Virus record (IMG/VR): IMGVR_UViG_3300047548_001418 | Location: 1-49,953 of that record | Reading direction: 5' to 3' (one strand) | Length of the DNA: 49,953 nucleotides | From: a virus | Shown: positions 1-49,953 of the stretch, piece after piece | Layout: every line of letters begins with the position of its first letter | Position numbering within the stretch: position 1 is the stretch's first letter | Notes under the pieces: generated by a model | Database searches by the model: none | What the model saw: only the letters and a program-made list of their open reading frames with translations | What the model was told of the DNA's origin: nothing | Made by a program: the position numbers and the translations under genes

Positions 1-581
1 GCACAACTACATCAAGGGTAGGAACTTTCTCACCACTTGGTGATAGCGTTTCTAAAACATACGCAAGTACAGGAACTTACACCATAACTATAACAGGCAC
101 CATGACTAATTATGGGGATCCTTTTATGGTTCAAACATGGCTTAAAAGTGTAACATCTTGGGGAACTACCGGATTAACAGGACTATTTGGTGGGTTTTAT
201 GGTGCTAATCAGTTGACCTCTCTACCCAGCAACTCGCCCCCATCTACTATAACAAACATGAGTGATACGTTCGCTGCTTGTACGGTGTTTAACCAAGATA
301 TCAGTAATTGGAATGTAGGCAATGTTACTACCATGAACGCAATGTTCCGCGACGCTAGTAGTTTTAACCAAAATATTAGTACGTGGAGTGTCGGTAATGT
401 TACCAACATGAACAGCATGTTCCAAAGTGCTACTGCATTCAATCAAAACTTGTCATCGTGGATTACAGGTTTAACATCACAACCCTCAAGCTTTTCAAGC
501 AGTGCTAACGCAACTTTTGCTAACAATGCAAACCTAAGAAAACCATTCTTGTCAAATGGAACAACTCGTATTACTACATAA
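1..581 (+). CDS. Adhesin/tail-fibre-like protein, PKD-like segment plus BspA-type (DUF285) repeats, 5'-partial
   Basis: The reading frame is open from the window edge (first full codon at base 3), so the N-terminus is missing; an internal ATG at 102 is probably not the start. The first residues (TYTITITGTM) look like the end of a PKD or Ig-like beta domain. Then come about 25-residue repeats of the pattern FNQdIsxWnvgnVttMnxMF, typical of DUF285/BspA surface proteins. Such repeats occur on bacterial surface lipoproteins and on phage or prophage fibres, where they are thought to mediate adhesion. The gene converges on the vWA gene across a shared terminator. A virion or host-surface binding role is inferred; the partner is unknown. 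Confidence 0.75.
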   Translation, partial: TTTSRVGTFSPLGDSVSKTYASTGTYTITITGTMTNYGDPFMVQTWLKSVTSWGTTGLTGLFGGFYGANQLTSLPSNSPPSTITNMSDTFAACTVFNQDISNWNVGNVTTMNAMFRDASSFNQNISTWSVGNVTNMNSMFQSATAFNQNLSSWITGLTSQPSSFSSSANATFANNANLRKPFLSNGTTRITT

Positions 582-598
582 GGATTAAGGTTTTATAT

Positions 599-636
599 GC
601 AAAAAAATGGGGCCAATTAAGGCCCCATTTTTATTT
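599..636. terminator. Bidirectional intrinsic terminator
   Basis: Stem AAATGGGGCC / GGCCCCATTT with loop AATTAA. It is A-rich on the 5' side and T-rich on the 3' side, so it can end transcripts from both strands. It lies between two convergent genes (stops at 581 and 646). Confidence 0.85.
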
Positions 637-645
637 CATCACTTG

Positions 646-2061
646 TTAAATATCGTACCTTGGATGCATAACCGTTTTCAGCATGATCCCTTCAGGTGTA
701 AACGCAGCAGGGTCAGCACTTAGCAAGCTGGCCATGATGCTTGGACTAAACCCACTAACAAGTGCCGCACCACTCTTATCGGCAGCTACTGGCACATTGT
801 CGCTAGAGTTTAGATTCCAAAATACGACCTGTGGTGCATCGTATCCTGCAGCCTCATACTTGCGTTCGATCATCTGCATAGCACTATCATCGTGACGAAC
901 ACACTGGTCGAACTGCATATCACTTAGGATTAGAACCATTTGCGGCATGTCGCTCTTTGGCACGTTATGCTGAACTGCCACACTAAGAATTTTTTCAAAT
1001 GCCTTATTTAGGTTAGTGTTCATTTCCCACTTGCTTTTTTGCATTTGCTGGGCTTTTTGAACTACGTTACCTTTTAGTGTAACTAGTGATGGGCTACCAC
1101 TGAAAGTCAAGAATGTATCCTTGAATACACCTAGATTTTTGTCAGCTAGGTACAGACCCAAACCAACTGCAACATCCAAGCAGGTCACACTTGTGTTTTT
1201 ACCTGCAGGGCAAGTCATAGAACCCGATACATCAACTAGGGGCAGAATACTAGCATTTCCTACGTAGTTTGGTAGCGCGTCCCACTGTGCCACGATATGG
1301 TCTAGCTCAGTTTTAGTGAACTGCGTCATAGTCCAACCATTCAACACTCCCTTGATAACATCATGTGGGAAGATTGCACCAGCATTGACCTTAACTGACT
1401 TGTCACCGCTAACTAGCTTTGCTACGTACTCCGCAAACTTTGTAGTATTGCGTTGAAAAGCTTTCTTGTAGATACGGCTAGCCTGTGAAGGTACATGGCT
1501 GAACTCAATGTTGTCCCAGTCACGGGCACACATTTGCTGTTCAACAACCTTGGTCATGCTGACAAGTTGCTTACGGTACTGCTTTGGTGTCATACCGAAA
1601 AACTGACGGATTTCAGCCGCAACTTTACCCTTGCGTGGGGTCCACTTTGCAGCTAGACCATTCTTGTTGCGTAGATGGTCGCCTAGTAGGCTGTATGCCT
1701 TAGCTTTCAATTCTGGTGAATTGAAAACAAACAAATCATCAAAGCGACCTAGTTCAGGTACTTTGTTGATTAGCTTTGCGGCGCTTTCTGGATCCATTTT
1801 TTCTAGATGGACTAGAATGTCACGGAACAGTTGGCGTTCGCCAGCGCCATTGCGTACATCGCGCGCCCATAGTGCCACCCGCATTGCCAGTTCTTTGTTT
1901 TCTACAAAGGCACTAGTGAATTGTGGGATGATGTCTTTCCCACGTGAGGCACCGATGTTGTAGAACAAATCTACAACAGCGTTAGCCGTTGACTTACGAG
2001 CTACCATACCATTTTGGGTACGTTGTTCTTGGTTTTGTACTGCTTTTAAAAATGCGTTCAT
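646..2061 (-). CDS. TROVE/DUF2828-like vWA protein (Ro60-related superfamily)
   Basis: 471 residues. The N-terminal two thirds are helical and carry the phrases ARDVRNGAGER (about residues 67-76) and VPELGRFDDL (101-110), typical of the DUF2828/TROVE superfamily. A C-terminal von Willebrand A domain starts with a MIDAS motif DVSGS at 277-281. Ro60-type proteins form a ring that binds Y RNA and the ends of misfolded structured RNAs. Whether this member binds RNA is inference, but it sits next to 33 tRNA genes and many structured RNAs. A strong ribosome site (AAGGAG) precedes the ATG. The 590-base leader has a sigma-70 promoter, two 17-bp tandem repeats and a tiny ORF. The exact branch (true Ro versus DUF2828) is uncertain. 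Confidence 0.8.
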   Translation of the reverse strand: MNAFLKAVQNQEQRTQNGMVARKSTANAVVDLFYNIGASRGKDIIPQFTSAFVENKELAMRVALWARDVRNGAGERQLFRDILVHLEKMDPESAAKLINKVPELGRFDDLFVFNSPELKAKAYSLLGDHLRNKNGLAAKWTPRKGKVAAEIRQFFGMTPKQYRKQLVSMTKVVEQQMCARDWDNIEFSHVPSQASRIYKKAFQRNTTKFAEYVAKLVSGDKSVKVNAGAIFPHDVIKGVLNGWTMTQFTKTELDHIVAQWDALPNYVGNASILPLVDVSGSMTCPAGKNTSVTCLDVAVGLGLYLADKNLGVFKDTFLTFSGSPSLVTLKGNVVQKAQQMQKSKWEMNTNLNKAFEKILSVAVQHNVPKSDMPQMVLILSDMQFDQCVRHDDSAMQMIERKYEAAGYDAPQVVFWNLNSSDNVPVAADKSGAALVSGFSPSIMASLLSADPAAFTPEGIMLKTVMHPRYDI

Positions 2062-2140
2062 TTTTTTCTCCTTACAGAATGCGTTTATTTCAATTTACAA
2101 GTTTGAATATAGAATTTGCTGTTAGCATTCTAAAATCTAA

Positions 2141-2174
2141 GTTTACTACAAGTTTTTGTTTACTACAAGTTTTT
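2141..2174. repeat. Two 17-bp tandem repeats, operator-like
   Basis: Two perfect copies of GTTTACTACAAGTTTTT, head to tail, lie about 80 bp upstream of the Ro-like start codon. A very similar half-site (TTTTACTACAA) recurs near 31910, upstream of the cell-wall hydrolase gene, beside a palindrome containing TACTACAG. This could be a binding site for a shared regulator; it is not a known operator to me. Confidence 0.5.
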
Positions 2175-2280
2175 TGGTATAACAGGATGGATGGGACAAG
2201 TAAAGTTTAGTATTCTGGTCTACCCACATCCCCAATTAAGGTTCAGTCCCATAGACCCTAACAACAATTCATGTTGTCTA

Positions 2281-2370
2281 TCAGTAATTCTCTGCTACTG
2301 AAAACATAGTTGTCTTTCCAACGTCATCAGTTCCATCAGCGTCTATATTTCTATAGATAGTTGTAATCAT
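2281..2370 (-). CDS. Possible small protein or leader peptide, 29 aa
   Basis: ATG at 2370 is preceded by a strong ribosome site (TAGGAGGA) at good spacing, and the frame closes with TGA after 29 codons. The product contains DGTDDVGKTT, which loosely resembles a nucleoside-kinase P-loop but is far too short to be an enzyme. It may be a leader peptide of the Ro-like transcript or a remnant of a kinase gene. There is no support beyond the ribosome site and position. Confidence 0.4.
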   Translation of the reverse strand: MITTIYRNIDADGTDDVGKTTMFSVAENY

Positions 2371-2502
2371 AAGATTTTCGTCCTCCTACAACTAGCTTTT
2401 CAGGCCACCTTCTGCTGCATTTGCTGAAAGTCGTTAGTTTAGTTTGCTGTTGCCATCCTAAAAAAAACAAAATAAAACGGAATAGTTTCCTACTTTTTTA
2501 TT

Positions 2503-2548
2503 TTAGTGAGAAATCGAAACTCACCTCGACCGGCGAACCAGTCCATCC
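2503..2548 (-). ncRNA. Candidate structured RNA with tRNA-like T-arm (possible Y RNA)
   Basis: On the minus strand, GACTGG-TTCG-CCGGTC forms a six-pair UUCG hairpin. It is followed by GTGAG/CTCAC around a loop containing TTCGATT, which looks like a tRNA T-arm widened by one T-T mismatch. No acceptor stem or CCA is visible. A promoter lies about 50 bases upstream and the Ro-like gene downstream. Bacterial Y RNAs carry tRNA-like modules near Ro genes, hence the suggestion. It could also be a decayed tRNA. Confidence 0.3.
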
Positions 2549-2591
2549 GTATTTAAATTTTTGCTGTACCTATTCCTAATTCGATGATGCT

Positions 2592-2620
2592 ATTATAGTT
2601 GAATTGATGATAAAAATCAA
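2592..2620 (-). promoter_or_regulatory. Sigma-70 promoter for the Ro-like leader
   Basis: -35 TTGATT and -10 TATAAT are separated by 17 bases on the minus strand, with transcription running toward the candidate RNA and the Ro-like gene. Confidence 0.6.
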
Positions 2621-2650
2621 ATGTTTTGGTAACCTTGATTTTTATTTATT

Positions 2651-2724
2651 TGGAGCGGGTAGCGAGAATCGAACTCGCGAATAAACCTTGGCAAGGTTTC
2701 AGGTTACCATTACATCATACCCGC
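2651..2724 (-). tRNA. tRNA-Gly(GCC)
   Basis: Acceptor GCGGGTA/TACCCGC, anticodon loop TTGCCAA, T-loop TTCGATT and encoded TCCA end. The D-stem is weak. Confidence 0.93.
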
Positions 2725-2734
2725 GTATACTTAT

Positions 2735-3004
2735 TTATGCTGTTCTTTTGATGATGTGAAATCCAAATTGTGTTTGGACCACATCACTAACTGTACCTAC
2801 TTCCATATTATGGGCAACTTCATCAAATTCAGCAACCATTTGACCTTTATCAAACTCGCCCAAATCTCCGCCAGCCTGTACACCACTGGGGCAACGGCTG
2901 CAAACAAAAGCTAATGTAGCAAAATCACTGCCATTATCTAAAATTTGCTTGATAACTTCAGCTTGTTGTTTGTGTTCTACTAAAATATGACTTGCTCTAA
3001 TCAT
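2735..3004 (-). CDS. ppiC: Parvulin-type peptidyl-prolyl isomerase (PpiC-like)
   Basis: 89 residues, almost the size of the E. coli stand-alone parvulin PpiC. It begins with the family opening (RASHILV) and shows GGDLGEFDKGQM in the middle and QFGFHIIK at the end, all classic rotamase features. The enzyme catalyses cis/trans isomerisation of X-Pro bonds and helps folding. There is no signal peptide, so it is cytoplasmic. It lies just downstream of tRNA-Gly on the opposite DNA end (its stop is about 10 bases from the tRNA 5' end). The role in the phage, perhaps virion protein folding, is inferred. Confidence 0.93.
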   Translation of the reverse strand: MIRASHILVEHKQQAEVIKQILDNGSDFATLAFVCSRCPSGVQAGGDLGEFDKGQMVAEFDEVAHNMEVGTVSDVVQTQFGFHIIKRTA

Positions 3005-3178
3005 TTTATTTTCCTTTTTTATTACTTATCACTTCACCTATGATAGTAAAAATTATTTTGCTAAAAATATTTCATAAATATTTGTGAACCATAAGATTGT
3101 TTGATTCCCGCCAAACAATCAACCATACGAGGATCGATGGCTGTCTGGTTCAAAATTATTTATAACGAGGAATATCAA

Positions 3179-3946
3179 ATGAATTATAAATCAAATATTT
3201 GCTCCTGTATTATTTGCCACGATATCAAATCAGTCAAAGGCATTTTTAGTCATTATATTATTGCTCATACAACAGAGGGTAAAAAAAGAATTCTTGACTC
3301 CGCAGAAAAAAGTGTGTCACGTACAAAAGAATTTCATATTAAAAATGCTAACAACAAAATAAATTCCTACAATAAAAATCCCAAAAAATGTTTCAAATGT
3401 TCCGCAGCTTTGTCCTATAAATATCGCAGAAATAAGTTCTGTGATCGTTCCTGCGCCGCAGCATTTAATAATACGCAAAGAGACGAACTAACTCGTCAAA
3501 AACAAAAAGATACACTAAAAGAAACACTAAAGGATTTTTATAATCCAAAATCTAAAATAGAAATACTATCATGTGGATATTGTACTAAATCCTATACTTG
3601 GCATCACGGAAAATCCAAAAACTATTGTTCTATTGAATGTAAGAAACAAGGCAAATACATCAAACAATCATTACAAGCCAAAGAACGAGGATTTGGTGGT
3701 GTTCGGCAATCCAAAAAAATAAATTATAAAGGAATATTGTTAGGTTCTACATATGAATTGAAGTTAGCCAAATCATTAGATGAAAATAATATTATTTGGA
3801 CCAAACCCAAAAGAATATCATATATAGATCCCTTTGGTAAAGAAAGAACATACGAAGCTGATTTTTACCTGCCAAGCTATGATGTATACCTTGATCCAAA
3901 AAATGATTTTCTAATTAAAAAATATAAACCCAAGATTAGGATTTAA
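3179..3946 (+). CDS. Zinc-finger homing endonuclease, PD-(D/E)XK/Vsr-like, C-terminus frameshifted
   Basis: Start chosen at 3179 because GAGGAA precedes it; an earlier ATG at 3101 has no ribosome site. Three Cys clusters (CSCIICH; CFKC...CDRSC; CGYC...CSIEC) suggest zinc binding and DNA recognition. The C-terminus has YEADFYLPSYDVYLDPK, the PD-(D/E)XK core shared with the endonucleases at 5405 and 10756. The frame stops at 3946, but one base out of phase the sequence continues with FKDTEKIKLVSIQNN up to 4091, matching the end of the 5405 homologue (FKIEQVSKIITL). An indel in an A6 run near 3917-3922 therefore probably truncates it. It is on the plus strand, opposite the tRNAs. Confidence 0.75.
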   Translation: MNYKSNICSCIICHDIKSVKGIFSHYIIAHTTEGKKRILDSAEKSVSRTKEFHIKNANNKINSYNKNPKKCFKCSAALSYKYRRNKFCDRSCAAAFNNTQRDELTRQKQKDTLKETLKDFYNPKSKIEILSCGYCTKSYTWHHGKSKNYCSIECKKQGKYIKQSLQAKERGFGGVRQSKKINYKGILLGSTYELKLAKSLDENNIIWTKPKRISYIDPFGKERTYEADFYLPSYDVYLDPKNDFLIKKYKPKIRI

Positions 3947-4047
3947 AGATACAGAAAAAATTAAATTAGTTTCTATTCAAAACAATATTAAAATTTTTAT
4001 ATTAAACAAAACCCAATTAAATTGGGATAGTGTTTATAACATAATTA

Positions 4048-4122
4048 TGGTGGAACGTGAGAGGGTTGAACTCCCGACCTTGGCTTTGTAGGAGCCCTGC
4101 TCTACCACTGAGCTAACGTTCC
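4048..4122 (-). tRNA. tRNA-Val(UAC)
   Basis: Acceptor GGAACGT/ACGTTCC, A73 and encoded CCA. The anticodon loop CCTACAA has C instead of the near-universal T at position 33. The T-loop is TTCAACC. Confidence 0.9.
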
Positions 4123-4137
4123 TAAGTATTTTTTGAG

Positions 4138-4308
4138 TTAAGGATGCTTTTTATTTGCTTCTCTATACTTCTCTACTTCATTGAATGCTTCATCTTCGGC
4201 AACAGCGTCATCACGCTCTACAGGTGTTTTGAAGATAGCATCCCAATTTTTATCAAAAGTTTCTTGATCCACACTATATGGCCTTGGTGAACTTCCTTTT
4301 CCTGACAT
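4138..4308 (-). CDS. Small conserved phage protein, unknown function
   Basis: 56 residues, starting at the ATG at 4308 behind a GAGG ribosome site that overlaps the stop of the upstream gene. The opening GSSPRPYSV...FDKNWDAIF is of a type I associate with small hypothetical proteins of T4-like phages. It is hydrophilic and rich in acidic residues, without signal peptide or membrane segment. It follows the saccharopine-dehydrogenase-like gene by 8 bases and is probably in the same transcript. I cannot assign a function. Confidence 0.7.
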   Translation of the reverse strand: MSGKGSSPRPYSVDQETFDKNWDAIFKTPVERDDAVAEDEAFNEVEKYREANKKHP

Positions 4309-4316
4309 AATTTGCC

Positions 4317-5324
4317 TCAACGATATGCTTCACTATACTTGCTTTGCCAAACACTTTCAAAATCTAATTCTTCTTGTTTGACCCAGCCTTTTTTATTTAT
4401 CTTACCTATCACCCAACTATCTAAAACTGACATTACACCTCCCGCAGTGGTCCTCTGAATAGCGGTAATACCCCGAGCGGCTTCAATAATTTTACCATAT
4501 TGGCGAATCTGATATTTGTTGTCTCTATATCCTTTTACATTGATAAGGATAAAAACAAAATCGTTATTTGTTTGGGGAACATGATTATTAAAAAGTTTTA
4601 CAAAGGTATCAAAATTTTCTTTCATACCCAAATCATCTTTTAAAAAGCGCATCATAGACCAATGACCCGGATAGCGCAATGTTTTATAGTTTACATTCTC
4701 TGCCCTACCTAACCAACTATCAGGTAACGATCCTATTCCACCACTGGTGTTTGCAGCCTCTAATCTAGCACCATTAAGCATTACTTCTTCTATATCCGCT
4801 AGTGGATCTAAATATACTAATTTACCCTCCTTGATAGCTGGGCATGGATGAATGTATTCATTAATCAATCCTTCAGTATTCCATGTCCTATAATAACCCA
4901 TGTGATTATTAGCGTTTTCTGGTAACGCACCCACACGAATTTCAATATCTTTTACTTTTTCGAACTGAATTGCCATTTTATTAGCAATAATACTTACCAT
5001 ACCTGGAGCTAAACCACATTGTGTGACAAAAGCCGCGTTGTTTAGTGTTTTGACAAAATTTGTAACATCGACACTTTCAGTTAAATCGAAATAATCTACA
5101 CCTTCTTGGTTACAAATTTCAGCGATTTTAATATTTAAGAAGAAGGGAGTACTGGCTAGTACACCATCTACTGATTTTATGATCGTTGTTAGTAACTCTG
5201 TATTACTTAGATCATGGCCGTTAGACAAGTCATAACCTGTAACAGCAAATCTATCATCCTGTTTAAGCGTATTAAACACACTCATGCCAATATGGCCTAA
5301 TCCTAAAATTGCTAATTTCTTCAT
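4317..5324 (-). CDS. Saccharopine dehydrogenase-like NAD(P)-dependent oxidoreductase
   Basis: 335 residues with an N-terminal Rossmann motif GLGHIG at residues 8-13, followed by a catalytic half containing CGLAPGM and TEGLINEYIHPCP, typical of the saccharopine dehydrogenase/Lys9/carboxynorspermidine synthase superfamily. These enzymes reductively join or split amino acids or polyamines with NAD(P)H. Full-length members are usually 370-450 residues, so this one is compact. It lies between tRNA-Pro and a 56-residue ORF on the same strand. An auxiliary metabolic role, for example lysine or polyamine chemistry, is possible; the substrate cannot be read from the sequence. Confidence 0.82.
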   Translation of the reverse strand: MKKLAILGLGHIGMSVFNTLKQDDRFAVTGYDLSNGHDLSNTELLTTIIKSVDGVLASTPFFLNIKIAEICNQEGVDYFDLTESVDVTNFVKTLNNAAFVTQCGLAPGMVSIIANKMAIQFEKVKDIEIRVGALPENANNHMGYYRTWNTEGLINEYIHPCPAIKEGKLVYLDPLADIEEVMLNGARLEAANTSGGIGSLPDSWLGRAENVNYKTLRYPGHWSMMRFLKDDLGMKENFDTFVKLFNNHVPQTNNDFVFILINVKGYRDNKYQIRQYGKIIEAARGITAIQRTTAGGVMSVLDSWVIGKINKKGWVKQEELDFESVWQSKYSEAYR

Positions 5325-5343
5325 TTATGCCTCATAAAATTTA

Positions 5344-5419
5344 TGGTCTCTCTGCCTGGATTTGAACCAGGACCGATGCGCCCCAAACGCATCACGCTGC
5401 CAGATTACGCCACAGAGAG
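5344..5419 (-). tRNA. tRNA-Pro(UGG), copy 1
   Basis: Acceptor CTCTCTG/CAGAGAG, anticodon loop TTTGGGG, encoded ACCA. Its first 15 bases overlap the stop region of the upstream endonuclease gene. Confidence 0.93.
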
Positions 5420-6205
5420 TTTTTGATTGACGAATTCCTTAATAATACTTATTTCACCTACAATCAACGTGATAATTTTTGATACCTGCTCTATTTTAAA
5501 TCTGTCTCTATGCATACCATATGGATTTTTGGGATCTAAATAAACATTAAAATCAGGTAGGTAAAAATCAGGATAATAAAATCTAATTTTTTTATTTCCG
5601 TCAATCCATTTAATGGGGTCTGGTCTTATCCAGTTAACCTTATGTTCAATTAGAAACTCTGCTATTTCTACTTCCCATGACGATTCTAATAAAACTTCTT
5701 TATTTTGATTTGGGTTAAAAACCCAAAAGAGTTTACGCCTACCATTTGGATATTTTCTTTCGCCTACTTTGGCTTGGATCAGACAAAATTCTGAACCGCA
5801 TGTACTTCTTTTTCTCAGCACATAATCCACAGTTGTGATAATACCACAAATCCTACAAGTATGTGTCACGGGACTATGTTTTGGTCTTATAGGAGGAACA
5901 GCATATGGATTTTTTCTTCCCTTTAATGCTACACTAACTTTTTTCTTAGAAGATTCAGTTTGTTTCCTACCAGTATTGTTAAAACTGGCAGCACATGATT
6001 TAGAACAAAATAAATTTTTTCTTTTTTCAAATTTTAAAAGATCATTACAACCTTTACAAATTGATGGAGCCAATAAATATTGTTCTTTACGCGCAAATAA
6101 TTTTTGTGTCTGAACTTCATTAGCTTTGCTTATGGCTTTCAAACAATTTTCTTTATGTTTTCCCGATTTGTAGTAATCGGTATTTTTCATATTTACTGAA
6201 GCCAT
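5405..6205 (-). CDS. Zinc-finger PD-(D/E)XK (Vsr-like) homing endonuclease
   Basis: 266 residues. It shares architecture with the genes at 3179 and 10756: Cys pairs CKGC...CSKSC (about residues 51-74) and CRIC...CGSEFC, then a nuclease core with YYPDFYLPDFNVYLDPKN near residue 215, where PD...D-x-K are the expected metal and catalytic residues. Free-standing endonucleases like this promote spread of their own gene or a neighbouring intron. The stop codon (5405-5407) lies inside the 5' part of tRNA-Pro, so gene and tRNA are fused end to end, as seen at two other places in the window. The ribosome site is weak; residue 6 (ATG) is an alternative start. Confidence 0.85.
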   Translation of the reverse strand: MASVNMKNTDYYKSGKHKENCLKAISKANEVQTQKLFARKEQYLLAPSICKGCNDLLKFEKRKNLFCSKSCAASFNNTGRKQTESSKKKVSVALKGRKNPYAVPPIRPKHSPVTHTCRICGIITTVDYVLRKRSTCGSEFCLIQAKVGERKYPNGRRKLFWVFNPNQNKEVLLESSWEVEIAEFLIEHKVNWIRPDPIKWIDGNKKIRFYYPDFYLPDFNVYLDPKNPYGMHRDRFKIEQVSKIITLIVGEISIIKEFVNQKLSVA

Positions 6206-6224
6206 AAGCTACACCGAGTTTATA

Positions 6225-6425
6225 TTACATATCTAATTTGTTTTCTTGAATTTCCAGTAAAGCTGTAACAGCCGCATGTGTATGCTCATGCTCCAAGCTA
6301 CCTGGATTTTTCTTACGAATTTGTTTTGCGCGTGCGGCAGCTAGTAAGATCATTTCAAACTTGTTTGTGCCTGAATTATCAATACACTTTTGAATATCGA
6401 TTTGAGGAGTACGACTATGGTTCAT
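6225..6425 (-). CDS. rpoZ: RNA polymerase omega-subunit-like protein (RpoZ-like)
   Basis: 66 residues. The segment NKFEMILLAAARAKQIRKK followed by AAVTALLEIQENKL matches the core of bacterial omega (NRFxLVLxAaxRARQl...TVIALREIxexkI). Omega wraps the C-terminal tail of beta-prime and aids RNA polymerase assembly. A phage copy could join the host polymerase and bias transcription, but that is inference. A GGTGAT ribosome site precedes the ATG. It lies between an endonuclease and an initiator-like tRNA-Met in the array. Confidence 0.8.
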   Translation of the reverse strand: MNHSRTPQIDIQKCIDNSGTNKFEMILLAAARAKQIRKKNPGSLEHEHTHAAVTALLEIQENKLDM

Positions 6426-6441
6426 TTATCACCTATAAAGT

Positions 6442-6517
6442 TGGATGCGGAGTGATGGAATCGAACCAACGACCTGCAGCTTATGAAACTGCCGAGCTAC
6501 CACTGCTCTAACCCGCA
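6442..6517 (-). tRNA. tRNA-Met(CAU), initiator-like
   Basis: Anticodon loop TTCATAA with encoded CCA. The D-stem has A11-T24 (GAGC/GCTC), a hallmark of initiator tRNAs, and the body resembles fMet tRNA (GCAGxGGTAGCTCG). However, it has a T1-A72 pair and lacks the three G-C pairs in the anticodon stem. The 3' acceptor strand has one extra base relative to the standard fold. Confidence 0.8.
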
Positions 6518-6528
6518 TTTGAAATGAA

Positions 6529-6556
6529 ATTATAGCACATTATAGTTACCTGTCAA
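6529..6556 (-). promoter_or_regulatory. Sigma-70 promoter upstream of initiator-like tRNA-Met
   Basis: TTGACA, 16-base spacer, TATAAT. The -35 lies within the perfect hairpin 6545-6569. Confidence 0.75.
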
Positions 6557-6569
6557 TAAGACAGGTAAC
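6545..6569. promoter_or_regulatory. 25-bp palindrome overlapping the -35 box
   Basis: GTTACCTGTC-AATAA-GACAGGTAAC is a perfect 10-bp inverted repeat with no T-run on either side, so it is more likely an operator or RNA hairpin than a terminator. Confidence 0.5.
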
Positions 6570-6590
6570 CATTTTAAGAGTTTAATGTTA

Positions 6591-6767
6591 TTAGTGTAAT
6601 GGTACTAATTTTATTGAAGTTATTGGCTCAAATCCTGCTAATAGCCCTAATTGACGATCTTGCATGATTGCCATATTGATAGGTTTAGGATTCCAATAAC
6701 CTTGTGCGTCTGTGGCTACTTCGTATGTTTTGTATAGAATGCCATTGATAAGTGCTTGTACTTGCAT
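6591..6767 (-). CDS. Small phage protein, unknown function
   Basis: 58 residues from the ATG at 6767, which has a good ribosome site (AAGGAA). The longer upstream reading frame is discarded because it runs back through tRNA-Ala. The protein begins MQVQALINGILYKTYEVA and contains DAQGYWNPKPINMAIM; no signal peptide or membrane helix. It resembles short hypothetical proteins seen in T4-like phages, but I do not recognise a function. Confidence 0.65.
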   Translation of the reverse strand: MQVQALINGILYKTYEVATDAQGYWNPKPINMAIMQDRQLGLLAGFEPITSIKLVPLH

Positions 6768-6818
6768 GATAAAGTTCCTTATAAGTGATACTGTATTTAT
6801 CACGCAAATAATAAAATA

Positions 6819-6893
6819 TGGTGGAGGCCCAGAGAATCGAACTCTTGTAGACATCTTCCGTGCAAGGGAAGACCGTAGCCCACTACTGCCCCC
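6819..6893 (-). tRNA. tRNA-Ala(UGC) with shortened D-arm
   Basis: Anticodon loop CTTGCAC, encoded ACCA, and the alanine identity pair G3-T70. The D-arm is reduced (GTAG-TGGG-CTAC) and the variable region is about 8 bases, giving a total of 75. Confidence 0.85.
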
Positions 6894-6932
6894 GATAAAA
6901 CTATTTATGCTTAAAATTTTCTATTAAAATTT

Positions 6933-7223
6933 TTATCCTAAAATATATATTGGTAAAATAGCAAGAATTCCACCAAAAATTGTAGCTGCGGCATCAAGCC
7001 AATCTACAGTATGATTAGGGAATCTACCATTACCGATATCTATCTTATTACGAATATAATCTACTAACTCTTTGCCAAAAGCAAAGGCAATAACTGCAAT
7101 AGATGCAATTAGCAATTCACTACCAATACCAAACAGTATAGCTAGACATAACGCCGCATTAAAGATGATAGTACCATAAACGATATGGTTAGCTTTGTCT
7201 TGTGATAATACAAAAAGTTTCAT
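6933..7223 (-). CDS. Small membrane protein, YfiM/DUF2279-like
   Basis: 96 residues with hydrophobic segments at about residues 12-32, 36-50 and 77-95. The opening QDKANHIVYG and the central GKELVDYIRN, followed by DWLDAAATIFGG, match the conserved D-K-x-x-H / K-E-x-x-D / D-x-x-D-A pattern of the YfiM/DUF2279 group of small membrane or lipoproteins with unknown function. Similar proteins occur in several phages. It lies between tRNA-Ala and tRNA-Gly. A membrane location is clear; a role in lysis or superinfection exclusion would be speculation. Confidence 0.7.
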   Translation of the reverse strand: MKLFVLSQDKANHIVYGTIIFNAALCLAILFGIGSELLIASIAVIAFAFGKELVDYIRNKIDIGNGRFPNHTVDWLDAAATIFGGILAILPIYILG

Positions 7224-7235
7224 AATTTATAATAT

Positions 7236-7308
7236 TGGAGCGGGTAGTCGGATTCGAACCGGCTTCTTTAGCTTGGAAGGCTAAGTCCTCTCCCAGGAGA
7301 ATACCCGC
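7236..7308 (-). tRNA. tRNA-Gly(UCC)
   Basis: Acceptor GCGGGTA/TACCCGC, anticodon loop CTTCCAA, encoded TCCA. Confidence 0.94.
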
Positions 7309-7315
7309 ATATAAT

Positions 7316-7774
7316 CTATTTAATACTTTCTTTTTCATTAAAATATTTTATGAATTGAGGATCCATTGAAATACTATTCCATCTTTTATTCATAAAATAT
7401 CTTATATTCTTGATCTTACCCTCTTGTACTGCTTGTATGGCCCAATCTAAAACTTCTAACGTTACAGAGTTACCTGAGTCTATTATGTTGTAATACTCAA
7501 ATCCATTTTCATATCTACTAACCATTATAAGTCCTATTTTATCTGGCTTCATCCATGATGGGATATTTGTGTTATATTTCCATCCGCACTTAAAAGTCTT
7601 GCAAGGATTATATGGTCTTACTTCATAAATACCACAACCATTTTCCCTAATAAAATTGCATTTTTTACCAGGATAAAATTGGTACCCATAAGCTACTCCA
7701 ACCAAATGGCCTTCGCAGCATTTTTTACAACCATCACATGATCTGTCTTGGGATAAAATAGGTATTGTTTTCAT
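7316..7774 (-). CDS. YkgJ-family cysteine-cluster protein
   Basis: 152 residues from the ATG at 7774 (the frame could start six bases earlier at TTG). The N-terminal half contains CDGCKKCC, CNFI, CGIYEVRP and CKTFKCGW, the CxxCxxCC...C...C pattern of the YkgJ/UPF0153 family, thought to bind an Fe-S cluster or zinc. The biochemical role of the family is not settled. The start lies only 11 bases after the CCA end of tRNA-Leu and has no clear ribosome site, so it may be translated from a processed tRNA transcript. Confidence 0.82.
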   Translation of the reverse strand: MKTIPILSQDRSCDGCKKCCEGHLVGVAYGYQFYPGKKCNFIRENGCGIYEVRPYNPCKTFKCGWKYNTNIPSWMKPDKIGLIMVSRYENGFEYYNIIDSGNSVTLEVLDWAIQAVQEGKIKNIRYFMNKRWNSISMDPQFIKYFNEKESIK

Positions 7775-7784
7775 GTGCAATTAT

Positions 7785-7869
7785 TGGTGCCCCAGGTCGG
7801 ACTCGAACCGACACGCCTTTCGGCAATGGCTTCTAAGACCATCGTGGCTACCAGTTACACCACCGGGGC
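7785..7869 (-). tRNA. tRNA-Leu(UAG)
   Basis: Class II tRNA with long variable arm (GCCGAAAGGC), anticodon loop CTTAGAA, acceptor GCCCCGG/CTGGGGC, encoded ACCA. Confidence 0.94.
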
Positions 7870-7910
7870 ATGAATATACTTATCTTAATTTTTACATTCT
7901 ATAAAATTTA

Positions 7911-7984
7911 TGGTAGCCCTGAAAGGTAACGCTCCTTTGTCTTCCGATTATCAGTCGGGTGCTCTACTTTTGAGCTACAGGGCT
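7911..7984 (-). tRNA. tRNA-Ile(GAU) with atypical T-loop
   Basis: Acceptor AGCCCTG/CAGGGCT, anticodon loop CTGATAA, encoded ACCA. The T-loop is AGCGTTA instead of TTCRANN, and the D-loop AAAAGTA lacks the usual GG. Confidence 0.85.
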
Positions 7985-8031
7985 ATGTGTTTATATTACA
8001 CCTGAAAAGGAAACAATAAATATATATTATT

Positions 8032-8688
8032 ATGGATAATTATATGCTAAAAAAAGTGAATATTCCAAAGCCTATACCTGAAATTATTAACCATGTTGCT
8101 GATATAGCTAATCGCGACGATATTCCTGAGGGAGTAGTTTTTTTGAGTAATACCCTGGATTGGAAAAAAATTATTCCTCCCCATAAATATAATATAATAA
8201 AACAGAAAATATTTCATTCAAACTTATTAACTAAATTGATTCGTGAGCAATATGGTTCTTATTTAAAGGATCACCGATTAAATCCTTATATAGCAATTTT
8301 TGAAAATACTGATAGGTCATCTATGGCTCGTTATTTACCGCACACTGATCCGAGAAGAATGATTGGTTTCAATTATTACTTAAATTATGGTGGAAATAAT
8401 ACTACATTATCTGTTTATAACGAATCTAACTGGGAAGAAAACTCTACAATTAAAGATTGGGATGAATTAACTTTAATTAAAAGTTACACATTAAACCCTG
8501 AAACCTGGTACAGTTTTGATTCAAAACGATTCCATAGCGTAGAAAATATAGAAACAAAACGAATACTAATTTCAATGAGTCCTGCATCACCTATACCTAT
8601 ACCTGGAAATCCACCTGAATACGACCGAGCGTTAGATTCATTTGAAGCTATAACTAAAAAATATTCTGAATTGTTCGCAGATTTATAA
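8032..8688 (+). CDS. 2-oxoglutarate/Fe(II)-oxygenase-like protein
   Basis: 218 residues. The double-stranded beta-helix signature is visible: H104-T-D106 in PHTDPRRMIGFNYYLN, the distal H168 in FDSKRFHSV and the 2-oxoglutarate-binding R177 in ETKRILIS. This is the His-x-Asp...His...Arg arrangement of prolyl-4-hydroxylase/PiuC-type enzymes. The substrate is unknown. It is one of four such proteins in the window and one of few plus-strand genes, standing alone between tRNA-Ile and tRNA-Ser. AATAAATA upstream resembles a T4-type late promoter. Confidence 0.78.
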   Translation: MDNYMLKKVNIPKPIPEIINHVADIANRDDIPEGVVFLSNTLDWKKIIPPHKYNIIKQKIFHSNLLTKLIREQYGSYLKDHRLNPYIAIFENTDRSSMARYLPHTDPRRMIGFNYYLNYGGNNTTLSVYNESNWEENSTIKDWDELTLIKSYTLNPETWYSFDSKRFHSVENIETKRILISMSPASPIPIPGNPPEYDRALDSFEAITKKYSELFADL

Positions 8689-8702
8689 TCTGGAACTAAT
8701 TT

Positions 8703-8790
8703 TGGAGGAGAAGGTGGGATTCGAACCCACGGACCGTTACCGATCGTCTGATTTCAAGTCAGGTGCCTTAAACCACTCGACCACTTCTCC
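8703..8790 (-). tRNA. tRNA-Ser(UGA)
   Basis: Class II fold with a long variable arm, anticodon loop CTTGAAA, acceptor GGAGAAG/CTTCTCC and an encoded CCA tail (TCCA). Confidence 0.92.
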
Positions 8791-8798
8791 TTAACACT

Positions 8799-8878
8799 TG
8801 GAGGTCGGTGTAGGATTTGCACCTACGGTATATCTCGCTTTGCAGGCGAGTGCATTCATCTACTCTGCCAACCGACCA
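8799..8878 (-). tRNA. tRNA-Cys(GCA) with atypical loops
   Basis: Acceptor GGTCGGT/ACCGACC, anticodon loop CTGCAAA, encoded TCCA. The D-stem is three pairs with an 11-base loop lacking GG, and the T-loop is TGCAAAT. Confidence 0.85.
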
Positions 8879-9235
8879 TTAATCAATAGTTTTTCTTCTA
8901 TGCTTTTTAGCTACTTTAAATGCGATTCCCATGGCTGAGGCACAAGGAAATCGTTGATCCTTTTTAAATTTGAACCCATTCAAAGTAAATGGCTTTAATA
9001 CCACATCACCATTCCACCACCTACGCTCACATTTAATGTAGCCTAGTTCTTCTAACTGGTTACGCAGCTTGGTGAACTCATCGTGATCTTTATTGCCAAA
9101 GGTTACAATTTTATGACTTCCTTTTAGGATCTTTACAATGTCCTCAGGTGTAGGATTATCAAGATTATCAAGGCAATCGTATTCGCGCCTATCCTTGACA
9201 CTTGTCATATATTTTTCAGAAAGAGTAAAGTCCAT
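8879..9235 (-). CDS. Conserved phage protein, unknown function
   Basis: 118 residues with a GAGGTAA ribosome site. The protein is basic and soluble. The middle reads KLRNQLEELGYIKCERRWWNGDVVLKPFTLNG and the end AKKHRRKT; the pattern of a helix followed by a beta-rich, Trp-containing segment resembles small winged-helix or DNA-binding proteins, but no motif is decisive. The stop directly abuts the 5' end of tRNA-Cys (8878), so the two are likely on one transcript. I do not recognise a named family. Confidence 0.7.
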   Translation of the reverse strand: MDFTLSEKYMTSVKDRREYDCLDNLDNPTPEDIVKILKGSHKIVTFGNKDHDEFTKLRNQLEELGYIKCERRWWNGDVVLKPFTLNGFKFKKDQRFPCASAMGIAFKVAKKHRRKTID

Positions 9236-9250
9236 TTGCTTACCTCAAAA

Positions 9251-9344
<94 letters not shown>

Positions 9345-9364
9345 AATATAAAATAAATAATATT

Positions 9365-10099
9365 ATGAACAATTATAAAAGAATTTTTACTTTTGGTTGC
9401 AGCTTTTCTAACTATGCCTGGCCTACATGGGCAGATGTCATCGCTATTCAAACTAAAATACCTGTATACAATGGTGCTATTGCAGGATTAGGTAATGTTG
9501 GAATACTTCATCGTTTATTAGAATATGATTTAAAATTTAAATTCAATGACGATGATTTAGTTTTAGTAATGTGGACTTCTTGGTCTAGAGAAGACCGTTT
9601 TTTAGACGGTTCTTGGAAGAACGTTGGTAATGTTTTCAACAATAACTTTTACGATGACCATTTTACTTCAAAATACTGGTCTTGGGATAATGATATTATC
9701 AAAAATGCTACATCAATAATACTAGCAAATAGATGCTTTAGTATCGCACAAAACTATACAGCATTGAGCCATATGTCAGATATTTTTGGAAAACATGTAA
9801 AATCAGATAAGTTATCACTTTATGTGAACGATCTTCCCCAGTCTATAATGTTAAAAGTAAATTCTAATTTTGAAGGTAGAATTTATGATAGCCATCCTGA
9901 TATTATCAATCATGTCACCTTTTATAACAATCAAATATCTGATAAATTTGGGTTCCCAAAAGTAGAACTTGATAGTTGCTTATATGAATGGCAAAAATAT
10001 ATCGTTGATAATGTTCCCCAAACTACTTGGAAAGAACAGTCAAATTTTATAATAGCGTATTTGAATCAATATAAAAAATTGATGTCAATAAAATTGTAA
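9365..10099 (+). CDS. SGNH/GDSL-like protein
   Basis: 244 residues. It begins KRIFTFGCSFSNY, the block I motif of SGNH hydrolases in which GCSFS replaces GDSxS, followed by an asymmetric WADVIA and GAIAGLGNVGI region resembling block II. A clear C-terminal D-x-x-H is not obvious (SHPDIINH near residue 177 is a candidate), so catalysis is uncertain. SGNH-like proteins are common in aquatic T4-like phages with unknown substrates. ATAAATA precedes the ATG. A second member is at 20689. Confidence 0.68.
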   Translation: MNNYKRIFTFGCSFSNYAWPTWADVIAIQTKIPVYNGAIAGLGNVGILHRLLEYDLKFKFNDDDLVLVMWTSWSREDRFLDGSWKNVGNVFNNNFYDDHFTSKYWSWDNDIIKNATSIILANRCFSIAQNYTALSHMSDIFGKHVKSDKLSLYVNDLPQSIMLKVNSNFEGRIYDSHPDIINHVTFYNNQISDKFGFPKVELDSCLYEWQKYIVDNVPQTTWKEQSNFIIAYLNQYKKLMSIKL

Positions 10100-10579
10100 A
10101 GCTAAGGGACGCGGTCTTGTTCTGTCGTTTAAGAGTGAGCGGTAATGGGTCTGTATTTAAAACCGCAACTCTCCCAGATATCATCCTTCAACCAAAGAAA
10201 TATCTGTATTCGTATCCCACTTCTTGCTTTTCAAGACACTCTAGTGGCGCTTGAATCCAAGGATCGTTTACTGACTTTCTTCGGAACAAAATCATCGTCA
10301 TCTTTAATTCCTACAATAAGTTATGATATATTACTACTTTTTATTTTACAACCTTCCTAGTGTGTCTCCATTTGCTATTTACAAGATAGCCTACACAGTT
10401 GGTATGCTGACGCAACTTTATTAAAAGGTATCAGCCGGGAGGCTAGGTTTTGTCCTCTAAAATAGTACTTATACCATATTGAAACACACTCAACGGAGTT
10501 TAACCGTCCACCACTGCTCCTAACGGGGCAGGGCTGCACCACTGCAGGGCTTGTACTTTGCCCTAAGTGTGTTTTAATA
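10100..10579 (-). other. Intergenic region with small ORF and inverted-repeat element A
   Basis: 480 bases between the SGNH-like gene and tRNA-Lys. On the minus strand, tRNA-Lys is followed at once by inverted-repeat element A (10471-10584), then about 170 bases with no clear feature, then a 37-codon ORF. A plus-strand frame at 10145-10360 has no ribosome site and is probably not coding. Confidence 0.6.
10188..10301 (-). CDS. Possible small protein, 37 aa
   Basis: ATG at 10301 has a ribosome site (TAGGAA) and the frame ends in TGA after 37 codons. The product starts MTMILFRRKSVNDPW and ends with an aromatic stretch (GYEYRYFFG). It is basic at the N-terminus, has no membrane helix and resembles nothing I can name. 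It lies in an otherwise noncoding region. Confidence 0.4.
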   Translation of the reverse strand: MTMILFRRKSVNDPWIQAPLECLEKQEVGYEYRYFFG

Positions 10580-10584
10580 TGGTA
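10471..10584. repeat. Inverted-repeat element A (CCATATTGAARCACACT arms)
   Basis: Arms at 10471-10490 and 10566-10583. On the minus strand the first arm starts inside the CCA of tRNA-Lys. The interior can form four short hairpins (for example ACGG/CCGT and GGGC/GCCC). Confidence 0.7.
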
Positions 10585-10655
10585 GGGGCAGTAGGACTTG
10601 AACCTACAACTTACCGGTTAAAAGCCGGTTACTCTAACCATTGAGTTATACCCCC
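10580..10655 (-). tRNA. tRNA-Lys(UUU)
   Basis: Acceptor GGGGGTA/TGCCCCT, anticodon loop CTTTTAA, encoded ACCA. The CCA is the first part of inverted-repeat element A. Confidence 0.94.
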
Positions 10656-10755
10656 GCATTGCGTAAAATTGATTTAACGTGCCAACTCTACGCTACGCGG
10701 GGCATAGAGTGACACTAAGGTTTACTTACCTTCATGTCAAAACTCCTTTATAAAA

Positions 10756-11508
10756 TTATAACTTTAACTGAAAACTTCCTAATTCTATTTCTTTAATACT
10801 TTGCTTTTCTATTACTATCAATTTACCTTTAAACTGATTCCATTTTGCTTTATCTCTTTCTGTTTTGTAGCCCTTGACTTCAATATAGGCATCAAATTGA
10901 GGTAAGTAAAAATCAGGGTAATAAGTGCGTTTTCCATTCCATTCGTAAGAAAACCCCTCTGTGTTTCTTTCGCATTCTATATTTGTTACTTCACACCATT
11001 GGTAGAATTTTAATTCCCATCCACCTTGAAATTTTTTACCCTTGTAAATAATTTGTTTAGTTCTACCCCTGTTAGAAGAAGTGTAAGATTCGGGATTGTT
11101 CTCAACTGCTTTTTTCATAGAGGCGGAATGTTTCTGCCTTGCTGCGTCATCCCAAACTCTACAGCGATTGGCTTCACTAATTTTTTTAGAAGCTTCTTCA
11201 CTAAATTTAGGTTTAGGTAAACCTAGTTTTTCGGCTTTTAGAAATCCGTTTAAATGTTCTATTTCACCATTTTTTACTTTTTTCCAATAATTGGCAAAAT
11301 TTATACCATCTTTATACTGCGACAAATCAATTTGATTTGGATTATTTTCACATCTTATCAAATGCTGGGCCGCACTATTTAAATTTTTTGAAACTTTGCC
11401 GCAAAAATTACATTCTAATGATAATGCGGTTTTACATTTATGTGAATTAAAAAACCTATTTTGTATTTCTAATTTACATGAAACACAACTTGTCTTGTAC
11501 CTTAACAT
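10756..11508 (-). CDS. Zinc-finger PD-(D/E)XK (Vsr-like) homing endonuclease
   Basis: 250 residues behind a strong AGGAGTGA ribosome site. The N-terminus has paired Cys/His fingers (CVSC...H..C, CNFC...H...C). The central part resembles a NUMOD-type DNA-binding helix (EASKKISEANRCRVW). The nuclease core reads YYPDFYLPQFDAYIEVKGY near residue 195, a textbook PD-x(n)-E-x-K site, better preserved than in the homologues at 3179 and 5405. It sits 68 bases downstream of the intron-bearing tRNA-Met and may have been linked to that intron's spread; this is inference. Confidence 0.88.
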   Translation of the reverse strand: MLRYKTSCVSCKLEIQNRFFNSHKCKTALSLECNFCGKVSKNLNSAAQHLIRCENNPNQIDLSQYKDGINFANYWKKVKNGEIEHLNGFLKAEKLGLPKPKFSEEASKKISEANRCRVWDDAARQKHSASMKKAVENNPESYTSSNRGRTKQIIYKGKKFQGGWELKFYQWCEVTNIECERNTEGFSYEWNGKRTYYPDFYLPQFDAYIEVKGYKTERDKAKWNQFKGKLIVIEKQSIKEIELGSFQLKL

Positions 11509-11575
11509 AACATCACTCCTAATAATATTTATCTTAGGAGATCAACGATCTTACCTTTTTAGTAAGAAAAAGAAT

Positions 11576-11861
11576 TGGTGCCTCTGACAGGACTTGAACC
11601 TGTAACCCCCGAATTATGCTTACTACTATAGTTTTCACTACCAGATTTCTCTGTTTGTAGTCTGGACTATACCTTCACCTTAGTATTTCTACTTTAGGTG
11701 CTTCCCGTCTAGTCTCTACACCTTCCCTTTCGGGCTTGGCTCGGTATTACCATTTTACAGGCTTCACCGAATTTGAGAAGTTACATCTTATAAGTTTCCC
11801 TATAAGAGACCCAAGCTTTTACACTTAAGTTCGACGCTCTGACCAATTGAGCTACAGAGGC
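11576..11861 (-). tRNA. tRNA-Met(CAU), interrupted by a group I intron
   Basis: Exons 11828-11861 and 11576-11618. Spliced, they give acceptor GCCTCTG/CAGAGGC, D-stem GCTC/GAGC (elongator type), anticodon loop CTCATAA, T-loop TTCAAGT and ACCA. The intron lies between positions 33 and 34. The CAU anticodon could also be an Ile2 tRNA, but the body resembles elongator Met. Confidence 0.88.
11619..11827 (-). ncRNA. Group I intron in tRNA-Met (209 nt)
   Basis: Core elements are visible: Q-like GGTAATACCGAGC, R-like AGAGACTAGACGG and S-like AAGGTATAGTCC; GACTA/TAGTC form P7. P1 pairs ACTTAAG with CTTGGGT through U-G wobbles at the 5' splice site, and the last intron base is G. It belongs by look to the small tRNA introns (IC3 type). 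No ORF inside. A 37-base block is identical to the intron in tRNA-Thr. Confidence 0.9.
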
Positions 11862-12206
11862 ATATAAAACTTAATAAATCTAAAACAAGTTATAGTGTAA
11901 TACAATTCCAAGAACTTGTCAAGGGTTCTTTAACCTTGTGGCGTGTCACAAATATATTTGCTCATTAGCAACCTACTTCATAATGAACACGGTAAGTAGG
12001 TGCAAATATCTACACGGCACTTCTTAGTAAAAAACAGTTCGGGCAGGCTATGTCCCTCGTATTATTGACAGAAACTACATTACACCATATTGAAGCACAC
12101 TTTGTTAAGAACTCGTATACTCACCCCTATCGCGGCGCCACTACACGGGGACTCTTGTCGTCTGTTAACTTAACTAAACCTCTGCCGAAGAAAATGTGCT
12201 TCAATG
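11862..12206 (-). other. Noncoding spacer with promoter and element B
   Basis: 345 bases. It holds inverted-repeat element B (12082-12211), about 150 bases with no clear feature, and the sigma-70 promoter of tRNA-Met (11894-11922). No convincing coding frame. Confidence 0.6.
11894..11922 (-). promoter_or_regulatory. Sigma-70 promoter for intron-bearing tRNA-Met
   Basis: TTGACA, 17-base spacer, TACACT; the tRNA starts about 33 bases downstream of the -10. Confidence 0.8.
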
Positions 12207-12211
12207 TGGTG
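12082..12211. repeat. Inverted-repeat element B
   Basis: Arms 12082-12101 and 12193-12211, complementary with G-T wobbles. On the minus strand the first arm begins in the CCA of tRNA-Leu(UAA). The interior can pair CCCC with GGGG around GGCGCC. Confidence 0.65.
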
Positions 12212-12291
12212 CCCCGGGCCGGAATCGAACCGGCAAGCCTTGCGGCGGTGGATTTTAAGTCCACTATGTTTACCTTTTTCATCACCAGGGC
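12207..12291 (-). tRNA. tRNA-Leu(UAA)
   Basis: Class II, anticodon loop CTTAAAA, acceptor GCCCTGG/CCGGGGC, T-loop TTCGATT, encoded ACCA. Confidence 0.93.
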
Positions 12292-12825
12292 ATTGTTGTT
12301 AAAGATCAGTGCTGATTTCTCAGCGTATACAGCATAATACACTATCTACAATTTTCTCGCAAGTAGTATGATACCATATTGAAACACACTAGCCCATATC
12401 GGTCGTTGGCTTGGTTCTGAACATGCCCGATCTACTTATAATCGTTTGTGTACTTTAAACGACCAAGTTTACATCATGTCCCTATGACATTGAAAGTCGC
12501 TAGCGACATTCAGTAGTCATAATGTGCTTCAATATGGTGTCCAGCTGTCACGGCTTTTTGCTGGACATCCCACGAAAGGTTCTCATTTGAACCCTTACCG
12601 TACCATTCGATGTGTGTGGGATACTTTTTGGTGGAGACCGCCTATGTACAGCCATGAGCCGTACACCGTCCACGTTATCCATTTATCCTAGCTGCCAATC
12701 TTACTGAATGGACCTATGCCAAAATAAATTTCTGTCTCCATATTGAAACACACTATTGGACGCCTTTCGGTCGTTTAAGATTTGCCTCCAGCCTAAGCCT
12801 GCAAATCTCCTAATGCGTTTCAATA
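12292..12825 (-). other. Noncoding structured region with elements C and D
   Basis: 534 bases without a credible gene. It contains inverted-repeat elements D (12738-12828) and C (12371-12539). Between them is a segment whose minus strand can fold into ATCCCAC/GTGGGAT enclosing AAGGGTTC/GAACCTTT, followed by GTCCAGC/GCTGGAC and ACCA, reminiscent of a tRNA-like end but without an anticodon arm. Confidence 0.55.
12371..12539. repeat. Inverted-repeat element C
   Basis: Arms 12371-12390 and 12521-12539. The interior pairs GGTCGTT with AACGACC and holds a GTCGC-TA-GCGAC hairpin. On the minus strand it follows a GTCCAGC/GCTGGAC hairpin rather than a recognisable tRNA. Confidence 0.65.
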
Positions 12826-12828
12826 TGG
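12738..12828. repeat. Inverted-repeat element D
   Basis: Arms 12738-12754 and 12812-12828; the first minus-strand arm begins in the CCA of tRNA-Leu(CAA). The interior has an eight-pair stem AGATTTGC/GCAAATCT and a GAAA-capped hairpin. Confidence 0.7.
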
Positions 12829-12910
12829 TGCCCCGGGCCGGGATCGAACCGGCACTCCTTGCGGAACCAGATTTTGAGTCTGGCGCGTCTACCAATTTCA
12901 CCACCAGGGC
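12826..12910 (-). tRNA. tRNA-Leu(CAA)
   Basis: Class II, anticodon loop CTCAAAA, acceptor GCCCTGG/CCGGGGC, encoded ACCA. Confidence 0.93.
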
Positions 12911-12963
12911 AATGTATTCACTATTTGTTAATGATCGTTGCTGATTTCTCAGCGTATAAGTAT

Positions 12964-12992
12964 ATTATACATGAACACCTATTATTTGTCAA
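12964..12992 (-). promoter_or_regulatory. Perfect consensus sigma-70 promoter for tRNA-Leu(CAA)
   Basis: TTGACA, 17-base spacer, TATAAT, about 54 bases upstream of the tRNA. Confidence 0.85.
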
Positions 12993-12996
12993 ATCT

Positions 12997-13067
12997 TGGC
13001 GCGCCTAACAGGAATCAAACCTGTCTGCCAGCGGATGATCAGTCCGCCCGCAATACCAATCCAGCGC
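12997..13067 (-). tRNA. Atypical tRNA, anticodon GAU (Ile?), reduced D-arm
   Basis: 71 bases with encoded GCCA. A strong anticodon stem GCGGA/TCCGC holds loop CTGATCA, giving GAU, but C37 and G73 are unusual for Ile. Only 13 bases separate acceptor and anticodon stems, too few for a normal D-arm. The T-loop is TTTGATT. The acceptor GCGCTGG/TAGGCGC has one mismatch. It may be decayed. Confidence 0.55.
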
Positions 13068-13074
13068 ATAAACT

Positions 13075-13154
13075 TGGCGACCGATAGGGGTAACGATCCC
13101 CTCTGAATCTCCGCAGTGACAGTGCGGCGACCACTCCATGCAGTCCCATCGGCC
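13075..13154 (-). tRNA. tRNA-Asp(GUC) with atypical T-loop
   Basis: Acceptor GGCCGAT/ATCGGTC, G73 (Asp-like), anticodon loop CTGTCAC, encoded CCA. The T-loop is ATCGTTA and the variable region about 8 bases. Confidence 0.85.
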
Positions 13155-13160
13155 TATGTT

Positions 13161-13248
13161 TGGTGGGTGGTGATGGTAACGCTCCACGAGGCAACTTCCC
13201 AACTTATTATGCCGACGGTTTTACAGACCGCTGTCGGGGGCACCACCC
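13161..13248 (-). tRNA. tRNA-Tyr(GUA) apparently lacking a D-arm
   Basis: Perfect acceptor GGGTGGT/ACCACCC, A73 and CCA, anticodon loop CTGTAAA. Only about 10 bases (GCCCCCGACA) lie where the D-arm should be. The variable region is long (26 bases), as in bacterial Tyr tRNAs, and the T-loop is AGCGTTA. Confidence 0.75.
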
Positions 13249-13257
13249 ATATAATTT

Positions 13258-13342
13258 TGGCTCCGAGAGTAGGGATCGAACCTACGTACCTTTCGGTGTC
13301 TCTGGTTAACAGCCAGGCCTCTTACCACTTGAGTATCTCGGA
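13258..13342 (-). tRNA. tRNA-Asn(GUU) with long variable arm
   Basis: Acceptor TCCGAGA/TCTCGGA and G73 as in Asn tRNAs, anticodon loop CTGTTAA, encoded CCA, but a class II-like variable arm with ACC-GAAA-GGT. A normal tRNA-Asn is at 16107. Confidence 0.8.
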
Positions 13343-13350
13343 ATAAAACT

Positions 13351-13445
13351 TGGTACTCCTGGCAGGACTTGAACCTGCAACCATGCGCTAATCTGGCGCT
13401 AATACCGGGTATAAACCGGCTGCTCTACCATTGAGCTACAGGAGC
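13351..13445 (-). tRNA. tRNA-Ile(UAU) with long variable arm
   Basis: Anticodon loop TTTATAC gives UAU, rare in bacteria, which normally use lysidine-modified CAU for AUA. Acceptor GCTCCTG/CAGGAGT with a G1-T72 wobble, A73 and CCA. The variable arm is about 25 bases with GCGC/GCGC. Confidence 0.78.
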
Positions 13446-13450
13446 ATAAC

Positions 13451-13526
13451 TGGTACACCGTACGGGAATCGAACCCGTCTCTTCGGCTTGAAGGGCCGAG
13501 GACCTGACCCAGAAGTCCAACGGTGT
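13451..13526 (-). tRNA. tRNA-Glu(UUC)
   Basis: Acceptor ACACCGT/ACGGTGT, anticodon loop CCTTCAA (C at position 33), T-loop TTCGATT, encoded ACCA. Confidence 0.9.
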
Positions 13527-13534
13527 GTAATGTT

Positions 13535-13608
13535 TGGCGACCCGCGAGAGAATCGAACTCCCATCAAGAGGTTTGGAGTCTCTTGTGTTACCACTACACC
13601 AGCGGGCC
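13535..13608 (-). tRNA. tRNA-Trp(CCA)
   Basis: Acceptor GGCCCGC/GCGGGTC, G73 and CCA, D-stem GTGT/ACAC, anticodon loop CTCCAAA. Confidence 0.92.
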
Positions 13609-13739
13609 ATACTATTAGATGAGACCACTAACACCCCCTCACGCTGCATTCAAAATGATGAGGGCTAAGGCCGAATTGCACGGCGAACACGGCTGTGTAT
13701 CTCAAACTTTAAGGTGTGCTTTAGAATGATGACTGATAA

Positions 13740-13811
13740 ACACTGGGTAGGATTCGAACCTACGTTTCTCGGCATGGTAACCGAGCGTTCTATCCGCTAA
13801 ACTACTAGGAC
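13740..13811 (-). pseudogene. Degenerate tRNA-like gene with 8-base anticodon loop
   Basis: T-arm GTAGG-TTCGAAT-CCTAC and D-arm GTTT/GAAC are normal. The anticodon stem CTCGG/CCGAG encloses eight bases (TTACCATG), so the anticodon is ambiguous. Acceptor strands GTCCTAG and CCAGTGT pair poorly, and no CCA is encoded, unlike all intact neighbours. Confidence 0.65.
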
Positions 13812-13897
13812 CTAACTTAGCACCGCGGCAACGGGGGTCGTTAGTTCAGCCAACAACCTACTGCTAAGTTGCCGCTTATCAGTCTAAAACACACCGA

Positions 13898-14068
13898 GTT
13901 ATAAAAATGAGTGTGTCGTCATGTCCTTTTTCTTACCCTATAAGCCAATATTTCAGACCTTAGTAACAAGATGGCTCTCCCTCGACGACCAGGTAAACTG
14001 CCCATTTTAGACTATGAACTAAATCACAGTTGTACAGTTCCTCGCTATCGGACACTCATTTTTATAAC
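13898..14068. repeat. 17-bp perfect inverted repeat enclosing about 137 bases
   Basis: GTTATAAAAATGAGTGT at 13898-13914 is exactly complementary to 14052-14068. It forms one long arm of the noncoding RNA region. Confidence 0.75.
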
Positions 14069-14180
14069 CCAACACCATATTAAAGTAGACCAACGTCCTG
14101 CGCTACGGATGACCAAACCCGTACACACTTACTGGTCAGGTAAGCCCCGCTACCCGATATACGTCAATGTAGTCTGTATA

Positions 14181-14296
14181 ACACCATATTGAAGCACACT
14201 TAAATCAGGAATTCGCGGCAACCTGTTTCTGATTCCAATGTAGTTTACAAGCCGCCTTTTACATCCTACATTGTTTAGTATGTTTCAATATGGTGT
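14181..14296. repeat. Inverted-repeat element E
   Basis: Arms 14181-14200 and 14277-14296; the interior pairs CAATGTAG with CTACATTG and AATCAG with CTGATT. A third half-arm (ACACCATATTAAAGTAGAC) lies at 14072-14090 and could compete for pairing. Confidence 0.7.
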
Positions 14297-14315
14297 CTTT
14301 CGACACCAAATATCT

Positions 14316-14415
14316 CTGAGTTTTTACGCATCCGTGTTACCGCCACGGACTTATCATCCCTCAGGCCGCCCTCATTCGCTAGATGTTTAGAGTGCCTAGC
14401 GGGGTCGCGTTCCCC
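14316..14415 (-). ncRNA. Three-hairpin RNA motif, copy 1
   Basis: Minus strand: GGGG-AACGCGA-CCCC; GCTAG-(GCACTCTAAACAT)-CTAGC; linker GAGGGCGGC; then CTGAG...CTCAG enclosing TCCGTG-GCGGTAA-CACGGA. Copy 2 at 19155-19252 keeps all stems with compensatory changes. Confidence 0.8.
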
Positions 14416-14450
14416 ATACACACTTGATACGAACTACATACTACACTGAC

Positions 14451-14479
14451 ATTATATCGTACTACTGATTTAATGTCAA
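14451..14479 (-). promoter_or_regulatory. Consensus sigma-70 promoter for the ncRNA region
   Basis: TTGACA, 17-base spacer, TATAAT; transcription starts about 30 bases before the three-hairpin motif. Confidence 0.85.
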
Positions 14480-14534
14480 CCAGAGTTTTACGCTACTCTG
14501 AAACGTTTTGCCTGTAAGCTATCAGGCTGCTTTA

Positions 14535-14625
14535 TTCAGATACGCCCACAGTCGACTCCGATTACTCGGTTACGTTACAGTGTTCACGCCCTACAGTGGG
14601 CGTTCATTTCCAGGGCGTATCTGAA
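14535..14625 (-). ncRNA. 13-bp closed multi-hairpin RNA domain
   Basis: TTCAGATACGCCC (minus) pairs with GGGCGTATCTGAA and encloses ACGCCC-ACTGTA-GGGCGT and CCGA-GTAA-TCGG. Because ACGCCC/GGGCGT occurs in both outer and inner stems, two alternative folds are possible. Confidence 0.65.
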
Positions 14626-14720
14626 CCTTACTGCTATGAAAAACGTCGCATCATTTACTACTGTTTTCGCTTTTACGCTACTCGGGCAGTTGATTTCTTC
14701 GTTTTTCACAGCATAGAGAC

Positions 14721-14749
14721 ATTATATCTTAGACCTGATTTATTGTCAA
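14721..14749 (-). promoter_or_regulatory. Consensus sigma-70 promoter, upstream ncRNA
   Basis: TTGACA, 17-base spacer, TATAAT, just upstream of the 13-pair arm 14633-14645/14700-14712. Confidence 0.85.
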
Positions 14750-14772
14750 ACTTCGACCTAAGATTTTTATTC

Positions 14773-14848
14773 TGGCGCGACCGGCAGGATTCGAACCCAC
14801 GTAGTACAAGGTAGAAGCTTGTTGCCTAATCCACTCGGCCACGGTCGC
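14773..14848 (-). tRNA. tRNA-Arg(UCU)
   Basis: Acceptor GCGACCG/CGGTCGC, G73 and CCA, anticodon loop CTTCTAC, T-loop TTCGAAT. Confidence 0.92.
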
Positions 14849-14857
14849 AATAATGAG

Positions 14858-14886
14858 ATTATAGTATAACTAGGATTTATTGTCAA
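14858..14886 (-). promoter_or_regulatory. Consensus sigma-70 promoter for tRNA-Arg(UCU)
   Basis: TTGACA, 17-base spacer, TATAAT; the -35 overlaps the stop codon of the upstream gene. Confidence 0.85.
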
Positions 14887-15179
14887 TGAGTCCTGCAAAC
14901 TCTTACTTGTCTGTGGGCTAGAAGCCTACCCCACGCATCATAAAGAGGTTCTTGAACCCAGTAACATGAATGCTGAATAACCACAGGCGGTTGATGAATG
15001 ATGATCGGTGGTTGTGGATAAGGATTAATATGTGGACCCATATAAGGCATAACATGCTGTTGAATGATACTACCTATAATCATGCCACCCACAATGCCAG
15101 CAGCAATGTCATTACGATCATTCGCCTGTGATGGCAATACAACCGATGAGAATGCTAAAGCTACGATGAGTTTTTTCAT
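14883..15179 (-). CDS. Small exported protein with glycine-zipper segment, unknown function
   Basis: 98 residues from the ATG at 15179. The longer upstream frame overlaps the HNH gene and is rejected. The N-terminus (MKKLIVALAFSSVVLPSQAN) is a good Sec signal peptide with cleavage after SQA. A glycine-rich hydrophobic stretch (GIVGGMIIGSII) follows, then a Pro/His-rich tract (HINPYPQPPIIIHQPP) and two cysteines near the C-terminus. It resembles small periplasmic glycine-zipper proteins of bacteria. It is probably exported to the envelope; a role in the phage cycle is unknown. No clear ribosome site is seen. Confidence 0.65.
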   Translation of the reverse strand: MKKLIVALAFSSVVLPSQANDRNDIAAGIVGGMIIGSIIQQHVMPYMGPHINPYPQPPIIIHQPPVVIQHSCYWVQEPLYDAWGRLLAHRQVRVCRTH

Positions 15180-15195
15180 AAGTGTATTTAGCAAA

Positions 15196-15798
15196 CTAGT
15201 AACTTTTACCTTGGAGGTATCTCTCTCTTCTACTATGTCTCCCATTTCCTCTATTTTTTCCTTTATAAGTAGGAGTTTGACTGTGGCAATTAGGACACAA
15301 AAAGCAAAGATTTTCAAGCTTATTGTTCAAGCTATTACCATCCTTGTGTTCAATTTCTAAAGTAATAGGTTCATTATTATATGAGTCAATTCTGCATTTA
15401 GCGCAAAAATAACCAAATTGAGAAGTAAGGTACTTACGAATAGTGCCTCTTTTTGGTTTAGATTCTCCTGCCAACCAATCCTGAACATTTTGCTTATACT
15501 CTTGTTCTTTTTGACATTTGGTATTGCAATACTTACCGTTTCGGCTCTTTAGCCGCGTATCACAATTCAAACATTTTGCTTTTTCTAAGGAAGCTCGTTT
15601 GTGATTACTAAAGGAGGCTGAACATGAAGATCCGCAAAAAATGTTTGTTCTTGTGTCATAAGGTATGACATTTAAGCAGAATTTACACAATTTAGGATTT
15701 TCTAAATACGCATTAATCCTAGCTTCTTTTTTCAAAGCAGAAATAATTTTAGACTTTTCTGCTCCTAATTTCCCTGCCTCTGAATGAGTAAGTGGCAT
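15196..15798 (-). CDS. HNH homing endonuclease with zinc fingers
   Basis: 200 residues. Two N-terminal Cys clusters (CKFC...CGSSC and CLNC...CNTKC) resemble those of the PD-(D/E)XK endonucleases here, suggesting swapped DNA-binding modules. The C-terminal HNH nuclease is clear: CAKC...LEIEHKDGNSLNN...LCPNCHSQT. A ribosome site (TAGGTAA) precedes the ATG. The gene starts 15 bases downstream of the CCA of the intron-containing tRNA-Thr, an arrangement expected for an endonuclease assisting intron or tRNA-locus homing. Association with that intron is inferred only from position. Confidence 0.9.
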   Translation of the reverse strand: MPLTHSEAGKLGAEKSKIISALKKEARINAYLENPKLCKFCLNVIPYDTRTNIFCGSSCSASFSNHKRASLEKAKCLNCDTRLKSRNGKYCNTKCQKEQEYKQNVQDWLAGESKPKRGTIRKYLTSQFGYFCAKCRIDSYNNEPITLEIEHKDGNSLNNKLENLCFLCPNCHSQTPTYKGKNRGNGRHSRRERYLQGKSY

Positions 15799-15812
15799 AA
15801 ATTACCTAAAAA

Positions 15813-16098
<286 letters not shown>

Positions 16099-16106
16099 AT
16101 AAAAAA

Positions 16107-16182
16107 TGGCTCCAACTCCTGGGCTTGAACCAGGGACCCACGGTTTAACAGACCGTTGCTCTACCGACTGAGCTAAGTTGGA
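16107..16182 (-). tRNA. tRNA-Asn(GUU), standard
   Basis: Acceptor TCCAACT/AGTTGGA, G73 and CCA, anticodon loop CTGTTAA. Confidence 0.94.
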
Positions 16183-16210
16183 ATCGTTCTTACAAAGTTA
16201 TTTATACGCT

Positions 16211-16239
16211 ATACTACAGCATATAAATTTTTTCGTCAA
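16211..16239 (-). promoter_or_regulatory. Sigma-70 promoter for tRNA-Asn
   Basis: TTGACG, 17-base spacer, TAGTAT. A TATAAATA octamer (16199-16206) lies between it and the tRNA. Confidence 0.65.
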
Positions 16240-16255
16240 TATTTAGTTAACCAAT

Positions 16256-16819
16256 CTATGACAACAAAATCCTTGAATGTTTTGGAACCCCCGCAAGCAA
16301 GTATTCCATTTGATCACCCAAAATATTACGACTTTGAAGAATCATGTTTTCGTAATGGTTAGGTACATATGGAGCATACAGCAATTCCAAACCGCTTTCT
16401 TTCAGAGTTTTATTGCTTTTGCGAGAGTTACAGTTTTTACAACTGGTTACTACATTCATCCAAGTGTTTTCTCCGCCGCGACTACGAGGAACAATGTGAT
16501 CACGACTAAGGTGATTGTAGTTAGCAAAATGTCCACCGCAGTACGCGCATACATTTCTGTCTCTACCAAATAAAGTTCGGTTAGACAGTGCTACAGTAGC
16601 GTGCTTGTGCGGATTGAATCCTGGACCCTTGATGGCAATGATACTAGGTGTTTCTAGGTAACTCATTGTTCCGTCTTGCTGAATACCACCGTGGTAACGG
16701 GCAACAATCTCACCCATAGACCATGCTACTGAATTAGTAGCGTGGTATGAAATAGCGTCATCGTATCCAATCCATTGACGCGGGGTACCTGAAATATCTA
16801 GTGCTAGGACAGCCATCAT
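16256..16819 (-). CDS. HNH endonuclease (bacterial-type)
   Basis: 187 residues behind a strong AAAGGAG site. The HNH core reads CAYCGG...LSRDHIVPRSRGGENTWMN and CKNCNSRKSNKTLKE at about residues 96-145, like the widespread bacterial HNH proteins of restriction or repair contexts, rather than the finger-rich phage homing enzymes here. The N-terminal 90 residues (ALDISGTPRQWIGYDDAISY) are also typical of that bacterial group. It lies between tRNA-Asn and tRNA-Arg with its own leader. DNA cleavage is likely; whether it homes, degrades host DNA or acts in packaging is unknown. Confidence 0.88.
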   Translation of the reverse strand: MMAVLALDISGTPRQWIGYDDAISYHATNSVAWSMGEIVARYHGGIQQDGTMSYLETPSIIAIKGPGFNPHKHATVALSNRTLFGRDRNVCAYCGGHFANYNHLSRDHIVPRSRGGENTWMNVVTSCKNCNSRKSNKTLKESGLELLYAPYVPNHYENMILQSRNILGDQMEYLLAGVPKHSRILLS

Positions 16820-16867
16820 AAACTCCTTTCTTGATTGATACTTGTCACATATGTATTTACTTCTTTT

Positions 16868-16942
16868 TGGCGGGTCATGAGAGATTCGAACTCCCGACTA
16901 CTGGTTTCGAAGACCAGAACTCTTCCACTGAGCTAATGACCC
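16868..16942 (-). tRNA. tRNA-Arg(UCG)
   Basis: Acceptor GGGTCAT/ATGACCC, G73 and CCA, anticodon loop CTTCGAA. A TTGACA with TATAGA at 15 bases (16949-16975) lies upstream. Confidence 0.93.
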
Positions 16943-16975
16943 TTTAAGTCTATATCAAATAGTATTTAATGTCAA

Positions 16976-17051
16976 TGGTGCCGGTTGTTGGTTACGCTCC
17001 AACCCCTACGGATTTTCAGTCCGTCGCTTCCACTAGGTTAGCTTAACCGGC
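16976..17051 (-). tRNA. tRNA-Phe(GAA) with atypical T-loop
   Basis: Acceptor GCCGGTT/AACCGGC, anticodon loop CTGAAAA, encoded ACCA. The T-loop is AGCGTAA with a perfect T-stem GTTGG/CCAAC. The D-stem has three pairs. Confidence 0.88.
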
Positions 17052-17231
17052 TTTAGTTTCTAACTTTACTTTTTTGAGTGCGTCTTTACGCATAAGCATA
17101 ACTCTGGCGTTGCCGATGCGGTTGACCTTAAGATATTCTACTCCTTCAATAACTTCGGGATTTTTAAGATCCACGACAGAACACTCAAATTTTTCTTTAT
17201 TCCAAATGTTTTCAAAAATCACAGATTTCAT
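17043..17231 (-). CDS. Small protein, unknown function, overlapping tRNA-Phe
   Basis: 62 residues with a good ribosome site (AGGAGT). The product is a small basic beta-rich-looking protein (KSVIFENIWNKEKFECSVVD...RVMLMRKDALKKV). The TAA stop (17043-17045) lies nine bases inside the 5' end of tRNA-Phe, so the message must be either translated or processed into the tRNA. No family is recognised. The ribosome site and a second in-frame regularity of codons make it a likely real gene. Confidence 0.65.
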   Translation of the reverse strand: MKSVIFENIWNKEKFECSVVDLKNPEVIEGVEYLKVNRIGNARVMLMRKDALKKVKLETKAG

Positions 17232-17252
17232 CGTAGAACTCCTATATAAATT

Positions 17253-17326
17253 TGGGGTGCCTTGGGGAATCGAACCCTCGCCTACTGATTCACAGTCAGT
17301 TTTGCTACCACTACACTAAAGACACC
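17253..17326 (-). tRNA. tRNA-His(GUG)
   Basis: Anticodon loop CTGTGAA, with the extra G-1 paired to C73, the histidine identity element, then CCA. Acceptor GTGTCTT/AAGGCAC. Confidence 0.95.
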
Positions 17327-17334
17327 ATTGTACT

Positions 17335-17410
17335 TGGTCTCGGACACAGGCCTCGAACCTGCACCTTCCTGGCCCCAAACCAGGCGGACTTCCAATTATC
17401 CCAATCCGAG
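17335..17410 (-). tRNA. tRNA-Pro(UGG), copy 2
   Basis: Acceptor CTCGGAT/GTCCGAG, anticodon loop TTTGGGG, encoded ACCA. Confidence 0.93.
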
Positions 17411-17511
17411 AATAAATTCTTGCTACCCACCCCCACCTCGTTAGCAGCATGTCCAACCTTTAAGTAGTCGGATTCCCTACAACTTTTGACACCTCATGGT
17501 GTCGATAGTTC

Positions 17512-17910
17512 TTACAAATCTAATGCTTTCAATAACTTTTTCATTACTAATGTATTAGGATCCCTAAATTTCTCAGTATCTTGAAATCCTAAAAGAACGC
17601 CTACTTGTGCTACTGCACCACTACGATAGATACCTGCCATACAATGTACTACAACATTCATTTTATTGTCAAGTGCATGTACCAATAATTTAGTAATTTC
17701 TTTTGCTTGCTCATCACTAATTGGTGTAGCCCAAGATAGTTGTTCTTCTACATCGTCAAATTTAAAACGATGAACTTCACGGAAAGTGCGTTTGGGTCTA
17801 GGAAATTCTGCTTTTGAATCCACAATCTGGATGAGCATAGCGTTGGGGCCAGGTTCAAAATGATGTCCCGCTTCAATTCCCTCAAACGATACATTTTCAA
17901 TCCAAGGCAT
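17512..17910 (-). CDS. Dual-specificity/tyrosine phosphatase-like protein
   Basis: 132 residues with a strong AAGGAGG site. The P-loop HCMAGIYRSG (about residues 89-98) fits the Cys-x5-Arg signature HCxxGxxRS of protein tyrosine phosphatases, with a general-acid candidate in the preceding loop (FDDVEEQLSW). The N-terminus SFEGIEAGHHFEPGPNAMLIQI is typical of small phage and bacterial phosphatases of this type. It would hydrolyse phosphoester bonds on proteins, sugars or RNA 5' ends; the substrate is unknown. It lies between tRNA-Met and a 100-base spacer with a GACACC-TCAT-GGTGTC hairpin. Confidence 0.85.
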   Translation of the reverse strand: MPWIENVSFEGIEAGHHFEPGPNAMLIQIVDSKAEFPRPKRTFREVHRFKFDDVEEQLSWATPISDEQAKEITKLLVHALDNKMNVVVHCMAGIYRSGAVAQVGVLLGFQDTEKFRDPNTLVMKKLLKALDL

Positions 17911-17928
17911 GATGCCTCCTTATAAATT

Positions 17929-18005
17929 TGGTAGAGACAGCTGGGTTCGAACCAGCGACCTCGGGCTTATGAGACCCGCGTTACTTCCAACTGAACTATG
18001 TCTCC
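17929..18005 (-). tRNA. tRNA-Met(CAU), elongator or Ile2
   Basis: Acceptor GGAGACA/TGTCTCT, anticodon loop CTCATAA, T-loop TTCGAAC, encoded ACCA. Third CAU tRNA; identity Met versus lysidine-Ile is not decided. Confidence 0.88.
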
Positions 18006-18013
18006 ATTATACT

Positions 18014-18042
18014 ATAATACTTTATCTTCATTTATTTGTCAA
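18014..18042 (-). promoter_or_regulatory. Sigma-70 promoter for tRNA-Met
   Basis: TTGACA, 17-base spacer, TATTAT, ending about 9 bases upstream of the tRNA; it abuts the CCA of tRNA-Thr. Confidence 0.75.
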
Positions 18043-18043
18043 G

Positions 18044-18118
18044 TGGTGCCCCAAGAGAGATTTGAACTCCCGACCTACTGTTTACGAAACAGTTGCACTA
18101 CCACTGTGCTATTAGGGC
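18044..18118 (-). tRNA. tRNA-Thr(CGU)
   Basis: Acceptor GCCCTAA/TTGGGGC, anticodon loop TTCGTAA, T-loop TTCAAAT, encoded ACCA. Confidence 0.92.
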
Positions 18119-18336
18119 ATGATAATAGTGGAGCAGCTAACTATCTACCTGTGTAGAACTTATTAGCGGGTCACGCATAAAGGAGTATGTAGGGGCTCAA
18201 CTTTATCGTCTAGCTCAAAATAAACAGGATGCATTTTAACGTGGTTAGATTAGAAGTCTAGTGTTAAATTTTTGCTGTTAGCATCCTTAAACTAGAGCCG
18301 GCATGTGGATAAACACATGTATCATCCGGCATTGAA

Positions 18337-18388
18337 TGGCGCGTCCTAGAGGATTCGAACCTCTATGTATCCAAATTAACCTTTCAAC
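18337..18388 (-). pseudogene. tRNA 3' fragment
   Basis: A T-arm (AGAGG-TTCGAAT-CCTCT), the acceptor 3' strand AGGACGC and GCCA are intact, but no matching 5' half (GCGTCCT) or anticodon arm exists; the sequence runs directly into the CCA of tRNA-Arg(ACG). Likely a recombination remnant. Confidence 0.7.
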
Positions 18389-18463
18389 TGGCGCCTCGTC
18401 CAGGAATTGAACCTAGAACTAAAGTTTCGTAGACTTTGATGATATCCTTTTCACCAACGAGGC
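18389..18463 (-). tRNA. tRNA-Arg(ACG)
   Basis: Acceptor GCCTCGT/ACGAGGC, G73 and CCA, anticodon loop CTACGAA. A34 would need deamination to inosine by host TadA. Overlaps the endonuclease stop region by 13 bases. Confidence 0.9.
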
Positions 18464-18903
18464 TTAAAAATAGAAAAAAATCCATTATCATACTCCCAAT
18501 GACAATTGGGACATAATTGTATTAAATTCTCAGGAGAATTGACTTCCTTTAATAAAGCAGTAGTGTCAAAACTAACTATTGCTTTTATGTGGGCGTACTC
18601 TATATGTTTATCATACTCACATATGTGGCACCTTTTATTTTTTAATTCAGGATTCCAATTTTGGGCAAACAACCTAATGTTGTTTTTAAATTTAGAAATT
18701 CCGGCACCTTTTGTATATTCTTCAATAGTTAAATTCATAATTTCCCAAGATCGGCGATTAAATCCTTGTTGTTTTGTTTTGTTTTCCTTAAGTTTTTTTC
18801 TCTTCCAATCCCTAACTCTGTACCTATTAGAGCACTGTACTGTACAGAATTTTTGATTATGGGTGTTCTTATTAAAAATATTACTGCACTCCATACATTT
18901 CAT
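18451..18903 (-). CDS. HNH homing endonuclease
   Basis: 150 residues with ribosome site AAAGGG. The N-terminus has a Cys finger (CMECSNIF...CTVQC) followed by an arginine/lysine-rich stretch (RVRDWKRKKLKEN). The nuclease core is CHICEYDKHIEYAHIKAI...NLIQLCPNCHWEYD, an HNH type in which H-x-A-H-I provides the catalytic and metal residues. The TGA stop lies 13 bases inside tRNA-Arg(ACG), and a broken tRNA copy lies just beyond, consistent with repeated cutting or repair at this tRNA. TATAAATA about 30 bases upstream resembles a late promoter. Confidence 0.88.
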   Translation of the reverse strand: MKCMECSNIFNKNTHNQKFCTVQCSNRYRVRDWKRKKLKENKTKQQGFNRRSWEIMNLTIEEYTKGAGISKFKNNIRLFAQNWNPELKNKRCHICEYDKHIEYAHIKAIVSFDTTALLKEVNSPENLIQLCPNCHWEYDNGFFSIFKPRW

Positions 18904-18978
18904 ATGTATACCCTTTCATTTTATTTATTTATAAAATAAACGGGATAAAAATAATTTTAGTGTACAACCCGATAAATT

Positions 18979-19052
18979 TGGCAGGGGTATCAGGATTTGA
19001 ACCTGAACTATTGCAGTCAAAGTGCAGTGTGCTGCCGTTACACTATACCCCA
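18979..19052 (-). tRNA. tRNA-Gln(UUG)
   Basis: Acceptor TGGGGTA/TACCCCT with an open first pair (typical of Gln), G73 and CCA, anticodon loop CTTTGAC. Confidence 0.9.
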
Positions 19053-19154
19053 ATTGACACACTCTTGCGAATGTGTGTAGTAAAGCACACTAACCGCTCT
19101 GTTTCTTCTGTATGCCTACAGATTGTATCCATTCGTCTAGTGTGCTTTACTACT

Positions 19155-19252
19155 CTAGGTTTTTACCATCTGTGTTATCGCCACAGACTTCTCATCCCCT
19201 AGGCCGCCCTCATTAAGCCCATGTTTAAAGTGCGGGCAGGATCGCGTTCCCT
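19155..19252 (-). ncRNA. Three-hairpin RNA motif, copy 2
   Basis: Minus strand: AGGG-AACGCGA-TCCT; GCCC-(GCACTTTAAACAT)-GGGC; linker GAGGGCGGC; then CTAGG...CCTAG enclosing TCTGTG-GCGATAA-CACAGA. Same loops as copy 1 but different, still complementary, stems. Confidence 0.8.
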
Positions 19253-19263
19253 ATCACACTCAC

Positions 19264-19304
19264 TACAAAACAAAAAACCCTGAGACCTTTCGATTCTCAG
19301 GGTT
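19264..19304 (-). terminator. Strong intrinsic terminator
   Basis: Ten-pair stem AACCCTGAGA/TCTCAGGGTT followed on the minus strand by TTTTGTTTTG, 24 bases after the stop of the 45-codon gene. Confidence 0.85.
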
Positions 19305-19327
19305 TAGATAAATTGTACTATTACACT

Positions 19328-19465
19328 TTACCTGTGCCCTGAGACTCCTCTCTGGTCGTTTATGCCGCGAATACTTGTATTACGTGCAGCCGCAAACGAC
19401 CCCATGGTCTCTAATGACCACTCGGGTTTTTGCTCAAACATATAATGACAAGTAAAGTAATTCAT
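19328..19465 (-). CDS. Possible small protein, 45 aa
   Basis: ATG at 19465 with an AAAGGA site about 12 bases upstream; the frame ends in TAA and is followed at once by a strong terminator, and a sigma-70 promoter lies 65 bases upstream. That makes a complete small transcription unit. The product starts MNYFTCHYMFEQKPEW and ends SIRGINDQRGVSGHR; it is not recognised. The same DNA can fold (GTCGTTT/AAACGAC), so a noncoding RNA is the alternative. Confidence 0.45.
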   Translation of the reverse strand: MNYFTCHYMFEQKPEWSLETMGSFAAARNTSIRGINDQRGVSGHR

Positions 19466-19530
19466 AGTATTCTATTTAGTCCTTTGTTTAAAAAAAGATA
19501 AATTTAAGTGCTTTTTTGAAGATTTTCAAT

Positions 19531-19559
19531 ATCCTATAATAACTAGGAATAAATGTCAA
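19531..19559 (-). promoter_or_regulatory. Sigma-70 promoter for the small terminated unit
   Basis: TTGACA, 17-base spacer, TAGGAT, partly inside the 3' end of the upstream gene. Confidence 0.65.
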
Positions 19560-20115
19560 CATTGGTATGCCCAAAACTGGTGTTGATGGCTGAAACTAGT
19601 TGGTTAAAAGATCCATTTTCAAATCTAAAAGACACACACATTCTCTCAAGATGTTGGGTAATAACTCTATGCGGTATGTCAGTCCTTACAACCGCACATT
19701 TCCCATACCAAGAATCATCCAAAGTTAAGTCATTATCATGGTCAAATATAGGAAATGTAAAGTTTTGTTGTGTAACTGTTGTATACTTGGCTATGTGCTT
19801 ATTTTTGCTATTTTCAAATCCCTTGAACCATTGCATTACGCCCATACCCGATAATACATTATTGATTGCATAACTAGCACCATCCATATGTATAGGCCCT
19901 TGGTAATCACTAGTGCATTTAAAAACCATTGCGTAGGACTTGATATATAAACTAAATTGCCGCAACCATGATATACCCTCCTGTGTAATGAAATGCTCTA
20001 TGGGATACATTCCCCAATGGTGACCTATCCTATCAGAGGTATACCTTTCTAAATTGTCTGGAACTATAAAAAAGCTATTGAAGTTGGGAGGTAAATCGTA
20101 ATAATACTGAGGCAT
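19543..20115 (-). CDS. 2-oxoglutarate/Fe(II)-oxygenase-like protein
   Basis: 190 residues. H76-x-D78 (GPIHMDGASYAINNVL), distal H149 (TDIPHRVI) and R158 (LERMCVSF) fit the metal triad and co-substrate arginine of the double-stranded beta-helix hydroxylases; the phrase INNVLSGMGVMQWF is like the aspartyl/asparaginyl hydroxylase-like phage proteins. The target is unknown. It opens the accessory cluster that runs to 28154 and is one of three related oxygenases there. Divergent from the next gene at 20157 across 41 bases. Confidence 0.75.
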   Translation of the reverse strand: MPQYYYDLPPNFNSFFIVPDNLERYTSDRIGHHWGMYPIEHFITQEGISWLRQFSLYIKSYAMVFKCTSDYQGPIHMDGASYAINNVLSGMGVMQWFKGFENSKNKHIAKYTTVTQQNFTFPIFDHDNDLTLDDSWYGKCAVVRTDIPHRVITQHLERMCVSFRFENGSFNQLVSAINTSFGHTNVDIYS

Positions 20116-20127
20116 CTTGAAGTTTTT

Positions 20128-20135
20128 TATAAATA
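20128..20135 (+). promoter_or_regulatory. T4-late-like promoter octamer
   Basis: Exact TATAAATA, 22 bases upstream of the ATG at 20157. Similar octamers lie at 16199-16206, about 18927 and 26625-26632 on the minus strand. Confidence 0.5.
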
Positions 20136-20156
20136 AAATATAATATACATATATTT

Positions 20157-20726
20157 ATGAATAATTTTTGCGTTGATCTAAATTTAAATATTTTTCCTAT
20201 TAGAAATTCAATTGAGTCTATCGTTCATGACGGTAATAAAATTTCCCTACATAAAAAAATAACAATTGATTATATTTCACCTGAACTGATTGACCTGTTC
20301 AACCGTTTTGAATTGATGATTGATTTATGCGAAAATTTTTATACGCCTGCTTTTCAGAAAAGTAAAATTCATAGCGATAGCGAACACTATCTTGATGATT
20401 TCATCAAAATCAATTTTATTTTTGGTGGGCGTGATAGTACAATGAATTGGTATAATATAAAAAATAATATAGTTGGTAAAAAACTAAAAACAGGAATTTC
20501 AACTGATTATATATTATATGATGAAAATGACGTTGAAAGAATATTCACTGCCCAAGTAAAATTTCCTAGTTTGATTCAGGCTGGTATTCCTCATAATATA
20601 GAAAATTTATCAGAGCCTCGGTATTGTTTATCTATAATACCTTCAATGAAGGGTAAAAAAATTTCAATGCAACAAGGTATAGAAATTTTCAAAGAGTATC
20701 TAACCAACCCAATTGATTCAATTTAG
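20157..20726 (+). CDS. 2-oxoglutarate/Fe(II)-oxygenase-like protein
   Basis: 189 residues. KIHSDSEHYLDDFIKINFIFGG contains H72-x-D74; GIPHNIEN gives H146 and PRYCLSI gives R155. The order and spacing match those of the gene at 19543, so these two are probably distant paralogues. The enzyme would couple 2-oxoglutarate and O2 to hydroxylation of an unknown target. It is on the plus strand and its end overlaps the convergent SGNH-like gene by 38 bases. A TATAAATA box lies upstream. Confidence 0.72.
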   Translation: MNNFCVDLNLNIFPIRNSIESIVHDGNKISLHKKITIDYISPELIDLFNRFELMIDLCENFYTPAFQKSKIHSDSEHYLDDFIKINFIFGGRDSTMNWYNIKNNIVGKKLKTGISTDYILYDENDVERIFTAQVKFPSLIQAGIPHNIENLSEPRYCLSIIPSMKGKKISMQQGIEIFKEYLTNPIDSI

Positions 20727-21384
20727 GTAAAATAATATTTTTTCCAAATTCTCTACTTGACTCGGCGCTGGGATGGGTGCTATCGAACATAGCCATTTTA
20801 TTTTCAAGAGCCCAGTCTAAATAAAATTCATCTAAATAATCAATCTGATTTTTATCTAAAATATTTTTAAAGATAATCATGGTGCTTTGTTCCATAATAT
20901 CTTTCCAGCCAAAAAATACTAGTAATTTATTGTGATATTTTTTTGCCAATATTAAAACCGATAGTAGTTCTTGGAGGGAATCATTATAATCATGTTCATA
21001 AAAAACAGATTTAGGGATCATCGGGCTTTGACATAGCAAATCTAGCCTAGTATTTTTATCAAAAATATTCTCGTGTGAAACTACAAAATGATTTTTTACA
21101 CCATAAAGCTTGTACGTAGTTTGTATTTCTTTTGCTTTAGATAAATTGATATCATTATTAATTAGTCTTATATGGGGGCGAGTGCATGATGTTATTTCCC
21201 AAAGTATAATATCATTAGTATAAAAAGAATTATGTAAAATATATTCTTGGAATCTTGTGATTTGAAGTTTATTTGAACTTGCACTATGGCTTAAATTAAC
21301 TAATTTTTTATGCGTGTATTCCGCTAAAAATTCTTTCATACCATATATGAACATCAAACTACAACCCAACGCAACCAAATTCAT
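20689..21384 (-). CDS. SGNH-like hydrolase-fold protein
   Basis: 231 residues. Block I is NLVALGCSLMF with Cys-Ser in the nucleophile elbow, then LSHSASSN (oxyanion Gly/Asn-like), and the C-terminus has FDSTHPSAES, the D-x-x-H of SGNH enzymes. It could be an esterase or acyltransferase acting on a sugar or lipid. It is cytoplasmic, without signal peptide. It overlaps the downstream-reading 20157 gene tail-to-tail and shares a 4-base ATGA overlap with the 21381 gene, implying translational coupling. Confidence 0.7.
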   Translation of the reverse strand: MNLVALGCSLMFIYGMKEFLAEYTHKKLVNLSHSASSNKLQITRFQEYILHNSFYTNDIILWEITSCTRPHIRLINNDINLSKAKEIQTTYKLYGVKNHFVVSHENIFDKNTRLDLLCQSPMIPKSVFYEHDYNDSLQELLSVLILAKKYHNKLLVFFGWKDIMEQSTMIIFKNILDKNQIDYLDEFYLDWALENKMAMFDSTHPSAESSREFGKNIILPKLNQLGWLDTL

Positions 21385-21644
21385 TTGTCTACAATAGTAT
21401 GAGATATTATAGTTTTATTTAAACGGTTAGCCAAATTATCGATAAAATCTACGAATTCTTGGGCAGCCTCTTGAGAAACCCAATCTCTAGAATAGGTTGC
21501 TAAACCTGCAAAGTATACGTTCCCATCTGTTTTTTCTTCCTCTATCATTTGGGCTATCTTTACACTTCTTTCTATTTCTATTTCCATATTATTGGCGTCC
21601 TCTGAAGAAGCCCATTCAATTATAGTAGTCTTAGTTAAAATCAT
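21381..21644 (-). CDS. Hypothetical protein
   Basis: 87 residues, hydrophilic, predicted mostly helical with a central AGLATYSRDWVSQEAAQEFVDF. Its stop overlaps the start of the SGNH-like gene, and it begins three bases after the Bug-type protein gene, so it is within the operon. No recognised domain. Confidence 0.7.
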   Translation of the reverse strand: MILTKTTIIEWASSEDANNMEIEIERSVKIAQMIEEEKTDGNVYFAGLATYSRDWVSQEAAQEFVDFIDNLANRLNKTIISHTIVDK

Positions 21645-21647
21645 TTT

Positions 21648-22553
21648 TCACCTATTAAATAAAATGTTATTTTTAAGAATAACTTCTTGTACTAGTTTGT
21701 TATATTTATCATTTATATCTTGGGCTTCCTTATCAAATAATATTATAGGTACGACTCCACGCCTAGCTAATTCAGACTTGAATTCAGTCGTATCCATATT
21801 CGACTTTAAATCAGCCAAAATTTTGTTTTTAATTCCAGGAGCTTGTCGTTTGTCAATAAGAATAACAATTATACTTTCAAACCCAAACTCTTTATTAAAA
21901 ATATTCTTCCAAACAGGAACATTTTTTCTAAAATTGTCTATAGGATGAGTAGCTACTATTACATTAAGTCTAGGATCATCAATAAAGGGCAATAGATTGG
22001 AAAGAATACCAAACACACAGTCTATATGCCCGCCTAACATGTCTGTATAGTGCTTTACTCCTCCTTGATAAGGTATTACCGTAATAAGATCATTTTTTGT
22101 ATGTGATAACAATATTTCTGTGTTCAAATGTTCAGCACCACCTGCAACTGTAGCACCAAAAACTAGTTTTTCTTTATAGTTCAATAAATCTTGTATATTA
22201 TTTATTGACACTTTTTTATTACACGCTAATACACCTGGCATTGTACCTGCTGTAGCAATGACTTCATAATTAGCCACATCGTATGATATACTTTTTTTGT
22301 AAATAATAGGGTTAGTTACGAACATAGTAAAACCTGTAATTATCATGGCGCCGGGATTAAGAGCCATTTCTTGCAAAGCAACTTGTCCTGAAGCTCCAGG
22401 TTTGTTTATTGATACTACCTCTTTGCTGTTCCTAGTAATCATTCTGCTTACAGTATCAACTGTGCCACCTGGTGCGTAGGGGACATATAAAGTTGAATTG
22501 GCAAAAGAATTTTGTGTTATAAAAAATAATAGTATTAAAAAAAATTTCTTCAT
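21648..22553 (-). CDS. Bug/TctC-family solute-binding protein
   Basis: 301 residues with a Sec signal peptide (MKKFFLILLFFITQNSFANS). The mature start VPYAPGGTVDTVSRMI is the signature of the Bug family (tripartite tricarboxylate transporter receptors). GATVAGGAEHLNTEILL and PYQGGVKHYTDMLGGHIDC are further family landmarks. Such periplasmic proteins bind small carboxylates or aromatic acids. It is complete in length (about 300) but no TctA/TctB partner is nearby, so it could recruit a host transporter or act as a scavenger or sensor. It is an unusual cargo for a phage; the family is especially abundant in Burkholderiales. Confidence 0.9.
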   Translation of the reverse strand: MKKFFLILLFFITQNSFANSTLYVPYAPGGTVDTVSRMITRNSKEVVSINKPGASGQVALQEMALNPGAMIITGFTMFVTNPIIYKKSISYDVANYEVIATAGTMPGVLACNKKVSINNIQDLLNYKEKLVFGATVAGGAEHLNTEILLSHTKNDLITVIPYQGGVKHYTDMLGGHIDCVFGILSNLLPFIDDPRLNVIVATHPIDNFRKNVPVWKNIFNKEFGFESIIVILIDKRQAPGIKNKILADLKSNMDTTEFKSELARRGVVPIILFDKEAQDINDKYNKLVQEVILKNNILFNR

Positions 22554-23689
22554 TTCATTTTTCCTATCTGATAGTGTTTACCAAAAGGTATCAGGCCATC
22601 CGCAATACCTAAATCCTCGTTTATACTTATAAAGTTTTTTGCTTCAGCTTTTAAATATTCTATTCCATTTTTCCACCCGTAGAATGCTTTATCTTGTTTG
22701 AAAGTACGGAAAAATATATTAGCAAATTCGTTATGCCAATCAAATACAGGTTTATCAGCTTGATACCATTCATTGTTCCAAGTAGTGTATAATAATGGTC
22801 TCAAAATTCTTTCTTGAACTAAGAGATAATTTTTTCTGTCTAGACTGGACCACAATGTTTTATAATGATGGTTAAATTCTACATATTTTTTAATAATATG
22901 GGCTTGTTTTGCTAACATTTTTAATGAGTCTGGATGCCAATAAAAATATTCTATAGTAACATTATTATAATCTTTAATATGTTCAACTACGCCATAATTA
23001 GCCGTCTTATCGGCGAAGGTAATGTAAAATTCGTCATTTTTAATCCATGTCAAAGGTTTATCTATTCCAAATATCACGGCAATCTTTTTATCTTTGTCAA
23101 ACTTTTTTCTCAGTTCGTTTATATGTAATAGATTATATCTTGTTGTACCTACAGGATTAAGTCGTTCTCTTCTATTAAGTATCCATTCACCGTCTAACTC
23201 TACTGACATAGTTTCAATAAGATGGTCACTCATATCTTTTATTGTAATTTTAGTATTAGGGCAATTATTATAAATTTCTTTTAAACGAGGTATAGTTTGT
23301 AGAAAATGTTCCGCTGAATAATTCTCAGCTTTTTTATTATTTTTATCCAAATCGACAAACTTGTCATTAATCTTAGACATAGTGTTTATGATTAATTCAT
23401 CTATGTGAAGGCCCTGTCTATAGAAACTCATGAATATATTATGTGTGTCACTGCCTGCACTGTAGCTTATAGCAATATAATCATATTTCTCTCGTAATTC
23501 TCTCGCCCTCTGGTCATATAAAAAATCCAATGATTCTTCTGGTTCTATTTTCCAATCAAACTTACTAAATTGTGCATCATTAAAAACCCAGTTAACTGGT
23601 TGATTAGTTTTTGTAGCATAAATGCAAGCTTGAATTTTAGAAAAAAATTCTTTATTCCCTACAATATAATATCCTAATGTTTTGTTCAT
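22550..23689 (-). CDS. PP-loop (asparagine-synthase-like) ATPase
   Basis: 379 residues. The P-loop-like ISYSAGSDTHN (residues 74-84) is an atypical PP-motif (S-x-G-x-D) of N-type ATP pyrophosphatases such as the asparagine-synthetase C-domain. The N-terminal half is novel and rich in aromatic residues. These enzymes adenylate a carboxylate and transfer it to a nucleophile. It overlaps the Bug gene start (ATGA) and the oxygenase stop, so it is translated in the same operon. The substrate cannot be inferred. Two more PP-loop genes are at 25633 and 26684. Confidence 0.72.
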   Translation of the reverse strand: MNKTLGYYIVGNKEFFSKIQACIYATKTNQPVNWVFNDAQFSKFDWKIEPEESLDFLYDQRARELREKYDYIAISYSAGSDTHNIFMSFYRQGLHIDELIINTMSKINDKFVDLDKNNKKAENYSAEHFLQTIPRLKEIYNNCPNTKITIKDMSDHLIETMSVELDGEWILNRRERLNPVGTTRYNLLHINELRKKFDKDKKIAVIFGIDKPLTWIKNDEFYITFADKTANYGVVEHIKDYNNVTIEYFYWHPDSLKMLAKQAHIIKKYVEFNHHYKTLWSSLDRKNYLLVQERILRPLLYTTWNNEWYQADKPVFDWHNEFANIFFRTFKQDKAFYGWKNGIEYLKAEAKNFISINEDLGIADGLIPFGKHYQIGKMK

Positions 23690-24399
23690 AACAAATGCTC
23701 TATGTCTTGTTGATCGTCTAATGATATCATTAAGGTATATCGGTCATGCTTGCTGAAATTCATAACTGCGTGTTTATATCCAGTGTTTAAAAAATATGCA
23801 TACCCAACATCAAATGATGTAGATATAATATCATTCTTTACCCAAAAAACGTTCACACATTCTTTATCACTTATGATAGGAATAATTATTCTAACTTTAT
23901 AGCCTGGATCATAATCAATGTGGGGGCTAATGTGCTTGCCTGCAAAAACTTTTCCTAAACGAATTCGGGCTGCTTTAGATTTAAATCTACTTAGAATATT
24001 ATCTATCAACTCTTGATTTTCAATATAGTGTTCCGTTTTTGAATTATGCAGCGATTCATTGAGTAACGAATTATCTGCATCCATCAATTGTTTTTTATTT
24101 CTAAAACTCTTAGTTTTTGAACCCACATTCAAATTTTTATCTAACTTACTTAAATCATTAAAATCTATTTTGATATTATTTAATTTAGTGTCTGTCAATG
24201 CTATTTCATAAAAATTTTCATATGAATCTTCTACTAAGGTTTTATGTATTTGCGATGCTGTTTTGTTTATGTCTATCAACGGTCTGAACTTAGAGTCTGA
24301 TTTTATAACCAGCTGCTGTAGCTCTTGAATCAAACTATTCTCTAATACTATGTTATCTAATTTCTGAAAGGGGGGTAATGAATGTTTTAATTTGATCAT
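23686..24399 (-). CDS. Aspartyl-hydroxylase-like 2OG/Fe(II)-oxygenase
   Basis: 237 residues. ISPHIDYDPGYKVRIIIP gives H160-x-D162 and the following conserved Arg; GYKHAVMNFSKHDRYTLMISL gives distal H210 and R220. This layout is typical of aspartyl/asparaginyl beta-hydroxylase-like proteins. The first 140 residues are a helical extension. It is the third oxygenase of the cluster and lies between the PP-loop and desaturase genes, separated by 3 bases and a 4-base overlap respectively. Confidence 0.8.
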   Translation of the reverse strand: MIKLKHSLPPFQKLDNIVLENSLIQELQQLVIKSDSKFRPLIDINKTASQIHKTLVEDSYENFYEIALTDTKLNNIKIDFNDLSKLDKNLNVGSKTKSFRNKKQLMDADNSLLNESLHNSKTEHYIENQELIDNILSRFKSKAARIRLGKVFAGKHISPHIDYDPGYKVRIIIPIISDKECVNVFWVKNDIISTSFDVGYAYFLNTGYKHAVMNFSKHDRYTLMISLDDQQDIEHLL

Positions 24400-24402
24400 A
24401 TT

Positions 24403-25104
24403 TTACTTTATATATTCATAAATTTTTCCGCCCCAATCAAACTTATGTCTAAAGCTTGGGTTGGCGGGCTGTTCATGGTGATTTTTATGAAAACCTTCAC
24501 CTCCTACTAGTAACCCCAATAAAGTTTTATTTATTGGGCCTGTCTTATCGTGGCAAAAAATATTGATTAAGCTACCACCAAACCACATAACAAACCCCGG
24601 TATAATGAACAAGACCCAATAATATATGAATGGCAAGCAAATTATACCTAATATATGGACACTTACTAAAACCTTGAAATAATGTTTGTGTTGAAATACG
24701 TATATGTTTTTCTTAAGTAGATCAGGGACATATTTTAGTAAGTCTTTATTATTATCTGAGAGTTGCCAATACGCTTTGAACTTTCCCAATATTATTGGAC
24801 TGTGTGGATCTTTTATAGTGTCACTAAATCTATGATGTTTTCTATGTGCGCCTGCCCAGGCAATTGCAGAAGAAGTCGCACCCAACCACGATAGTAAAAC
24901 AAGAATGTTTTCCATTATGGGGTTTATTTTATTTTTATGTGCAACTATTCTATGGAATAGAACTGTACCACAAAATCCCACAAAAAATATTTGGTTAAAA
25001 ATTATTGCAGGTATCGAAACATACAAGGGAATAATGAATAGGCCCATTAAAAACATTAAGTGAATATATATTTGAAGAGTTATAAGTTTTTTGTAAAAAT
25101 TCAT
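24403..25104 (-). CDS. Membrane fatty-acid desaturase
   Basis: 233 residues from the ATG at 25104 (GGAA site, ATGA overlap with the upstream stop). Hydrophobic segments alternate with three histidine boxes: HRIVAH, HRKHH and HKNHH, the di-iron ligands of integral-membrane acyl-CoA/acyl-lipid desaturases. The enzyme would introduce a double bond in a fatty acyl chain in the host membrane. It is shorter than usual (about 300) but all boxes are present. Membrane-lipid change or modification of a lipid intermediate of the cluster are possible roles. Confidence 0.88.
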   Translation of the reverse strand: MNFYKKLITLQIYIHLMFLMGLFIIPLYVSIPAIIFNQIFFVGFCGTVLFHRIVAHKNKINPIMENILVLLSWLGATSSAIAWAGAHRKHHRFSDTIKDPHSPIILGKFKAYWQLSDNNKDLLKYVPDLLKKNIYVFQHKHYFKVLVSVHILGIICLPFIYYWVLFIIPGFVMWFGGSLINIFCHDKTGPINKTLLGLLVGGEGFHKNHHEQPANPSFRHKFDWGGKIYEYIK

Positions 25105-25640
25105 AGTATGAGTTCCAATATCCATTGTGGCACGTTATTAAACATTATGGGTTCTGGGCTAGATGTAAAATTTAGATGAGGTAATTCTTTACTTATTAAG
25201 TATTTATGTGCCATGAATAGTTTATGATTATATCCATTGTATGAAAAAATTACCTTAGAGCAATCATTTCGTTTAGCCCTATCTATTTGATGAGGTACCA
25301 TATATCTAAAAGTAGGCGAGGAACCTATCAAACCTTTACGAGTAGCAAGATCGATGTTAGCAAATCCCCTAAAGAGTCCTTGATACACTTTGTCATTATT
25401 TATAAATCTAATTATCCCCCCGGAACCAGTCCAAATTTTATTTTTATTGTATATTAATTGGTAAGTATCAATTTCATGATTTTGAATTGTGGCTAGTAGC
25501 CCCCATTTAACTTTATCGCCATAATTGTCAGGTAAATTCTCTCTGTCCGTATTAAATTTAGCGCATAAAGCATTTTCTAGCTCTGTCAAAAAATCTCTCT
25601 TGTTATTGCTACTCAATGTTACTATACGTAGGTTATCCAT
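25101..25640 (-). CDS. Hypothetical protein, possibly GNAT-like
   Basis: 179 residues. It overlaps both neighbours by 4-8 bases. A central GSGGIIRFINNDKVYQGLFRGF and later KVIFSYNGYNHKLFMAHKY are reminiscent of the acetyl-CoA-binding and C-terminal strands of N-acyltransferases, but the diagnostic Q/R-x-x-G-x-G/A motif is absent. Sitting between a desaturase and a PP-loop enzyme, an acyl transfer role would make sense, but this is speculative. Confidence 0.6.
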   Translation of the reverse strand: MDNLRIVTLSSNNKRDFLTELENALCAKFNTDRENLPDNYGDKVKWGLLATIQNHEIDTYQLIYNKNKIWTGSGGIIRFINNDKVYQGLFRGFANIDLATRKGLIGSSPTFRYMVPHQIDRAKRNDCSKVIFSYNGYNHKLFMAHKYLISKELPHLNFTSSPEPIMFNNVPQWILELIL

Positions 25641-26619
25641 TTTTAATTGAACCCCTAGTCATTTCTGCGAAAACATCATCTATTGTTTTTAATACTACAC
25701 GGTTACTGATCTCACCTTTGTATTTTTTAATTAGAAATTCTCTGTATTCAGCCACTAAAGGCTCAACTTTTTCTAAACCATATTTCTTTGTGCGAGTAAT
25801 AATATCGGGATACACTTGGCGCCACCCTAGTATTTTTGTACTGTTGATTCCTAGTTTACCTATATATTCATCATTTCTTAACTTTTTCGACCAGTCACTA
25901 GTTATCTGTGCCAAATATAATTCGGGAGTAAACTTTAACCAACACATTATAGCTTCCCTATTTTTTTCTTTACTATATCTTTCCCATCCTATCTCGATTT
26001 CGTCGTTAACATGAACCCAAAATCCTTTTTTAGTGTAATCAGTATCTTCAACCATTTGAGCTTGATAAGTAACTTCTTTGTAATTAGAAGAGCATTTCAG
26101 CCTTCTCCAAGTAGCATTACCATCCCCTCCAATTACCAATGAATTATCATCTATGTAATCTATAAATTTTAGTTGTGGTAAACCCCTTGGATCACCGATC
26201 TGAGATACCTCACTTATATGTTCTGCTTCATTTTCAAAAAATTTAGCTAAGGAAAAATCTATTATTTTATAAGGTATATTATACAATTCCGCTACTGTCA
26301 CAGCATGTGATACATCGTATAAATTGAAATCATTCTCATACCTAAATATATAAGCATGCATATCAACATTTAAATCCTTAAATGTCCTAGCAACTAACTC
26401 ACTATCAATACCACCTGAAAATAATATAGAAATTTTTTTATTTGGGAAACATTCCAGTGTTTTTATAGCGTTTCGTCTTATTTCATATTTTATAGAAAAA
26501 TATGATGTAATATTAGAATCTAATTCTATTGTTAAATTGGACGATACAGTCTGTTTTCTGGAAAGTAGTTTTCCATCATAATACCATTTAAACCAATTGT
26601 TATACGTAGTTTGTATCAT
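25633..26619 (-). CDS. PP-loop (asparagine-synthase-like) ATPase
   Basis: 328 residues from the ATG at 26619; the longer frame to 26652 begins with a non-ATG codon and lies across a TATAAATA box, so it is rejected. ILFSGGIDSELVARTF (SGGIDS at 68-73) is a canonical N-type ATP pyrophosphatase loop as in asparagine synthetase and QueC. The C-terminal half (GGDGNATWRRL, GWRQVYPD) is similar in plan to the 26684 protein. It lacks a glutamine amidotransferase domain, so it would use another amine or carboxylate partner. Confidence 0.82.
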   Translation of the reverse strand: MIQTTYNNWFKWYYDGKLLSRKQTVSSNLTIELDSNITSYFSIKYEIRRNAIKTLECFPNKKISILFSGGIDSELVARTFKDLNVDMHAYIFRYENDFNLYDVSHAVTVAELYNIPYKIIDFSLAKFFENEAEHISEVSQIGDPRGLPQLKFIDYIDDNSLVIGGDGNATWRRLKCSSNYKEVTYQAQMVEDTDYTKKGFWVHVNDEIEIGWERYSKEKNREAIMCWLKFTPELYLAQITSDWSKKLRNDEYIGKLGINSTKILGWRQVYPDIITRTKKYGLEKVEPLVAEYREFLIKKYKGEISNRVVLKTIDDVFAEMTRGSIKNG

Positions 26620-26683
26620 AACTATATTTATAATGCATTGTTTGTTACACAACTAAATAAACAAGCAGAAAGTTATTCACTAT

Positions 26684-27598
26684 ATGAATATTATTTGGCG
26701 AGATGGCCTTGACAACTATAAACAGTATACACATAATATAAATGTAGATACCAATATACATAATTTCAATATTGAAATATTAGATATTCCCTATACAGAG
26801 TATAGTTCTCTATCTGATTATACTGTAAGCGTGCTGGGGAACAAGGGTACAAAATTTGTTGATATATTATATAGTGGTGGATTAGACAGTGAATTGGCCC
26901 TTGTACTATGCTTACAAAACAAAATACCAGTTCGCGCCATCACAATGAGATTGATAGTAAAGGGTTATGCCATTAACACACATGACCTATATTATAGTGA
27001 AAAGTTTTGCAGAGCAAATAATGTCCAGCACATCATTATTGATTTAGATGTCGAACACTTTTTTGAAAATGGTATTCATATAAACTATCTTAGCCCTTAT
27101 TTTATAACAGAGCCACATGTTGCAACTCATTTTTGGTTATTTGAACAATGTGAGGGATTCCCTGTATTGGGAGGTGATTATAGTTGGCCCTGGGTGCATA
27201 AACCTCTTTTGAGTCCTCACAGACACAACTACTCTTATTACGACAAGTTTCTAAGGGATAATAATATGGAGGGTATAGGAAATTTTTTGAATTACAGCTT
27301 GGCATCAAATTTAATTTGTATAAAAACGCATCTGGAAGTATTCAAGAAAAATCAGTTAGAAACCGATCCCAAAAATATACCAATATTTAAACAAAGTTTT
27401 TGGGGAACATTGAATCTTCCTCTGCCTGAGCGAAGAGCTAGAAGTTACGGGTGGGACAACTCATCAGTATTTAATTTATCCCGTTATAAAGTCAGTCTAA
27501 TTAAAGAATTTGGAGTAACACATAGCACTATTACATGGGGAAATCATATAACCAATATTATTGGTGGTGATAGAAATACAAATGGAAAATACAACTAA
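26684..27598 (+). CDS. PP-loop (asparagine-synthase-like) ATPase
   Basis: 304 residues. SGGLDSE at 64-70 is the PP-loop. It shares with the 25633 protein the AVTVAELYN/YYSEKFCRANN helix region after the loop, the D-x-E-H-F-F-E-N/FFENE element and a GGDYSW/GGDGNATW signature. The two are divergent paralogues across a 64-base intergenic gap. Its 3' end overlaps the next gene by 17 bases, so they are probably co-translated. Confidence 0.8.
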   Translation: MNIIWRDGLDNYKQYTHNINVDTNIHNFNIEILDIPYTEYSSLSDYTVSVLGNKGTKFVDILYSGGLDSELALVLCLQNKIPVRAITMRLIVKGYAINTHDLYYSEKFCRANNVQHIIIDLDVEHFFENGIHINYLSPYFITEPHVATHFWLFEQCEGFPVLGGDYSWPWVHKPLLSPHRHNYSYYDKFLRDNNMEGIGNFLNYSLASNLICIKTHLEVFKKNQLETDPKNIPIFKQSFWGTLNLPLPERRARSYGWDNSSVFNLSRYKVSLIKEFGVTHSTITWGNHITNIIGGDRNTNGKYN

Positions 27599-28154
27599 TA
27601 TAAATTTTGACGCTTTTAGCCATGGCCAAATAAAAAGTAAATTGTGGCTTTGTGAGAACCTAGAAAACCATATACCCAATTTAGCTAATGTATGTATATT
27701 AGGTTCATGGTATAATATTTTGGCATTCATGTTATTAACTAGAAACCCTAGTAGCTTCCAATCTATTGTAGGAATGGATATAGATGCTAATGCCACATGT
27801 GTAGCAGATAAAATTATTAATTATTGGTCTATTGAGGGGATGAATGTCTCAAATAAAAATGTAGATGTCAATAATCAACCTTTAGAAATGTATAATGTTG
27901 TTATTAACTGTTCACCAGAACACATGGAAAAATCAGATTGGTTTAATAACATAATTCCTGGTACTTTAGTATGTATCCAATCAAGTAATGTTTTGGATGC
28001 TAACCATCCCTGGTATATAAAAAACCCCAGCCCTGACCTAAATAGCTTTGCATCTAAATATCCCCTTAGAGAGATATTATTTTTAGATACACTACCTATA
28101 AGGTACAGTAACGGCTGGGGATATGATCGCTATATGATAATAGGTATCAAATAG
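27582..28154 (+). CDS. Rossmann methyltransferase-like protein
   Basis: 190 residues from the ATG at 27582 (GGTGATAG upstream). VCILGSWYNILAF followed by IVGMDIDANA is the SAM-binding motif I/II pattern of class I methyltransferases, and YNVVINCSPEHM (acidic/NCSP post-strand 4) resembles the catalytic region. It overlaps the PP-loop gene and converges on ahpD with an 8-base overlap. The acceptor is unknown; it may modify the product of the cluster. Confidence 0.65.
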   Translation: MENTTNINFDAFSHGQIKSKLWLCENLENHIPNLANVCILGSWYNILAFMLLTRNPSSFQSIVGMDIDANATCVADKIINYWSIEGMNVSNKNVDVNNQPLEMYNVVINCSPEHMEKSDWFNNIIPGTLVCIQSSNVLDANHPWYIKNPSPDLNSFASKYPLREILFLDTLPIRYSNGWGYDRYMIIGIK

Positions 28155-28662
28155 CGACTTTACCTACTGCGTTAATAACCGCAGCAATCTTACCTACTGC
28201 TTGTAATTGCTGAACAGTCATACCTTCATTCTTAAGAATGTCGTAATGTGACTTAACACAGAAATGGCACTTACCTACTATTGAAGCGCATAGTGCGTAC
28301 ATTTCAAACTTTTTCTTTGAAACTCCGCCATGTGTAGCATAAGCTTGCATACGCAATCCTGCAGGCAAACCTTTTAGATTAGCATCACCTGTCATTTCAA
28401 CAAATGGATAATAAACATTGTTCATACCCATAAGTGCTGCTGCCGTCTTAGCAGCTTCACGCTCAGGTGTGCCCATAAGAGGACCATTCATACCAATCTC
28501 AAATGCCAACTCACCGTTACCAGCCATGATAGCTGCGGCTAACGCACAAGCATGTGCATCGATTTCATCTAAGCCTGAACGATTGATTACTGCGTCCAAG
28601 TTTAGCTTGATATCTTTAGCATGGTCAGGGATGCTATTTTTTACCTGATCTACCCAATTCAT
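28147..28662 (-). CDS. ahpD: Alkylhydroperoxidase AhpD
   Basis: 171 residues, typical for AhpD (about 175). The active-site motif CHFCVKSH (Cys-x-x-Cys-x3-His) is present near residue 131, with the preceding helix ALCASIVGK. AhpD relays electrons to AhpC and has weak peroxidase activity. The start overlaps the ahpC stop (ATGA), as in bacterial ahpCD operons. Together they would detoxify peroxides in the infected cell. Complete, no missing residues seen. Confidence 0.95.
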   Translation of the reverse strand: MNWVDQVKNSIPDHAKDIKLNLDAVINRSGLDEIDAHACALAAAIMAGNGELAFEIGMNGPLMGTPEREAAKTAAALMGMNNVYYPFVEMTGDANLKGLPAGLRMQAYATHGGVSKKKFEMYALCASIVGKCHFCVKSHYDILKNEGMTVQQLQAVGKIAAVINAVGKVAI

Positions 28663-29192
28663 AGTGTTTCACCACCGATAGCACGATTGCAAGGGCAAAG
28701 CTCACCAGTTTGTAGTGCGTCAAGTACACGCAGAGTTTCGTCTGCGTTACGACCAACGTCTAGGTTGTTGACTGTAACATGTTGAATAACATTGTTTGGA
28801 TCAACAATAAAAGTTGCACGTAGAGCGGCACCTGCTGGTGCATAAAAAACACCTAGTTGATCGATTAGACTACGCTCATCGCGCGCTGTATCAGCGAATT
28901 GTACATGGCTGATTTTGCTTAGATCAGAGTGGGCTTTTTGCCAACCTAGTTTGCAGAACTCGTTGTCGGTTGAACCAGTTAGCAGAACGGCGCCGCGGTC
29001 AATAAAGTCTTGAACTAGCTTATCGTAAGCTACGATTTCTGTAGGGCATACGAAAGTGAAGTCTTTTGGATAGTAAACAATTACTTTCCACTTACCTTCA
29101 AATGATTTTTCTGTAATGTTAAAAAACTTATCGCTACCTGGATTGATACCAGTAACTACGAATGATTCTAGTTTGTCGCCTACTGTTTTCAT
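28659..29192 (-). CDS. ahpC: Alkyl hydroperoxide reductase AhpC (2-Cys peroxiredoxin)
   Basis: 177 residues from the ATG at 29192 (CAGGAGAG site); the longer frame is an upstream artefact. The peroxidatic Cys is in DFTFVCPTE, the resolving Cys in GELCPCN near residue 165. It reduces peroxides and peroxynitrite. Located at the head of an ahpC-ahpD pair with its own promoter and a palindrome in the leader. This pairing in a phage suggests managing oxidative stress during infection; the electron donor is unknown, with glutaredoxin at 35156 one candidate. Confidence 0.95.
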   Translation of the reverse strand: MKTVGDKLESFVVTGINPGSDKFFNITEKSFEGKWKVIVYYPKDFTFVCPTEIVAYDKLVQDFIDRGAVLLTGSTDNEFCKLGWQKAHSDLSKISHVQFADTARDERSLIDQLGVFYAPAGAALRATFIVDPNNVIQHVTVNNLDVGRNADETLRVLDALQTGELCPCNRAIGGETL

Positions 29193-29222
29193 ATTTTCTC
29201 TCCTGTGTGTAAAAATATATAT

Positions 29223-29262
29223 TACAATAGCCTTATTGTAGCATAAGACTATTGTATAGCAA
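29223..29262 (-). promoter_or_regulatory. ahpC promoter with overlapping palindrome
   Basis: -35 TTGCTA, 16-base spacer, -10 TACAAT (29235-29262). The -10 is one half of the perfect inverted repeat TACAATA-GCCT-TATTGTA (29223-29240), and a further CTATTGTATAG-like half-site lies in the spacer. This looks like an operator for a peroxide- or phage-encoded regulator. Confidence 0.6.
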
Positions 29263-29292
29263 GTGTTTTGGGTAAATTGTCTTAGTTTTGTC

Positions 29293-30060
29293 TTAGACAA
29301 CTATTTGTAATCCAGTACCACACTCGCTGCAAAACTTTGCTGTCGCTTTATTTTGCTTACCGCATGTAATACATTTTGGTTTACTTTTTACTGTTATGGC
29401 TTCAGTAACAACTTTATTATCGGGTGTTTCACCCAATAGTTTTAAGACTATGTTGTGCTTTTCGATTTCAGTTGCAAACCATGCAGCAGTTGTAAACTGT
29501 TGATTACTTACGCTTCCTGGTACTGTGATACCCACATCATTTAGATAAGCGTTTGTTGAACATTGAACACTGTTTTGGGGCAATGCCATACCAGTTGTAG
29601 TACCTGATGCTGATGATATTGTTGTACCTCGTAAAGAATTTGGTAAATAGCCGTCATATATCCATTTATTGCTATTCCAAGTAATATTGGGATAGCTAGC
29701 AACAGGTTGAATCTTTTCAAATTGATATTCAACTCTGATTAGTCCATCTTCTAATTTGATGCCACGATGCTTTTCTACTGCACCAGTACGTTCAATGAAC
29801 TTGAATTTGTTACCTTCTTTTAAATTATTGTTTTTGATACTGCGTTCTAAATCAACTTCTTGACCTGCCATTAAAACTAAACCATTGGGTGTCATGTTTT
29901 CTCCGTCAATATAAACGTTGACTATAACACGTTTGGTTTCTAAGTTTTTGAGTAGAATTGAATATTCACTGTTGAAGGGAATATAAACTGTATCCTTGAA
30001 TTCGCGAAGGATTTTACCGTTTGCCTTTATGCTGGCAATTAGCTTTTGATGGTACATCAT
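29293..30060 (-). CDS. Zinc-ribbon protein, unknown function
   Basis: 255 residues, starting at the ATG at 30060 (AAGGAG). The C-terminus is a zinc ribbon (CITCGKQNK...FCSECGTGL). The first 120 residues include beta-rich FKDTVYIPFNSEYSILLKN and VIVNVYIDGENMTPNG, resembling a phage-specific conserved family I know only as hypothetical. The middle has a low-complexity SSASGTTTGMALPQN region. A virion-associated or regulatory role is possible. It follows the iscU-like gene by 86 bases. Confidence 0.65.
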   Translation of the reverse strand: MMYHQKLIASIKANGKILREFKDTVYIPFNSEYSILLKNLETKRVIVNVYIDGENMTPNGLVLMAGQEVDLERSIKNNNLKEGNKFKFIERTGAVEKHRGIKLEDGLIRVEYQFEKIQPVASYPNITWNSNKWIYDGYLPNSLRGTTISSASGTTTGMALPQNSVQCSTNAYLNDVGITVPGSVSNQQFTTAAWFATEIEKHNIVLKLLGETPDNKVVTEAITVKSKPKCITCGKQNKATAKFCSECGTGLQIVV

Positions 30061-30146
30061 GATTTCTCCTTGTAACGGTGTACTGACTAAACACCCATAT
30101 TTAAAGTCAGTGGGTCGCCCCATGCGACAAACTTATTTATCTTGCG

Positions 30147-30541
30147 TCAAGACAAATTTTGTTTTTTCTTGTAATCCTCAATAGCAGATTTGATAGCATC
30201 TTCAGCCAGTATTGAACAGTGAATTTTTACTGGTGGCAATGCTAACTCTTCTGCGATTTCAGTATTAGTAATAGTTCCTGCTTGCTCTAATGTCTTACCC
30301 TTGACTAACTCTGTAACTAAGCTTGATGAAGCAATCGCAGAACCGCAGCCATAAGTTTTGAACTTAGCATCCGTAATTATTTTAGTTTCTGGGTTGACTT
30401 TGATTTGAAGCTTTAGAACATCTCCTAACCGCACGCTGGGGCACCGACTAAACCGGTCCCAACGTGCGCGTCCTCCTTATTAAAACTTCCTACGTTTCTT
30501 GGGTTATTATAGTGATCTAAAACTTTGTCTGAGTATGCCAT
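30147..30541 (-). pseudogene. iscU: IscU/NifU-like Fe-S scaffold gene with internal frameshift
   Basis: The ATG at 30541 opens a frame beginning AYSDKVLDHYNNPRNVGS, clearly IscU. It reads to VGAPACG and stops at TAG (30426 region). The next codons in another frame continue GDVLKLQIKVN...KTYGCGSAIASSSLVTEL and KIHCSILAEDAI, which include the other two cluster-ligand Cys. The break is a 4-base surplus (TTAG) between TGCGG and GAGATGTT, right at the first ligand. All three Cys are retained, so it is either a recent mutation, an assembly error or an unusual recoding site. Function in its intact form: Fe-S cluster assembly scaffold. Confidence 0.8.
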
Positions 30542-30552
30542 TTTGTTTGCTC

Positions 30553-30675
30553 TTAAGGTTTATTGCTTGTAAACAAAGATACGATTTTAGATTTTACAAC
30601 TTTGGCCCAAGTAGGTTCAGGGATATGCCAACCAATAAAAGCGCCAATTAAAATACCTAATAAAACGTCCATCAT
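30553..30675 (-). CDS. Small membrane protein, 40 aa
   Basis: An excellent ribosome site (AAAGGAG) precedes ATG at 30675. The product (MMDVLLGILIGAFIGWHIPE) has one membrane helix at residues 3-17 followed by a short basic tail (WAKVVKSKIVSLF). Similar single-helix proteins are frequent in aquatic T4-like phages. It precedes the IscU-like gene by 11 bases. Function unknown; a membrane-anchored regulator or small holin-like peptide are possibilities. Confidence 0.65.
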   Translation of the reverse strand: MMDVLLGILIGAFIGWHIPEPTWAKVVKSKIVSLFTSNKP

Positions 30676-30696
30676 GATAGTTCTCCTTTATTGTAT

Positions 30697-31263
30697 TTAT
30701 TCGTCATTAGACTCTACTACAAGCCAACCTAATTTAAACAAATCTTGTTTAATTTCATCCGTGACTATGCCTTCACTTACAGAAGCCATTTTCTCTTTGT
30801 ATTTTTCTCGTTGATCTTCAGGCAACATATCGATTTCTTCTTGGTCATATTCCCATCTTATACCTGAACAATACCAATCAATATAATCTCCCTCTTCTTT
30901 TATATCTGCAATAATTCCTCCTGCATAACGCCAGCTACAACTCCATCTTTTATCTTGTAGTCTGGGCCAAACATCGTTTTTGATGAATTCATTATTGCAT
31001 AGTGCAGCATACAGATGTTGTGCGTACAGGTCATCCTTGCATTTTTCAGCAATATATTCAGAGGTACGCAAGTCATACTCTAGGTTATCTTTTTGCCATT
31101 CAGGCTCAGATTCGCGTTCTATTTTTTGTCTATCCCAATTTTCATACATTTCAATCATAGTCTTTACTTCATCATCATTGTTGGGTGTTTTACCTTCCTC
31201 AGCCCTATTTTTTAGGTAGCTATCTTTTTGAAATGTACCTCGGCCTGGACTTCTTTTTAACAT
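30697..31263 (-). CDS. Conserved phage protein, unknown function
   Basis: 188 residues with AAGGT site. Very hydrophilic: N-terminal SPGRGTFQKDSYL, then EYDLRTSEYIAEKCKDD...YAQHLYAALCNNEFIK and many Trp/Tyr (RWSCSWRYAGG, DYIDWYCSGIRWEY). The blocks look strongly conserved-type and I have the impression they occur widely in T4-like phages, but I do not recall a function. It lies 3 bases upstream of the hydrolase gene (31267). Confidence 0.7.
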   Translation of the reverse strand: MLKRSPGRGTFQKDSYLKNRAEEGKTPNNDDEVKTMIEMYENWDRQKIERESEPEWQKDNLEYDLRTSEYIAEKCKDDLYAQHLYAALCNNEFIKNDVWPRLQDKRWSCSWRYAGGIIADIKEEGDYIDWYCSGIRWEYDQEEIDMLPEDQREKYKEKMASVSEGIVTDEIKQDLFKLGWLVVESNDE

Positions 31264-31266
31264 AAT

Positions 31267-31869
31267 TTACCTTGCATAAAAAACATGATTACCAATTACA
31301 GCAACTCTTTTATAACCCCAATTTGGATTTACATTTACATTGTGAAAGAACAATGTATTTTTAGGTAACATATCTGCATGAGCGTCGTGTAGCAGTACAT
31401 CATGTGCAATCTTTAGCGCAGTTTGATAAACTCCACTATTTTTATTTACTGGGTTTCTTTCTTCACACATATAGCTAAATTGACATACTTTTACAGTTTG
31501 TTGCTCACCTTCTTCATTTACTACTTTTACCATATTGGCTTGATTTAATACCTTGCAGGGAGTATTACCAAAGGAATGGTGGCGTACTCTATTCATAATA
31601 ACTCTGGCTACCGCAACTTGACCTTTTACAGTCTCTCCTCTAGCTTCATAATAAATGCCTTTAGCCAAACAGTCTAGTTGTAATGGGTCCCAGTTAGGTA
31701 CGATAGTCGTTACCTGTAACTTGGGTTTTTGTACAGGGGTTACTTTTATTGCCTGGGGCACCCAATCGCTTTCTTTATGGTAGAAATGGTTATTGTCACC
31801 AAACATGGCAATAACTATTACCACCATCATGAAAAACCATTTACTACTATTAGTAGTATATTTTTCCAT
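31267..31869 (-). CDS. Cell-wall hydrolase, SleB-like
   Basis: 200 residues from ATG at 31869 (TAGGAG). One N-terminal membrane anchor (WFFMMVVIVIAMFG). The catalytic domain starts DCLAKGIYYEARGETVKGQVAVARVIMNRV, followed by CQFSYMCEE and ALKIAHDVL, matching the Hydrolase_2/SleB lytic-transglycosylase-like family, with the conserved Glu of YEARGE as the likely acid. It would cleave peptidoglycan during entry or lysis. A palindrome lies just upstream of the ribosome site. Confidence 0.88.
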   Translation of the reverse strand: MEKYTTNSSKWFFMMVVIVIAMFGDNNHFYHKESDWVPQAIKVTPVQKPKLQVTTIVPNWDPLQLDCLAKGIYYEARGETVKGQVAVARVIMNRVRHHSFGNTPCKVLNQANMVKVVNEEGEQQTVKVCQFSYMCEERNPVNKNSGVYQTALKIAHDVLLHDAHADMLPKNTLFFHNVNVNPNWGYKRVAVIGNHVFYAR

Positions 31870-31884
31870 AATAGTTCTCCTATT

Positions 31885-31903
31885 CTGTAGTATCATACTA
31901 CAG
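31885..31903. promoter_or_regulatory. 19-bp palindrome upstream of the hydrolase gene
   Basis: CTGTAGTAT-C-ATACTACAG is a perfect nine-pair inverted repeat; a TTTTACTACAA half-site follows at about 31910. Matches half-sites in the 2141-2174 repeats. Probably an operator. Confidence 0.55.
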
Positions 31904-31929
31904 TTGCAATTTTACTACAATTTTTTTGG

Positions 31930-34563
31930 TTATTCTAACCAACAATCACAATTGCATCTTGTGACTTCTTCAGTTGCTTCATCTGTGTTATAAGATGCAG
32001 GACTTAAGATTCCTGATGTGTAGGCAAGATTTAAGTTATCAGGCACAGTATCTTGGAATTCTGAACCTGCTAAACTGCCAGGTTCATCTGCGTTACCTGT
32101 GTCTACAGGATTTCCTATCCCTGTAGCTATTTTAGCACCTACTTTGATGGGTTGGATACCTGGACCAGGTCCTGTGCCATCACAGTAAGGTCCTAAAACA
32201 TTACTGTTATTATTATTTATCAATAGTTGCTGCAACGAACCTAGCACGGTAAGTTCCCCTACTTGCGTAGTTCCTCCTTGACCACCTATAGCTTGATTTG
32301 TAACATAGTATTGTTCGTCGTTTGGATTGAAATAACCAAACGGGCTAGGTATTATTGTTTCTGTATCGTTCTTTACTTGCAATGAGCTAGGCAATGTGAA
32401 AATAGTATTAGCAGATACATCGCATCCTACTCCTGGAACTTCTATACCTGCTTTAGCTGTAGGAGATGTTCCGTTAGTCAATAAGATTTGCTGTTGTTTA
32501 GGTGGTATATCGTCATCGATATTGTCATCGGGAGGTATGCCCAATTTCTGCAATCTTTCTTTATTGCGTTCTTCACGCATCATACCCACTAAACTTTGGC
32601 CGCCAATAGTATTCCAATTTGCAATAGCTTCTAATGTTTGAGCTTGCATATGAGGCAATGTGTTTTTAGCCCATTCAGGAACATTATCTACAAAGCTTAT
32701 TTGTGCATCAGGAGACACACCCAATTCATTATCTTGTGGAATAGGCACAGGTTGTAAGGCAGTTTGTCTTGCTGTCTGTTCTGATGTTAATTGCGTACCT
32801 GCCGCGGCCCAAAGCGTATTTAATATTTTTGCCTTGTCTGGATTATTAGTCTGTATATTTGCTATTTCGTTATTTGCTTCTATTATTAGGTCTTCTAAAG
32901 TTGGCAAAGTAGGTGTAGGATAAAGTAGAACAGCATCATAAATTGCTTCATAAGTTGTCTGTAGCGCAGGAGTTTGCAACTCCTGTATTAATCTTTGTAT
33001 GTCTCGCCATGCATAAGGCAATCCCGACATACAACCAAAAAAATCACTCATTGTATAGCCACCATTAGGACCTGTACCTTTAGATATGGCACTGGATGCT
33101 AAACTAGCTAAAGTAGGATCTACTGGCTGAGATATACCTTGCAATAAATTCAGTCCCCTTATTGTTTCTAAATTTGCCACCACTTGAGCAAATTTTTCTA
33201 TAGGCATATCTGAAATATTTTTGATCTGCTGCATTGAGAAACTAAAAGCTCCTGCCGCTATAGCTTGGTCAGGAGGTAAAATATTGGTTAGGTAAGAATC
33301 AAATCCAGGCCTTAATTCCTGTATTACCCCTAAAGTTGTTTGTGGTTGTAGGGGAGGAGGGCCAGGTGGAATTATTATTCCTACTTGCTGAACTACATTA
33401 GGGCTTGATAGTCTTACACTTACGCTATCGCCCTCGTAAATCAGATAATAAGTTTTACTGTTAGAGGGAACTACGGTAGTATTGTATAAAGGTACTGTTA
33501 GTGTGGTATAAGAATTTGGAAATAGTTTTTTGACATTTAATAAATCTGCGAGTGATGACAAATCTTTAGTCTTGCAGTTTAGTGTTACGCAAATATCGCG
33601 TAAATCTTGTCCTGTAATAATCAAAAATGCACTATATATTTTCTGTTCTTGTTCTACCGTAGCAGTGCTTGCAAATATGTTTTGTAAATCTGTAGGTGTC
33701 AATCCACTTGCGATAAGGGCAAATGATAATGACTGAGTTATACTATTAGTTTGATTTATTGTTTTTAATAGATTAGAAGGTAAACCAAAAGATGCGATAG
33801 TAGATAAATTTAAACTCTTGCCCAATGCAATTAAATCTTGTCCAAACTGTACAGTAGACAAACTTACTCCAGTGATGTCACCTGTAAGTAAATCGTTCAT
33901 ATTGCTAAAGCTACCTTCAGCAAAAGTTTCGCCATTTGATACAGCATTTATAGTTGCATTTGTAGCTTGTATAAAACTTGTAATTTGTGAGAATGATGTA
34001 CAGAAGTTTTTGTATTCAACATAAGGTGCAGCTTGTAACCCATTCCAATTAAATTCATTCCAAGCCTGTAGTGCGTACATTCTTATCCAACCCCATTGTG
34101 TATAAGGTCCCACAGGACTAGGTTGGGGTGGTACATTTTGTGAGGTCGCAGGATCCCCTTCCCAAGGATCCCATGGACCACTAATAGGTTCTGTAGAATT
34201 ACTATTATCTCCTGCACTGCCAGGGTTAGTATTGGAGGGAGAAATATAATTTGTGGGTGGCGTATTTCCTAATGCAGGTATCGTGTTTTCACCAATTTTA
34301 ATAAGATTGTTGTATATGCTTGCAGGAATAGGAGTTAAAGGATTTAAAGGATTATAGGCTTTATTTATTGCGTCAGTTAGTTTATCCAATACTGTATTGG
34401 TAATTAGTGTACCTTTAGTATAGCTGCTATAATCTTTACTTGAACCTATAAAATCTTTAACTACTGCGTTTATCTGTATAGGGGCTCTGGAGTCGGTCGA
34501 CGGTAAAGTCAACGACCCCAATAAGTTTATTCCTAAAGGGCTTTGTTTACCTGTATCACTCAT
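31930..34563 (-). CDS. Large structural protein, probable baseplate/tail-tip component
   Basis: 877 residues. Position gives the main clue: its start overlaps the stop of the PAAR gene by 4 bases. The N-terminus (INLLGSLTLPSTDS) and a Pro-rich stretch (PPQPSPVGPYTQWGW) precede a long helical region. Near the C-terminus are Ile/Asn-rich strands (NNNNSNVLGPYCDGTGPGPG) and a final Cys cluster CNCDCW. In many T4-like phages a large protein next to PAAR forms the baseplate hub or tail-tip assembly. I do not recognise a specific domain. Confidence 0.65.
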   Translation of the reverse strand: MSDTGKQSPLGINLLGSLTLPSTDSRAPIQINAVVKDFIGSSKDYSSYTKGTLITNTVLDKLTDAINKAYNPLNPLTPIPASIYNNLIKIGENTIPALGNTPPTNYISPSNTNPGSAGDNSNSTEPISGPWDPWEGDPATSQNVPPQPSPVGPYTQWGWIRMYALQAWNEFNWNGLQAAPYVEYKNFCTSFSQITSFIQATNATINAVSNGETFAEGSFSNMNDLLTGDITGVSLSTVQFGQDLIALGKSLNLSTIASFGLPSNLLKTINQTNSITQSLSFALIASGLTPTDLQNIFASTATVEQEQKIYSAFLIITGQDLRDICVTLNCKTKDLSSLADLLNVKKLFPNSYTTLTVPLYNTTVVPSNSKTYYLIYEGDSVSVRLSSPNVVQQVGIIIPPGPPPLQPQTTLGVIQELRPGFDSYLTNILPPDQAIAAGAFSFSMQQIKNISDMPIEKFAQVVANLETIRGLNLLQGISQPVDPTLASLASSAISKGTGPNGGYTMSDFFGCMSGLPYAWRDIQRLIQELQTPALQTTYEAIYDAVLLYPTPTLPTLEDLIIEANNEIANIQTNNPDKAKILNTLWAAAGTQLTSEQTARQTALQPVPIPQDNELGVSPDAQISFVDNVPEWAKNTLPHMQAQTLEAIANWNTIGGQSLVGMMREERNKERLQKLGIPPDDNIDDDIPPKQQQILLTNGTSPTAKAGIEVPGVGCDVSANTIFTLPSSLQVKNDTETIIPSPFGYFNPNDEQYYVTNQAIGGQGGTTQVGELTVLGSLQQLLINNNNSNVLGPYCDGTGPGPGIQPIKVGAKIATGIGNPVDTGNADEPGSLAGSEFQDTVPDNLNLAYTSGILSPASYNTDEATEEVTRCNCDCWLE

Positions 34564-34847
34564 GGCACAAAGATATCCGGACTGCCTGTATTGATAGGAT
34601 GACCACAGCTTACACCTGAACCTACACGCAATACTGGTTCCCCATCAGCAAATACAGTAGGACTCCCTGCAGTTGTTTTTGCGTTTTTATGAGGTCTGTG
34701 TCTTTTGCTGGGCTTCCAAGGTCTGTGTGGAGTTATTTCACTTGTATGTAGACCTACAGGTTTACCATTTGCAAATACTGTGGGGGCACCTTTTTTAATC
34801 TTGCCCCCAGCTGAGTTACTATCACCTTTACGGCTTAATGCTGGCAT
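34560..34847 (-). CDS. PAAR-repeat spike-tip protein
   Basis: 95 residues containing PAAR-type repeats: GAPTVFANGKPVGLHTSEITPHRPW and GSPTVFADGEPVLRVGSGVSCGHPI, ending SPDIFVP. PAAR proteins cap the tail spike of contractile phages and type VI secretion needles and bind a metal through His/Cys. Conserved HTSEITPH and CGH residues are the likely ligands. Confirms a contractile-tail phage. It is co-translated with the 877-residue protein. Confidence 0.9.
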   Translation of the reverse strand: MPALSRKGDSNSAGGKIKKGAPTVFANGKPVGLHTSEITPHRPWKPSKRHRPHKNAKTTAGSPTVFADGEPVLRVGSGVSCGHPINTGSPDIFVP

Positions 34848-34848
34848 A

Positions 34849-35154
34849 TTACCCCAATATAAGTTTCTTCTCAGGAACTTGAATTCCCGTAGTAGCCTCC
34901 AAATACTTCATTTTTACTGGATCATCTGTTTCAGCGATGAAGTTTATGTTATTAGTATTTAGTCTTACTTTTTTGCCTGGTTCTGCGGTAAACAGTGCTG
35001 GTACTAAACCAATTCCTTTTGGACCTTGTCCTATAGCAACTGGCTCTTCTATGATTAAGAATTCGCCTTCTTTGCCAACTACTTTTGCAATAATTTCCTC
35101 ACCTGAGGACATTTTAAATGTAAGAACTTGGTTCTCTGTAAATTTAATTTCCAT
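34849..35154 (-). CDS. Sm-like (LSm) phage protein
   Basis: 101 residues. VLTFKMSSGEEIIAKVVGKEGEFLIIEEP is the five-strand Sm core, and the length is that of the Sm-like protein of cyanophage origin whose structure has been solved (PDB 3BY7, as I recall). Such proteins form rings resembling Hfq or Lsm, and may bind RNA. Together with the Ro-like protein at 646 this gives the window two putative RNA-binding ring proteins. The RNA target is unknown. Stop overlaps none; it is 1-2 bases from its neighbours. Confidence 0.75.
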   Translation of the reverse strand: MEIKFTENQVLTFKMSSGEEIIAKVVGKEGEFLIIEEPVAIGQGPKGIGLVPALFTAEPGKKVRLNTNNINFIAETDDPVKMKYLEATTGIQVPEKKLILG

Positions 35155-35155
35155 G

Positions 35156-35389
35156 TTATTCCTTAATGGTCTGTAGTTTATTTACTAGTTCTGTATAGCC
35201 ACCAATATATTCTCCTTCTAGGAATATTTGAGGTACTGTTCTTGCATTTGGTACTGCTTGCAACAATTGTTCTTTAGTCCAAGGCTCACCAATTTTTCTT
35301 TCTTCATACTTAATACCCTTGCTATCCAACAATGTTTTTGCTTTCAAGCAATAACTGCAATTCTCTTTACTCCAAACTATTGTTTTCAT
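35156..35389 (-). CDS. Glutaredoxin
   Basis: 77 residues: TIVWSKENCSYCLKAKTLL (CSYC active site), the GSH-binding TVPQIFLEGEYIGGYTEL motif and the expected length. It supplies electrons to the ribonucleotide reductase encoded next door (nrdB at 35539, nrdA at 38637). The start overlaps a 64-residue ORF by 23 bases. Complete. Confidence 0.94.
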   Translation of the reverse strand: MKTIVWSKENCSYCLKAKTLLDSKGIKYEERKIGEPWTKEQLLQAVPNARTVPQIFLEGEYIGGYTELVNKLQTIKE

Positions 35390-35561
35390 TTTCGTCTCCT
35401 AAATCTTCTTCAAATATTTGTTCAAATTTTTGTATTTCTTCGTCTGTCCAAGCATCGGAAGAAGGTAACCCTCGTTTTCTCATTTCACATGGACAATATG
35501 GATCTGAGCCAATCTTACCCATGCAAGCACATATAGTATTAAATATTTGGTAGTTCATCAT
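35367..35561 (-). CDS. Small cysteine-cluster protein in the nrd operon
   Basis: 64 residues. The N-terminus has CACMGKIGSDPYCPCEMRKRG, a Cys cluster that may bind zinc or an Fe-S cluster, followed by an acidic helix. It starts inside the end of nrdB (ATGATG within the last codons) and overlaps the glutaredoxin start. Similar short proteins occur at this place in phage nrd operons. Function unknown; a role in RNR redox or assembly is possible. Confidence 0.65.
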   Translation of the reverse strand: MMNYQIFNTICACMGKIGSDPYCPCEMRKRGLPSSDAWTDEEIQKFEQIFEEDLGDENENNSLE

Positions 35562-36642
35562 AATCGATGCTGTCGCTCATTACACCAATAACATAATTGG
35601 TGCTTTCATTTTCCTGTAATGCTGTTTGTTTCTTGTCAGTATGCAAATGTTTGTTGAACCATGGTATGGGGGTAGACTTTGGTGCTGGATCCAAATATTT
35701 TATTCCTATTTCTTTCAACGCATTTACTGCGGTATAATCTACAAAGTCTTTAAGGATTTGAGCATTCAATCCAATAACTGGGCCTTTCTTGAATAAGTAA
35801 TCTGCCCATTCTTTTTCTTCCCTAATTACATCCTTATACATCTGGTACACTTCAACTTCGCATTCTTGTTTTACTTTTGCAAATCTAGCATCTTCTTTTA
35901 CAACTTGGTTGATTAAGAATGCTGTCCATTCTTTATGTAAGATTTCGTCTTGTAAAATCAAACTGATAATGTTGCCATTACCAATAAAGATTTTGTTTTC
36001 TACCATTGCCAGTGACGTAGCAAAGCTAACCATGAAACGGAATGCTTCTAATGCATAACTAGCGTTCAATGCTAACCAAATTGCTTTGATATGCTCATGT
36101 TCGCTTACTAGCATTTCACCAATTTCTTTTTGGCAGTTTAGTTTATGCAGATAATCATAGTAATTGCCTACGCTACTAGCCATATCTACAATTTCTTTAG
36201 TATCGTGAATAGTATTGAATACTTCTTTTGGTACATTGTAGATGTTGCGAATGATATGACTATAGCTGCGACTATGAATATTTGTCTCAAAGAATGTCCA
36301 ATTATATACTAATGCTTCTAGCTCAGGTAGACTAACAACAGGTGTAAAGATTTGACTTGGACCACGACCTTGCAAACTATCTAGTGCTGTTTGTCGTAAT
36401 AGATTGCTAGTAAAAATATGCTTTACTGCATCGCTAGCATCCTTGAAATCACCTGCATCTTTAGTCAAGCTAATCTCTTCAGGTACCCAAAAGAAACCTC
36501 GGGCAGTTTGTTCATACTTGACTATCTTATTGTATTTTACCTCTTCAAACCTCTGAATTGTCACTGGTCCTTGAGGATCCAAAAACATCTTTCGATTGAG
36601 ATAATCCGTTTTCGTTTGTAGGTTGTATTGTTGTTTGGACAT
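35539..36642 (-). CDS. nrdB: Class Ia ribonucleotide reductase small subunit NrdB
   Basis: 367 residues. The metal ligands are in SLPELEALVYNWTFFETN (Glu), ETNIHSRSY (Glu, His and the radical Tyr), SEHEHIK and DEILHKEW (Glu, His). The Tyr in HSRSY is at the E. coli Tyr122 position. Together with NrdA it reduces NDPs to dNDPs. A GAG-type ribosome site precedes ATG. Complete and not split. Confidence 0.96.
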   Translation of the reverse strand: MSKQQYNLQTKTDYLNRKMFLDPQGPVTIQRFEEVKYNKIVKYEQTARGFFWVPEEISLTKDAGDFKDASDAVKHIFTSNLLRQTALDSLQGRGPSQIFTPVVSLPELEALVYNWTFFETNIHSRSYSHIIRNIYNVPKEVFNTIHDTKEIVDMASSVGNYYDYLHKLNCQKEIGEMLVSEHEHIKAIWLALNASYALEAFRFMVSFATSLAMVENKIFIGNGNIISLILQDEILHKEWTAFLINQVVKEDARFAKVKQECEVEVYQMYKDVIREEKEWADYLFKKGPVIGLNAQILKDFVDYTAVNALKEIGIKYLDPAPKSTPIPWFNKHLHTDKKQTALQENESTNYVIGVMSDSIDYDELPNI

Positions 36643-36763
36643 TTCTTTTCTCGTATATTCTGGATACTTTTGCTTTCAATTCATTATATTCTTCATCAGA
36701 CAACCAATGTGTGCTATCACAATAAGGTGGTCTAAATGTTCTACCGCATGTGCAGATACTCAT
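36545..36763 (-). CDS. CDGSH-like iron-sulfur protein
   Basis: 72 residues. CTCGRTFRPPYCDSTHW matches the CDGSH pattern C-x-C-x6-P-x-C-D-x-x-H that binds a [2Fe-2S] cluster with three Cys and one His. The last 33 residues overlap the start of nrdB in another frame (98 bases), so the tail is dual-coded. It lies between the aldolase-like gene (overlap 4) and nrdB; a redox link with RNR is possible. Confidence 0.72.
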   Translation of the reverse strand: MSICTCGRTFRPPYCDSTHWLSDEEYNELKAKVSRIYEKRNVQTTIQPTNENGLSQSKDVFGSSRTSDNSEV

Positions 36764-37416
36764 AGTTTACCTGATGCTAAAACTATCTTGGAAATATGTT
36801 CAAGTCGTTCTATATGTTCGTATGCACGCCAAGGACTAGTATCTATTGCTACAACACCATGACCCTTTATACCCACAATATCATACTTTATATTACCGTG
36901 CTTGTCAAGCCCTAAGTTATTGTGGCATGCCACTGCTAATTCATGTGAAATGGGAGGCACATCCGGCACGTTAGGCGCTACGCTCGTATATCGGCTTAGT
37001 TCCGGAAAATCTTTCACTAATTCGTCTAATTTAATGCCAGCGTGCATAGCCGCTACAATATATGTAGGATGTAAATGTACCACTACCCTAACATCTTTAC
37101 TATGCTGCCCCAATTCTTTTTGTAAACCAAAATGTAGTGGTAACTCACCACTAGGTTTTAGATTTTTACTAATGTCAGTGTAGGAAATTTCTTCATGACT
37201 ATAATTATAATCTATTGAACCTACACCACTAGCGATTGATTTTATTATTTTGATTTTCTTGAATTGGTCTGGCTGTAGCGTTTGTTTTCTTACACCACTA
37301 GGTGTGATGTAAAAATGGTCCCTGTCATGATGGCGAATACTGATATTACCATCACGGCTAGTTATCCAATTACGCTTGTAAGCGTCAACTAAGATATCGC
37401 AAATAGTTTCTAGCAT
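36760..37416 (-). CDS. Class II aldolase/adducin-family protein
   Basis: 218 residues. SRDGNISIR, ITPSGV, VHLHPTYIVAAMHAG and KGHGVVAIDTSPWRAYEHIERLEH show the zinc-binding His-x-His and the distal His of the fold used by fuculose-phosphate aldolase, ribulose-5-P epimerase and methylthioribulose-1-phosphate dehydratase (MtnB). The substrate is uncertain. It is one base from the isocitrate lyase gene, so a joint metabolic role is possible. Confidence 0.9.
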   Translation of the reverse strand: MLETICDILVDAYKRNWITSRDGNISIRHHDRDHFYITPSGVRKQTLQPDQFKKIKIIKSIASGVGSIDYNYSHEEISYTDISKNLKPSGELPLHFGLQKELGQHSKDVRVVVHLHPTYIVAAMHAGIKLDELVKDFPELSRYTSVAPNVPDVPPISHELAVACHNNLGLDKHGNIKYDIVGIKGHGVVAIDTSPWRAYEHIERLEHISKIVLASGKL

Positions 37417-37417
37417 T

Positions 37418-38623
37418 TTAGAATTGATCCGTTTCTGTACTATGTTTCATTGCAGTAGTACTTGTTGCACCTATTGCCTGACTAATATAATCAAAATATG
37501 GGACTCCTGCTTCGCGCTGGTGTTTTACGGTAGTGAATCCGCGTTCAGCAGCTTTAAACTCACGTTGCTGCATTTCACTATATCCAGCCATACCACGTTT
37601 TTTGTAAGCTTCAGCCAATTCAAATGTAGCAAGATTGACTGAATGGAAACCCGCCAATGTAATAAATTGGAATTTATAACCAATCTCACCCAATTCTTGC
37701 TGAAAGCTCTCACATTCACGTTCACTTAAAAACTTGCGCCAGTTAAAGCTTGGGCTGCAATTGTAAGCTAGCATTTGCTCAGGAAATTGTTCATGAATTG
37801 CATGAGCAAACTTACGTGCTTGCTTGATATCTGGAGTGCTGGTTTCAAACCATAGTAAATCGGCATAAGGAGCAAAAGCTAATCCTCTAGCAATACAAGC
37901 CTCTAAACCATTTTTGAACTTGTAAAATCCTTCTTCAGTTCTCTCATTAATAATAAAAGGCTTATCTAATGGATCGTGATCGCTAGTAATTAAGGTTGCA
38001 GCTTCGGCGTCTGTACGAGCCATGATAACTGTATCGACACCTGCAACATCTGCGGCTAGTCTAGCGGCATTTAATGTGCGAATCATTTGTGAAGTAGGTA
38101 CCAATACTTTACCGCCTAAATGACCACATTTCTTTTCACTAGCAAGCTGATCTTCAAAATGAACGCCTGCGGCTCCCGCTTCAATCATGTGCATCATCAG
38201 TTCATACGCATTTAATGCACCACCAAATCCAGCTTCAGCATCAGCTACGATGGGCAAGAAATAATCGGTAGACACATTACCTTCAAGGTGTTCAATTTGA
38301 TCTGCACGGCGCAATGCATTGTTGATGCCCTTAACGACGCGAGGAACGCTGTCCACAGGATATAAACTCTGATCGGGATAAGTAGCGTTTGCTGTATTGT
38401 TCGCGGCGGCTACTTGCCATCCTGACAAGTAGATTGCCTTCAATCCTGCTTTAGCATGTTGAACCGCTTGCTGACCATTGTAAGCGCCTAATGTGTTTAC
38501 ATAAGGTTCTGTAGCTAATAATTTCCTAAGTTTATAAGCGCCTAATTTTGCTAGTGTGTGTTCGACTTGTATAGACCCTTGAAGGGCTTTTACTTGTTCC
38601 TGTGTGTAATTTCTTTTTTTCAT
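37418..38623 (-). CDS. aceA: Isocitrate lyase
   Basis: 401 residues from ATG at 38623 (AAGGT); an earlier ATG at 38674 lies inside nrdA and is rejected. The signature KKCGH at 164-168 with the catalytic Cys, the acidic metal-binding DAEAGFGG (128-135) and [17 protein letters not shown] are all intact. It cleaves isocitrate to glyoxylate and succinate, the first step of the glyoxylate shunt. E. coli AceA is 434 residues, so length is near normal. No malate synthase is present in the window. Highly unusual for a phage as far as I know. Confidence 0.93.
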
Positions 38624-38636
38624 TTGTTTTACCTTT

Positions 38637-40946
38637 TTATAATACGCAACTTTCGCAAGATTCTTCGTCATCAAAATCTATATTCTCTAATGGAGCCTCT
38701 GCTTCTTCTACTTTTGAACCTTGTTTGTTTATTAGTGAATAGTACAGTGTTTTACCGCCCCAATGTAAAAATAGCATCAAGTTCTTAGCTATTAATGTTG
38801 TAGGCACTTTTCTTTCAAGAAAATGAGCAGGATTGTAGAAGGTATTAGTACTTATGCTTTGATCCACATATGCCTGTAAAACTGCGGCTGTCTTTAAATA
38901 ACCAACACAATCTTTTTGTTCCCACATCAACTGATACTTGTTTTTTAGTTTGTGATATTCAGGTACAACTTGTGTGAAGCTACCTGCTTTGCTTTCTTTT
39001 ACAGTAATCAAACTCATAGGCATTTCAATACCATTTGTAGAGTTGATAACTACAGATGATGATTCCACTGGAGCGATTGCCATTAATGTAGCATTACGAA
39101 CTCCATATAGTTTCATTTGTTCACGTAATGGTTCCCAATCTAGTTCAGGGGCGAAATTAGCTAATTCATTTACGCCTGTAGCCCTGCGCTCCCAGGGGAA
39201 AATACCTTTTCCATACCATGTTTGATCGCTATCTACACATTTGCCGCGTTCTTTAGCTAGTTCAACTGTTGCTTCAGTCAAATAGTAAGCTTGATGTTCC
39301 ATCCAACTTTTTACTTCGCCTAGAGCATCAGCATCGCCGTATTTTAATCCACGTTTAGCATGCCAATATGCTAAGTTAGTGACACCAATACCCAGTGGCT
39401 GAATTTCATCATTACTTAGTTTACTTTGAATGCTTAAGAAGTCCTGATAATCTAAAATATTACAAAGACTACGCTGAAGAATGCGGCATGCGCGGCGCAT
39501 ATCTTCAGGATTACGAAAGGCTCCCCAATTTATGCTACCCAATGTGCAAAGTGCGATGCGGCCCTCTGCATCATCTAATCGCTTGAAAGGCTTTGTAGGT
39601 AATAGAATCTCACAGCATAGATTGCTTTGATAAATTGTATGATACTCAGGATCGAATGGACCTTGATTCATTACATTATCAATGAATACTAAGTAGATTC
39701 GACCTGTGTCTGTACGCTCTTTAAGAATGCCGCCCTTGAATACATCTTCAGCAGCCATTACTTTTTTGCGTAGATTAGATTGCTTTTCGTATTTTACGTA
39801 AAGTTCTTCAAACAGTTTTGTATCTTTATAAAAAGCTTCGTATAAATCGGGAACTTCATTGGGGTCAAAGAATGTTATGTTTTCTTTGTTTTTGAATCTT
39901 CTCCAGAAAAAACTGGAAAGCACAACCCCATAATCCATATGACGGACTCGGGTTTCCTCTGTTCCTTGATTGTTCTTGAGTACAATAAGATCATCAAACT
40001 GATGATGCCAAATAGGGTAAAATACGGTAGCAGATGCATTTCTAATTCCTCCTTGAGAACAACTGCGTAAATCTCCAAACCATTTCTTTAGGAATGGAAT
40101 CATACCTGTATGCATTATTTCGCCGCCCCGAATAGGGCTTCCTAATGGGCGTAAGCGACCAATTTCTAATCCAATGCCAGCGCGTTTGCTGGCATACTTG
40201 GCCATCATTTCGCCGCTAGCAAAAATACTATCAAGGTTATCGTCACTACGAATAAGAACACAACTGCTAAACTGCTTGGTAGGAGTACCCAAACCAGCCA
40301 ATACAGGGGTAGCAAGGGTAAAAAGCCCATCACTAGCAGCGTGATAGTAATCTTTGATGTATTTGAGCCTTTCTGCTTTGTTTTCTCTATGAAAAACTGT
40401 AGCAGCGGCAACCATATAACGTATCTGCGGGGTTTCATAAATTTGTTTTGTGCTGCGATTTTTTACTAGATATTTTTCTATTAGTTGTTCAATCGCAGCA
40501 TAGCTATAATATTCGTCTTTAGTGTGTTCTATTATTGAGTCTAATTTATTCCATTCTTCTTCTGTATACCAGTCTAATAGTTCTTTTGTATATAAACCCA
40601 ATTCTGCATTTTTCTTTACGATTGAATACAAAGTGGGAACTGTGTAATCACCGTAAACATCTTTTCTTAGCATTGATAGTCGCTGTTTACCTGCAACATA
40701 TTGATAGTTTACATTACCCACTTCTGGGTTAGAATCTGCGTCGATCAAATCAACTATTGCTCTTAATGTAATTTCGTCTATTTCTCTTGTTGTTATACCA
40801 TCATAAAAATTTGGGTGAGCTTTGATTTCAATCATAGATGGACTGACATCTGCGATACCTCTGCAAATTTGGGCAATATGATTTTGCCATTTTTCTAGTG
40901 TAAGAGGCTCTCGTTCACCATTACGTTTAATGACTGTTATTTTCAT
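38637..40946 (-). CDS. nrdA: Class Ia ribonucleotide reductase large subunit NrdA
   Basis: 769 residues. N-terminal ATP-cone-like region ([16 protein letters not shown]), [25 protein letters not shown] and the active-site [10 protein letters not shown] with [11 protein letters not shown] are present; the C-terminal CESCVL is the redox Cys pair that accepts electrons from thioredoxin or glutaredoxin. Full length. The operon order is nrdA, aceA, aldolase, CDGSH, nrdB, small Cys protein, glutaredoxin: metabolic genes are inserted between the two RNR subunits. Confidence 0.97.
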
Positions 40947-40949
40947 TTT

Positions 40950-41393
40950 TTAACCTAATAATTTATTTTTTATTTGTGCTAATTCTAATGTTTGATGAAA
41001 TCTAAATTGTTGTAGATCAGTACTTAGTACTGAATCGGGCCAGTAATTAAGCGTATAGTTTGCGTTGTCAACTAGGACTATAGCAACATCTTCACCCATA
41101 TCATTTATACCCAATTTATACTCTATATCATCAATACCTAGCAGTAATAGAGTATAGCACATTCCTAGTCCTCTAGCAATAGTGCAATAGGAATTTTCTA
41201 CCAATAATTCCCAAGGGTTAGGCCAGTTTGGTAAGTCTATAGGGTGTAAATAATGGTTTACTAAAGGTGCATGTTGCCACCAATTATCAGTTTGGATACA
41301 AATTTCTTTTGTGGATTGGCCTAAAAGTTGGGTTCTCAATTCATACCAACTTTTGAGGCGATGTTCGTAGGACTGCTGAAATATATTTTGCAC
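40950..41393 (-). CDS. Conserved phage protein, unknown function
   Basis: 147 residues, beginning four bases upstream of nrdA. Contains SWYELRTQLL, NWWQHAPLVNHYLHP and NWPNPWELL...YCTIARGLGMCYTLLLL, which I associate with a conserved hypothetical of T4-like phages. Aromatic-rich, no membrane helix. Probably co-transcribed with nrdA. Function not recognised. Confidence 0.7.
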   Translation of the reverse strand: MQNIFQQSYEHRLKSWYELRTQLLGQSTKEICIQTDNWWQHAPLVNHYLHPIDLPNWPNPWELLVENSYCTIARGLGMCYTLLLLGIDDIEYKLGINDMGEDVAIVLVDNANYTLNYWPDSVLSTDLQQFRFHQTLELAQIKNKLLG

Positions 41394-41415
41394 AATTTAT
41401 TTAGTCAATAATATT

Positions 41416-44400
41416 TTATGCATAAACACCTGTCATTGTATACCACTGAGTGGATGATGTTGCAACAAATTCTAGTCTTGCATTAGCTCCCAAACTATAA
41501 GATGCATTTGCTGCTAAACCGTTAATAATGCCATTAGTTGCTGGATATACCAGTAATGCGTTAGCTGCAAGATTTATAATTTTGACTTCCATACCAGCTA
41601 TAGCTGTTGGTAATCTTACACCTGCACCTGTTGCTACAGTAGATACAACATTTATTGCATTACCTAAAACTGTTGCGTTGCCTTGTACTGTACCTGCTGC
41701 TGAAATACCTGTTTGTACAGACTTCATTAAGAAGCCGCCTGAATTTAGGTTTATATTGGCTATGTTTGCGTTGCCACTTACAGATACAGAAGTAAGAGTG
41801 CCTAATGAAGTAATATTAGTTTGAGCCGCAGTAGTTAATGTTCCACTTACGTTAGTAAATACGCCATTTGTTGCACCAATATTACCTACATTAGCGTTAC
41901 CTACTGCCGAAATACCTACATTGCTTATAAAAAATTGTTGAAATCCATTTATCGCAAAAGTATGTCCTAAACTACCTGCTGTAGGTGCTGTTCCTGCCAC
42001 ATCTGTTCTGGCATCATACCATATAGTTTTCGCATTAGTATTATCGCTATAATTTCTAATGAACGGTCCTGTAGTAGTATCGCTATTTTCAATAGTAAGA
42101 TACTGTGTGGAATTACGACTTACTCTTAAAATGCCATTATTATTAGTGTTTAGATTACCACCCTGAATATTACCTGTTGCTGTTATTAAACCTCCAGTAC
42201 CTATGTTACCAATATTTGCATTTCCTGTTGCACTTAATGTACCATTAACAATAGCACCTGTACTTGTAAATACTACTTCATTTGCAACACCCCCAACGCT
42301 AAAATTGATATTGCCATTAGCTACAGGAATAGCTATATTACTCGTTCCATTAGCAAATGTCCAAGTGCCAACAAAATTACCTATAAAGTTTGGTGCAGTT
42401 ATATTACCTGTTGCAGTAACAATACCGACACCTAAATTACCTACGTTAGCATTGCCTGTAGCACTTATTGTTCCCGTAACTGTTAATCCAACATTGCTTA
42501 TAGTTGCTCTAGTTGACCCTGCATCTGTACTATTTGCTGCGTTTGTACCAAAAGAAATAAGATCAGAGCCTGATATTATCCTAACAAAATCATTGCCTAA
42601 GGTAATTTTTGCCCTACCTGAACCTCCTTTTACATTTAAAAAGGCGCTGCTAGAACCGGGTTTTATTAAATTATCATCACCTGAAGAAGTTCCTGCACCT
42701 GTACCTACTAAAATATTGTTTCCCTGAATATTACCTGTAGCCGTAATAAGTCCAGCAGTACCTAAGTTACCTACATTGGCGTTACCTGTAACGCTCAGGC
42801 CTGTTAATGTACCTACACTTGTAATATTAGGTTGTGCATTAGTAGTAACAGTGGCCGCTGTTCCTGTTGTATTTTGATTTAATGGGTTTGCTATTCGTTC
42901 AGCAGCAATAGTACCCGTAGTTATATTACTTCCGTTTAATGCAGTTAATCCAGCACCATTACCACTTACATTAGTGAATACGCCATTTGTAGCGCCTAAG
43001 TTACCTACATTGGCGTTACCAGTTGCGCTTAGTGTAGTTGCGAATATGCCAGTAACCCCTAGATTACCTAAATTAGCATTACCACTTACACTTAAACTTG
43101 TTAATGTTCCTACTGTTGTGATGTTATTAGTAGATTGATAACTGATTTCACCCGTACTTTCATTATAGTATAGTATATTAGCGTTTGCGGCTAATCTCAC
43201 TGGTTTTACGGTAAAAGTGTTTGCTGTAGTTTGATTTAATGCGCTGCCGGTAGCATTTATAATAATACTATTAGTTGCTTGGTTTGACACTCCGGCTTCA
43301 AAACCTATAGCAATAGAATTAGATCCTTGCCCTTGAGCGCCAGCATCTGAACCAATTGCCACTGCTCTAAATCCTTGATTTTGTGAACCTGCTCCTCTAC
43401 CCACTGCTGTTGCAGCAGATCCTTGCCCACTTGAACCAGCTATTACACCAATTGCTACGGCGTCAGCACTTTGTGCGTTTGAACCTGCGGATCTACCAAT
43501 TGCTACTGAAAAATTTCCTTGTGTATTATTACCTGACAAGGGTCCTATTGCTATTGCATCAGTACCCTGAGTAATATTTCCTGAACCCATACCAATCGCT
43601 ACCGAATTGGCACCTTGTGTGGCATTCCCCGCTTCTCTACCAATCGCCACTGAGTTTGCACCCTGTGTAGTATTACCTGCTCTAAATCCAACTGATATTG
43701 CAGTAGTACTAATGTTTAAAACTTGATTTCCACCTACGTTAGCCAAAATATTACCACTAGCTGTAGGAATTCTGATATTAGTCGTACCATTGGCAAATAT
43801 ACCTATAATATTACCTGCGGTAATATTACCTGTTGCAGTAATAAGTCCAGCAGTGCCTAAGTTACCTACATTAGAGTTACCACTAACTGATAAAGCACTT
43901 AGTGTACCAACTGAAGTGATGTTAGGTTGTGCATTGGTATAAACAGTACCTGCAATTAATGCATTAGCTACTTGACCTGTAACATTACCACCTGGTAATG
44001 CAGTAAGTCCAGCACCATTACCACTTACGTTAGTAAAGACGCCATTTGTAGCACCGATATTACCTACATTAGCGTTACCTGTAGCACTTAATGTAGTTGC
44101 GAATACGCCAGTAACACCTAGATTGCCTACGTTACTATTACCTGATGCACTTAATGATCCTGATATATTTGCACCTGTACCTGTCACTGTAAGTACTGTA
44201 CTGTTATTGCCACCAATAATAACATTACCTGGTGTCCCTGAACCCGTAGCTGTACCACCTCTGAGTGTTACATTACCACCATTATTATTTCCTGTACCAG
44301 TAGCATTTCCACCTGAAACAGTAACTTGTCCCCCTGAATTACCTAAAATAGTACCTGATGATCCTGCGATTAGAGTTGGACCACTACCGCCACTAATCAA

Positions 44401-46890
44401 TACATTACCACCTGATGGACCATTATTTCCCACAACGCTAGGAGGAATACTTAATATGTTTGATATGCCACCTACAATTTCAACTGATCCTGTACCTAAA
44501 GCATATCCTGTTGTATTTCCGCCATAAATGTAAACATTTCCTGCTCTTGGACCATTAGTATTACTATATACATTTCCTAAACCTGATCCACCATTTATAT
44601 TAACGTGTCCTGCATTTCCTGTAGCACCAAGTACCCCTCCGCCTCCTAATGTAGTGCCTCTTATGTCTAGGGTGCCTGCATTAACTGATACATTTGCAGC
44701 ACCACTAGTTTCTATACTTCCACCATTAATATTCATATTTCCAGGAAGCACTGTTGTATTTCCTGAACCTAGACTTATAGTTAAAGTATTACTTAAATTA
44801 GGAGAAATAGTTGAGTTAGCATTTCCCAAGGTAAATGTATTTGCACTAAATGTAAATTTATCTACAAATCCTGTAACATTGGCACTTGTTTGGACAGGTA
44901 TTTGACCTTGTGTGCCGCCAGATATGTTATTTGCAAGGTTAGCAGTTATTCCCGTTAATGCGGCTCCATTACCGCTTACGTTAGTAAATACGCCATTTGT
45001 AGCACCGATATTACCTACATTAGCGTTACCTGTAGCACTTAATGTAGTTGCGAATACGCCAGTAACACCTAGATTACCTAAATTAGCGTTACCACTAACA
45101 CTTAAACTTGTTAGAGTTCCTACTGATGTGATATTAGGTTGTGCATTAGTTGTTACTGTACCTGCCACTAATGCATTTGCTACCTGACCAGTTACATTGC
45201 CACCAGGTAATGATGTTAAACCTGCTCCGTTACCACTTACGTTAGTAAAGACGCCATTTGTAGCACTGATATTACCTACATTAGCGTTACCTGTAGCACT
45301 TAATGTAGTCGCGAACACACCTGTAGTAAGAGTATTACCTGATCTTATATTTGCTAATTGTGTGAATGTTACAATTTCATTAGCTACAGAAACGTTACTA
45401 CCAAATGCTATTTCTGCATTACTGGTGTCCCAGCCCATAAATGCTGTTTTAGCTACAGTATCAAAGTAGTTTAGCGCGGTACCTACATCTTTTCCTGAAT
45501 TGCTTGTTGGTGCAACACCGTTAGGACCTGTTTGTAACTGAATAATTGGATCTTCTACGGCTACAGTATCGACATTTATGTAGGTAAGATTACCATTAAC
45601 AAATAAATTACCGCCAACAATTAAATCGTTCGTAAGAGATCCACTATTTGCATTAAGAGTACCTACATTAGCATTACCTGATACGCTTAGGCTTGTTAAT
45701 GTACCTACACTTGTAATGTTGGGTTGTGCATTTGTTGTGACTGTACCTGCTGTAGTTGCACTACCTGCTGATGTGGCAAATGTTGCATTAGCTACTGTAC
45801 CTGTAACATTAGCACCTGTTATACTTGTTAGTGCTGCGCCATTACCACTTACATTAGTAAATACGCCATTATTTGCGCCTATATTACCTACGTTAGCATT
45901 TCCAGTAGCACTTAGTGTAGTTGCAAATACGCCAGTGACACCTAAGTTACCTACGTTAGCATTACCACCTACACTTAATATACCAGTAGTTCTTAGATTA
46001 CCACCTTGAATATTACCTGTAGCTGTGATTAGACCTGCTGTACCTAAATTACCTACATTAGCATTACTTGTGGCACTTAGTGTAGTTGCGAATACGCCGG
46101 TAACGCCTAGATTACCTGTATTAGCGTTTCCTCCCACTGATAATATACCAGTTGTTCTTAGATTACCACCTTGTATATTAGCTGTTGCAGTTATTAAACC
46201 TCCTGTACCAATATTACCTATATTAGCGTTTCCTGATACAGATAAAGATGTTAGCGTACCTACTGAGGTAATATTAGGTTGAGCATTTGTGGTGACGGTT
46301 TGCGCTGTTATTGCTACTATACCTGTTAATTGACTACCATTACCTATAAAGAAATTACCTGTAACATTACCTGTAGCACTAATTAATCCTGCTGTAAGTA
46401 CATTTCCACCTTGAATATTACCTGTAGCTGTGATTAGACCTGCTGTACCTATGTTACCTACATTAGCATTTCCACTTACCGATAAAGATGATAATGTACC
46501 AACAGATGTAATATTTGGCTGTGAATTAGTATAGACAGTACCTGCCACTAATGCATTTGCTACTTCACCTGAAATATTACTAGCATTTAAGTTTGTTAGT
46601 AATGCGCCGTTACCACTAACATTAGTAAATGAACCTGTATTAGCGGTAATTGCATTATCAACTACTAAATTTCCTGGCACATAAACAGCATTACTTAGAT
46701 CATTTCTAATAACTAACAAATTACCCTGAGAGCCTGAAAAGGCTAATGATCCATTAGCTGCAGGAGTTATGGTAGCTGTTATATTTGAAGGACCTACTGT
46801 AGAGTTAGCCCCTGAAAATATAATATTAGGATCAACTGTTTGTGATCCTCTAGCAGGTGTAATTAGTATGTTTTTATCTGTATTTGCCAT
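41416..46890 (-). CDS. Giant repetitive tail-fibre protein
   Basis: 1824 residues, built of repeats such as GNANVGNLGTAGLITATGN and LTSLSVSGNANVGNIG, alternating with NGVFTNVSGNGAALT and NAQPNITSVGTL. A central block near residues 1060-1210 has AIG..AG repeats (SVAIGREAGN, AIGSDAGAQ), the Hep_Hag/YadA head pattern. A non-repetitive insert (KDVGTALNYFDTVAKTAF) is shared with the next gene. The C-terminus ends SLGANARLEFVATSSTQW. Such proteins form long trimeric fibres for host recognition. No signal peptide. Confidence 0.9.
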   Translation of the reverse strand: MANTDKNILITPARGSQTVDPNIIFSGANSTVGPSNITATITPAANGSLAFSGSQGNLLVIRNDLSNAVYVPGNLVVDNAITANTGSFTNVSGNGALLTNLNASNISGEVANALVAGTVYTNSQPNITSVGTLSSLSVSGNANVGNIGTAGLITATGNIQGGNVLTAGLISATGNVTGNFFIGNGSQLTGIVAITAQTVTTNAQPNITSVGTLTSLSVSGNANIGNIGTGGLITATANIQGGNLRTTGILSVGGNANTGNLGVTGVFATTLSATSNANVGNLGTAGLITATGNIQGGNLRTTGILSVGGNANVGNLGVTGVFATTLSATGNANVGNIGANNGVFTNVSGNGAALTSITGANVTGTVANATFATSAGSATTAGTVTTNAQPNITSVGTLTSLSVSGNANVGTLNANSGSLTNDLIVGGNLFVNGNLTYINVDTVAVEDPIIQLQTGPNGVAPTSNSGKDVGTALNYFDTVAKTAFMGWDTSNAEIAFGSNVSVANEIVTFTQLANIRSGNTLTTGVFATTLSATGNANVGNISATNGVFTNVSGNGAGLTSLPGGNVTGQVANALVAGTVTTNAQPNITSVGTLTSLSVSGNANLGNLGVTGVFATTLSATGNANVGNIGATNGVFTNVSGNGAALTGITANLANNISGGTQGQIPVQTSANVTGFVDKFTFSANTFTLGNANSTISPNLSNTLTISLGSGNTTVLPGNMNINGGSIETSGAANVSVNAGTLDIRGTTLGGGGVLGATGNAGHVNINGGSGLGNVYSNTNGPRAGNVYIYGGNTTGYALGTGSVEIVGGISNILSIPPSVVGNNGPSGGNVLISGGSGPTLIAGSSGTILGNSGGQVTVSGGNATGTGNNNGGNVTLRGGTATGSGTPGNVIIGGNNSTVLTVTGTGANISGSLSASGNSNVGNLGVTGVFATTLSATGNANVGNIGATNGVFTNVSGNGAGLTALPGGNVTGQVANALIAGTVYTNAQPNITSVGTLSALSVSGNSNVGNLGTAGLITATGNITAGNIIGIFANGTTNIRIPTASGNILANVGGNQVLNISTTAISVGFRAGNTTQGANSVAIGREAGNATQGANSVAIGMGSGNITQGTDAIAIGPLSGNNTQGNFSVAIGRSAGSNAQSADAVAIGVIAGSSGQGSAATAVGRGAGSQNQGFRAVAIGSDAGAQGQGSNSIAIGFEAGVSNQATNSIIINATGSALNQTTANTFTVKPVRLAANANILYYNESTGEISYQSTNNITTVGTLTSLSVSGNANLGNLGVTGIFATTLSATGNANVGNLGATNGVFTNVSGNGAGLTALNGSNITTGTIAAERIANPLNQNTTGTAATVTTNAQPNITSVGTLTGLSVTGNANVGNLGTAGLITATGNIQGNNILVGTGAGTSSGDDNLIKPGSSSAFLNVKGGSGRAKITLGNDFVRIISGSDLISFGTNAANSTDAGSTRATISNVGLTVTGTISATGNANVGNLGVGIVTATGNITAPNFIGNFVGTWTFANGTSNIAIPVANGNINFSVGGVANEVVFTSTGAIVNGTLSATGNANIGNIGTGGLITATGNIQGGNLNTNNNGILRVSRNSTQYLTIENSDTTTGPFIRNYSDNTNAKTIWYDARTDVAGTAPTAGSLGHTFAINGFQQFFISNVGISAVGNANVGNIGATNGVFTNVSGTLTTAAQTNITSLGTLTSVSVSGNANIANINLNSGGFLMKSVQTGISAAGTVQGNATVLGNAINVVSTVATGAGVRLPTAIAGMEVKIINLAANALLVYPATNGIINGLAANASYSLGANARLEFVATSSTQWYTMTGVYA

Positions 46891-46931
46891 AATTTCTACT
46901 ATTAATGTATTTTATATTTAGTTTACCTTTA

Positions 46932-49900
46932 TCAAATAAATTCTACATTCAAGTCATCTACGTCTTTACGTATAGCAGTAAATGACCAGTAAAATTTAAG
47001 CTCTTCGTTATCTACTTTACATTTTATAATGAAGAAATTCTCTCTAACATTTATTTCTTCTACCCAAAGAACTTCTCCGTGTCTTATGGGTGTAATTTGT
47101 ACCTGCGATCCCTCTTGTCTGACAAGTCCTTTGATATAATCAGGTAATTTAACTAAACAATATCCATTGACAATTGTTGCTTCACCTGTTAAACGAACTC
47201 CGTGATATGGACTTTCTAAAGATCCATATTGTAATTTATGACCTGGTCTAGTTGGGTGATCTATCAAGAAGCTCTTAGTTGTAGCTGCTAAAGTACCTGC
47301 TACTTCTAAGCCAGATGTAGAAACTATAAGTATGTTGGCTGTATTTGCAACGCCAAATAATATATTACCATTAGCTACAGGTATTGTAATGTTACTTGTA
47401 CCATTTGCTATTCCTGTAGCGTTACCAATAACTGCACCTATAAAGTTAGGTGCTGTAATGTTGCCGGTTGCAGTGATAATGCCCACACCCAAGTTACCTA
47501 CATTTGCATTACCACTTACACTTAAACTTGATAATGTACCTACTGAAGTAATGTTAGGTTGTGCGTTAGTTGTGACAGTACCTGCTGTAGCCGCATTAAG
47601 ATTAGCTACTTGTGTAGTAGAAGTTACTGTAAATGGGGCAGTGCCTGTTGCTACAGTAGAGATAAATCTTGTCGCAGTCATATGACCCGGGACGCTTAAA
47701 TTATTACTACCAAACGTTATTGCATTTGCACCTTCATAAATTCTAAGTTGTCCAGGAACATCGTCATATACCTGAATACCTGCTTTGAATACGCCATTAC
47801 TTGTTCCCGATAATAACCAAGTGGCGTTATTGCTTGTGCCCATTATAGCATTGAATGCACCAACTGAGTTTACTGTTGTGACGCCCCAAGAAGTAGATAC
47901 ACCTACAGCATTCATTCTCGCAGCAGTGCTAATAGTGCCGCTTGCACTTAAACTTGTTAATGTGCCTACTGAAGTAATGTTAGGTTGTGCATTTGTTGTT
48001 ACTGTACCTGCTGTGGTAGCACTGCCTGCGCTTGTAGCAAATGTAGCATTAGCGACCGTACCTGTAACATTAGAACCATTTATATTTGTTAATAACGCGC
48101 CGTTACCACTTACATTAGTAAATACGCCATTATTTGCGCCTATATTACCTACATTTGCGTTACCAGTGGCACTTAATACCCCTGTAACAAATAATCCCGT
48201 GTTACTAATAGTGGTGCGTAATGTTCCGCCATCTGTGCTATTTGCTGCGCTTGTATTAAAGGTTATATTATCTGAGCCAGAAATAATACTAATAAGATCG
48301 TTTGCTAATGTTATTTTAGCCCGTCCTGCACCACCTTTAATATTTAAGAATGCGGTAGAAGCACCAGGTCTTATTAAGTTGTCGTCACCACGAAGGGTAC
48401 CTGCACCTGTACCAACTAAAATATTGTTGCCCTGAATATTACCTGTTGCAGTGACAAATCCAGCAGTGCCTAAGTTACCTACATTCGCATTTCCAGTTGA
48501 ACTAAGTGTAGTTGCGAATACACCTGTTGTACCTAGATTACCTACATTAGAGTTACCACTAACTGATAAACTTGTTAATGTTCCTACACTTGTGATATTA
48601 GGTTGAGCATTTGTAGTGACTGTTTGGGCAGTTATTGCAACTACACCTGTCAATTGACTACCATTTCCTATAAAGAAATTACCTGTCACATTACCTGATG
48701 CTGATATTATACCAGCGGTATCTAAATTGCCTACATTGGCATTGCCTGCTACAGATAAAGATGTTAGTGTACCTACACTTGTAATGTTAGGTTGTGCATT
48801 TGTGGTAACAGTACCTGCTGTAGTTGCGCTTCCTGCGCTTGTGGCAAATGTTGCATTAGCTACTGTACCCGTTACATTAGCACCTGTAATATTTGTTAGT
48901 GCGGCGCCGTTACCAGAGACATTCGTGAATACGCCGTTTGTGGCACCTATATTACCTGTGTTAGCGTTACCTGTAGCACTTAGTGTGGTTGCGAATACCC
49001 CTGTTGTTAATAAATTACCTGATCTTGTATTTGCTAATTGATTAAATGTTACTACTTCATTGGCTATAGATACATTACTACCAAATGCTATTTCTGCGTT
49101 ACTTGTATCCCAGCCCATAAATGCAACTTTAGAACTAGTATCATAATAATTTAGTGCTGTTCCTATATCTTTGCCTGAATTACTGCTAGGTGCAGTACCA
49201 TTCGCTCCTGTTTGTAATTGTATTATTGGATCTTCAACTGCTACTGTTTCTACATTAAGGTAAGTAAGATTTCCATTTACGAATAAATTATTACCAACTA
49301 CTAAATTACCATCTATATTAAGAGAAGTTAATGTACCTACACTAGTAATGTTAGGTTGTGCTGCATTTGTTACTGTTTGGGCGGTTACTGCAACCACGCC
49401 AGTTAGTTGACTACCATTTCCTATAAAGAAATTACCTGTAATATTTCCTGCTGCACTTAAGTTATCTACATTAGCATTTCCACTTACTGATAGGGATGTT
49501 AAAATACCTATAGAAGTAATGTTAGGTTGTGCGTTTGTAGTGACTGTGCCTGCTGTAGTAGCAAAAGTAGCATTAGCTACAGTACCTGTGACATTAGAAC
49601 CATTTATATTTGTTAATAATGCACCATTACCACTGACATTTGTAAATATGCCATTTGTGGCACCTATATTACCTACATTAGCGTTACCTGTAGCACTTAG
49701 TGTGGTTGCAAACACTCCAGTAACACCTAAGTTACCTACGTTAGCGTTACCACCTACGCTTAATATACCAGTAGTTCTTAGATTACCACCTTGTATATTA
49801 GCTGTTGCGGTAATTAGACCTGCGGTACCTAAGTTACCTACGTTAGCGTTACCACCTACGCTTAATATACCAGTAGTTCTTAGATTACCACCTTGTATAT

Positions 49901-49953
49901 TAGCTGTTGCGGTAATTAGACCTGCGGTACCTAAGTTACCTACGTTAGCGTTA
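46932..49953 (-). CDS. Giant repetitive tail-fibre protein, 5'-partial at window edge
   Basis: At least 1007 residues; the frame is open to the edge and continues beyond. Same repeat families as the 41416 protein. It carries a distinct C-terminal domain of about 110 residues starting FLIDHPTRPGHKLQYG and ending RKDVDDLNVEF, which looks like the conserved C-terminal domain of phage tail fibres of aquatic T4-like phages. At the 5' end (49731-49953) three 102-bp perfect tandem repeats (34 residues each) begin, a sign of recent expansion. Confidence 0.88.
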   Translation of the reverse strand, partial: NANVGNLGTAGLITATANIQGGNLRTTGILSVGGNANVGNLGTAGLITATANIQGGNLRTTGILSVGGNANVGNLGVTGVFATTLSATGNANVGNIGATNGIFTNVSGNGALLTNINGSNVTGTVANATFATTAGTVTTNAQPNITSIGILTSLSVSGNANVDNLSAAGNITGNFFIGNGSQLTGVVAVTAQTVTNAAQPNITSVGTLTSLNIDGNLVVGNNLFVNGNLTYLNVETVAVEDPIIQLQTGANGTAPSSNSGKDIGTALNYYDTSSKVAFMGWDTSNAEIAFGSNVSIANEVVTFNQLANTRSGNLLTTGVFATTLSATGNANTGNIGATNGVFTNVSGNGAALTNITGANVTGTVANATFATSAGSATTAGTVTTNAQPNITSVGTLTSLSVAGNANVGNLDTAGIISASGNVTGNFFIGNGSQLTGVVAITAQTVTTNAQPNITSVGTLTSLSVSGNSNVGNLGTTGVFATTLSSTGNANVGNLGTAGFVTATGNIQGNNILVGTGAGTLRGDDNLIRPGASTAFLNIKGGAGRAKITLANDLISIISGSDNITFNTSAANSTDGGTLRTTISNTGLFVTGVLSATGNANVGNIGANNGVFTNVSGNGALLTNINGSNVTGTVANATFATSAGSATTAGTVTTNAQPNITSVGTLTSLSASGTISTAARMNAVGVSTSWGVTTVNSVGAFNAIMGTSNNATWLLSGTSNGVFKAGIQVYDDVPGQLRIYEGANAITFGSNNLSVPGHMTATRFISTVATGTAPFTVTSTTQVANLNAATAGTVTTNAQPNITSVGTLSSLSVSGNANVGNLGVGIITATGNITAPNFIGAVIGNATGIANGTSNITIPVANGNILFGVANTANILIVSTSGLEVAGTLAATTKSFLIDHPTRPGHKLQYGSLESPYHGVRLTGEATIVNGYCLVKLPDYIKGLVRQEGSQVQITPIRHGEVLWVEEINVRENFFIIKCKVDNEELKFYWSFTAIRKDVDDLNVEFI
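49731..49953. repeat. Perfect 102-bp tandem repeats in fibre gene
   Basis: Units start at 49731, 49833 and 49935 (the last incomplete). Each unit encodes 34 residues, so copy-number change keeps the frame. Confidence 0.9.

What the first reader, a model, noticed from the sequence alone, without database searches (positions are those of the whole stretch)
14316..14415. Three-hairpin RNA motif present twice with compensatory base changes
Copy 1 (14316-14415) and copy 2 (19155-19252) keep the loops AACGCGA, GCACTYTAAACAT and GCGRTAA and the linker GAGGGCGGC, while all four stems differ in sequence but remain complementary (GCTAG/CTAGC versus GCCC/GGGC; CTGAG/CTCAG versus CTAGG/CCTAG; TCCGTG/CACGGA versus TCTGTG/CACAGA; GGGG/CCCC versus AGGG/TCCT). 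Each copy is followed on the minus strand by a long stem sharing AAGCACACT or a close relative. I do not recognise this family.
Basis: seen in the sequence. Interest (0 to 1): 0.88.

Follow-up and report, generated by a model that had tools for sequence, protein, structure and literature searches.

The report
Phage tRNA-array attenuator and pseudoknotted RNA
The repeated RNA motif is a real, new, pseudoknotted RNA family that starts the tRNA gene arrays of uncultured phages, and just upstream of it lies a transcription switch whose tiny leader peptide contains all 20 amino acids, so that a shortage of almost any charged tRNA should turn the phage's own tRNA genes on.

Summary
The motif is real: both copies lie on the minus strand at the stated coordinates, and Rfam has no match. 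About 150 phage contigs carry it. Of 5995 column pairs tested against a tree-based null, the only seven that covary significantly are all proposed base pairs. The RNA almost always opens a tRNA array on the same strand.

The larger finding lies just upstream. In 87 of 92 loci with enough sequence, copy 2 included, a 34-57-codon leader ORF ends 21-29 nt before an intrinsic terminator. The end of that ORF can pair with the terminator's 5' arm, forming a mutually exclusive antiterminator. The leader peptides are pan-amino-acid: 56 of 82 unique ones contain all 20 amino acids (3.1 expected). Amino acids missing from a leader tend to be those whose tRNAs the array lacks (odds ratio 26). Folding predicts termination if the ribosome reaches the last ~10 codons and readthrough if it stalls earlier.

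I read this as a trp/his-type attenuator that senses the whole charged-tRNA pool and controls viral tRNA arrays. The function of the RNA core is still inferred.

The parts
19531..19559 (-). sigma70-like promoter of the leader transcript (TTGACA-17-TAGGAT; -10 is weak in this copy)
   Evidence: in other loci TTGACA-17-TA[TC]AAT at the same distance (21 same-strand vs 0 opposite-strand sites 200-300 nt upstream of the core)
19328..19465 (-). leader ORF, 45 aa, MNYFTCHYMFEQKPEWSLETMGSFAAARNTSIRGINDQRGVSGHR*, all 20 amino acids
19337..19347 (-). segment 1 (GAGTCTCAGGG) inside the end of the leader ORF; complementary to the terminator 5' arm
19272..19302 (-). intrinsic terminator CCCTGAGA-ATCGAAAGG-TCTCAGGG-TTTTTT; its 5' arm (19295-19302) is segment 2, its 3' arm (19278-19285) segment 3
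19155..19260 (-). RNA core, copy 2: pseudoknot 5' strand 19256-19260, H1 19249-19252/19238-19241, H2 19234-19237/19217-19220, pseudoknot 3' strand CACT 19229-19232, H3 19198-19202/19155-19159, H4 19182-19187/19169-19174
   Evidence: CM hit 137.5 bits
19077..19153 (-). P5: 17-bp stem with exchangeable apical part, copy 2
19057..19076 (-). P6: ACACATTC-GCAA-GAGTGTGT hairpin (GNRA loop) just before the first tRNA
18979..19052 (-). tRNA-Gln, first tRNA of the array (27 tRNAs by ARAGORN between 2651 and 19052, all on the minus strand)
14451..14479 (-). consensus promoter TTGACA-17-TATAAT directly in front of copy 1 (no leader or attenuator there)
14316..14425 (-). RNA core, copy 1, inside the array: pseudoknot AAGTG 14421-14425 with CACTC in the loop 14383-14394, H1, H2, H3, H4
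   Evidence: CM hit 120.6 bits

Best explanation
The motif is the structured 5' segment of a phage tRNA-array transcript, placed just behind a ribosome-mediated transcription attenuator. A sigma70-type promoter starts a leader transcript with a short ORF whose peptide contains nearly every amino acid and an unusually varied set of codons. If all charged tRNAs are available, the ribosome reaches the end of the ORF and covers segment 1. Segments 2 and 3 then form the terminator and the array stays off. If the ribosome stalls anywhere upstream for lack of a charged tRNA, or is absent, segment 1 captures segment 2, the terminator cannot form, and polymerase reads on into the pseudoknotted core, P5, P6 and the tRNAs. 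Shown from sequence: the RNA fold, the position, the ORF and its composition, the mutually exclusive pairings with covariation, and the match between missing leader residues and missing tRNAs. Inferred: that stalling occurs and switches transcription in vivo, and the biological trigger (host tRNA destruction, starvation, or codon mismatch). For the core I think a cis-acting role on the readthrough transcript most likely (elongation through the long untranslated array, or 5' processing or protection), at about 55%.
For: (1) Structure: 7 of 7 significant covarying pairs lie in the model; 98.0% of cells paired against 30-45% when the partner is slid; pseudoknot variants CGTG/CACG, GGTG/CACC, CATG/CATG. 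(2) Position: wherever tRNAs lie within the loci they are on the RNA's strand, usually downstream, none opposite; one copy per contig even in 270 kb, two only in this window. (3) Leader: 87 of 92 loci; stop codon 21-29 nt before the terminator. All 20 amino acids in 56 of 82 unique peptides, expected 3.1; in the sensing zone (codons 1 to n-12) >=19 in 50, expected 3.1. At <42% identity 14 of 25 still have all 20. Codon diversity exceeds genome usage in 39 of 40. (4) Switch: segment 1 pairs with the terminator 5' arm in all 40 tested, with coordinated changes; it is read in all three frames, so it is conserved as RNA. With a ribosome 20 codons before the stop, terminator probability has median 0.01 against 0.93 after shuffling, 81 of 82 lower; with the ribosome at the stop it is 0.96. 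(5) Leader and array agree: in 19 complete arrays, leader-lacks/array-lacks 13, lacks/has 7, has/lacks 23, both have 318, odds ratio 25.7, permutation p<0.0005; L026 lacks only Trp in both. (6) A terminator-only search, blind to tRNAs and leader, found leader plus tRNAs again, and 57 of 60 terminator-fetched loci carry the core.
Against: There is no expression or biochemical data. In the window's own copy, equilibrium folding favours the terminator almost everywhere (0.8-0.9); only the co-transcriptional calculation captures segment 2 upstream (0.81). Its Val codon lies downstream of the 5' end of segment 1. Shine-Dalgarno matches are weak: 40 of 83 leaders have none of >=4 nt. Purifying selection on the peptide is mild (N/S about 0.65 of random). 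One lineage (L046, L088) has 14-16 residue types. Some leader-array mismatches exist (L020 Cys, L139 Phe), partly because ARAGORN misses odd or intron-bearing tRNAs. Copy 1 has no leader. Loci are related, so counts are not independent.
Confidence: 0.85

Rival explanations
1. The RNA core (with P5 and P6) is a stand-alone trans-acting ornate RNA like GOLLD or ROOL that merely shares the tRNA operon; the attenuator regulates the whole unit but the core's job is elsewhere.
For: Elaborate conserved loops, a pseudoknot, exchangeable P5/P6 modules and location in phage tRNA islands, as reported for GOLLD and ROOL (PMC12286853). In several loci (L007, L023, L028, L050) further sigma70-like promoters follow the RNA before the tRNAs.
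Against: Always upstream on the same strand as the tRNAs and one copy per array, which suits a cis element. No Rfam match to GOLLD or ROOL. Only about 200 nt.
Confidence: 0.35
2. The core is an antitermination element (put-like or boxA/Nus-like) that lets polymerase cross the long, mostly untranslated array.
For: Always the first element of the transcription unit; the second copy of the window restarts a block behind its own promoter. One conserved loop, GCACTTTAAACAT, recalls boxA.
Against: The boxA-like loop varies at positions boxA needs (CACGTAAAACA, CACTCAAAACA). Only 2 same-strand intrinsic terminators lie inside 142 kb of arrays, so only Rho-dependent termination would be left to oppose.
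Confidence: 0.3
3. The leader ORF simply encodes a conserved small protein that ends before an ordinary terminator, and the all-20 composition is incidental.
For: Mild purifying selection; part of the family shares residues (GFMPxYWS..NDRTPE).
Against: Peptides below 42% identity keep all 20 residues in different orders; segment 1 is conserved as nucleotides in three frames; the ORF tail masks the terminator in folding; missing residues track missing tRNAs.
Confidence: 0.05
4. The attenuator senses any slowing of translation (antibiotic, ribosome loss, host shut-off) rather than charged tRNAs specifically.
For: With no ribosome the fold also favours readthrough for most leaders (first codons).
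Against: A general sensor would not need all 20 residues, high codon diversity, or agreement with the array.
Confidence: 0.1
5. The core is a phage Y RNA bound by a Ro60-type protein.
For: The window encodes a DUF2828/DUF7788 protein assigned to a PHROG named RNA-binding protein.
Against: That family is in only 8 of 48 records with the core, TROVE in 0 of 14, and no Rfam Y/YrlA match.
Confidence: 0.03

Closest known systems
Ribosome-mediated transcription attenuators of amino-acid operons (trp, his, thr, ilv leaders)
   Same: Promoter, short translated leader, control codons, mutually exclusive antiterminator and terminator; leader residues match what the operon supplies.
   Different: One leader carries nearly all 20 amino acids and many synonymous codons instead of a run of one or a few; it controls a viral tRNA array, not biosynthesis; three-segment design in which an untranslated leader also reads through; a pseudoknotted RNA follows. 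From general knowledge thr and ilv leaders sense two or three amino acids; no report of one that senses all was found in the literature searched.
GOLLD and ROOL RNAs
   Same: Structured RNAs of phages and prophages, often next to tRNA islands, function unknown (PMC12286853).
   Different: About 600-800 nt versus about 200 nt here; no covariance-model match; here strictly 5' of the array behind an attenuator.
rrn leader antitermination (boxA, NusB/S10) and HK022 put RNA
   Same: RNA element at the 5' end of a long untranslated transcript; one loop resembles boxA.
   Different: Loop not conserved as boxA; four helices and a pseudoknot; no evidence for Nus factors or polymerase binding.
Bacterial Y RNAs (YrlA) with Ro60
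   Same: Small structured RNA in tRNA-rich phage context; a possibly Ro60-like protein occurs in some of these phages.
   Different: No partner in most genomes, no model match.

Membership tests
Ribosome-mediated transcription attenuator | Promoter followed by a short translatable leader ORF | tested here: met
   ORF in 87 of 92 loci; ribosome-binding site weak in about half
Ribosome-mediated transcription attenuator | Intrinsic terminator between leader ORF and the genes controlled | tested here: met
   stop-to-terminator gap 21-29 nt
Ribosome-mediated transcription attenuator | Antiterminator mutually exclusive with the terminator and overlapping the leader ORF | tested here: met
   the window's own copy switches only in the co-transcriptional calculation
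Ribosome-mediated transcription attenuator | Control codons relate to the operon's product | tested here: met
   amino acids absent from the leader are enriched among tRNAs absent from the array
Ribosome-mediated transcription attenuator | Readthrough rises when the cognate charged tRNA is limiting | not testable with these tools
   needs a reporter or run-off assay
GOLLD / ROOL | Match to the Rfam covariance models | tested here: not met
GOLLD / ROOL | Location in phage tRNA islands | tested here: met
GOLLD / ROOL | Homo-oligomeric nanocage of 600-800-nt RNAs | not testable with these tools
   RNA here is only about 200 nt
boxA/Nus antitermination leader | Conserved boxA sequence | tested here: not met
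   loop variants CACGTAAAACA, CACTCAAAACA, CACGCTAAACA
Bacterial Y RNA | Encoded with a TROVE/Ro60 partner | tested here: not met
   0 of 14; DUF7788 in 8 of 48
Bacterial Y RNA | Match to Y/YrlA covariance models | tested here: not met

The most novel reading that the evidence does not exclude
A virus carries a universal charged-tRNA sensor: one leader peptide samples all 20 amino acids and a large share of the codons, and a stall at any of them, for example after host anticodon nucleases cut tRNAs, releases transcription of the virus's replacement tRNA set. The pseudoknotted core behind it is a new class of cis-acting RNA needed to express that array.
Probability: 0.45. Interest if true: 0.96.

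Novelty: new variant of a known kind. Interest (0 to 1): 0.92.

Why it matters
Why large phages carry tRNA arrays and how they time their use is an open question. Leading ideas are codon-usage mismatch and replacement of host tRNAs destroyed by the host or the phage. A switch that reads the whole charged-tRNA pool and controls the array makes this directly testable and favours a replace-on-demand logic. It would also be the broadest amino-acid attenuator known, a compact natural reporter for any tRNA shortage, and it comes with a new, well-supported pseudoknotted RNA family absent from Rfam.

Tried and rejected
Rfam at gathering and at E <= 10: no credible family. boxA/Nus leader: suggested by GCACTTTAAACAT, dropped when homologues changed the key positions. 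Y RNA/Ro60: no consistent partner. Conformational switch between the 5' AGUGUG strand and P6: dropped because P6 covaries with itself and the 5' strand with the hairpin-2 loop. Cultured phages: no credible hit by blastn with three core copies, by tblastn with two leaders, or by covariance model in Phabio, Xanthomonas phage X1 and Serratia phage LC53. GTDB genomes: only three chance pattern matches; the model search of the two genomes behind two of them, L014 and L016, found nothing. Internal terminators as support for an antitermination role: only 2 in 142 kb. A first terminator pattern had a spacing error and found nothing; corrected. Host taxonomy was not resolved; the large ribonucleotide reductase subunit is 60% identical to that of Xanthomonas phage X1.

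Full report
OBSERVATION. Both copies are on the minus strand exactly as described. Rfam 15 has no match at curated thresholds and no credible one at E <= 10. Folding of single copies is not special (z about -1.5), so the case rests on comparison. Exact patterns in IMG/VR returned 4, 12, 55, 20 and 109 contigs. GTDB genomes gave only three chance hits, and cultured phages no credible ones.

THE RNA. A structural parse of 42 distinct sequences gives four helices. H1 is GGG-AACGCGA-CCC, with variants GGC/GCC, AGGG/TCCT and GAGC/GCTT. H2 is 3-5 bp around a loop of up to 13 nt, then the linker TAATGWGGGCGGC. H3 encloses an internal loop (GGATGNNAAG / TGnGTAAAA), and H4 has the loop GCGATAA. Variants change together: AGTG/CACT, CGTG/CACG (L019, L057, L102, L163), GGTG/CACC (L098), CATG/CATG (L096), and the next pair is TG, CG, GC or TA. 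Against a null evolved on the tree, seven column pairs reach E<0.05 of 5995 and all seven are structure pairs in H2, H3 and H4; H1 and the pseudoknot are below significance in that all-pairs test and rest on their compensatory variants. In the tool's own count, 98.0% of cells pair (30-45% when slid) and 17 of 23 pairs change on both sides. A more distant subfamily with loop AACGAGG adds a possible loop-linker contact: AACGAGG goes with AAC before GGGCGG (34 sequences), AACGAGA with AAT (5). Behind the core follow P5 (mostly 15-24 bp with exchangeable apical modules) and P6 (a GNRA-type tetraloop or another module).

POSITION. tRNAs lie downstream on the same strand in essentially every locus with room, and none on the other strand (L036, with 1.5 kb downstream, is an exception by ARAGORN). 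There is one copy per contig, even in 270 kb; the window is the exception with two. Most copies open the array. Copy 1 of the window sits inside the array, directly behind a consensus promoter (14451-14479).

THE ATTENUATOR. Scanning for promoters showed TTGACA-17-TA[TC]AAT sites clustered 200-300 nt upstream of the core, 21 on the same strand and 0 on the other. Between promoter and core lie a short ORF and a strong intrinsic terminator. With the larger set, 87 of 92 loci with enough sequence have an ATG ORF of 34-57 codons whose stop is 21-29 nt before the terminator hairpin; the ORF was chosen by terminator strength, not by composition. In some loci a second ORF of 52-66 aa of unknown function lies between terminator and core.

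THE PEPTIDE. Of 82 unique peptides 56 contain all 20 amino acids; windows of equal length from other ORFs of the same contigs predict 3.1. Including loci fetched by terminator alone, 100 of 130 have all 20, and at below 42% identity 14 of 25 still do, with residues in different orders. One has all 20 in 35 residues (L167). Synonymous codon diversity is above genome usage in 39 of 40. Cys, Trp and His typically occur once.

THE SWITCH. The last codons of the ORF (segment 1) can pair with the terminator's 5' arm in all 40 leaders tested, and the two change together: GGGGTCC/GGACCCC, AGGGTCC/GGACCCT, GGGGTCT/AGACCCC, GGGTTCT/AGAACCC, and CTCAGGG/CCCTGAG in copy 2. Segment 1 is read in all three frames across leaders (40, 24, 7), so it is kept as RNA and not as peptide. 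Partition-function folding of the RNA left free by a ribosome at each codon gives terminator probability 0.96 at the stop codon, 0.82 at ten codons before it and about 0.2-0.3 further upstream. Twenty codons before the stop the median is 0.01, against a mean of 0.93 when the same stretch is shuffled. In the zone where a stall would matter (codons 1 to n-12) 50 of 82 peptides have at least 19 amino acids, expected 3.1. The window's own copy is one of the weaker switches: terminator mostly 0.8-0.9 at equilibrium, and segment 2 captured upstream with 0.81 before segment 3 is made.

LEADER AND ARRAY AGREE. For 19 arrays that end inside held sequence, an amino acid absent from the leader is absent from the array 13 times and present 7 times; one present in the leader is absent from the array 23 times and present 318 times (odds ratio 25.7; none of 2000 permutations of leaders reached the observed value). 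Examples: L026 lacks only Trp in both; the L046/L088/L136 lineage lacks Asp, Glu, His and Tyr tRNAs and most of these residues; L125, a cut array, lacks Cys and His in both. Exceptions are L020 and L139. Related phages are not independent, but at least three lineages show it.

INDEPENDENT RETRIEVAL. A pattern of the terminator alone, which knows nothing of tRNA, leader or core, returned 94 stretches. Of the new loci without an exact core, 50 have a leader with at least 19 amino acids, nearly all with tRNAs downstream; the few without a leader lie at contig ends. In 57 of 60 terminator-fetched loci the covariance model then found a core, often far diverged. Among all terminators with a suitable ORF but no exact core, leaders with at least 19 residues have tRNAs downstream in 41 cases (4 cut off, 3 without); those with fewer have tRNAs in 1 case and none in 22.

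MECHANISM. I conclude that this is a ribosome-mediated attenuator of the trp/his kind that reads the whole charged-tRNA pool and turns on a viral tRNA array when any tRNA runs short. Shown: architecture, alternative pairings, composition, agreement with the array. Inferred: stalling, transcriptional response, biological trigger. The core belongs to the readthrough transcript and nearly always accompanies the attenuator. A cis role (elongation, processing or protection) is my preferred but unproven reading; a trans-acting RNA such as GOLLD or ROOL (PMC12286853) is the main rival.

LITERATURE. Full-text searches combining phage tRNAs, tRNA arrays, attenuation and leader peptides found no report of such a leader. 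The library is open access only, so absence is not proof.

Noticed in passing
L002, L005, L022, L028, L030, L033, L038, L041, L043, L056-L058, L062 (P5 or P6): A second, modular RNA motif: a hairpin with 7-nt loop YNYYGAC (stem covaries) followed by TCTAAAA and a small hairpin with loop CATAG. It sits either in P6 or inside P5, so modules are exchanged between positions.
   Followed up: partly
window 646-2061 (-): Protein of DUF2828/DUF7788 (PHROG 850 'RNA-binding protein'), perhaps related to Ro60; found in 8 of 48 records with the RNA core.
   Followed up: partly
window 14440-14750 (-): A second consensus promoter (TTGACA-17-TATAAT) drives a structured noncoding stretch (GCTGTGAAAAACG..CGTTTTTCATAGC; CAGATACGCCC..GGGCGTATCTG; repeated GAGTAGCGTAAAA) just upstream of copy 1: probably another RNA.
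   Followed up: no
window 13738-13812 (-): tRNA with an 8-nt anticodon loop (ARAGORN anticodon 'acca'), a possible frameshift-suppressor tRNA.
   Followed up: no
window 11641-11836 and 15875-16074 (-): Two group I introns, and several HNH-type endonuclease ORFs, inside the tRNA array.
   Followed up: no
L019, L022, L028, L034, L038, L041, L043, L056-L058, L062: Conserved small ORF (52-66 aa, e.g. MNFEDFRKQRNAKFLAEHELDDDALEKLIEEKFNRARAYHEAFQKREEEVILD) between attenuator and core, so probably under the same control; no known family.
   Followed up: partly
L034:4320-4393 and relatives (L019, L039): tRNA with anticodon CTA (amber suppressor or Pyl-like by ARAGORN), about 4-5 kb upstream of the array.
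   Followed up: no

Follow-up and report, generated by a model that had tools for sequence, protein, structure and literature searches.

The 49,953-nucleotide stretch analysed here (the window; positions 1 to 49,953 of IMG/VR record IMGVR_UViG_3300047548_001418), which probably derives from an uncultured and very large bacterial virus, contains a gene cluster that is real and under selection. The cluster goes beyond chance because relatives of F, G, H, I and J occur in other viral contigs, where their order is conserved and dN/dS among those relatives is low. This island combines three PP-loop ATPases (F, J and K) and three Fe(II)/2OG-oxygenase-like proteins with a membrane desaturase, a secreted Bug protein, an SGNH-like protein, a methyltransferase-like protein and a GNAT acyltransferase (I). 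There is good support for the island enzymes acting together; the identity of the product is what we infer below. The genes and the pair adjoining them are:

A, 19543–20115, minus strand: 2OG-oxygenase-like protein, 190 aa (HMD ... PH ... R), by motif only
B, 20157–20726, plus strand: 2OG-oxygenase-like protein, 189 aa (HSD ... PH), by motif; family of 8 phage proteins
C, 20689–21384, minus strand: SGNH-hydrolase-like protein, 231 aa, by motifs only
D, 21381–21644, minus strand: 87-aa ORF, 39% identical to L046:16147-16416
E, 21648–22553, minus strand: Bug/TctC periplasmic solute-binding protein (PF03401, E=3e-20)
F, 22550–23689, minus strand: synthetase-type PP-loop ATPase, 379 aa (SAGSDT, GIDKP), by predicted fold
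G, 23686–24399, minus strand: Fe(II)/2OG hydroxylase of the Asp_Arg_Hydrox family, 237 aa (PF05118, E=9e-6, above cut-off)
H, 24403–25125, minus strand: membrane di-iron fatty-acid-desaturase-like protein, 240 aa (PF00487, E=1e-7)
I, 25101–25640, minus strand: GNAT-fold N-acyltransferase-like protein, 179 aa, by AlphaFold and Foldseek
J, 25633–26619, minus strand: PP-loop ATPase (SGGIDSE), 328 aa, by motif and QueC/AsnS matches
K, 26684–27598, plus strand: PP-loop ATPase (SGGLDSE), 304 aa, by motif; weak QueC match (E=0.0046)
L, 27582–28154, plus strand: methyltransferase-like Rossmann protein; weak MTS match (E=0.012)
AhpD-like and AhpC-like genes, 28147–29192, minus strand: PF02627 and PF00578, 71–83% identical in L046/L011

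The gene types named by a sequence-only reading of this DNA are all present at 19543–28154, in ORFs that are long and mostly overlapping; its list missed the GNAT-fold gene I and the small ORF D. The packing by 4-base overlaps that it described applies to three cluster junctions only (C/D, E/F and F/G), the others ranging from −38 to +64. K, L and B are transcribed opposite to the main J-to-C run. Assignments are firm for E, H and G by profile and for F by predicted fold, J and K were assigned by the SGGxDSE PP-loop motif together with weak QueC/Asn-synthase matches, and A, B (2OG-type) and C (SGNH-like) by motif, B additionally falling in its eight-member family. The island is AT-rich (31% GC vs 38% in the flanking backbone) and is directly flanked by the AhpC/D genes and by tRNAs, an array of 27 tRNA genes ending beside it. 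The AhpD/AhpC-like pair is a conserved anchor adjoining the island in the related loci L011, L046, L095 and L096. Promoter and terminator scans gave counts no higher than those of shuffles. Relatives were found by alignment-based scans and a desaturase scan of viral contigs; single-protein pattern scans of viral contigs gave no matches, nor did direct tblastn searches of phage records with F, J and K.

Comparisons with relatives identify J-I-H-G as a conserved block. The window, L002, L046/L047, L094, L095 and L096 all carry the four genes side by side in one order, and phage contigs 524 and 352 kb long are among them; these contigs belong to related phages, and the shared order is therefore partly common descent. 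J, the first gene of the block, belongs to a family of 17 (A8), and an alternative upstream TTG start at 26652 is possible. A B12 radical-SAM gene is inserted after J in L046 and L096, and in L003 a full asparagine synthetase (AsnB) stands in J's place, directly upstream of GNAT I. For comparisons with dS below saturation, dN/dS ranges from 0.06 to 0.15 among relatives (L046/L096) rather than in the window itself, with values of 0.06 for the PP-loop gene c9, 0.10 for I, 0.11 for J and 0.15 for the B12 radical-SAM gene. In L046, the C-terminal half of c9 is GNAT-like, a fusion as judged by eye.

The products of the block retain the expected motifs. I has no Pfam match in profile searches, and its AlphaFold model (pLDDT 85.5) matches GNATs in Foldseek (best E=7.5e-7), one of many such fold matches being the N-acyl amino acid synthase FeeM (E=5e-5); its relatives are 40–47% identical. 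H, with relatives at 57–64% identity, has hydrophobic segments and all of its His boxes intact (HRIVAH, HRKHH and HKNHH), and it matches the DesA family at E=2.5e-17, yet below the cut-off. The G site reads HID(160–162)...H210...R220, and H160, D162, H210 and R220 are invariant in its family (A10), which has 171 viral relatives. A search of G for LpxO/OlsC orthology gave no NCBIfam or PDB sequence match. A scan with the G family, in which loci were not chosen for a desaturase, covered 80 loci; a desaturase lies within ~6 kb in 65 of them, always on the same strand, and all 65 keep the His boxes. Dereplication leaves this linkage at 31/34 loci (90%) or 12/14 (70%), so that desaturase and PF05118 hydroxylase are generally linked in viruses, and both families are present in the cultured Pelagibacter phage Mosig. 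A GNAT is present in 17 of the 34 dereplicated loci, and its closeness to the desaturase is weaker among lineage-independent loci (6/12 vs 2.7 expected).

F and its Bug neighbour E form a second, variable add-on module. The AlphaFold model of F (pLDDT 94.4) has carbapenam synthetase CarA (1q19, E=4.6e-5) as its best PDB fold match, with AsnS and beta-lactam synthetase also among the matches; the TM-score to CarA is low (0.38), fold-alignment identity is ~9–11%, and sequence similarity to AsnB is almost nil. Only ~50 aa precede the synthetase part of F, which lacks the N-terminal Ntn glutaminase-like domain. The carbapenam parallel drawn in the sequence-only reading thus gains independent support from fold, whereas a beta-lactam product is unsupported. 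In 52 sequences, S77, G79 and D81 (SAGSDT in the window copy) are invariant and E247, Y301 and K313 nearly so, the latter three being candidate counterparts of the Tyr-Glu dyad and Lys by which enzymes of the CarA class form lactams. In phmmer/HMM searches F also matched fengycin synthetase, spliceosomal 15K and DpnA; these matches were dropped as chance because the fold search gave them no support. F has 201 relatives in viral contigs and none in 50,697 phage records searched with F copies. A first genome scan with F found no relative and a second found two Bacteriovoracales loci; in the class Bacteriovoracia, 4 of 129 genomes carry one, and the DNA examined there holds no Bug, desaturase or GNAT of the island families.

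E carries a hydrophobic signal sequence and is predicted to be secreted; the first 4 bases of the gene are shared with the end of F. Its best solved Bug relative is a terephthalate-binding protein (E=4e-16), and no TctA/TctB permease gene was recognised in the window. Bug/DctP matches in phage records look like bacterial DNA, as does the desaturase of Acinetobacter 'phage' MD-2021a. Among 54 dereplicated loci, 24 have a Bug gene immediately next to F, compared with a mean of 5.1 and a maximum of 11 in shuffles. The F and Bug families also covary (Mantel r=0.64, 0/2000 permutations, uncorrected for phage phylogeny). F/Bug alleles swap, with F only 24% identical between L046 and L096.

The remaining genes are less constant. 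A (H76xD78...H149) and C, with GCS near its N-terminus and DSTHP near its C-terminus, have no relatives among the fetched loci, and C has no family match in profile searches; B (H72xD74...H146) has no Pfam match. The homologue of D in L046 sits outside the J-G block. K belongs to the same family as J and is transcribed divergently from it, and L has a 35% identical homologue at the same locus in L011. For L, an earlier TTG start at 27561 is possible. Independent, freely varying insertions or inactive sites, which the sequence-only reading held would speak against a joint role, are not found for J-I-H-G or for F and Bug as a pair; elsewhere there is partial agreement with that picture, as A, B, C, K, L and the F/Bug alleles differ among relatives at the same locus, where L011 carries different cargo.

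The proposal that the cluster makes or modifies something is supported by J-I-H-G, where order is conserved, relatives are under purifying selection and catalytic motifs are intact. Our preferred reading, held at somewhat less than an even chance, is a two-module phage biosynthetic (tailoring) operon acting on an acyl/amino-acid-type molecule, for which F and Bug would handle a carboxylate precursor. J-I-H-G would be the stable core. J may adenylate a carboxylate to form an amide (in L003 the full asparagine synthetase replaces it before GNAT I); I may acylate an amine, while H would desaturate and G would hydroxylate. The expected product is a molecule that contains an amino acid or amine and is acylated, unsaturated and hydroxylated; candidates are N-acyl amino acids, aminolipids and lipid-like metabolites in the envelope of the infected cell. 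In the F-E module, a small periplasmic carboxylate may be captured by Bug for delivery to a tripartite carboxylate transporter of the host; F may then use ATP to activate that carboxylate and couple it to an amine. Against this reading, members of the desaturase superfamily have non-lipid substrates as well, PF05118 proteins hydroxylate other things too and GNATs mostly acetylate; nor did the island proteins scanned include a recognisable second acyltransferase, of the OlsA type. Related islands add a halogenase (flavin Trp-halogenase), a Rieske oxygenase, P450, sulfotransferase-like proteins, and B12 and SPASM radical SAM enzymes; with such varied additions, a single fixed product is unlikely.

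These additional enzymes would suit a polar secondary metabolite rather than an acyl lipid, for instance a toxin or signal directed at competitors or at superinfecting phages, with the desaturase and hydroxylases as natural-product tailoring enzymes. The resemblance of the F fold to carbapenam/beta-lactam synthetases and the secondary metabolite proposed for cyanophage S-SSM6a (PMC7824862) also favour this alternative, but the window has no recognised backbone builder (NRPS, PKS or RiPP precursor) and no export or immunity genes were recognised, and we regard it as possible though doubtful. Decoration of host surface polysaccharide or LPS with amide, acyl, methyl or hydroxyl groups, blocking superinfection or changing a receptor, is unlikely: lipid A hydroxylase LpxO belongs to the 2OG class, F has relatives in four Bacteriovoracia genomes and the L097 copy adjoins glycosyltransferase-like, DegT-like and epimerase-like genes, but the window island has no recognised glycosyltransferase or nucleotide-sugar gene.

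Modification of a tail fibre or another virion protein would fit the tail-fibre-like genes near these genes in Mosig, L013, L020 and L035, but neither the secreted Bug nor the membrane desaturase suits such a role well and the window island directly adjoins AhpC/D and tRNAs, making this reading highly improbable. The tRNA array ending beside the island raises the question of whether the PP-loop, 2OG, methyltransferase and GNAT proteins modify its 27 tRNAs, a role in which PP-loop, GNAT and radical-SAM folds are known. The best fold matches of F are carboxylate-amide synthetases rather than TilS, however, the desaturase and Bug are again ill-fitting, and the Mosig cassette has no annotated tRNA gene within 10 kb; this reading is more improbable still. 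There is as little to recommend unrelated cargo gathered at an insertion hot spot, to which the low GC, the different cargo of L011, the lack of fetched relatives of A and C and the swapping of F/Bug alleles would all point. It is disfavoured for J-I-H-G and F-E by the fixed gene order, the 31/34 desaturase-hydroxylase linkage and the F-Bug adjacency and correlation; for A, B, C, K and L it is possible. A defence role is set low; PADLOC models gave only weak partial matches (QueC/AbiB/E1-E2).

Single metabolic genes are known in phages. Cassettes of several genes that keep their order, are under purifying selection and have intact oxygen-activating sites suggest that phages also run short biosynthetic pathways of their own, and the F family with its periplasmic-receptor pairing offers an entry point. 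A bolder proposal, which we consider rather unlikely as it stands, is that large aquatic phages maintain dedicated biosynthesis of an acylated amino-acid-type metabolite, fed by a secreted Bug and a cognate, near phage-specific PP-loop ligase (F) that couples carboxylate uptake to amidation. If true, the receptor-ligase pair would be a phage metabolic module of a kind not previously described.

A limited literature search turned up no account of the island's gene combination, nor of any pairing between a PP-loop gene and a periplasmic-receptor gene. The sequence-only reading, which was aware of no described phage system of this kind, nevertheless has to be qualified: for jumbo cyanophages, Iyer et al. 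(2021) had already proposed a secondary-metabolite cluster of the halogenase/2OG/carbamoyltransferase type (PMC7824862). The predicted cluster of S-SSM6a is the nearest published idea. Similar to the island, that phage's second gene cluster lies in a large phage and comprises 8–12 small-molecule tailoring genes including 2OG oxygenases, with a secondary metabolite or capsule decoration as predicted product. However, it is built on carbamoyltransferases, a halogenase and a HemK-like methylase, none of which was found in the window island by profile searches, and the island has PP-loop synthetases, a desaturase, a PF05118 hydroxylase, a GNAT and a Bug receptor instead. The phage nearest by RNR, Xanthomonas phage X1, encodes a 2OG protein next to an 'NAD(+) synthase'; the pair lies in an NAD-salvage context and is therefore a different cluster.

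In ornithine-lipid synthesis, OlsB performs N-acylation and the LpxO-type OlsC hydroxylates the fatty acid (PMC3972451, PMC5767591). By analogy, the island may follow a similar logic of N-acyltransferase and 2OG acyl hydroxylase, differing in its extra desaturase and PP-loop proteins and in having no recognised OlsA/PlsC-type protein; G shares PF05118 and the 2OG/Fe(II) HxD...H...R site with LpxO/OlsC and is only a candidate OlsC orthologue. F resembles CarA, beta-lactam synthetase and asparagine synthetase B in its predicted PP-loop synthetase-domain fold, but unlike them has no glutaminase-like N-terminal domain. E shares the fold family, signal peptide and PGG ligand loop of the Bug/TctC receptors of tripartite tricarboxylate transporters but, unlike these, is phage-encoded beside a PP-loop gene, with no TctA/TctB recognised in the window. 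The annotated desaturase operon of Mosig EXVC030M likewise combines a fatty-acid desaturase, two Asp_Arg_Hydrox proteins, a GNAT-like protein and a peroxiredoxin, with aminotransferase-like, FMN reductase, TauD and methyltransferase genes in lieu of PP-loop proteins and no annotated Bug. Because the desaturase-hydroxylase-GNAT part thus occurs in a cultured phage of Pelagibacter HTCC1062, the question of the product is open to direct test.

Four genes of the island, encoding a PP-loop ATPase (J), a GNAT protein (I), a desaturase (H) and a PF05118 hydroxylase (G), keep the window order in the related contigs L002, L046/L047, L094, L095 and L096, which are themselves mutually related. The desaturase scan yielded L002, together with L003, and the GNAT scan yielded L092-L096. 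Identity to the window in these core-bearing contigs is 57–64% for H, 45–48% for G, 40–47% for I and about 16–22% for J, and a B12 radical SAM gene stands between J and I in L046/L047 and L096. In the pair L046/L096, where dS is unsaturated, dN/dS is 0.11 for J, 0.10 for I and 0.06 for the PP-loop protein of cluster c9; several other pairs have saturated dS and were left out of the selection argument. The sequence-only reading had taken the entire island as one enzyme cluster, and the search for the same set in other phages bears this out for the core, whereas A, B, C, K and L could be unrelated cargo. At the position that J occupies elsewhere, directly ahead of I, L003 carries a complete asparagine synthetase with its N-terminal cysteine, a hint of amide chemistry by J. 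A 483-residue PP-loop protein (L046:8306-9757, with homologues in L095 and L096), whose C-terminal half resembles the GNAT-like c29 proteins by inspection, is apparently a PP-loop/GNAT fusion. The L094 phage island also encodes a cytochrome P450 (L094:19297-20433; PF00067, E=1e-19), with a cupin close by.

Linkage was assessed by scanning viral contigs with hydroxylase G alone, so that loci were not selected for desaturases; 80 of the 171 relatives were fetched. Near the G relative, 65 of these 80 loci have a same-family desaturase, as do 31/34 and 12/14 after dereplication at 90% and 70% identity, on the same strand in every case and with all histidine boxes intact (65/65). GNAT genes are present in 17 of the 34 dereplicated loci. 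When only lineage-independent loci are considered, the desaturase-GNAT association is modest (6/12 versus 2.7 expected); in one test, cluster c74 was counted as GNAT by eye. The cultured phage Mosig, which infects Pelagibacter HTCC1062, carries the desaturase-hydroxylase-GNAT set in an operon that includes a peroxiredoxin, much as AhpC/AhpD lie beside the island in the window.

The window, classed as a virus record by IMG/VR, is a 49,953-base fragment with 27 tRNA genes and the following features:

4317-5324, - strand: saccharopine dehydrogenase-like protein (PF16653, E=4e-19), amid tRNA genes
16256-16819: HNH protein, flanking the island
19543-28154: the island, between AhpC/AhpD and the tRNA region
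28147-29192: AhpC/AhpD
30147-30600, - strand: IscU/NifU-like gene, frameshifted, with N- and C-terminal parts in different frames

Its ribonucleotide reductase is nearest to that of Xanthomonas phage X1 (60%). Its gene neighbourhood is shared by related contigs, which encode a terminase and extend to 524 kb and 352 kb; the window thus most likely derives from a jumbo phage. The GC content of the island is 31% versus 38% for the backbone. Relatives share both flanks (71–83% for AhpC/AhpD, 75–76% for the HNH protein), so an assembly join is an unlikely origin of the island. The IscU/NifU-like gene is a single frame in L002 and L046; its break in the window is either an assembly error or a real loss.

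Another PP-loop gene, F, forms a second module with the adjoining gene for the periplasmic receptor Bug (E). Scanning viral contigs with F gave 201 relatives, of which 80 were fetched; none was found among 50,697 phage records. Bug is the immediate same-strand neighbour of F in 24 of 54 dereplicated loci, compared to a mean of 5.1 and a maximum of 11 in 500 gene-order shuffles. Across 21 F-to-Bug pairs the distances of the two proteins correlate (r=0.64, 0/2000 permutations), a statistic that ignores phage phylogeny. F/Bug alleles are exchanged between close relatives, whereas the core is not. The fetched Bug proteins have an N-terminal hydrophobic signal, which in L073-L075 is preceded by additional N-terminal residues, apparently from a start codon called too far upstream. 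Other clusters near F are:

c2, DctP/TRAP-type solute-binding proteins, 27 loci: L044, L045, L049, L052, L053, L056 and 21 among L062-L091 (e.g. L067:9417-10376); two adjoining ORFs in L062, L072 and L079
c8, small DUF2061 membrane protein (e.g. L065:13821-14108): directly beside F in 10/54 dereplicated loci (shuffle mean 1.6)
c37 (L052, L053, L056, L073-L075, L078) and c101 (L013-L015, L017): flavin tryptophan-halogenase-like (PF04820) and Rieske oxygenase-like proteins in other phages

Unlike the neighbouring Bug proteins, none of the c2 receptors has a signal sequence, and they may therefore work in the cytoplasm. Beyond viruses, pattern-based genome scans of limited reach find F relatives in Bacteriovoracia only (four genomes, L097, L098, L181 and L182; 28–29% identity where aligned). 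The L097 relative adjoins a glycosyltransferase-like protein and DegT/epimerase-like genes. Four phage-collection records (AGRM01000002.1, AFYI01000003.1, CAKLQH020000002.1, OR851081.1) are apparently pieces of bacterial chromosomes.

Among the genes named from sequence alone, Bug, the desaturase and the PF05118 hydroxylase are firm assignments; A and B are recognized by HxD...H motifs and C by SGNH-like motifs, and L is only weakly methyltransferase-like. The 179-residue protein I, which has a predicted GNAT fold, had been overlooked in that reading. F has no Pfam match and lacks a glutaminase domain. Its AlphaFold model (52-sequence alignment, pLDDT 94.4) best matches carbapenam synthetase 1q19 (E=4.6e-5) among solved folds, followed by GMP synthetase, asparagine synthetase and beta-lactam synthetase. 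TM-scores are low (~0.3–0.4), so the modelled likeness points to a common synthetase domain and not to close kinship. An invariant SGG motif marks the one PP-loop family to which both J and K belong, and hhalign relates this family to F (probability 95%).

The island displays co-conservation, selection in relatives, intact motifs and adjacency. In the proposed pathway, J would activate a carboxylate for amide formation, I would transfer an acyl group to an amine, H would desaturate and G would hydroxylate, while Bug would gather a carboxylate outside the cell for activation by F inside. The closest known logic is that of aminolipid or N-acyl amino acid chemistry: OlsB N-acylates ornithine, and the acyl chain is hydroxylated by OlsC, which in Brucella microti and Ochrobactrum was identified as the homologue of LpxO (PMC3972451, PMC5767591). 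That the island performs chemistry of this kind is the leading reading, though a tentative one. That the product is instead a polar secondary metabolite seems rather unlikely, and that the enzymes target a surface polysaccharide is improbable; other readings rank lower still. No description of the PP-loop/GNAT/desaturase/PF05118 core or of the F-Bug pair was found in the literature accessible to search, and to this extent the earlier impression of an undescribed phage system holds. It does not extend to the general idea: the defining carbamoyltransferase, halogenase and HemK of the jumbo-cyanophage secondary-metabolite cluster were not found in the window island, but that cluster was already proposed by Iyer et al. 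2021 (PMC7824862), and the idea of a phage secondary-metabolite cluster is thus not new.
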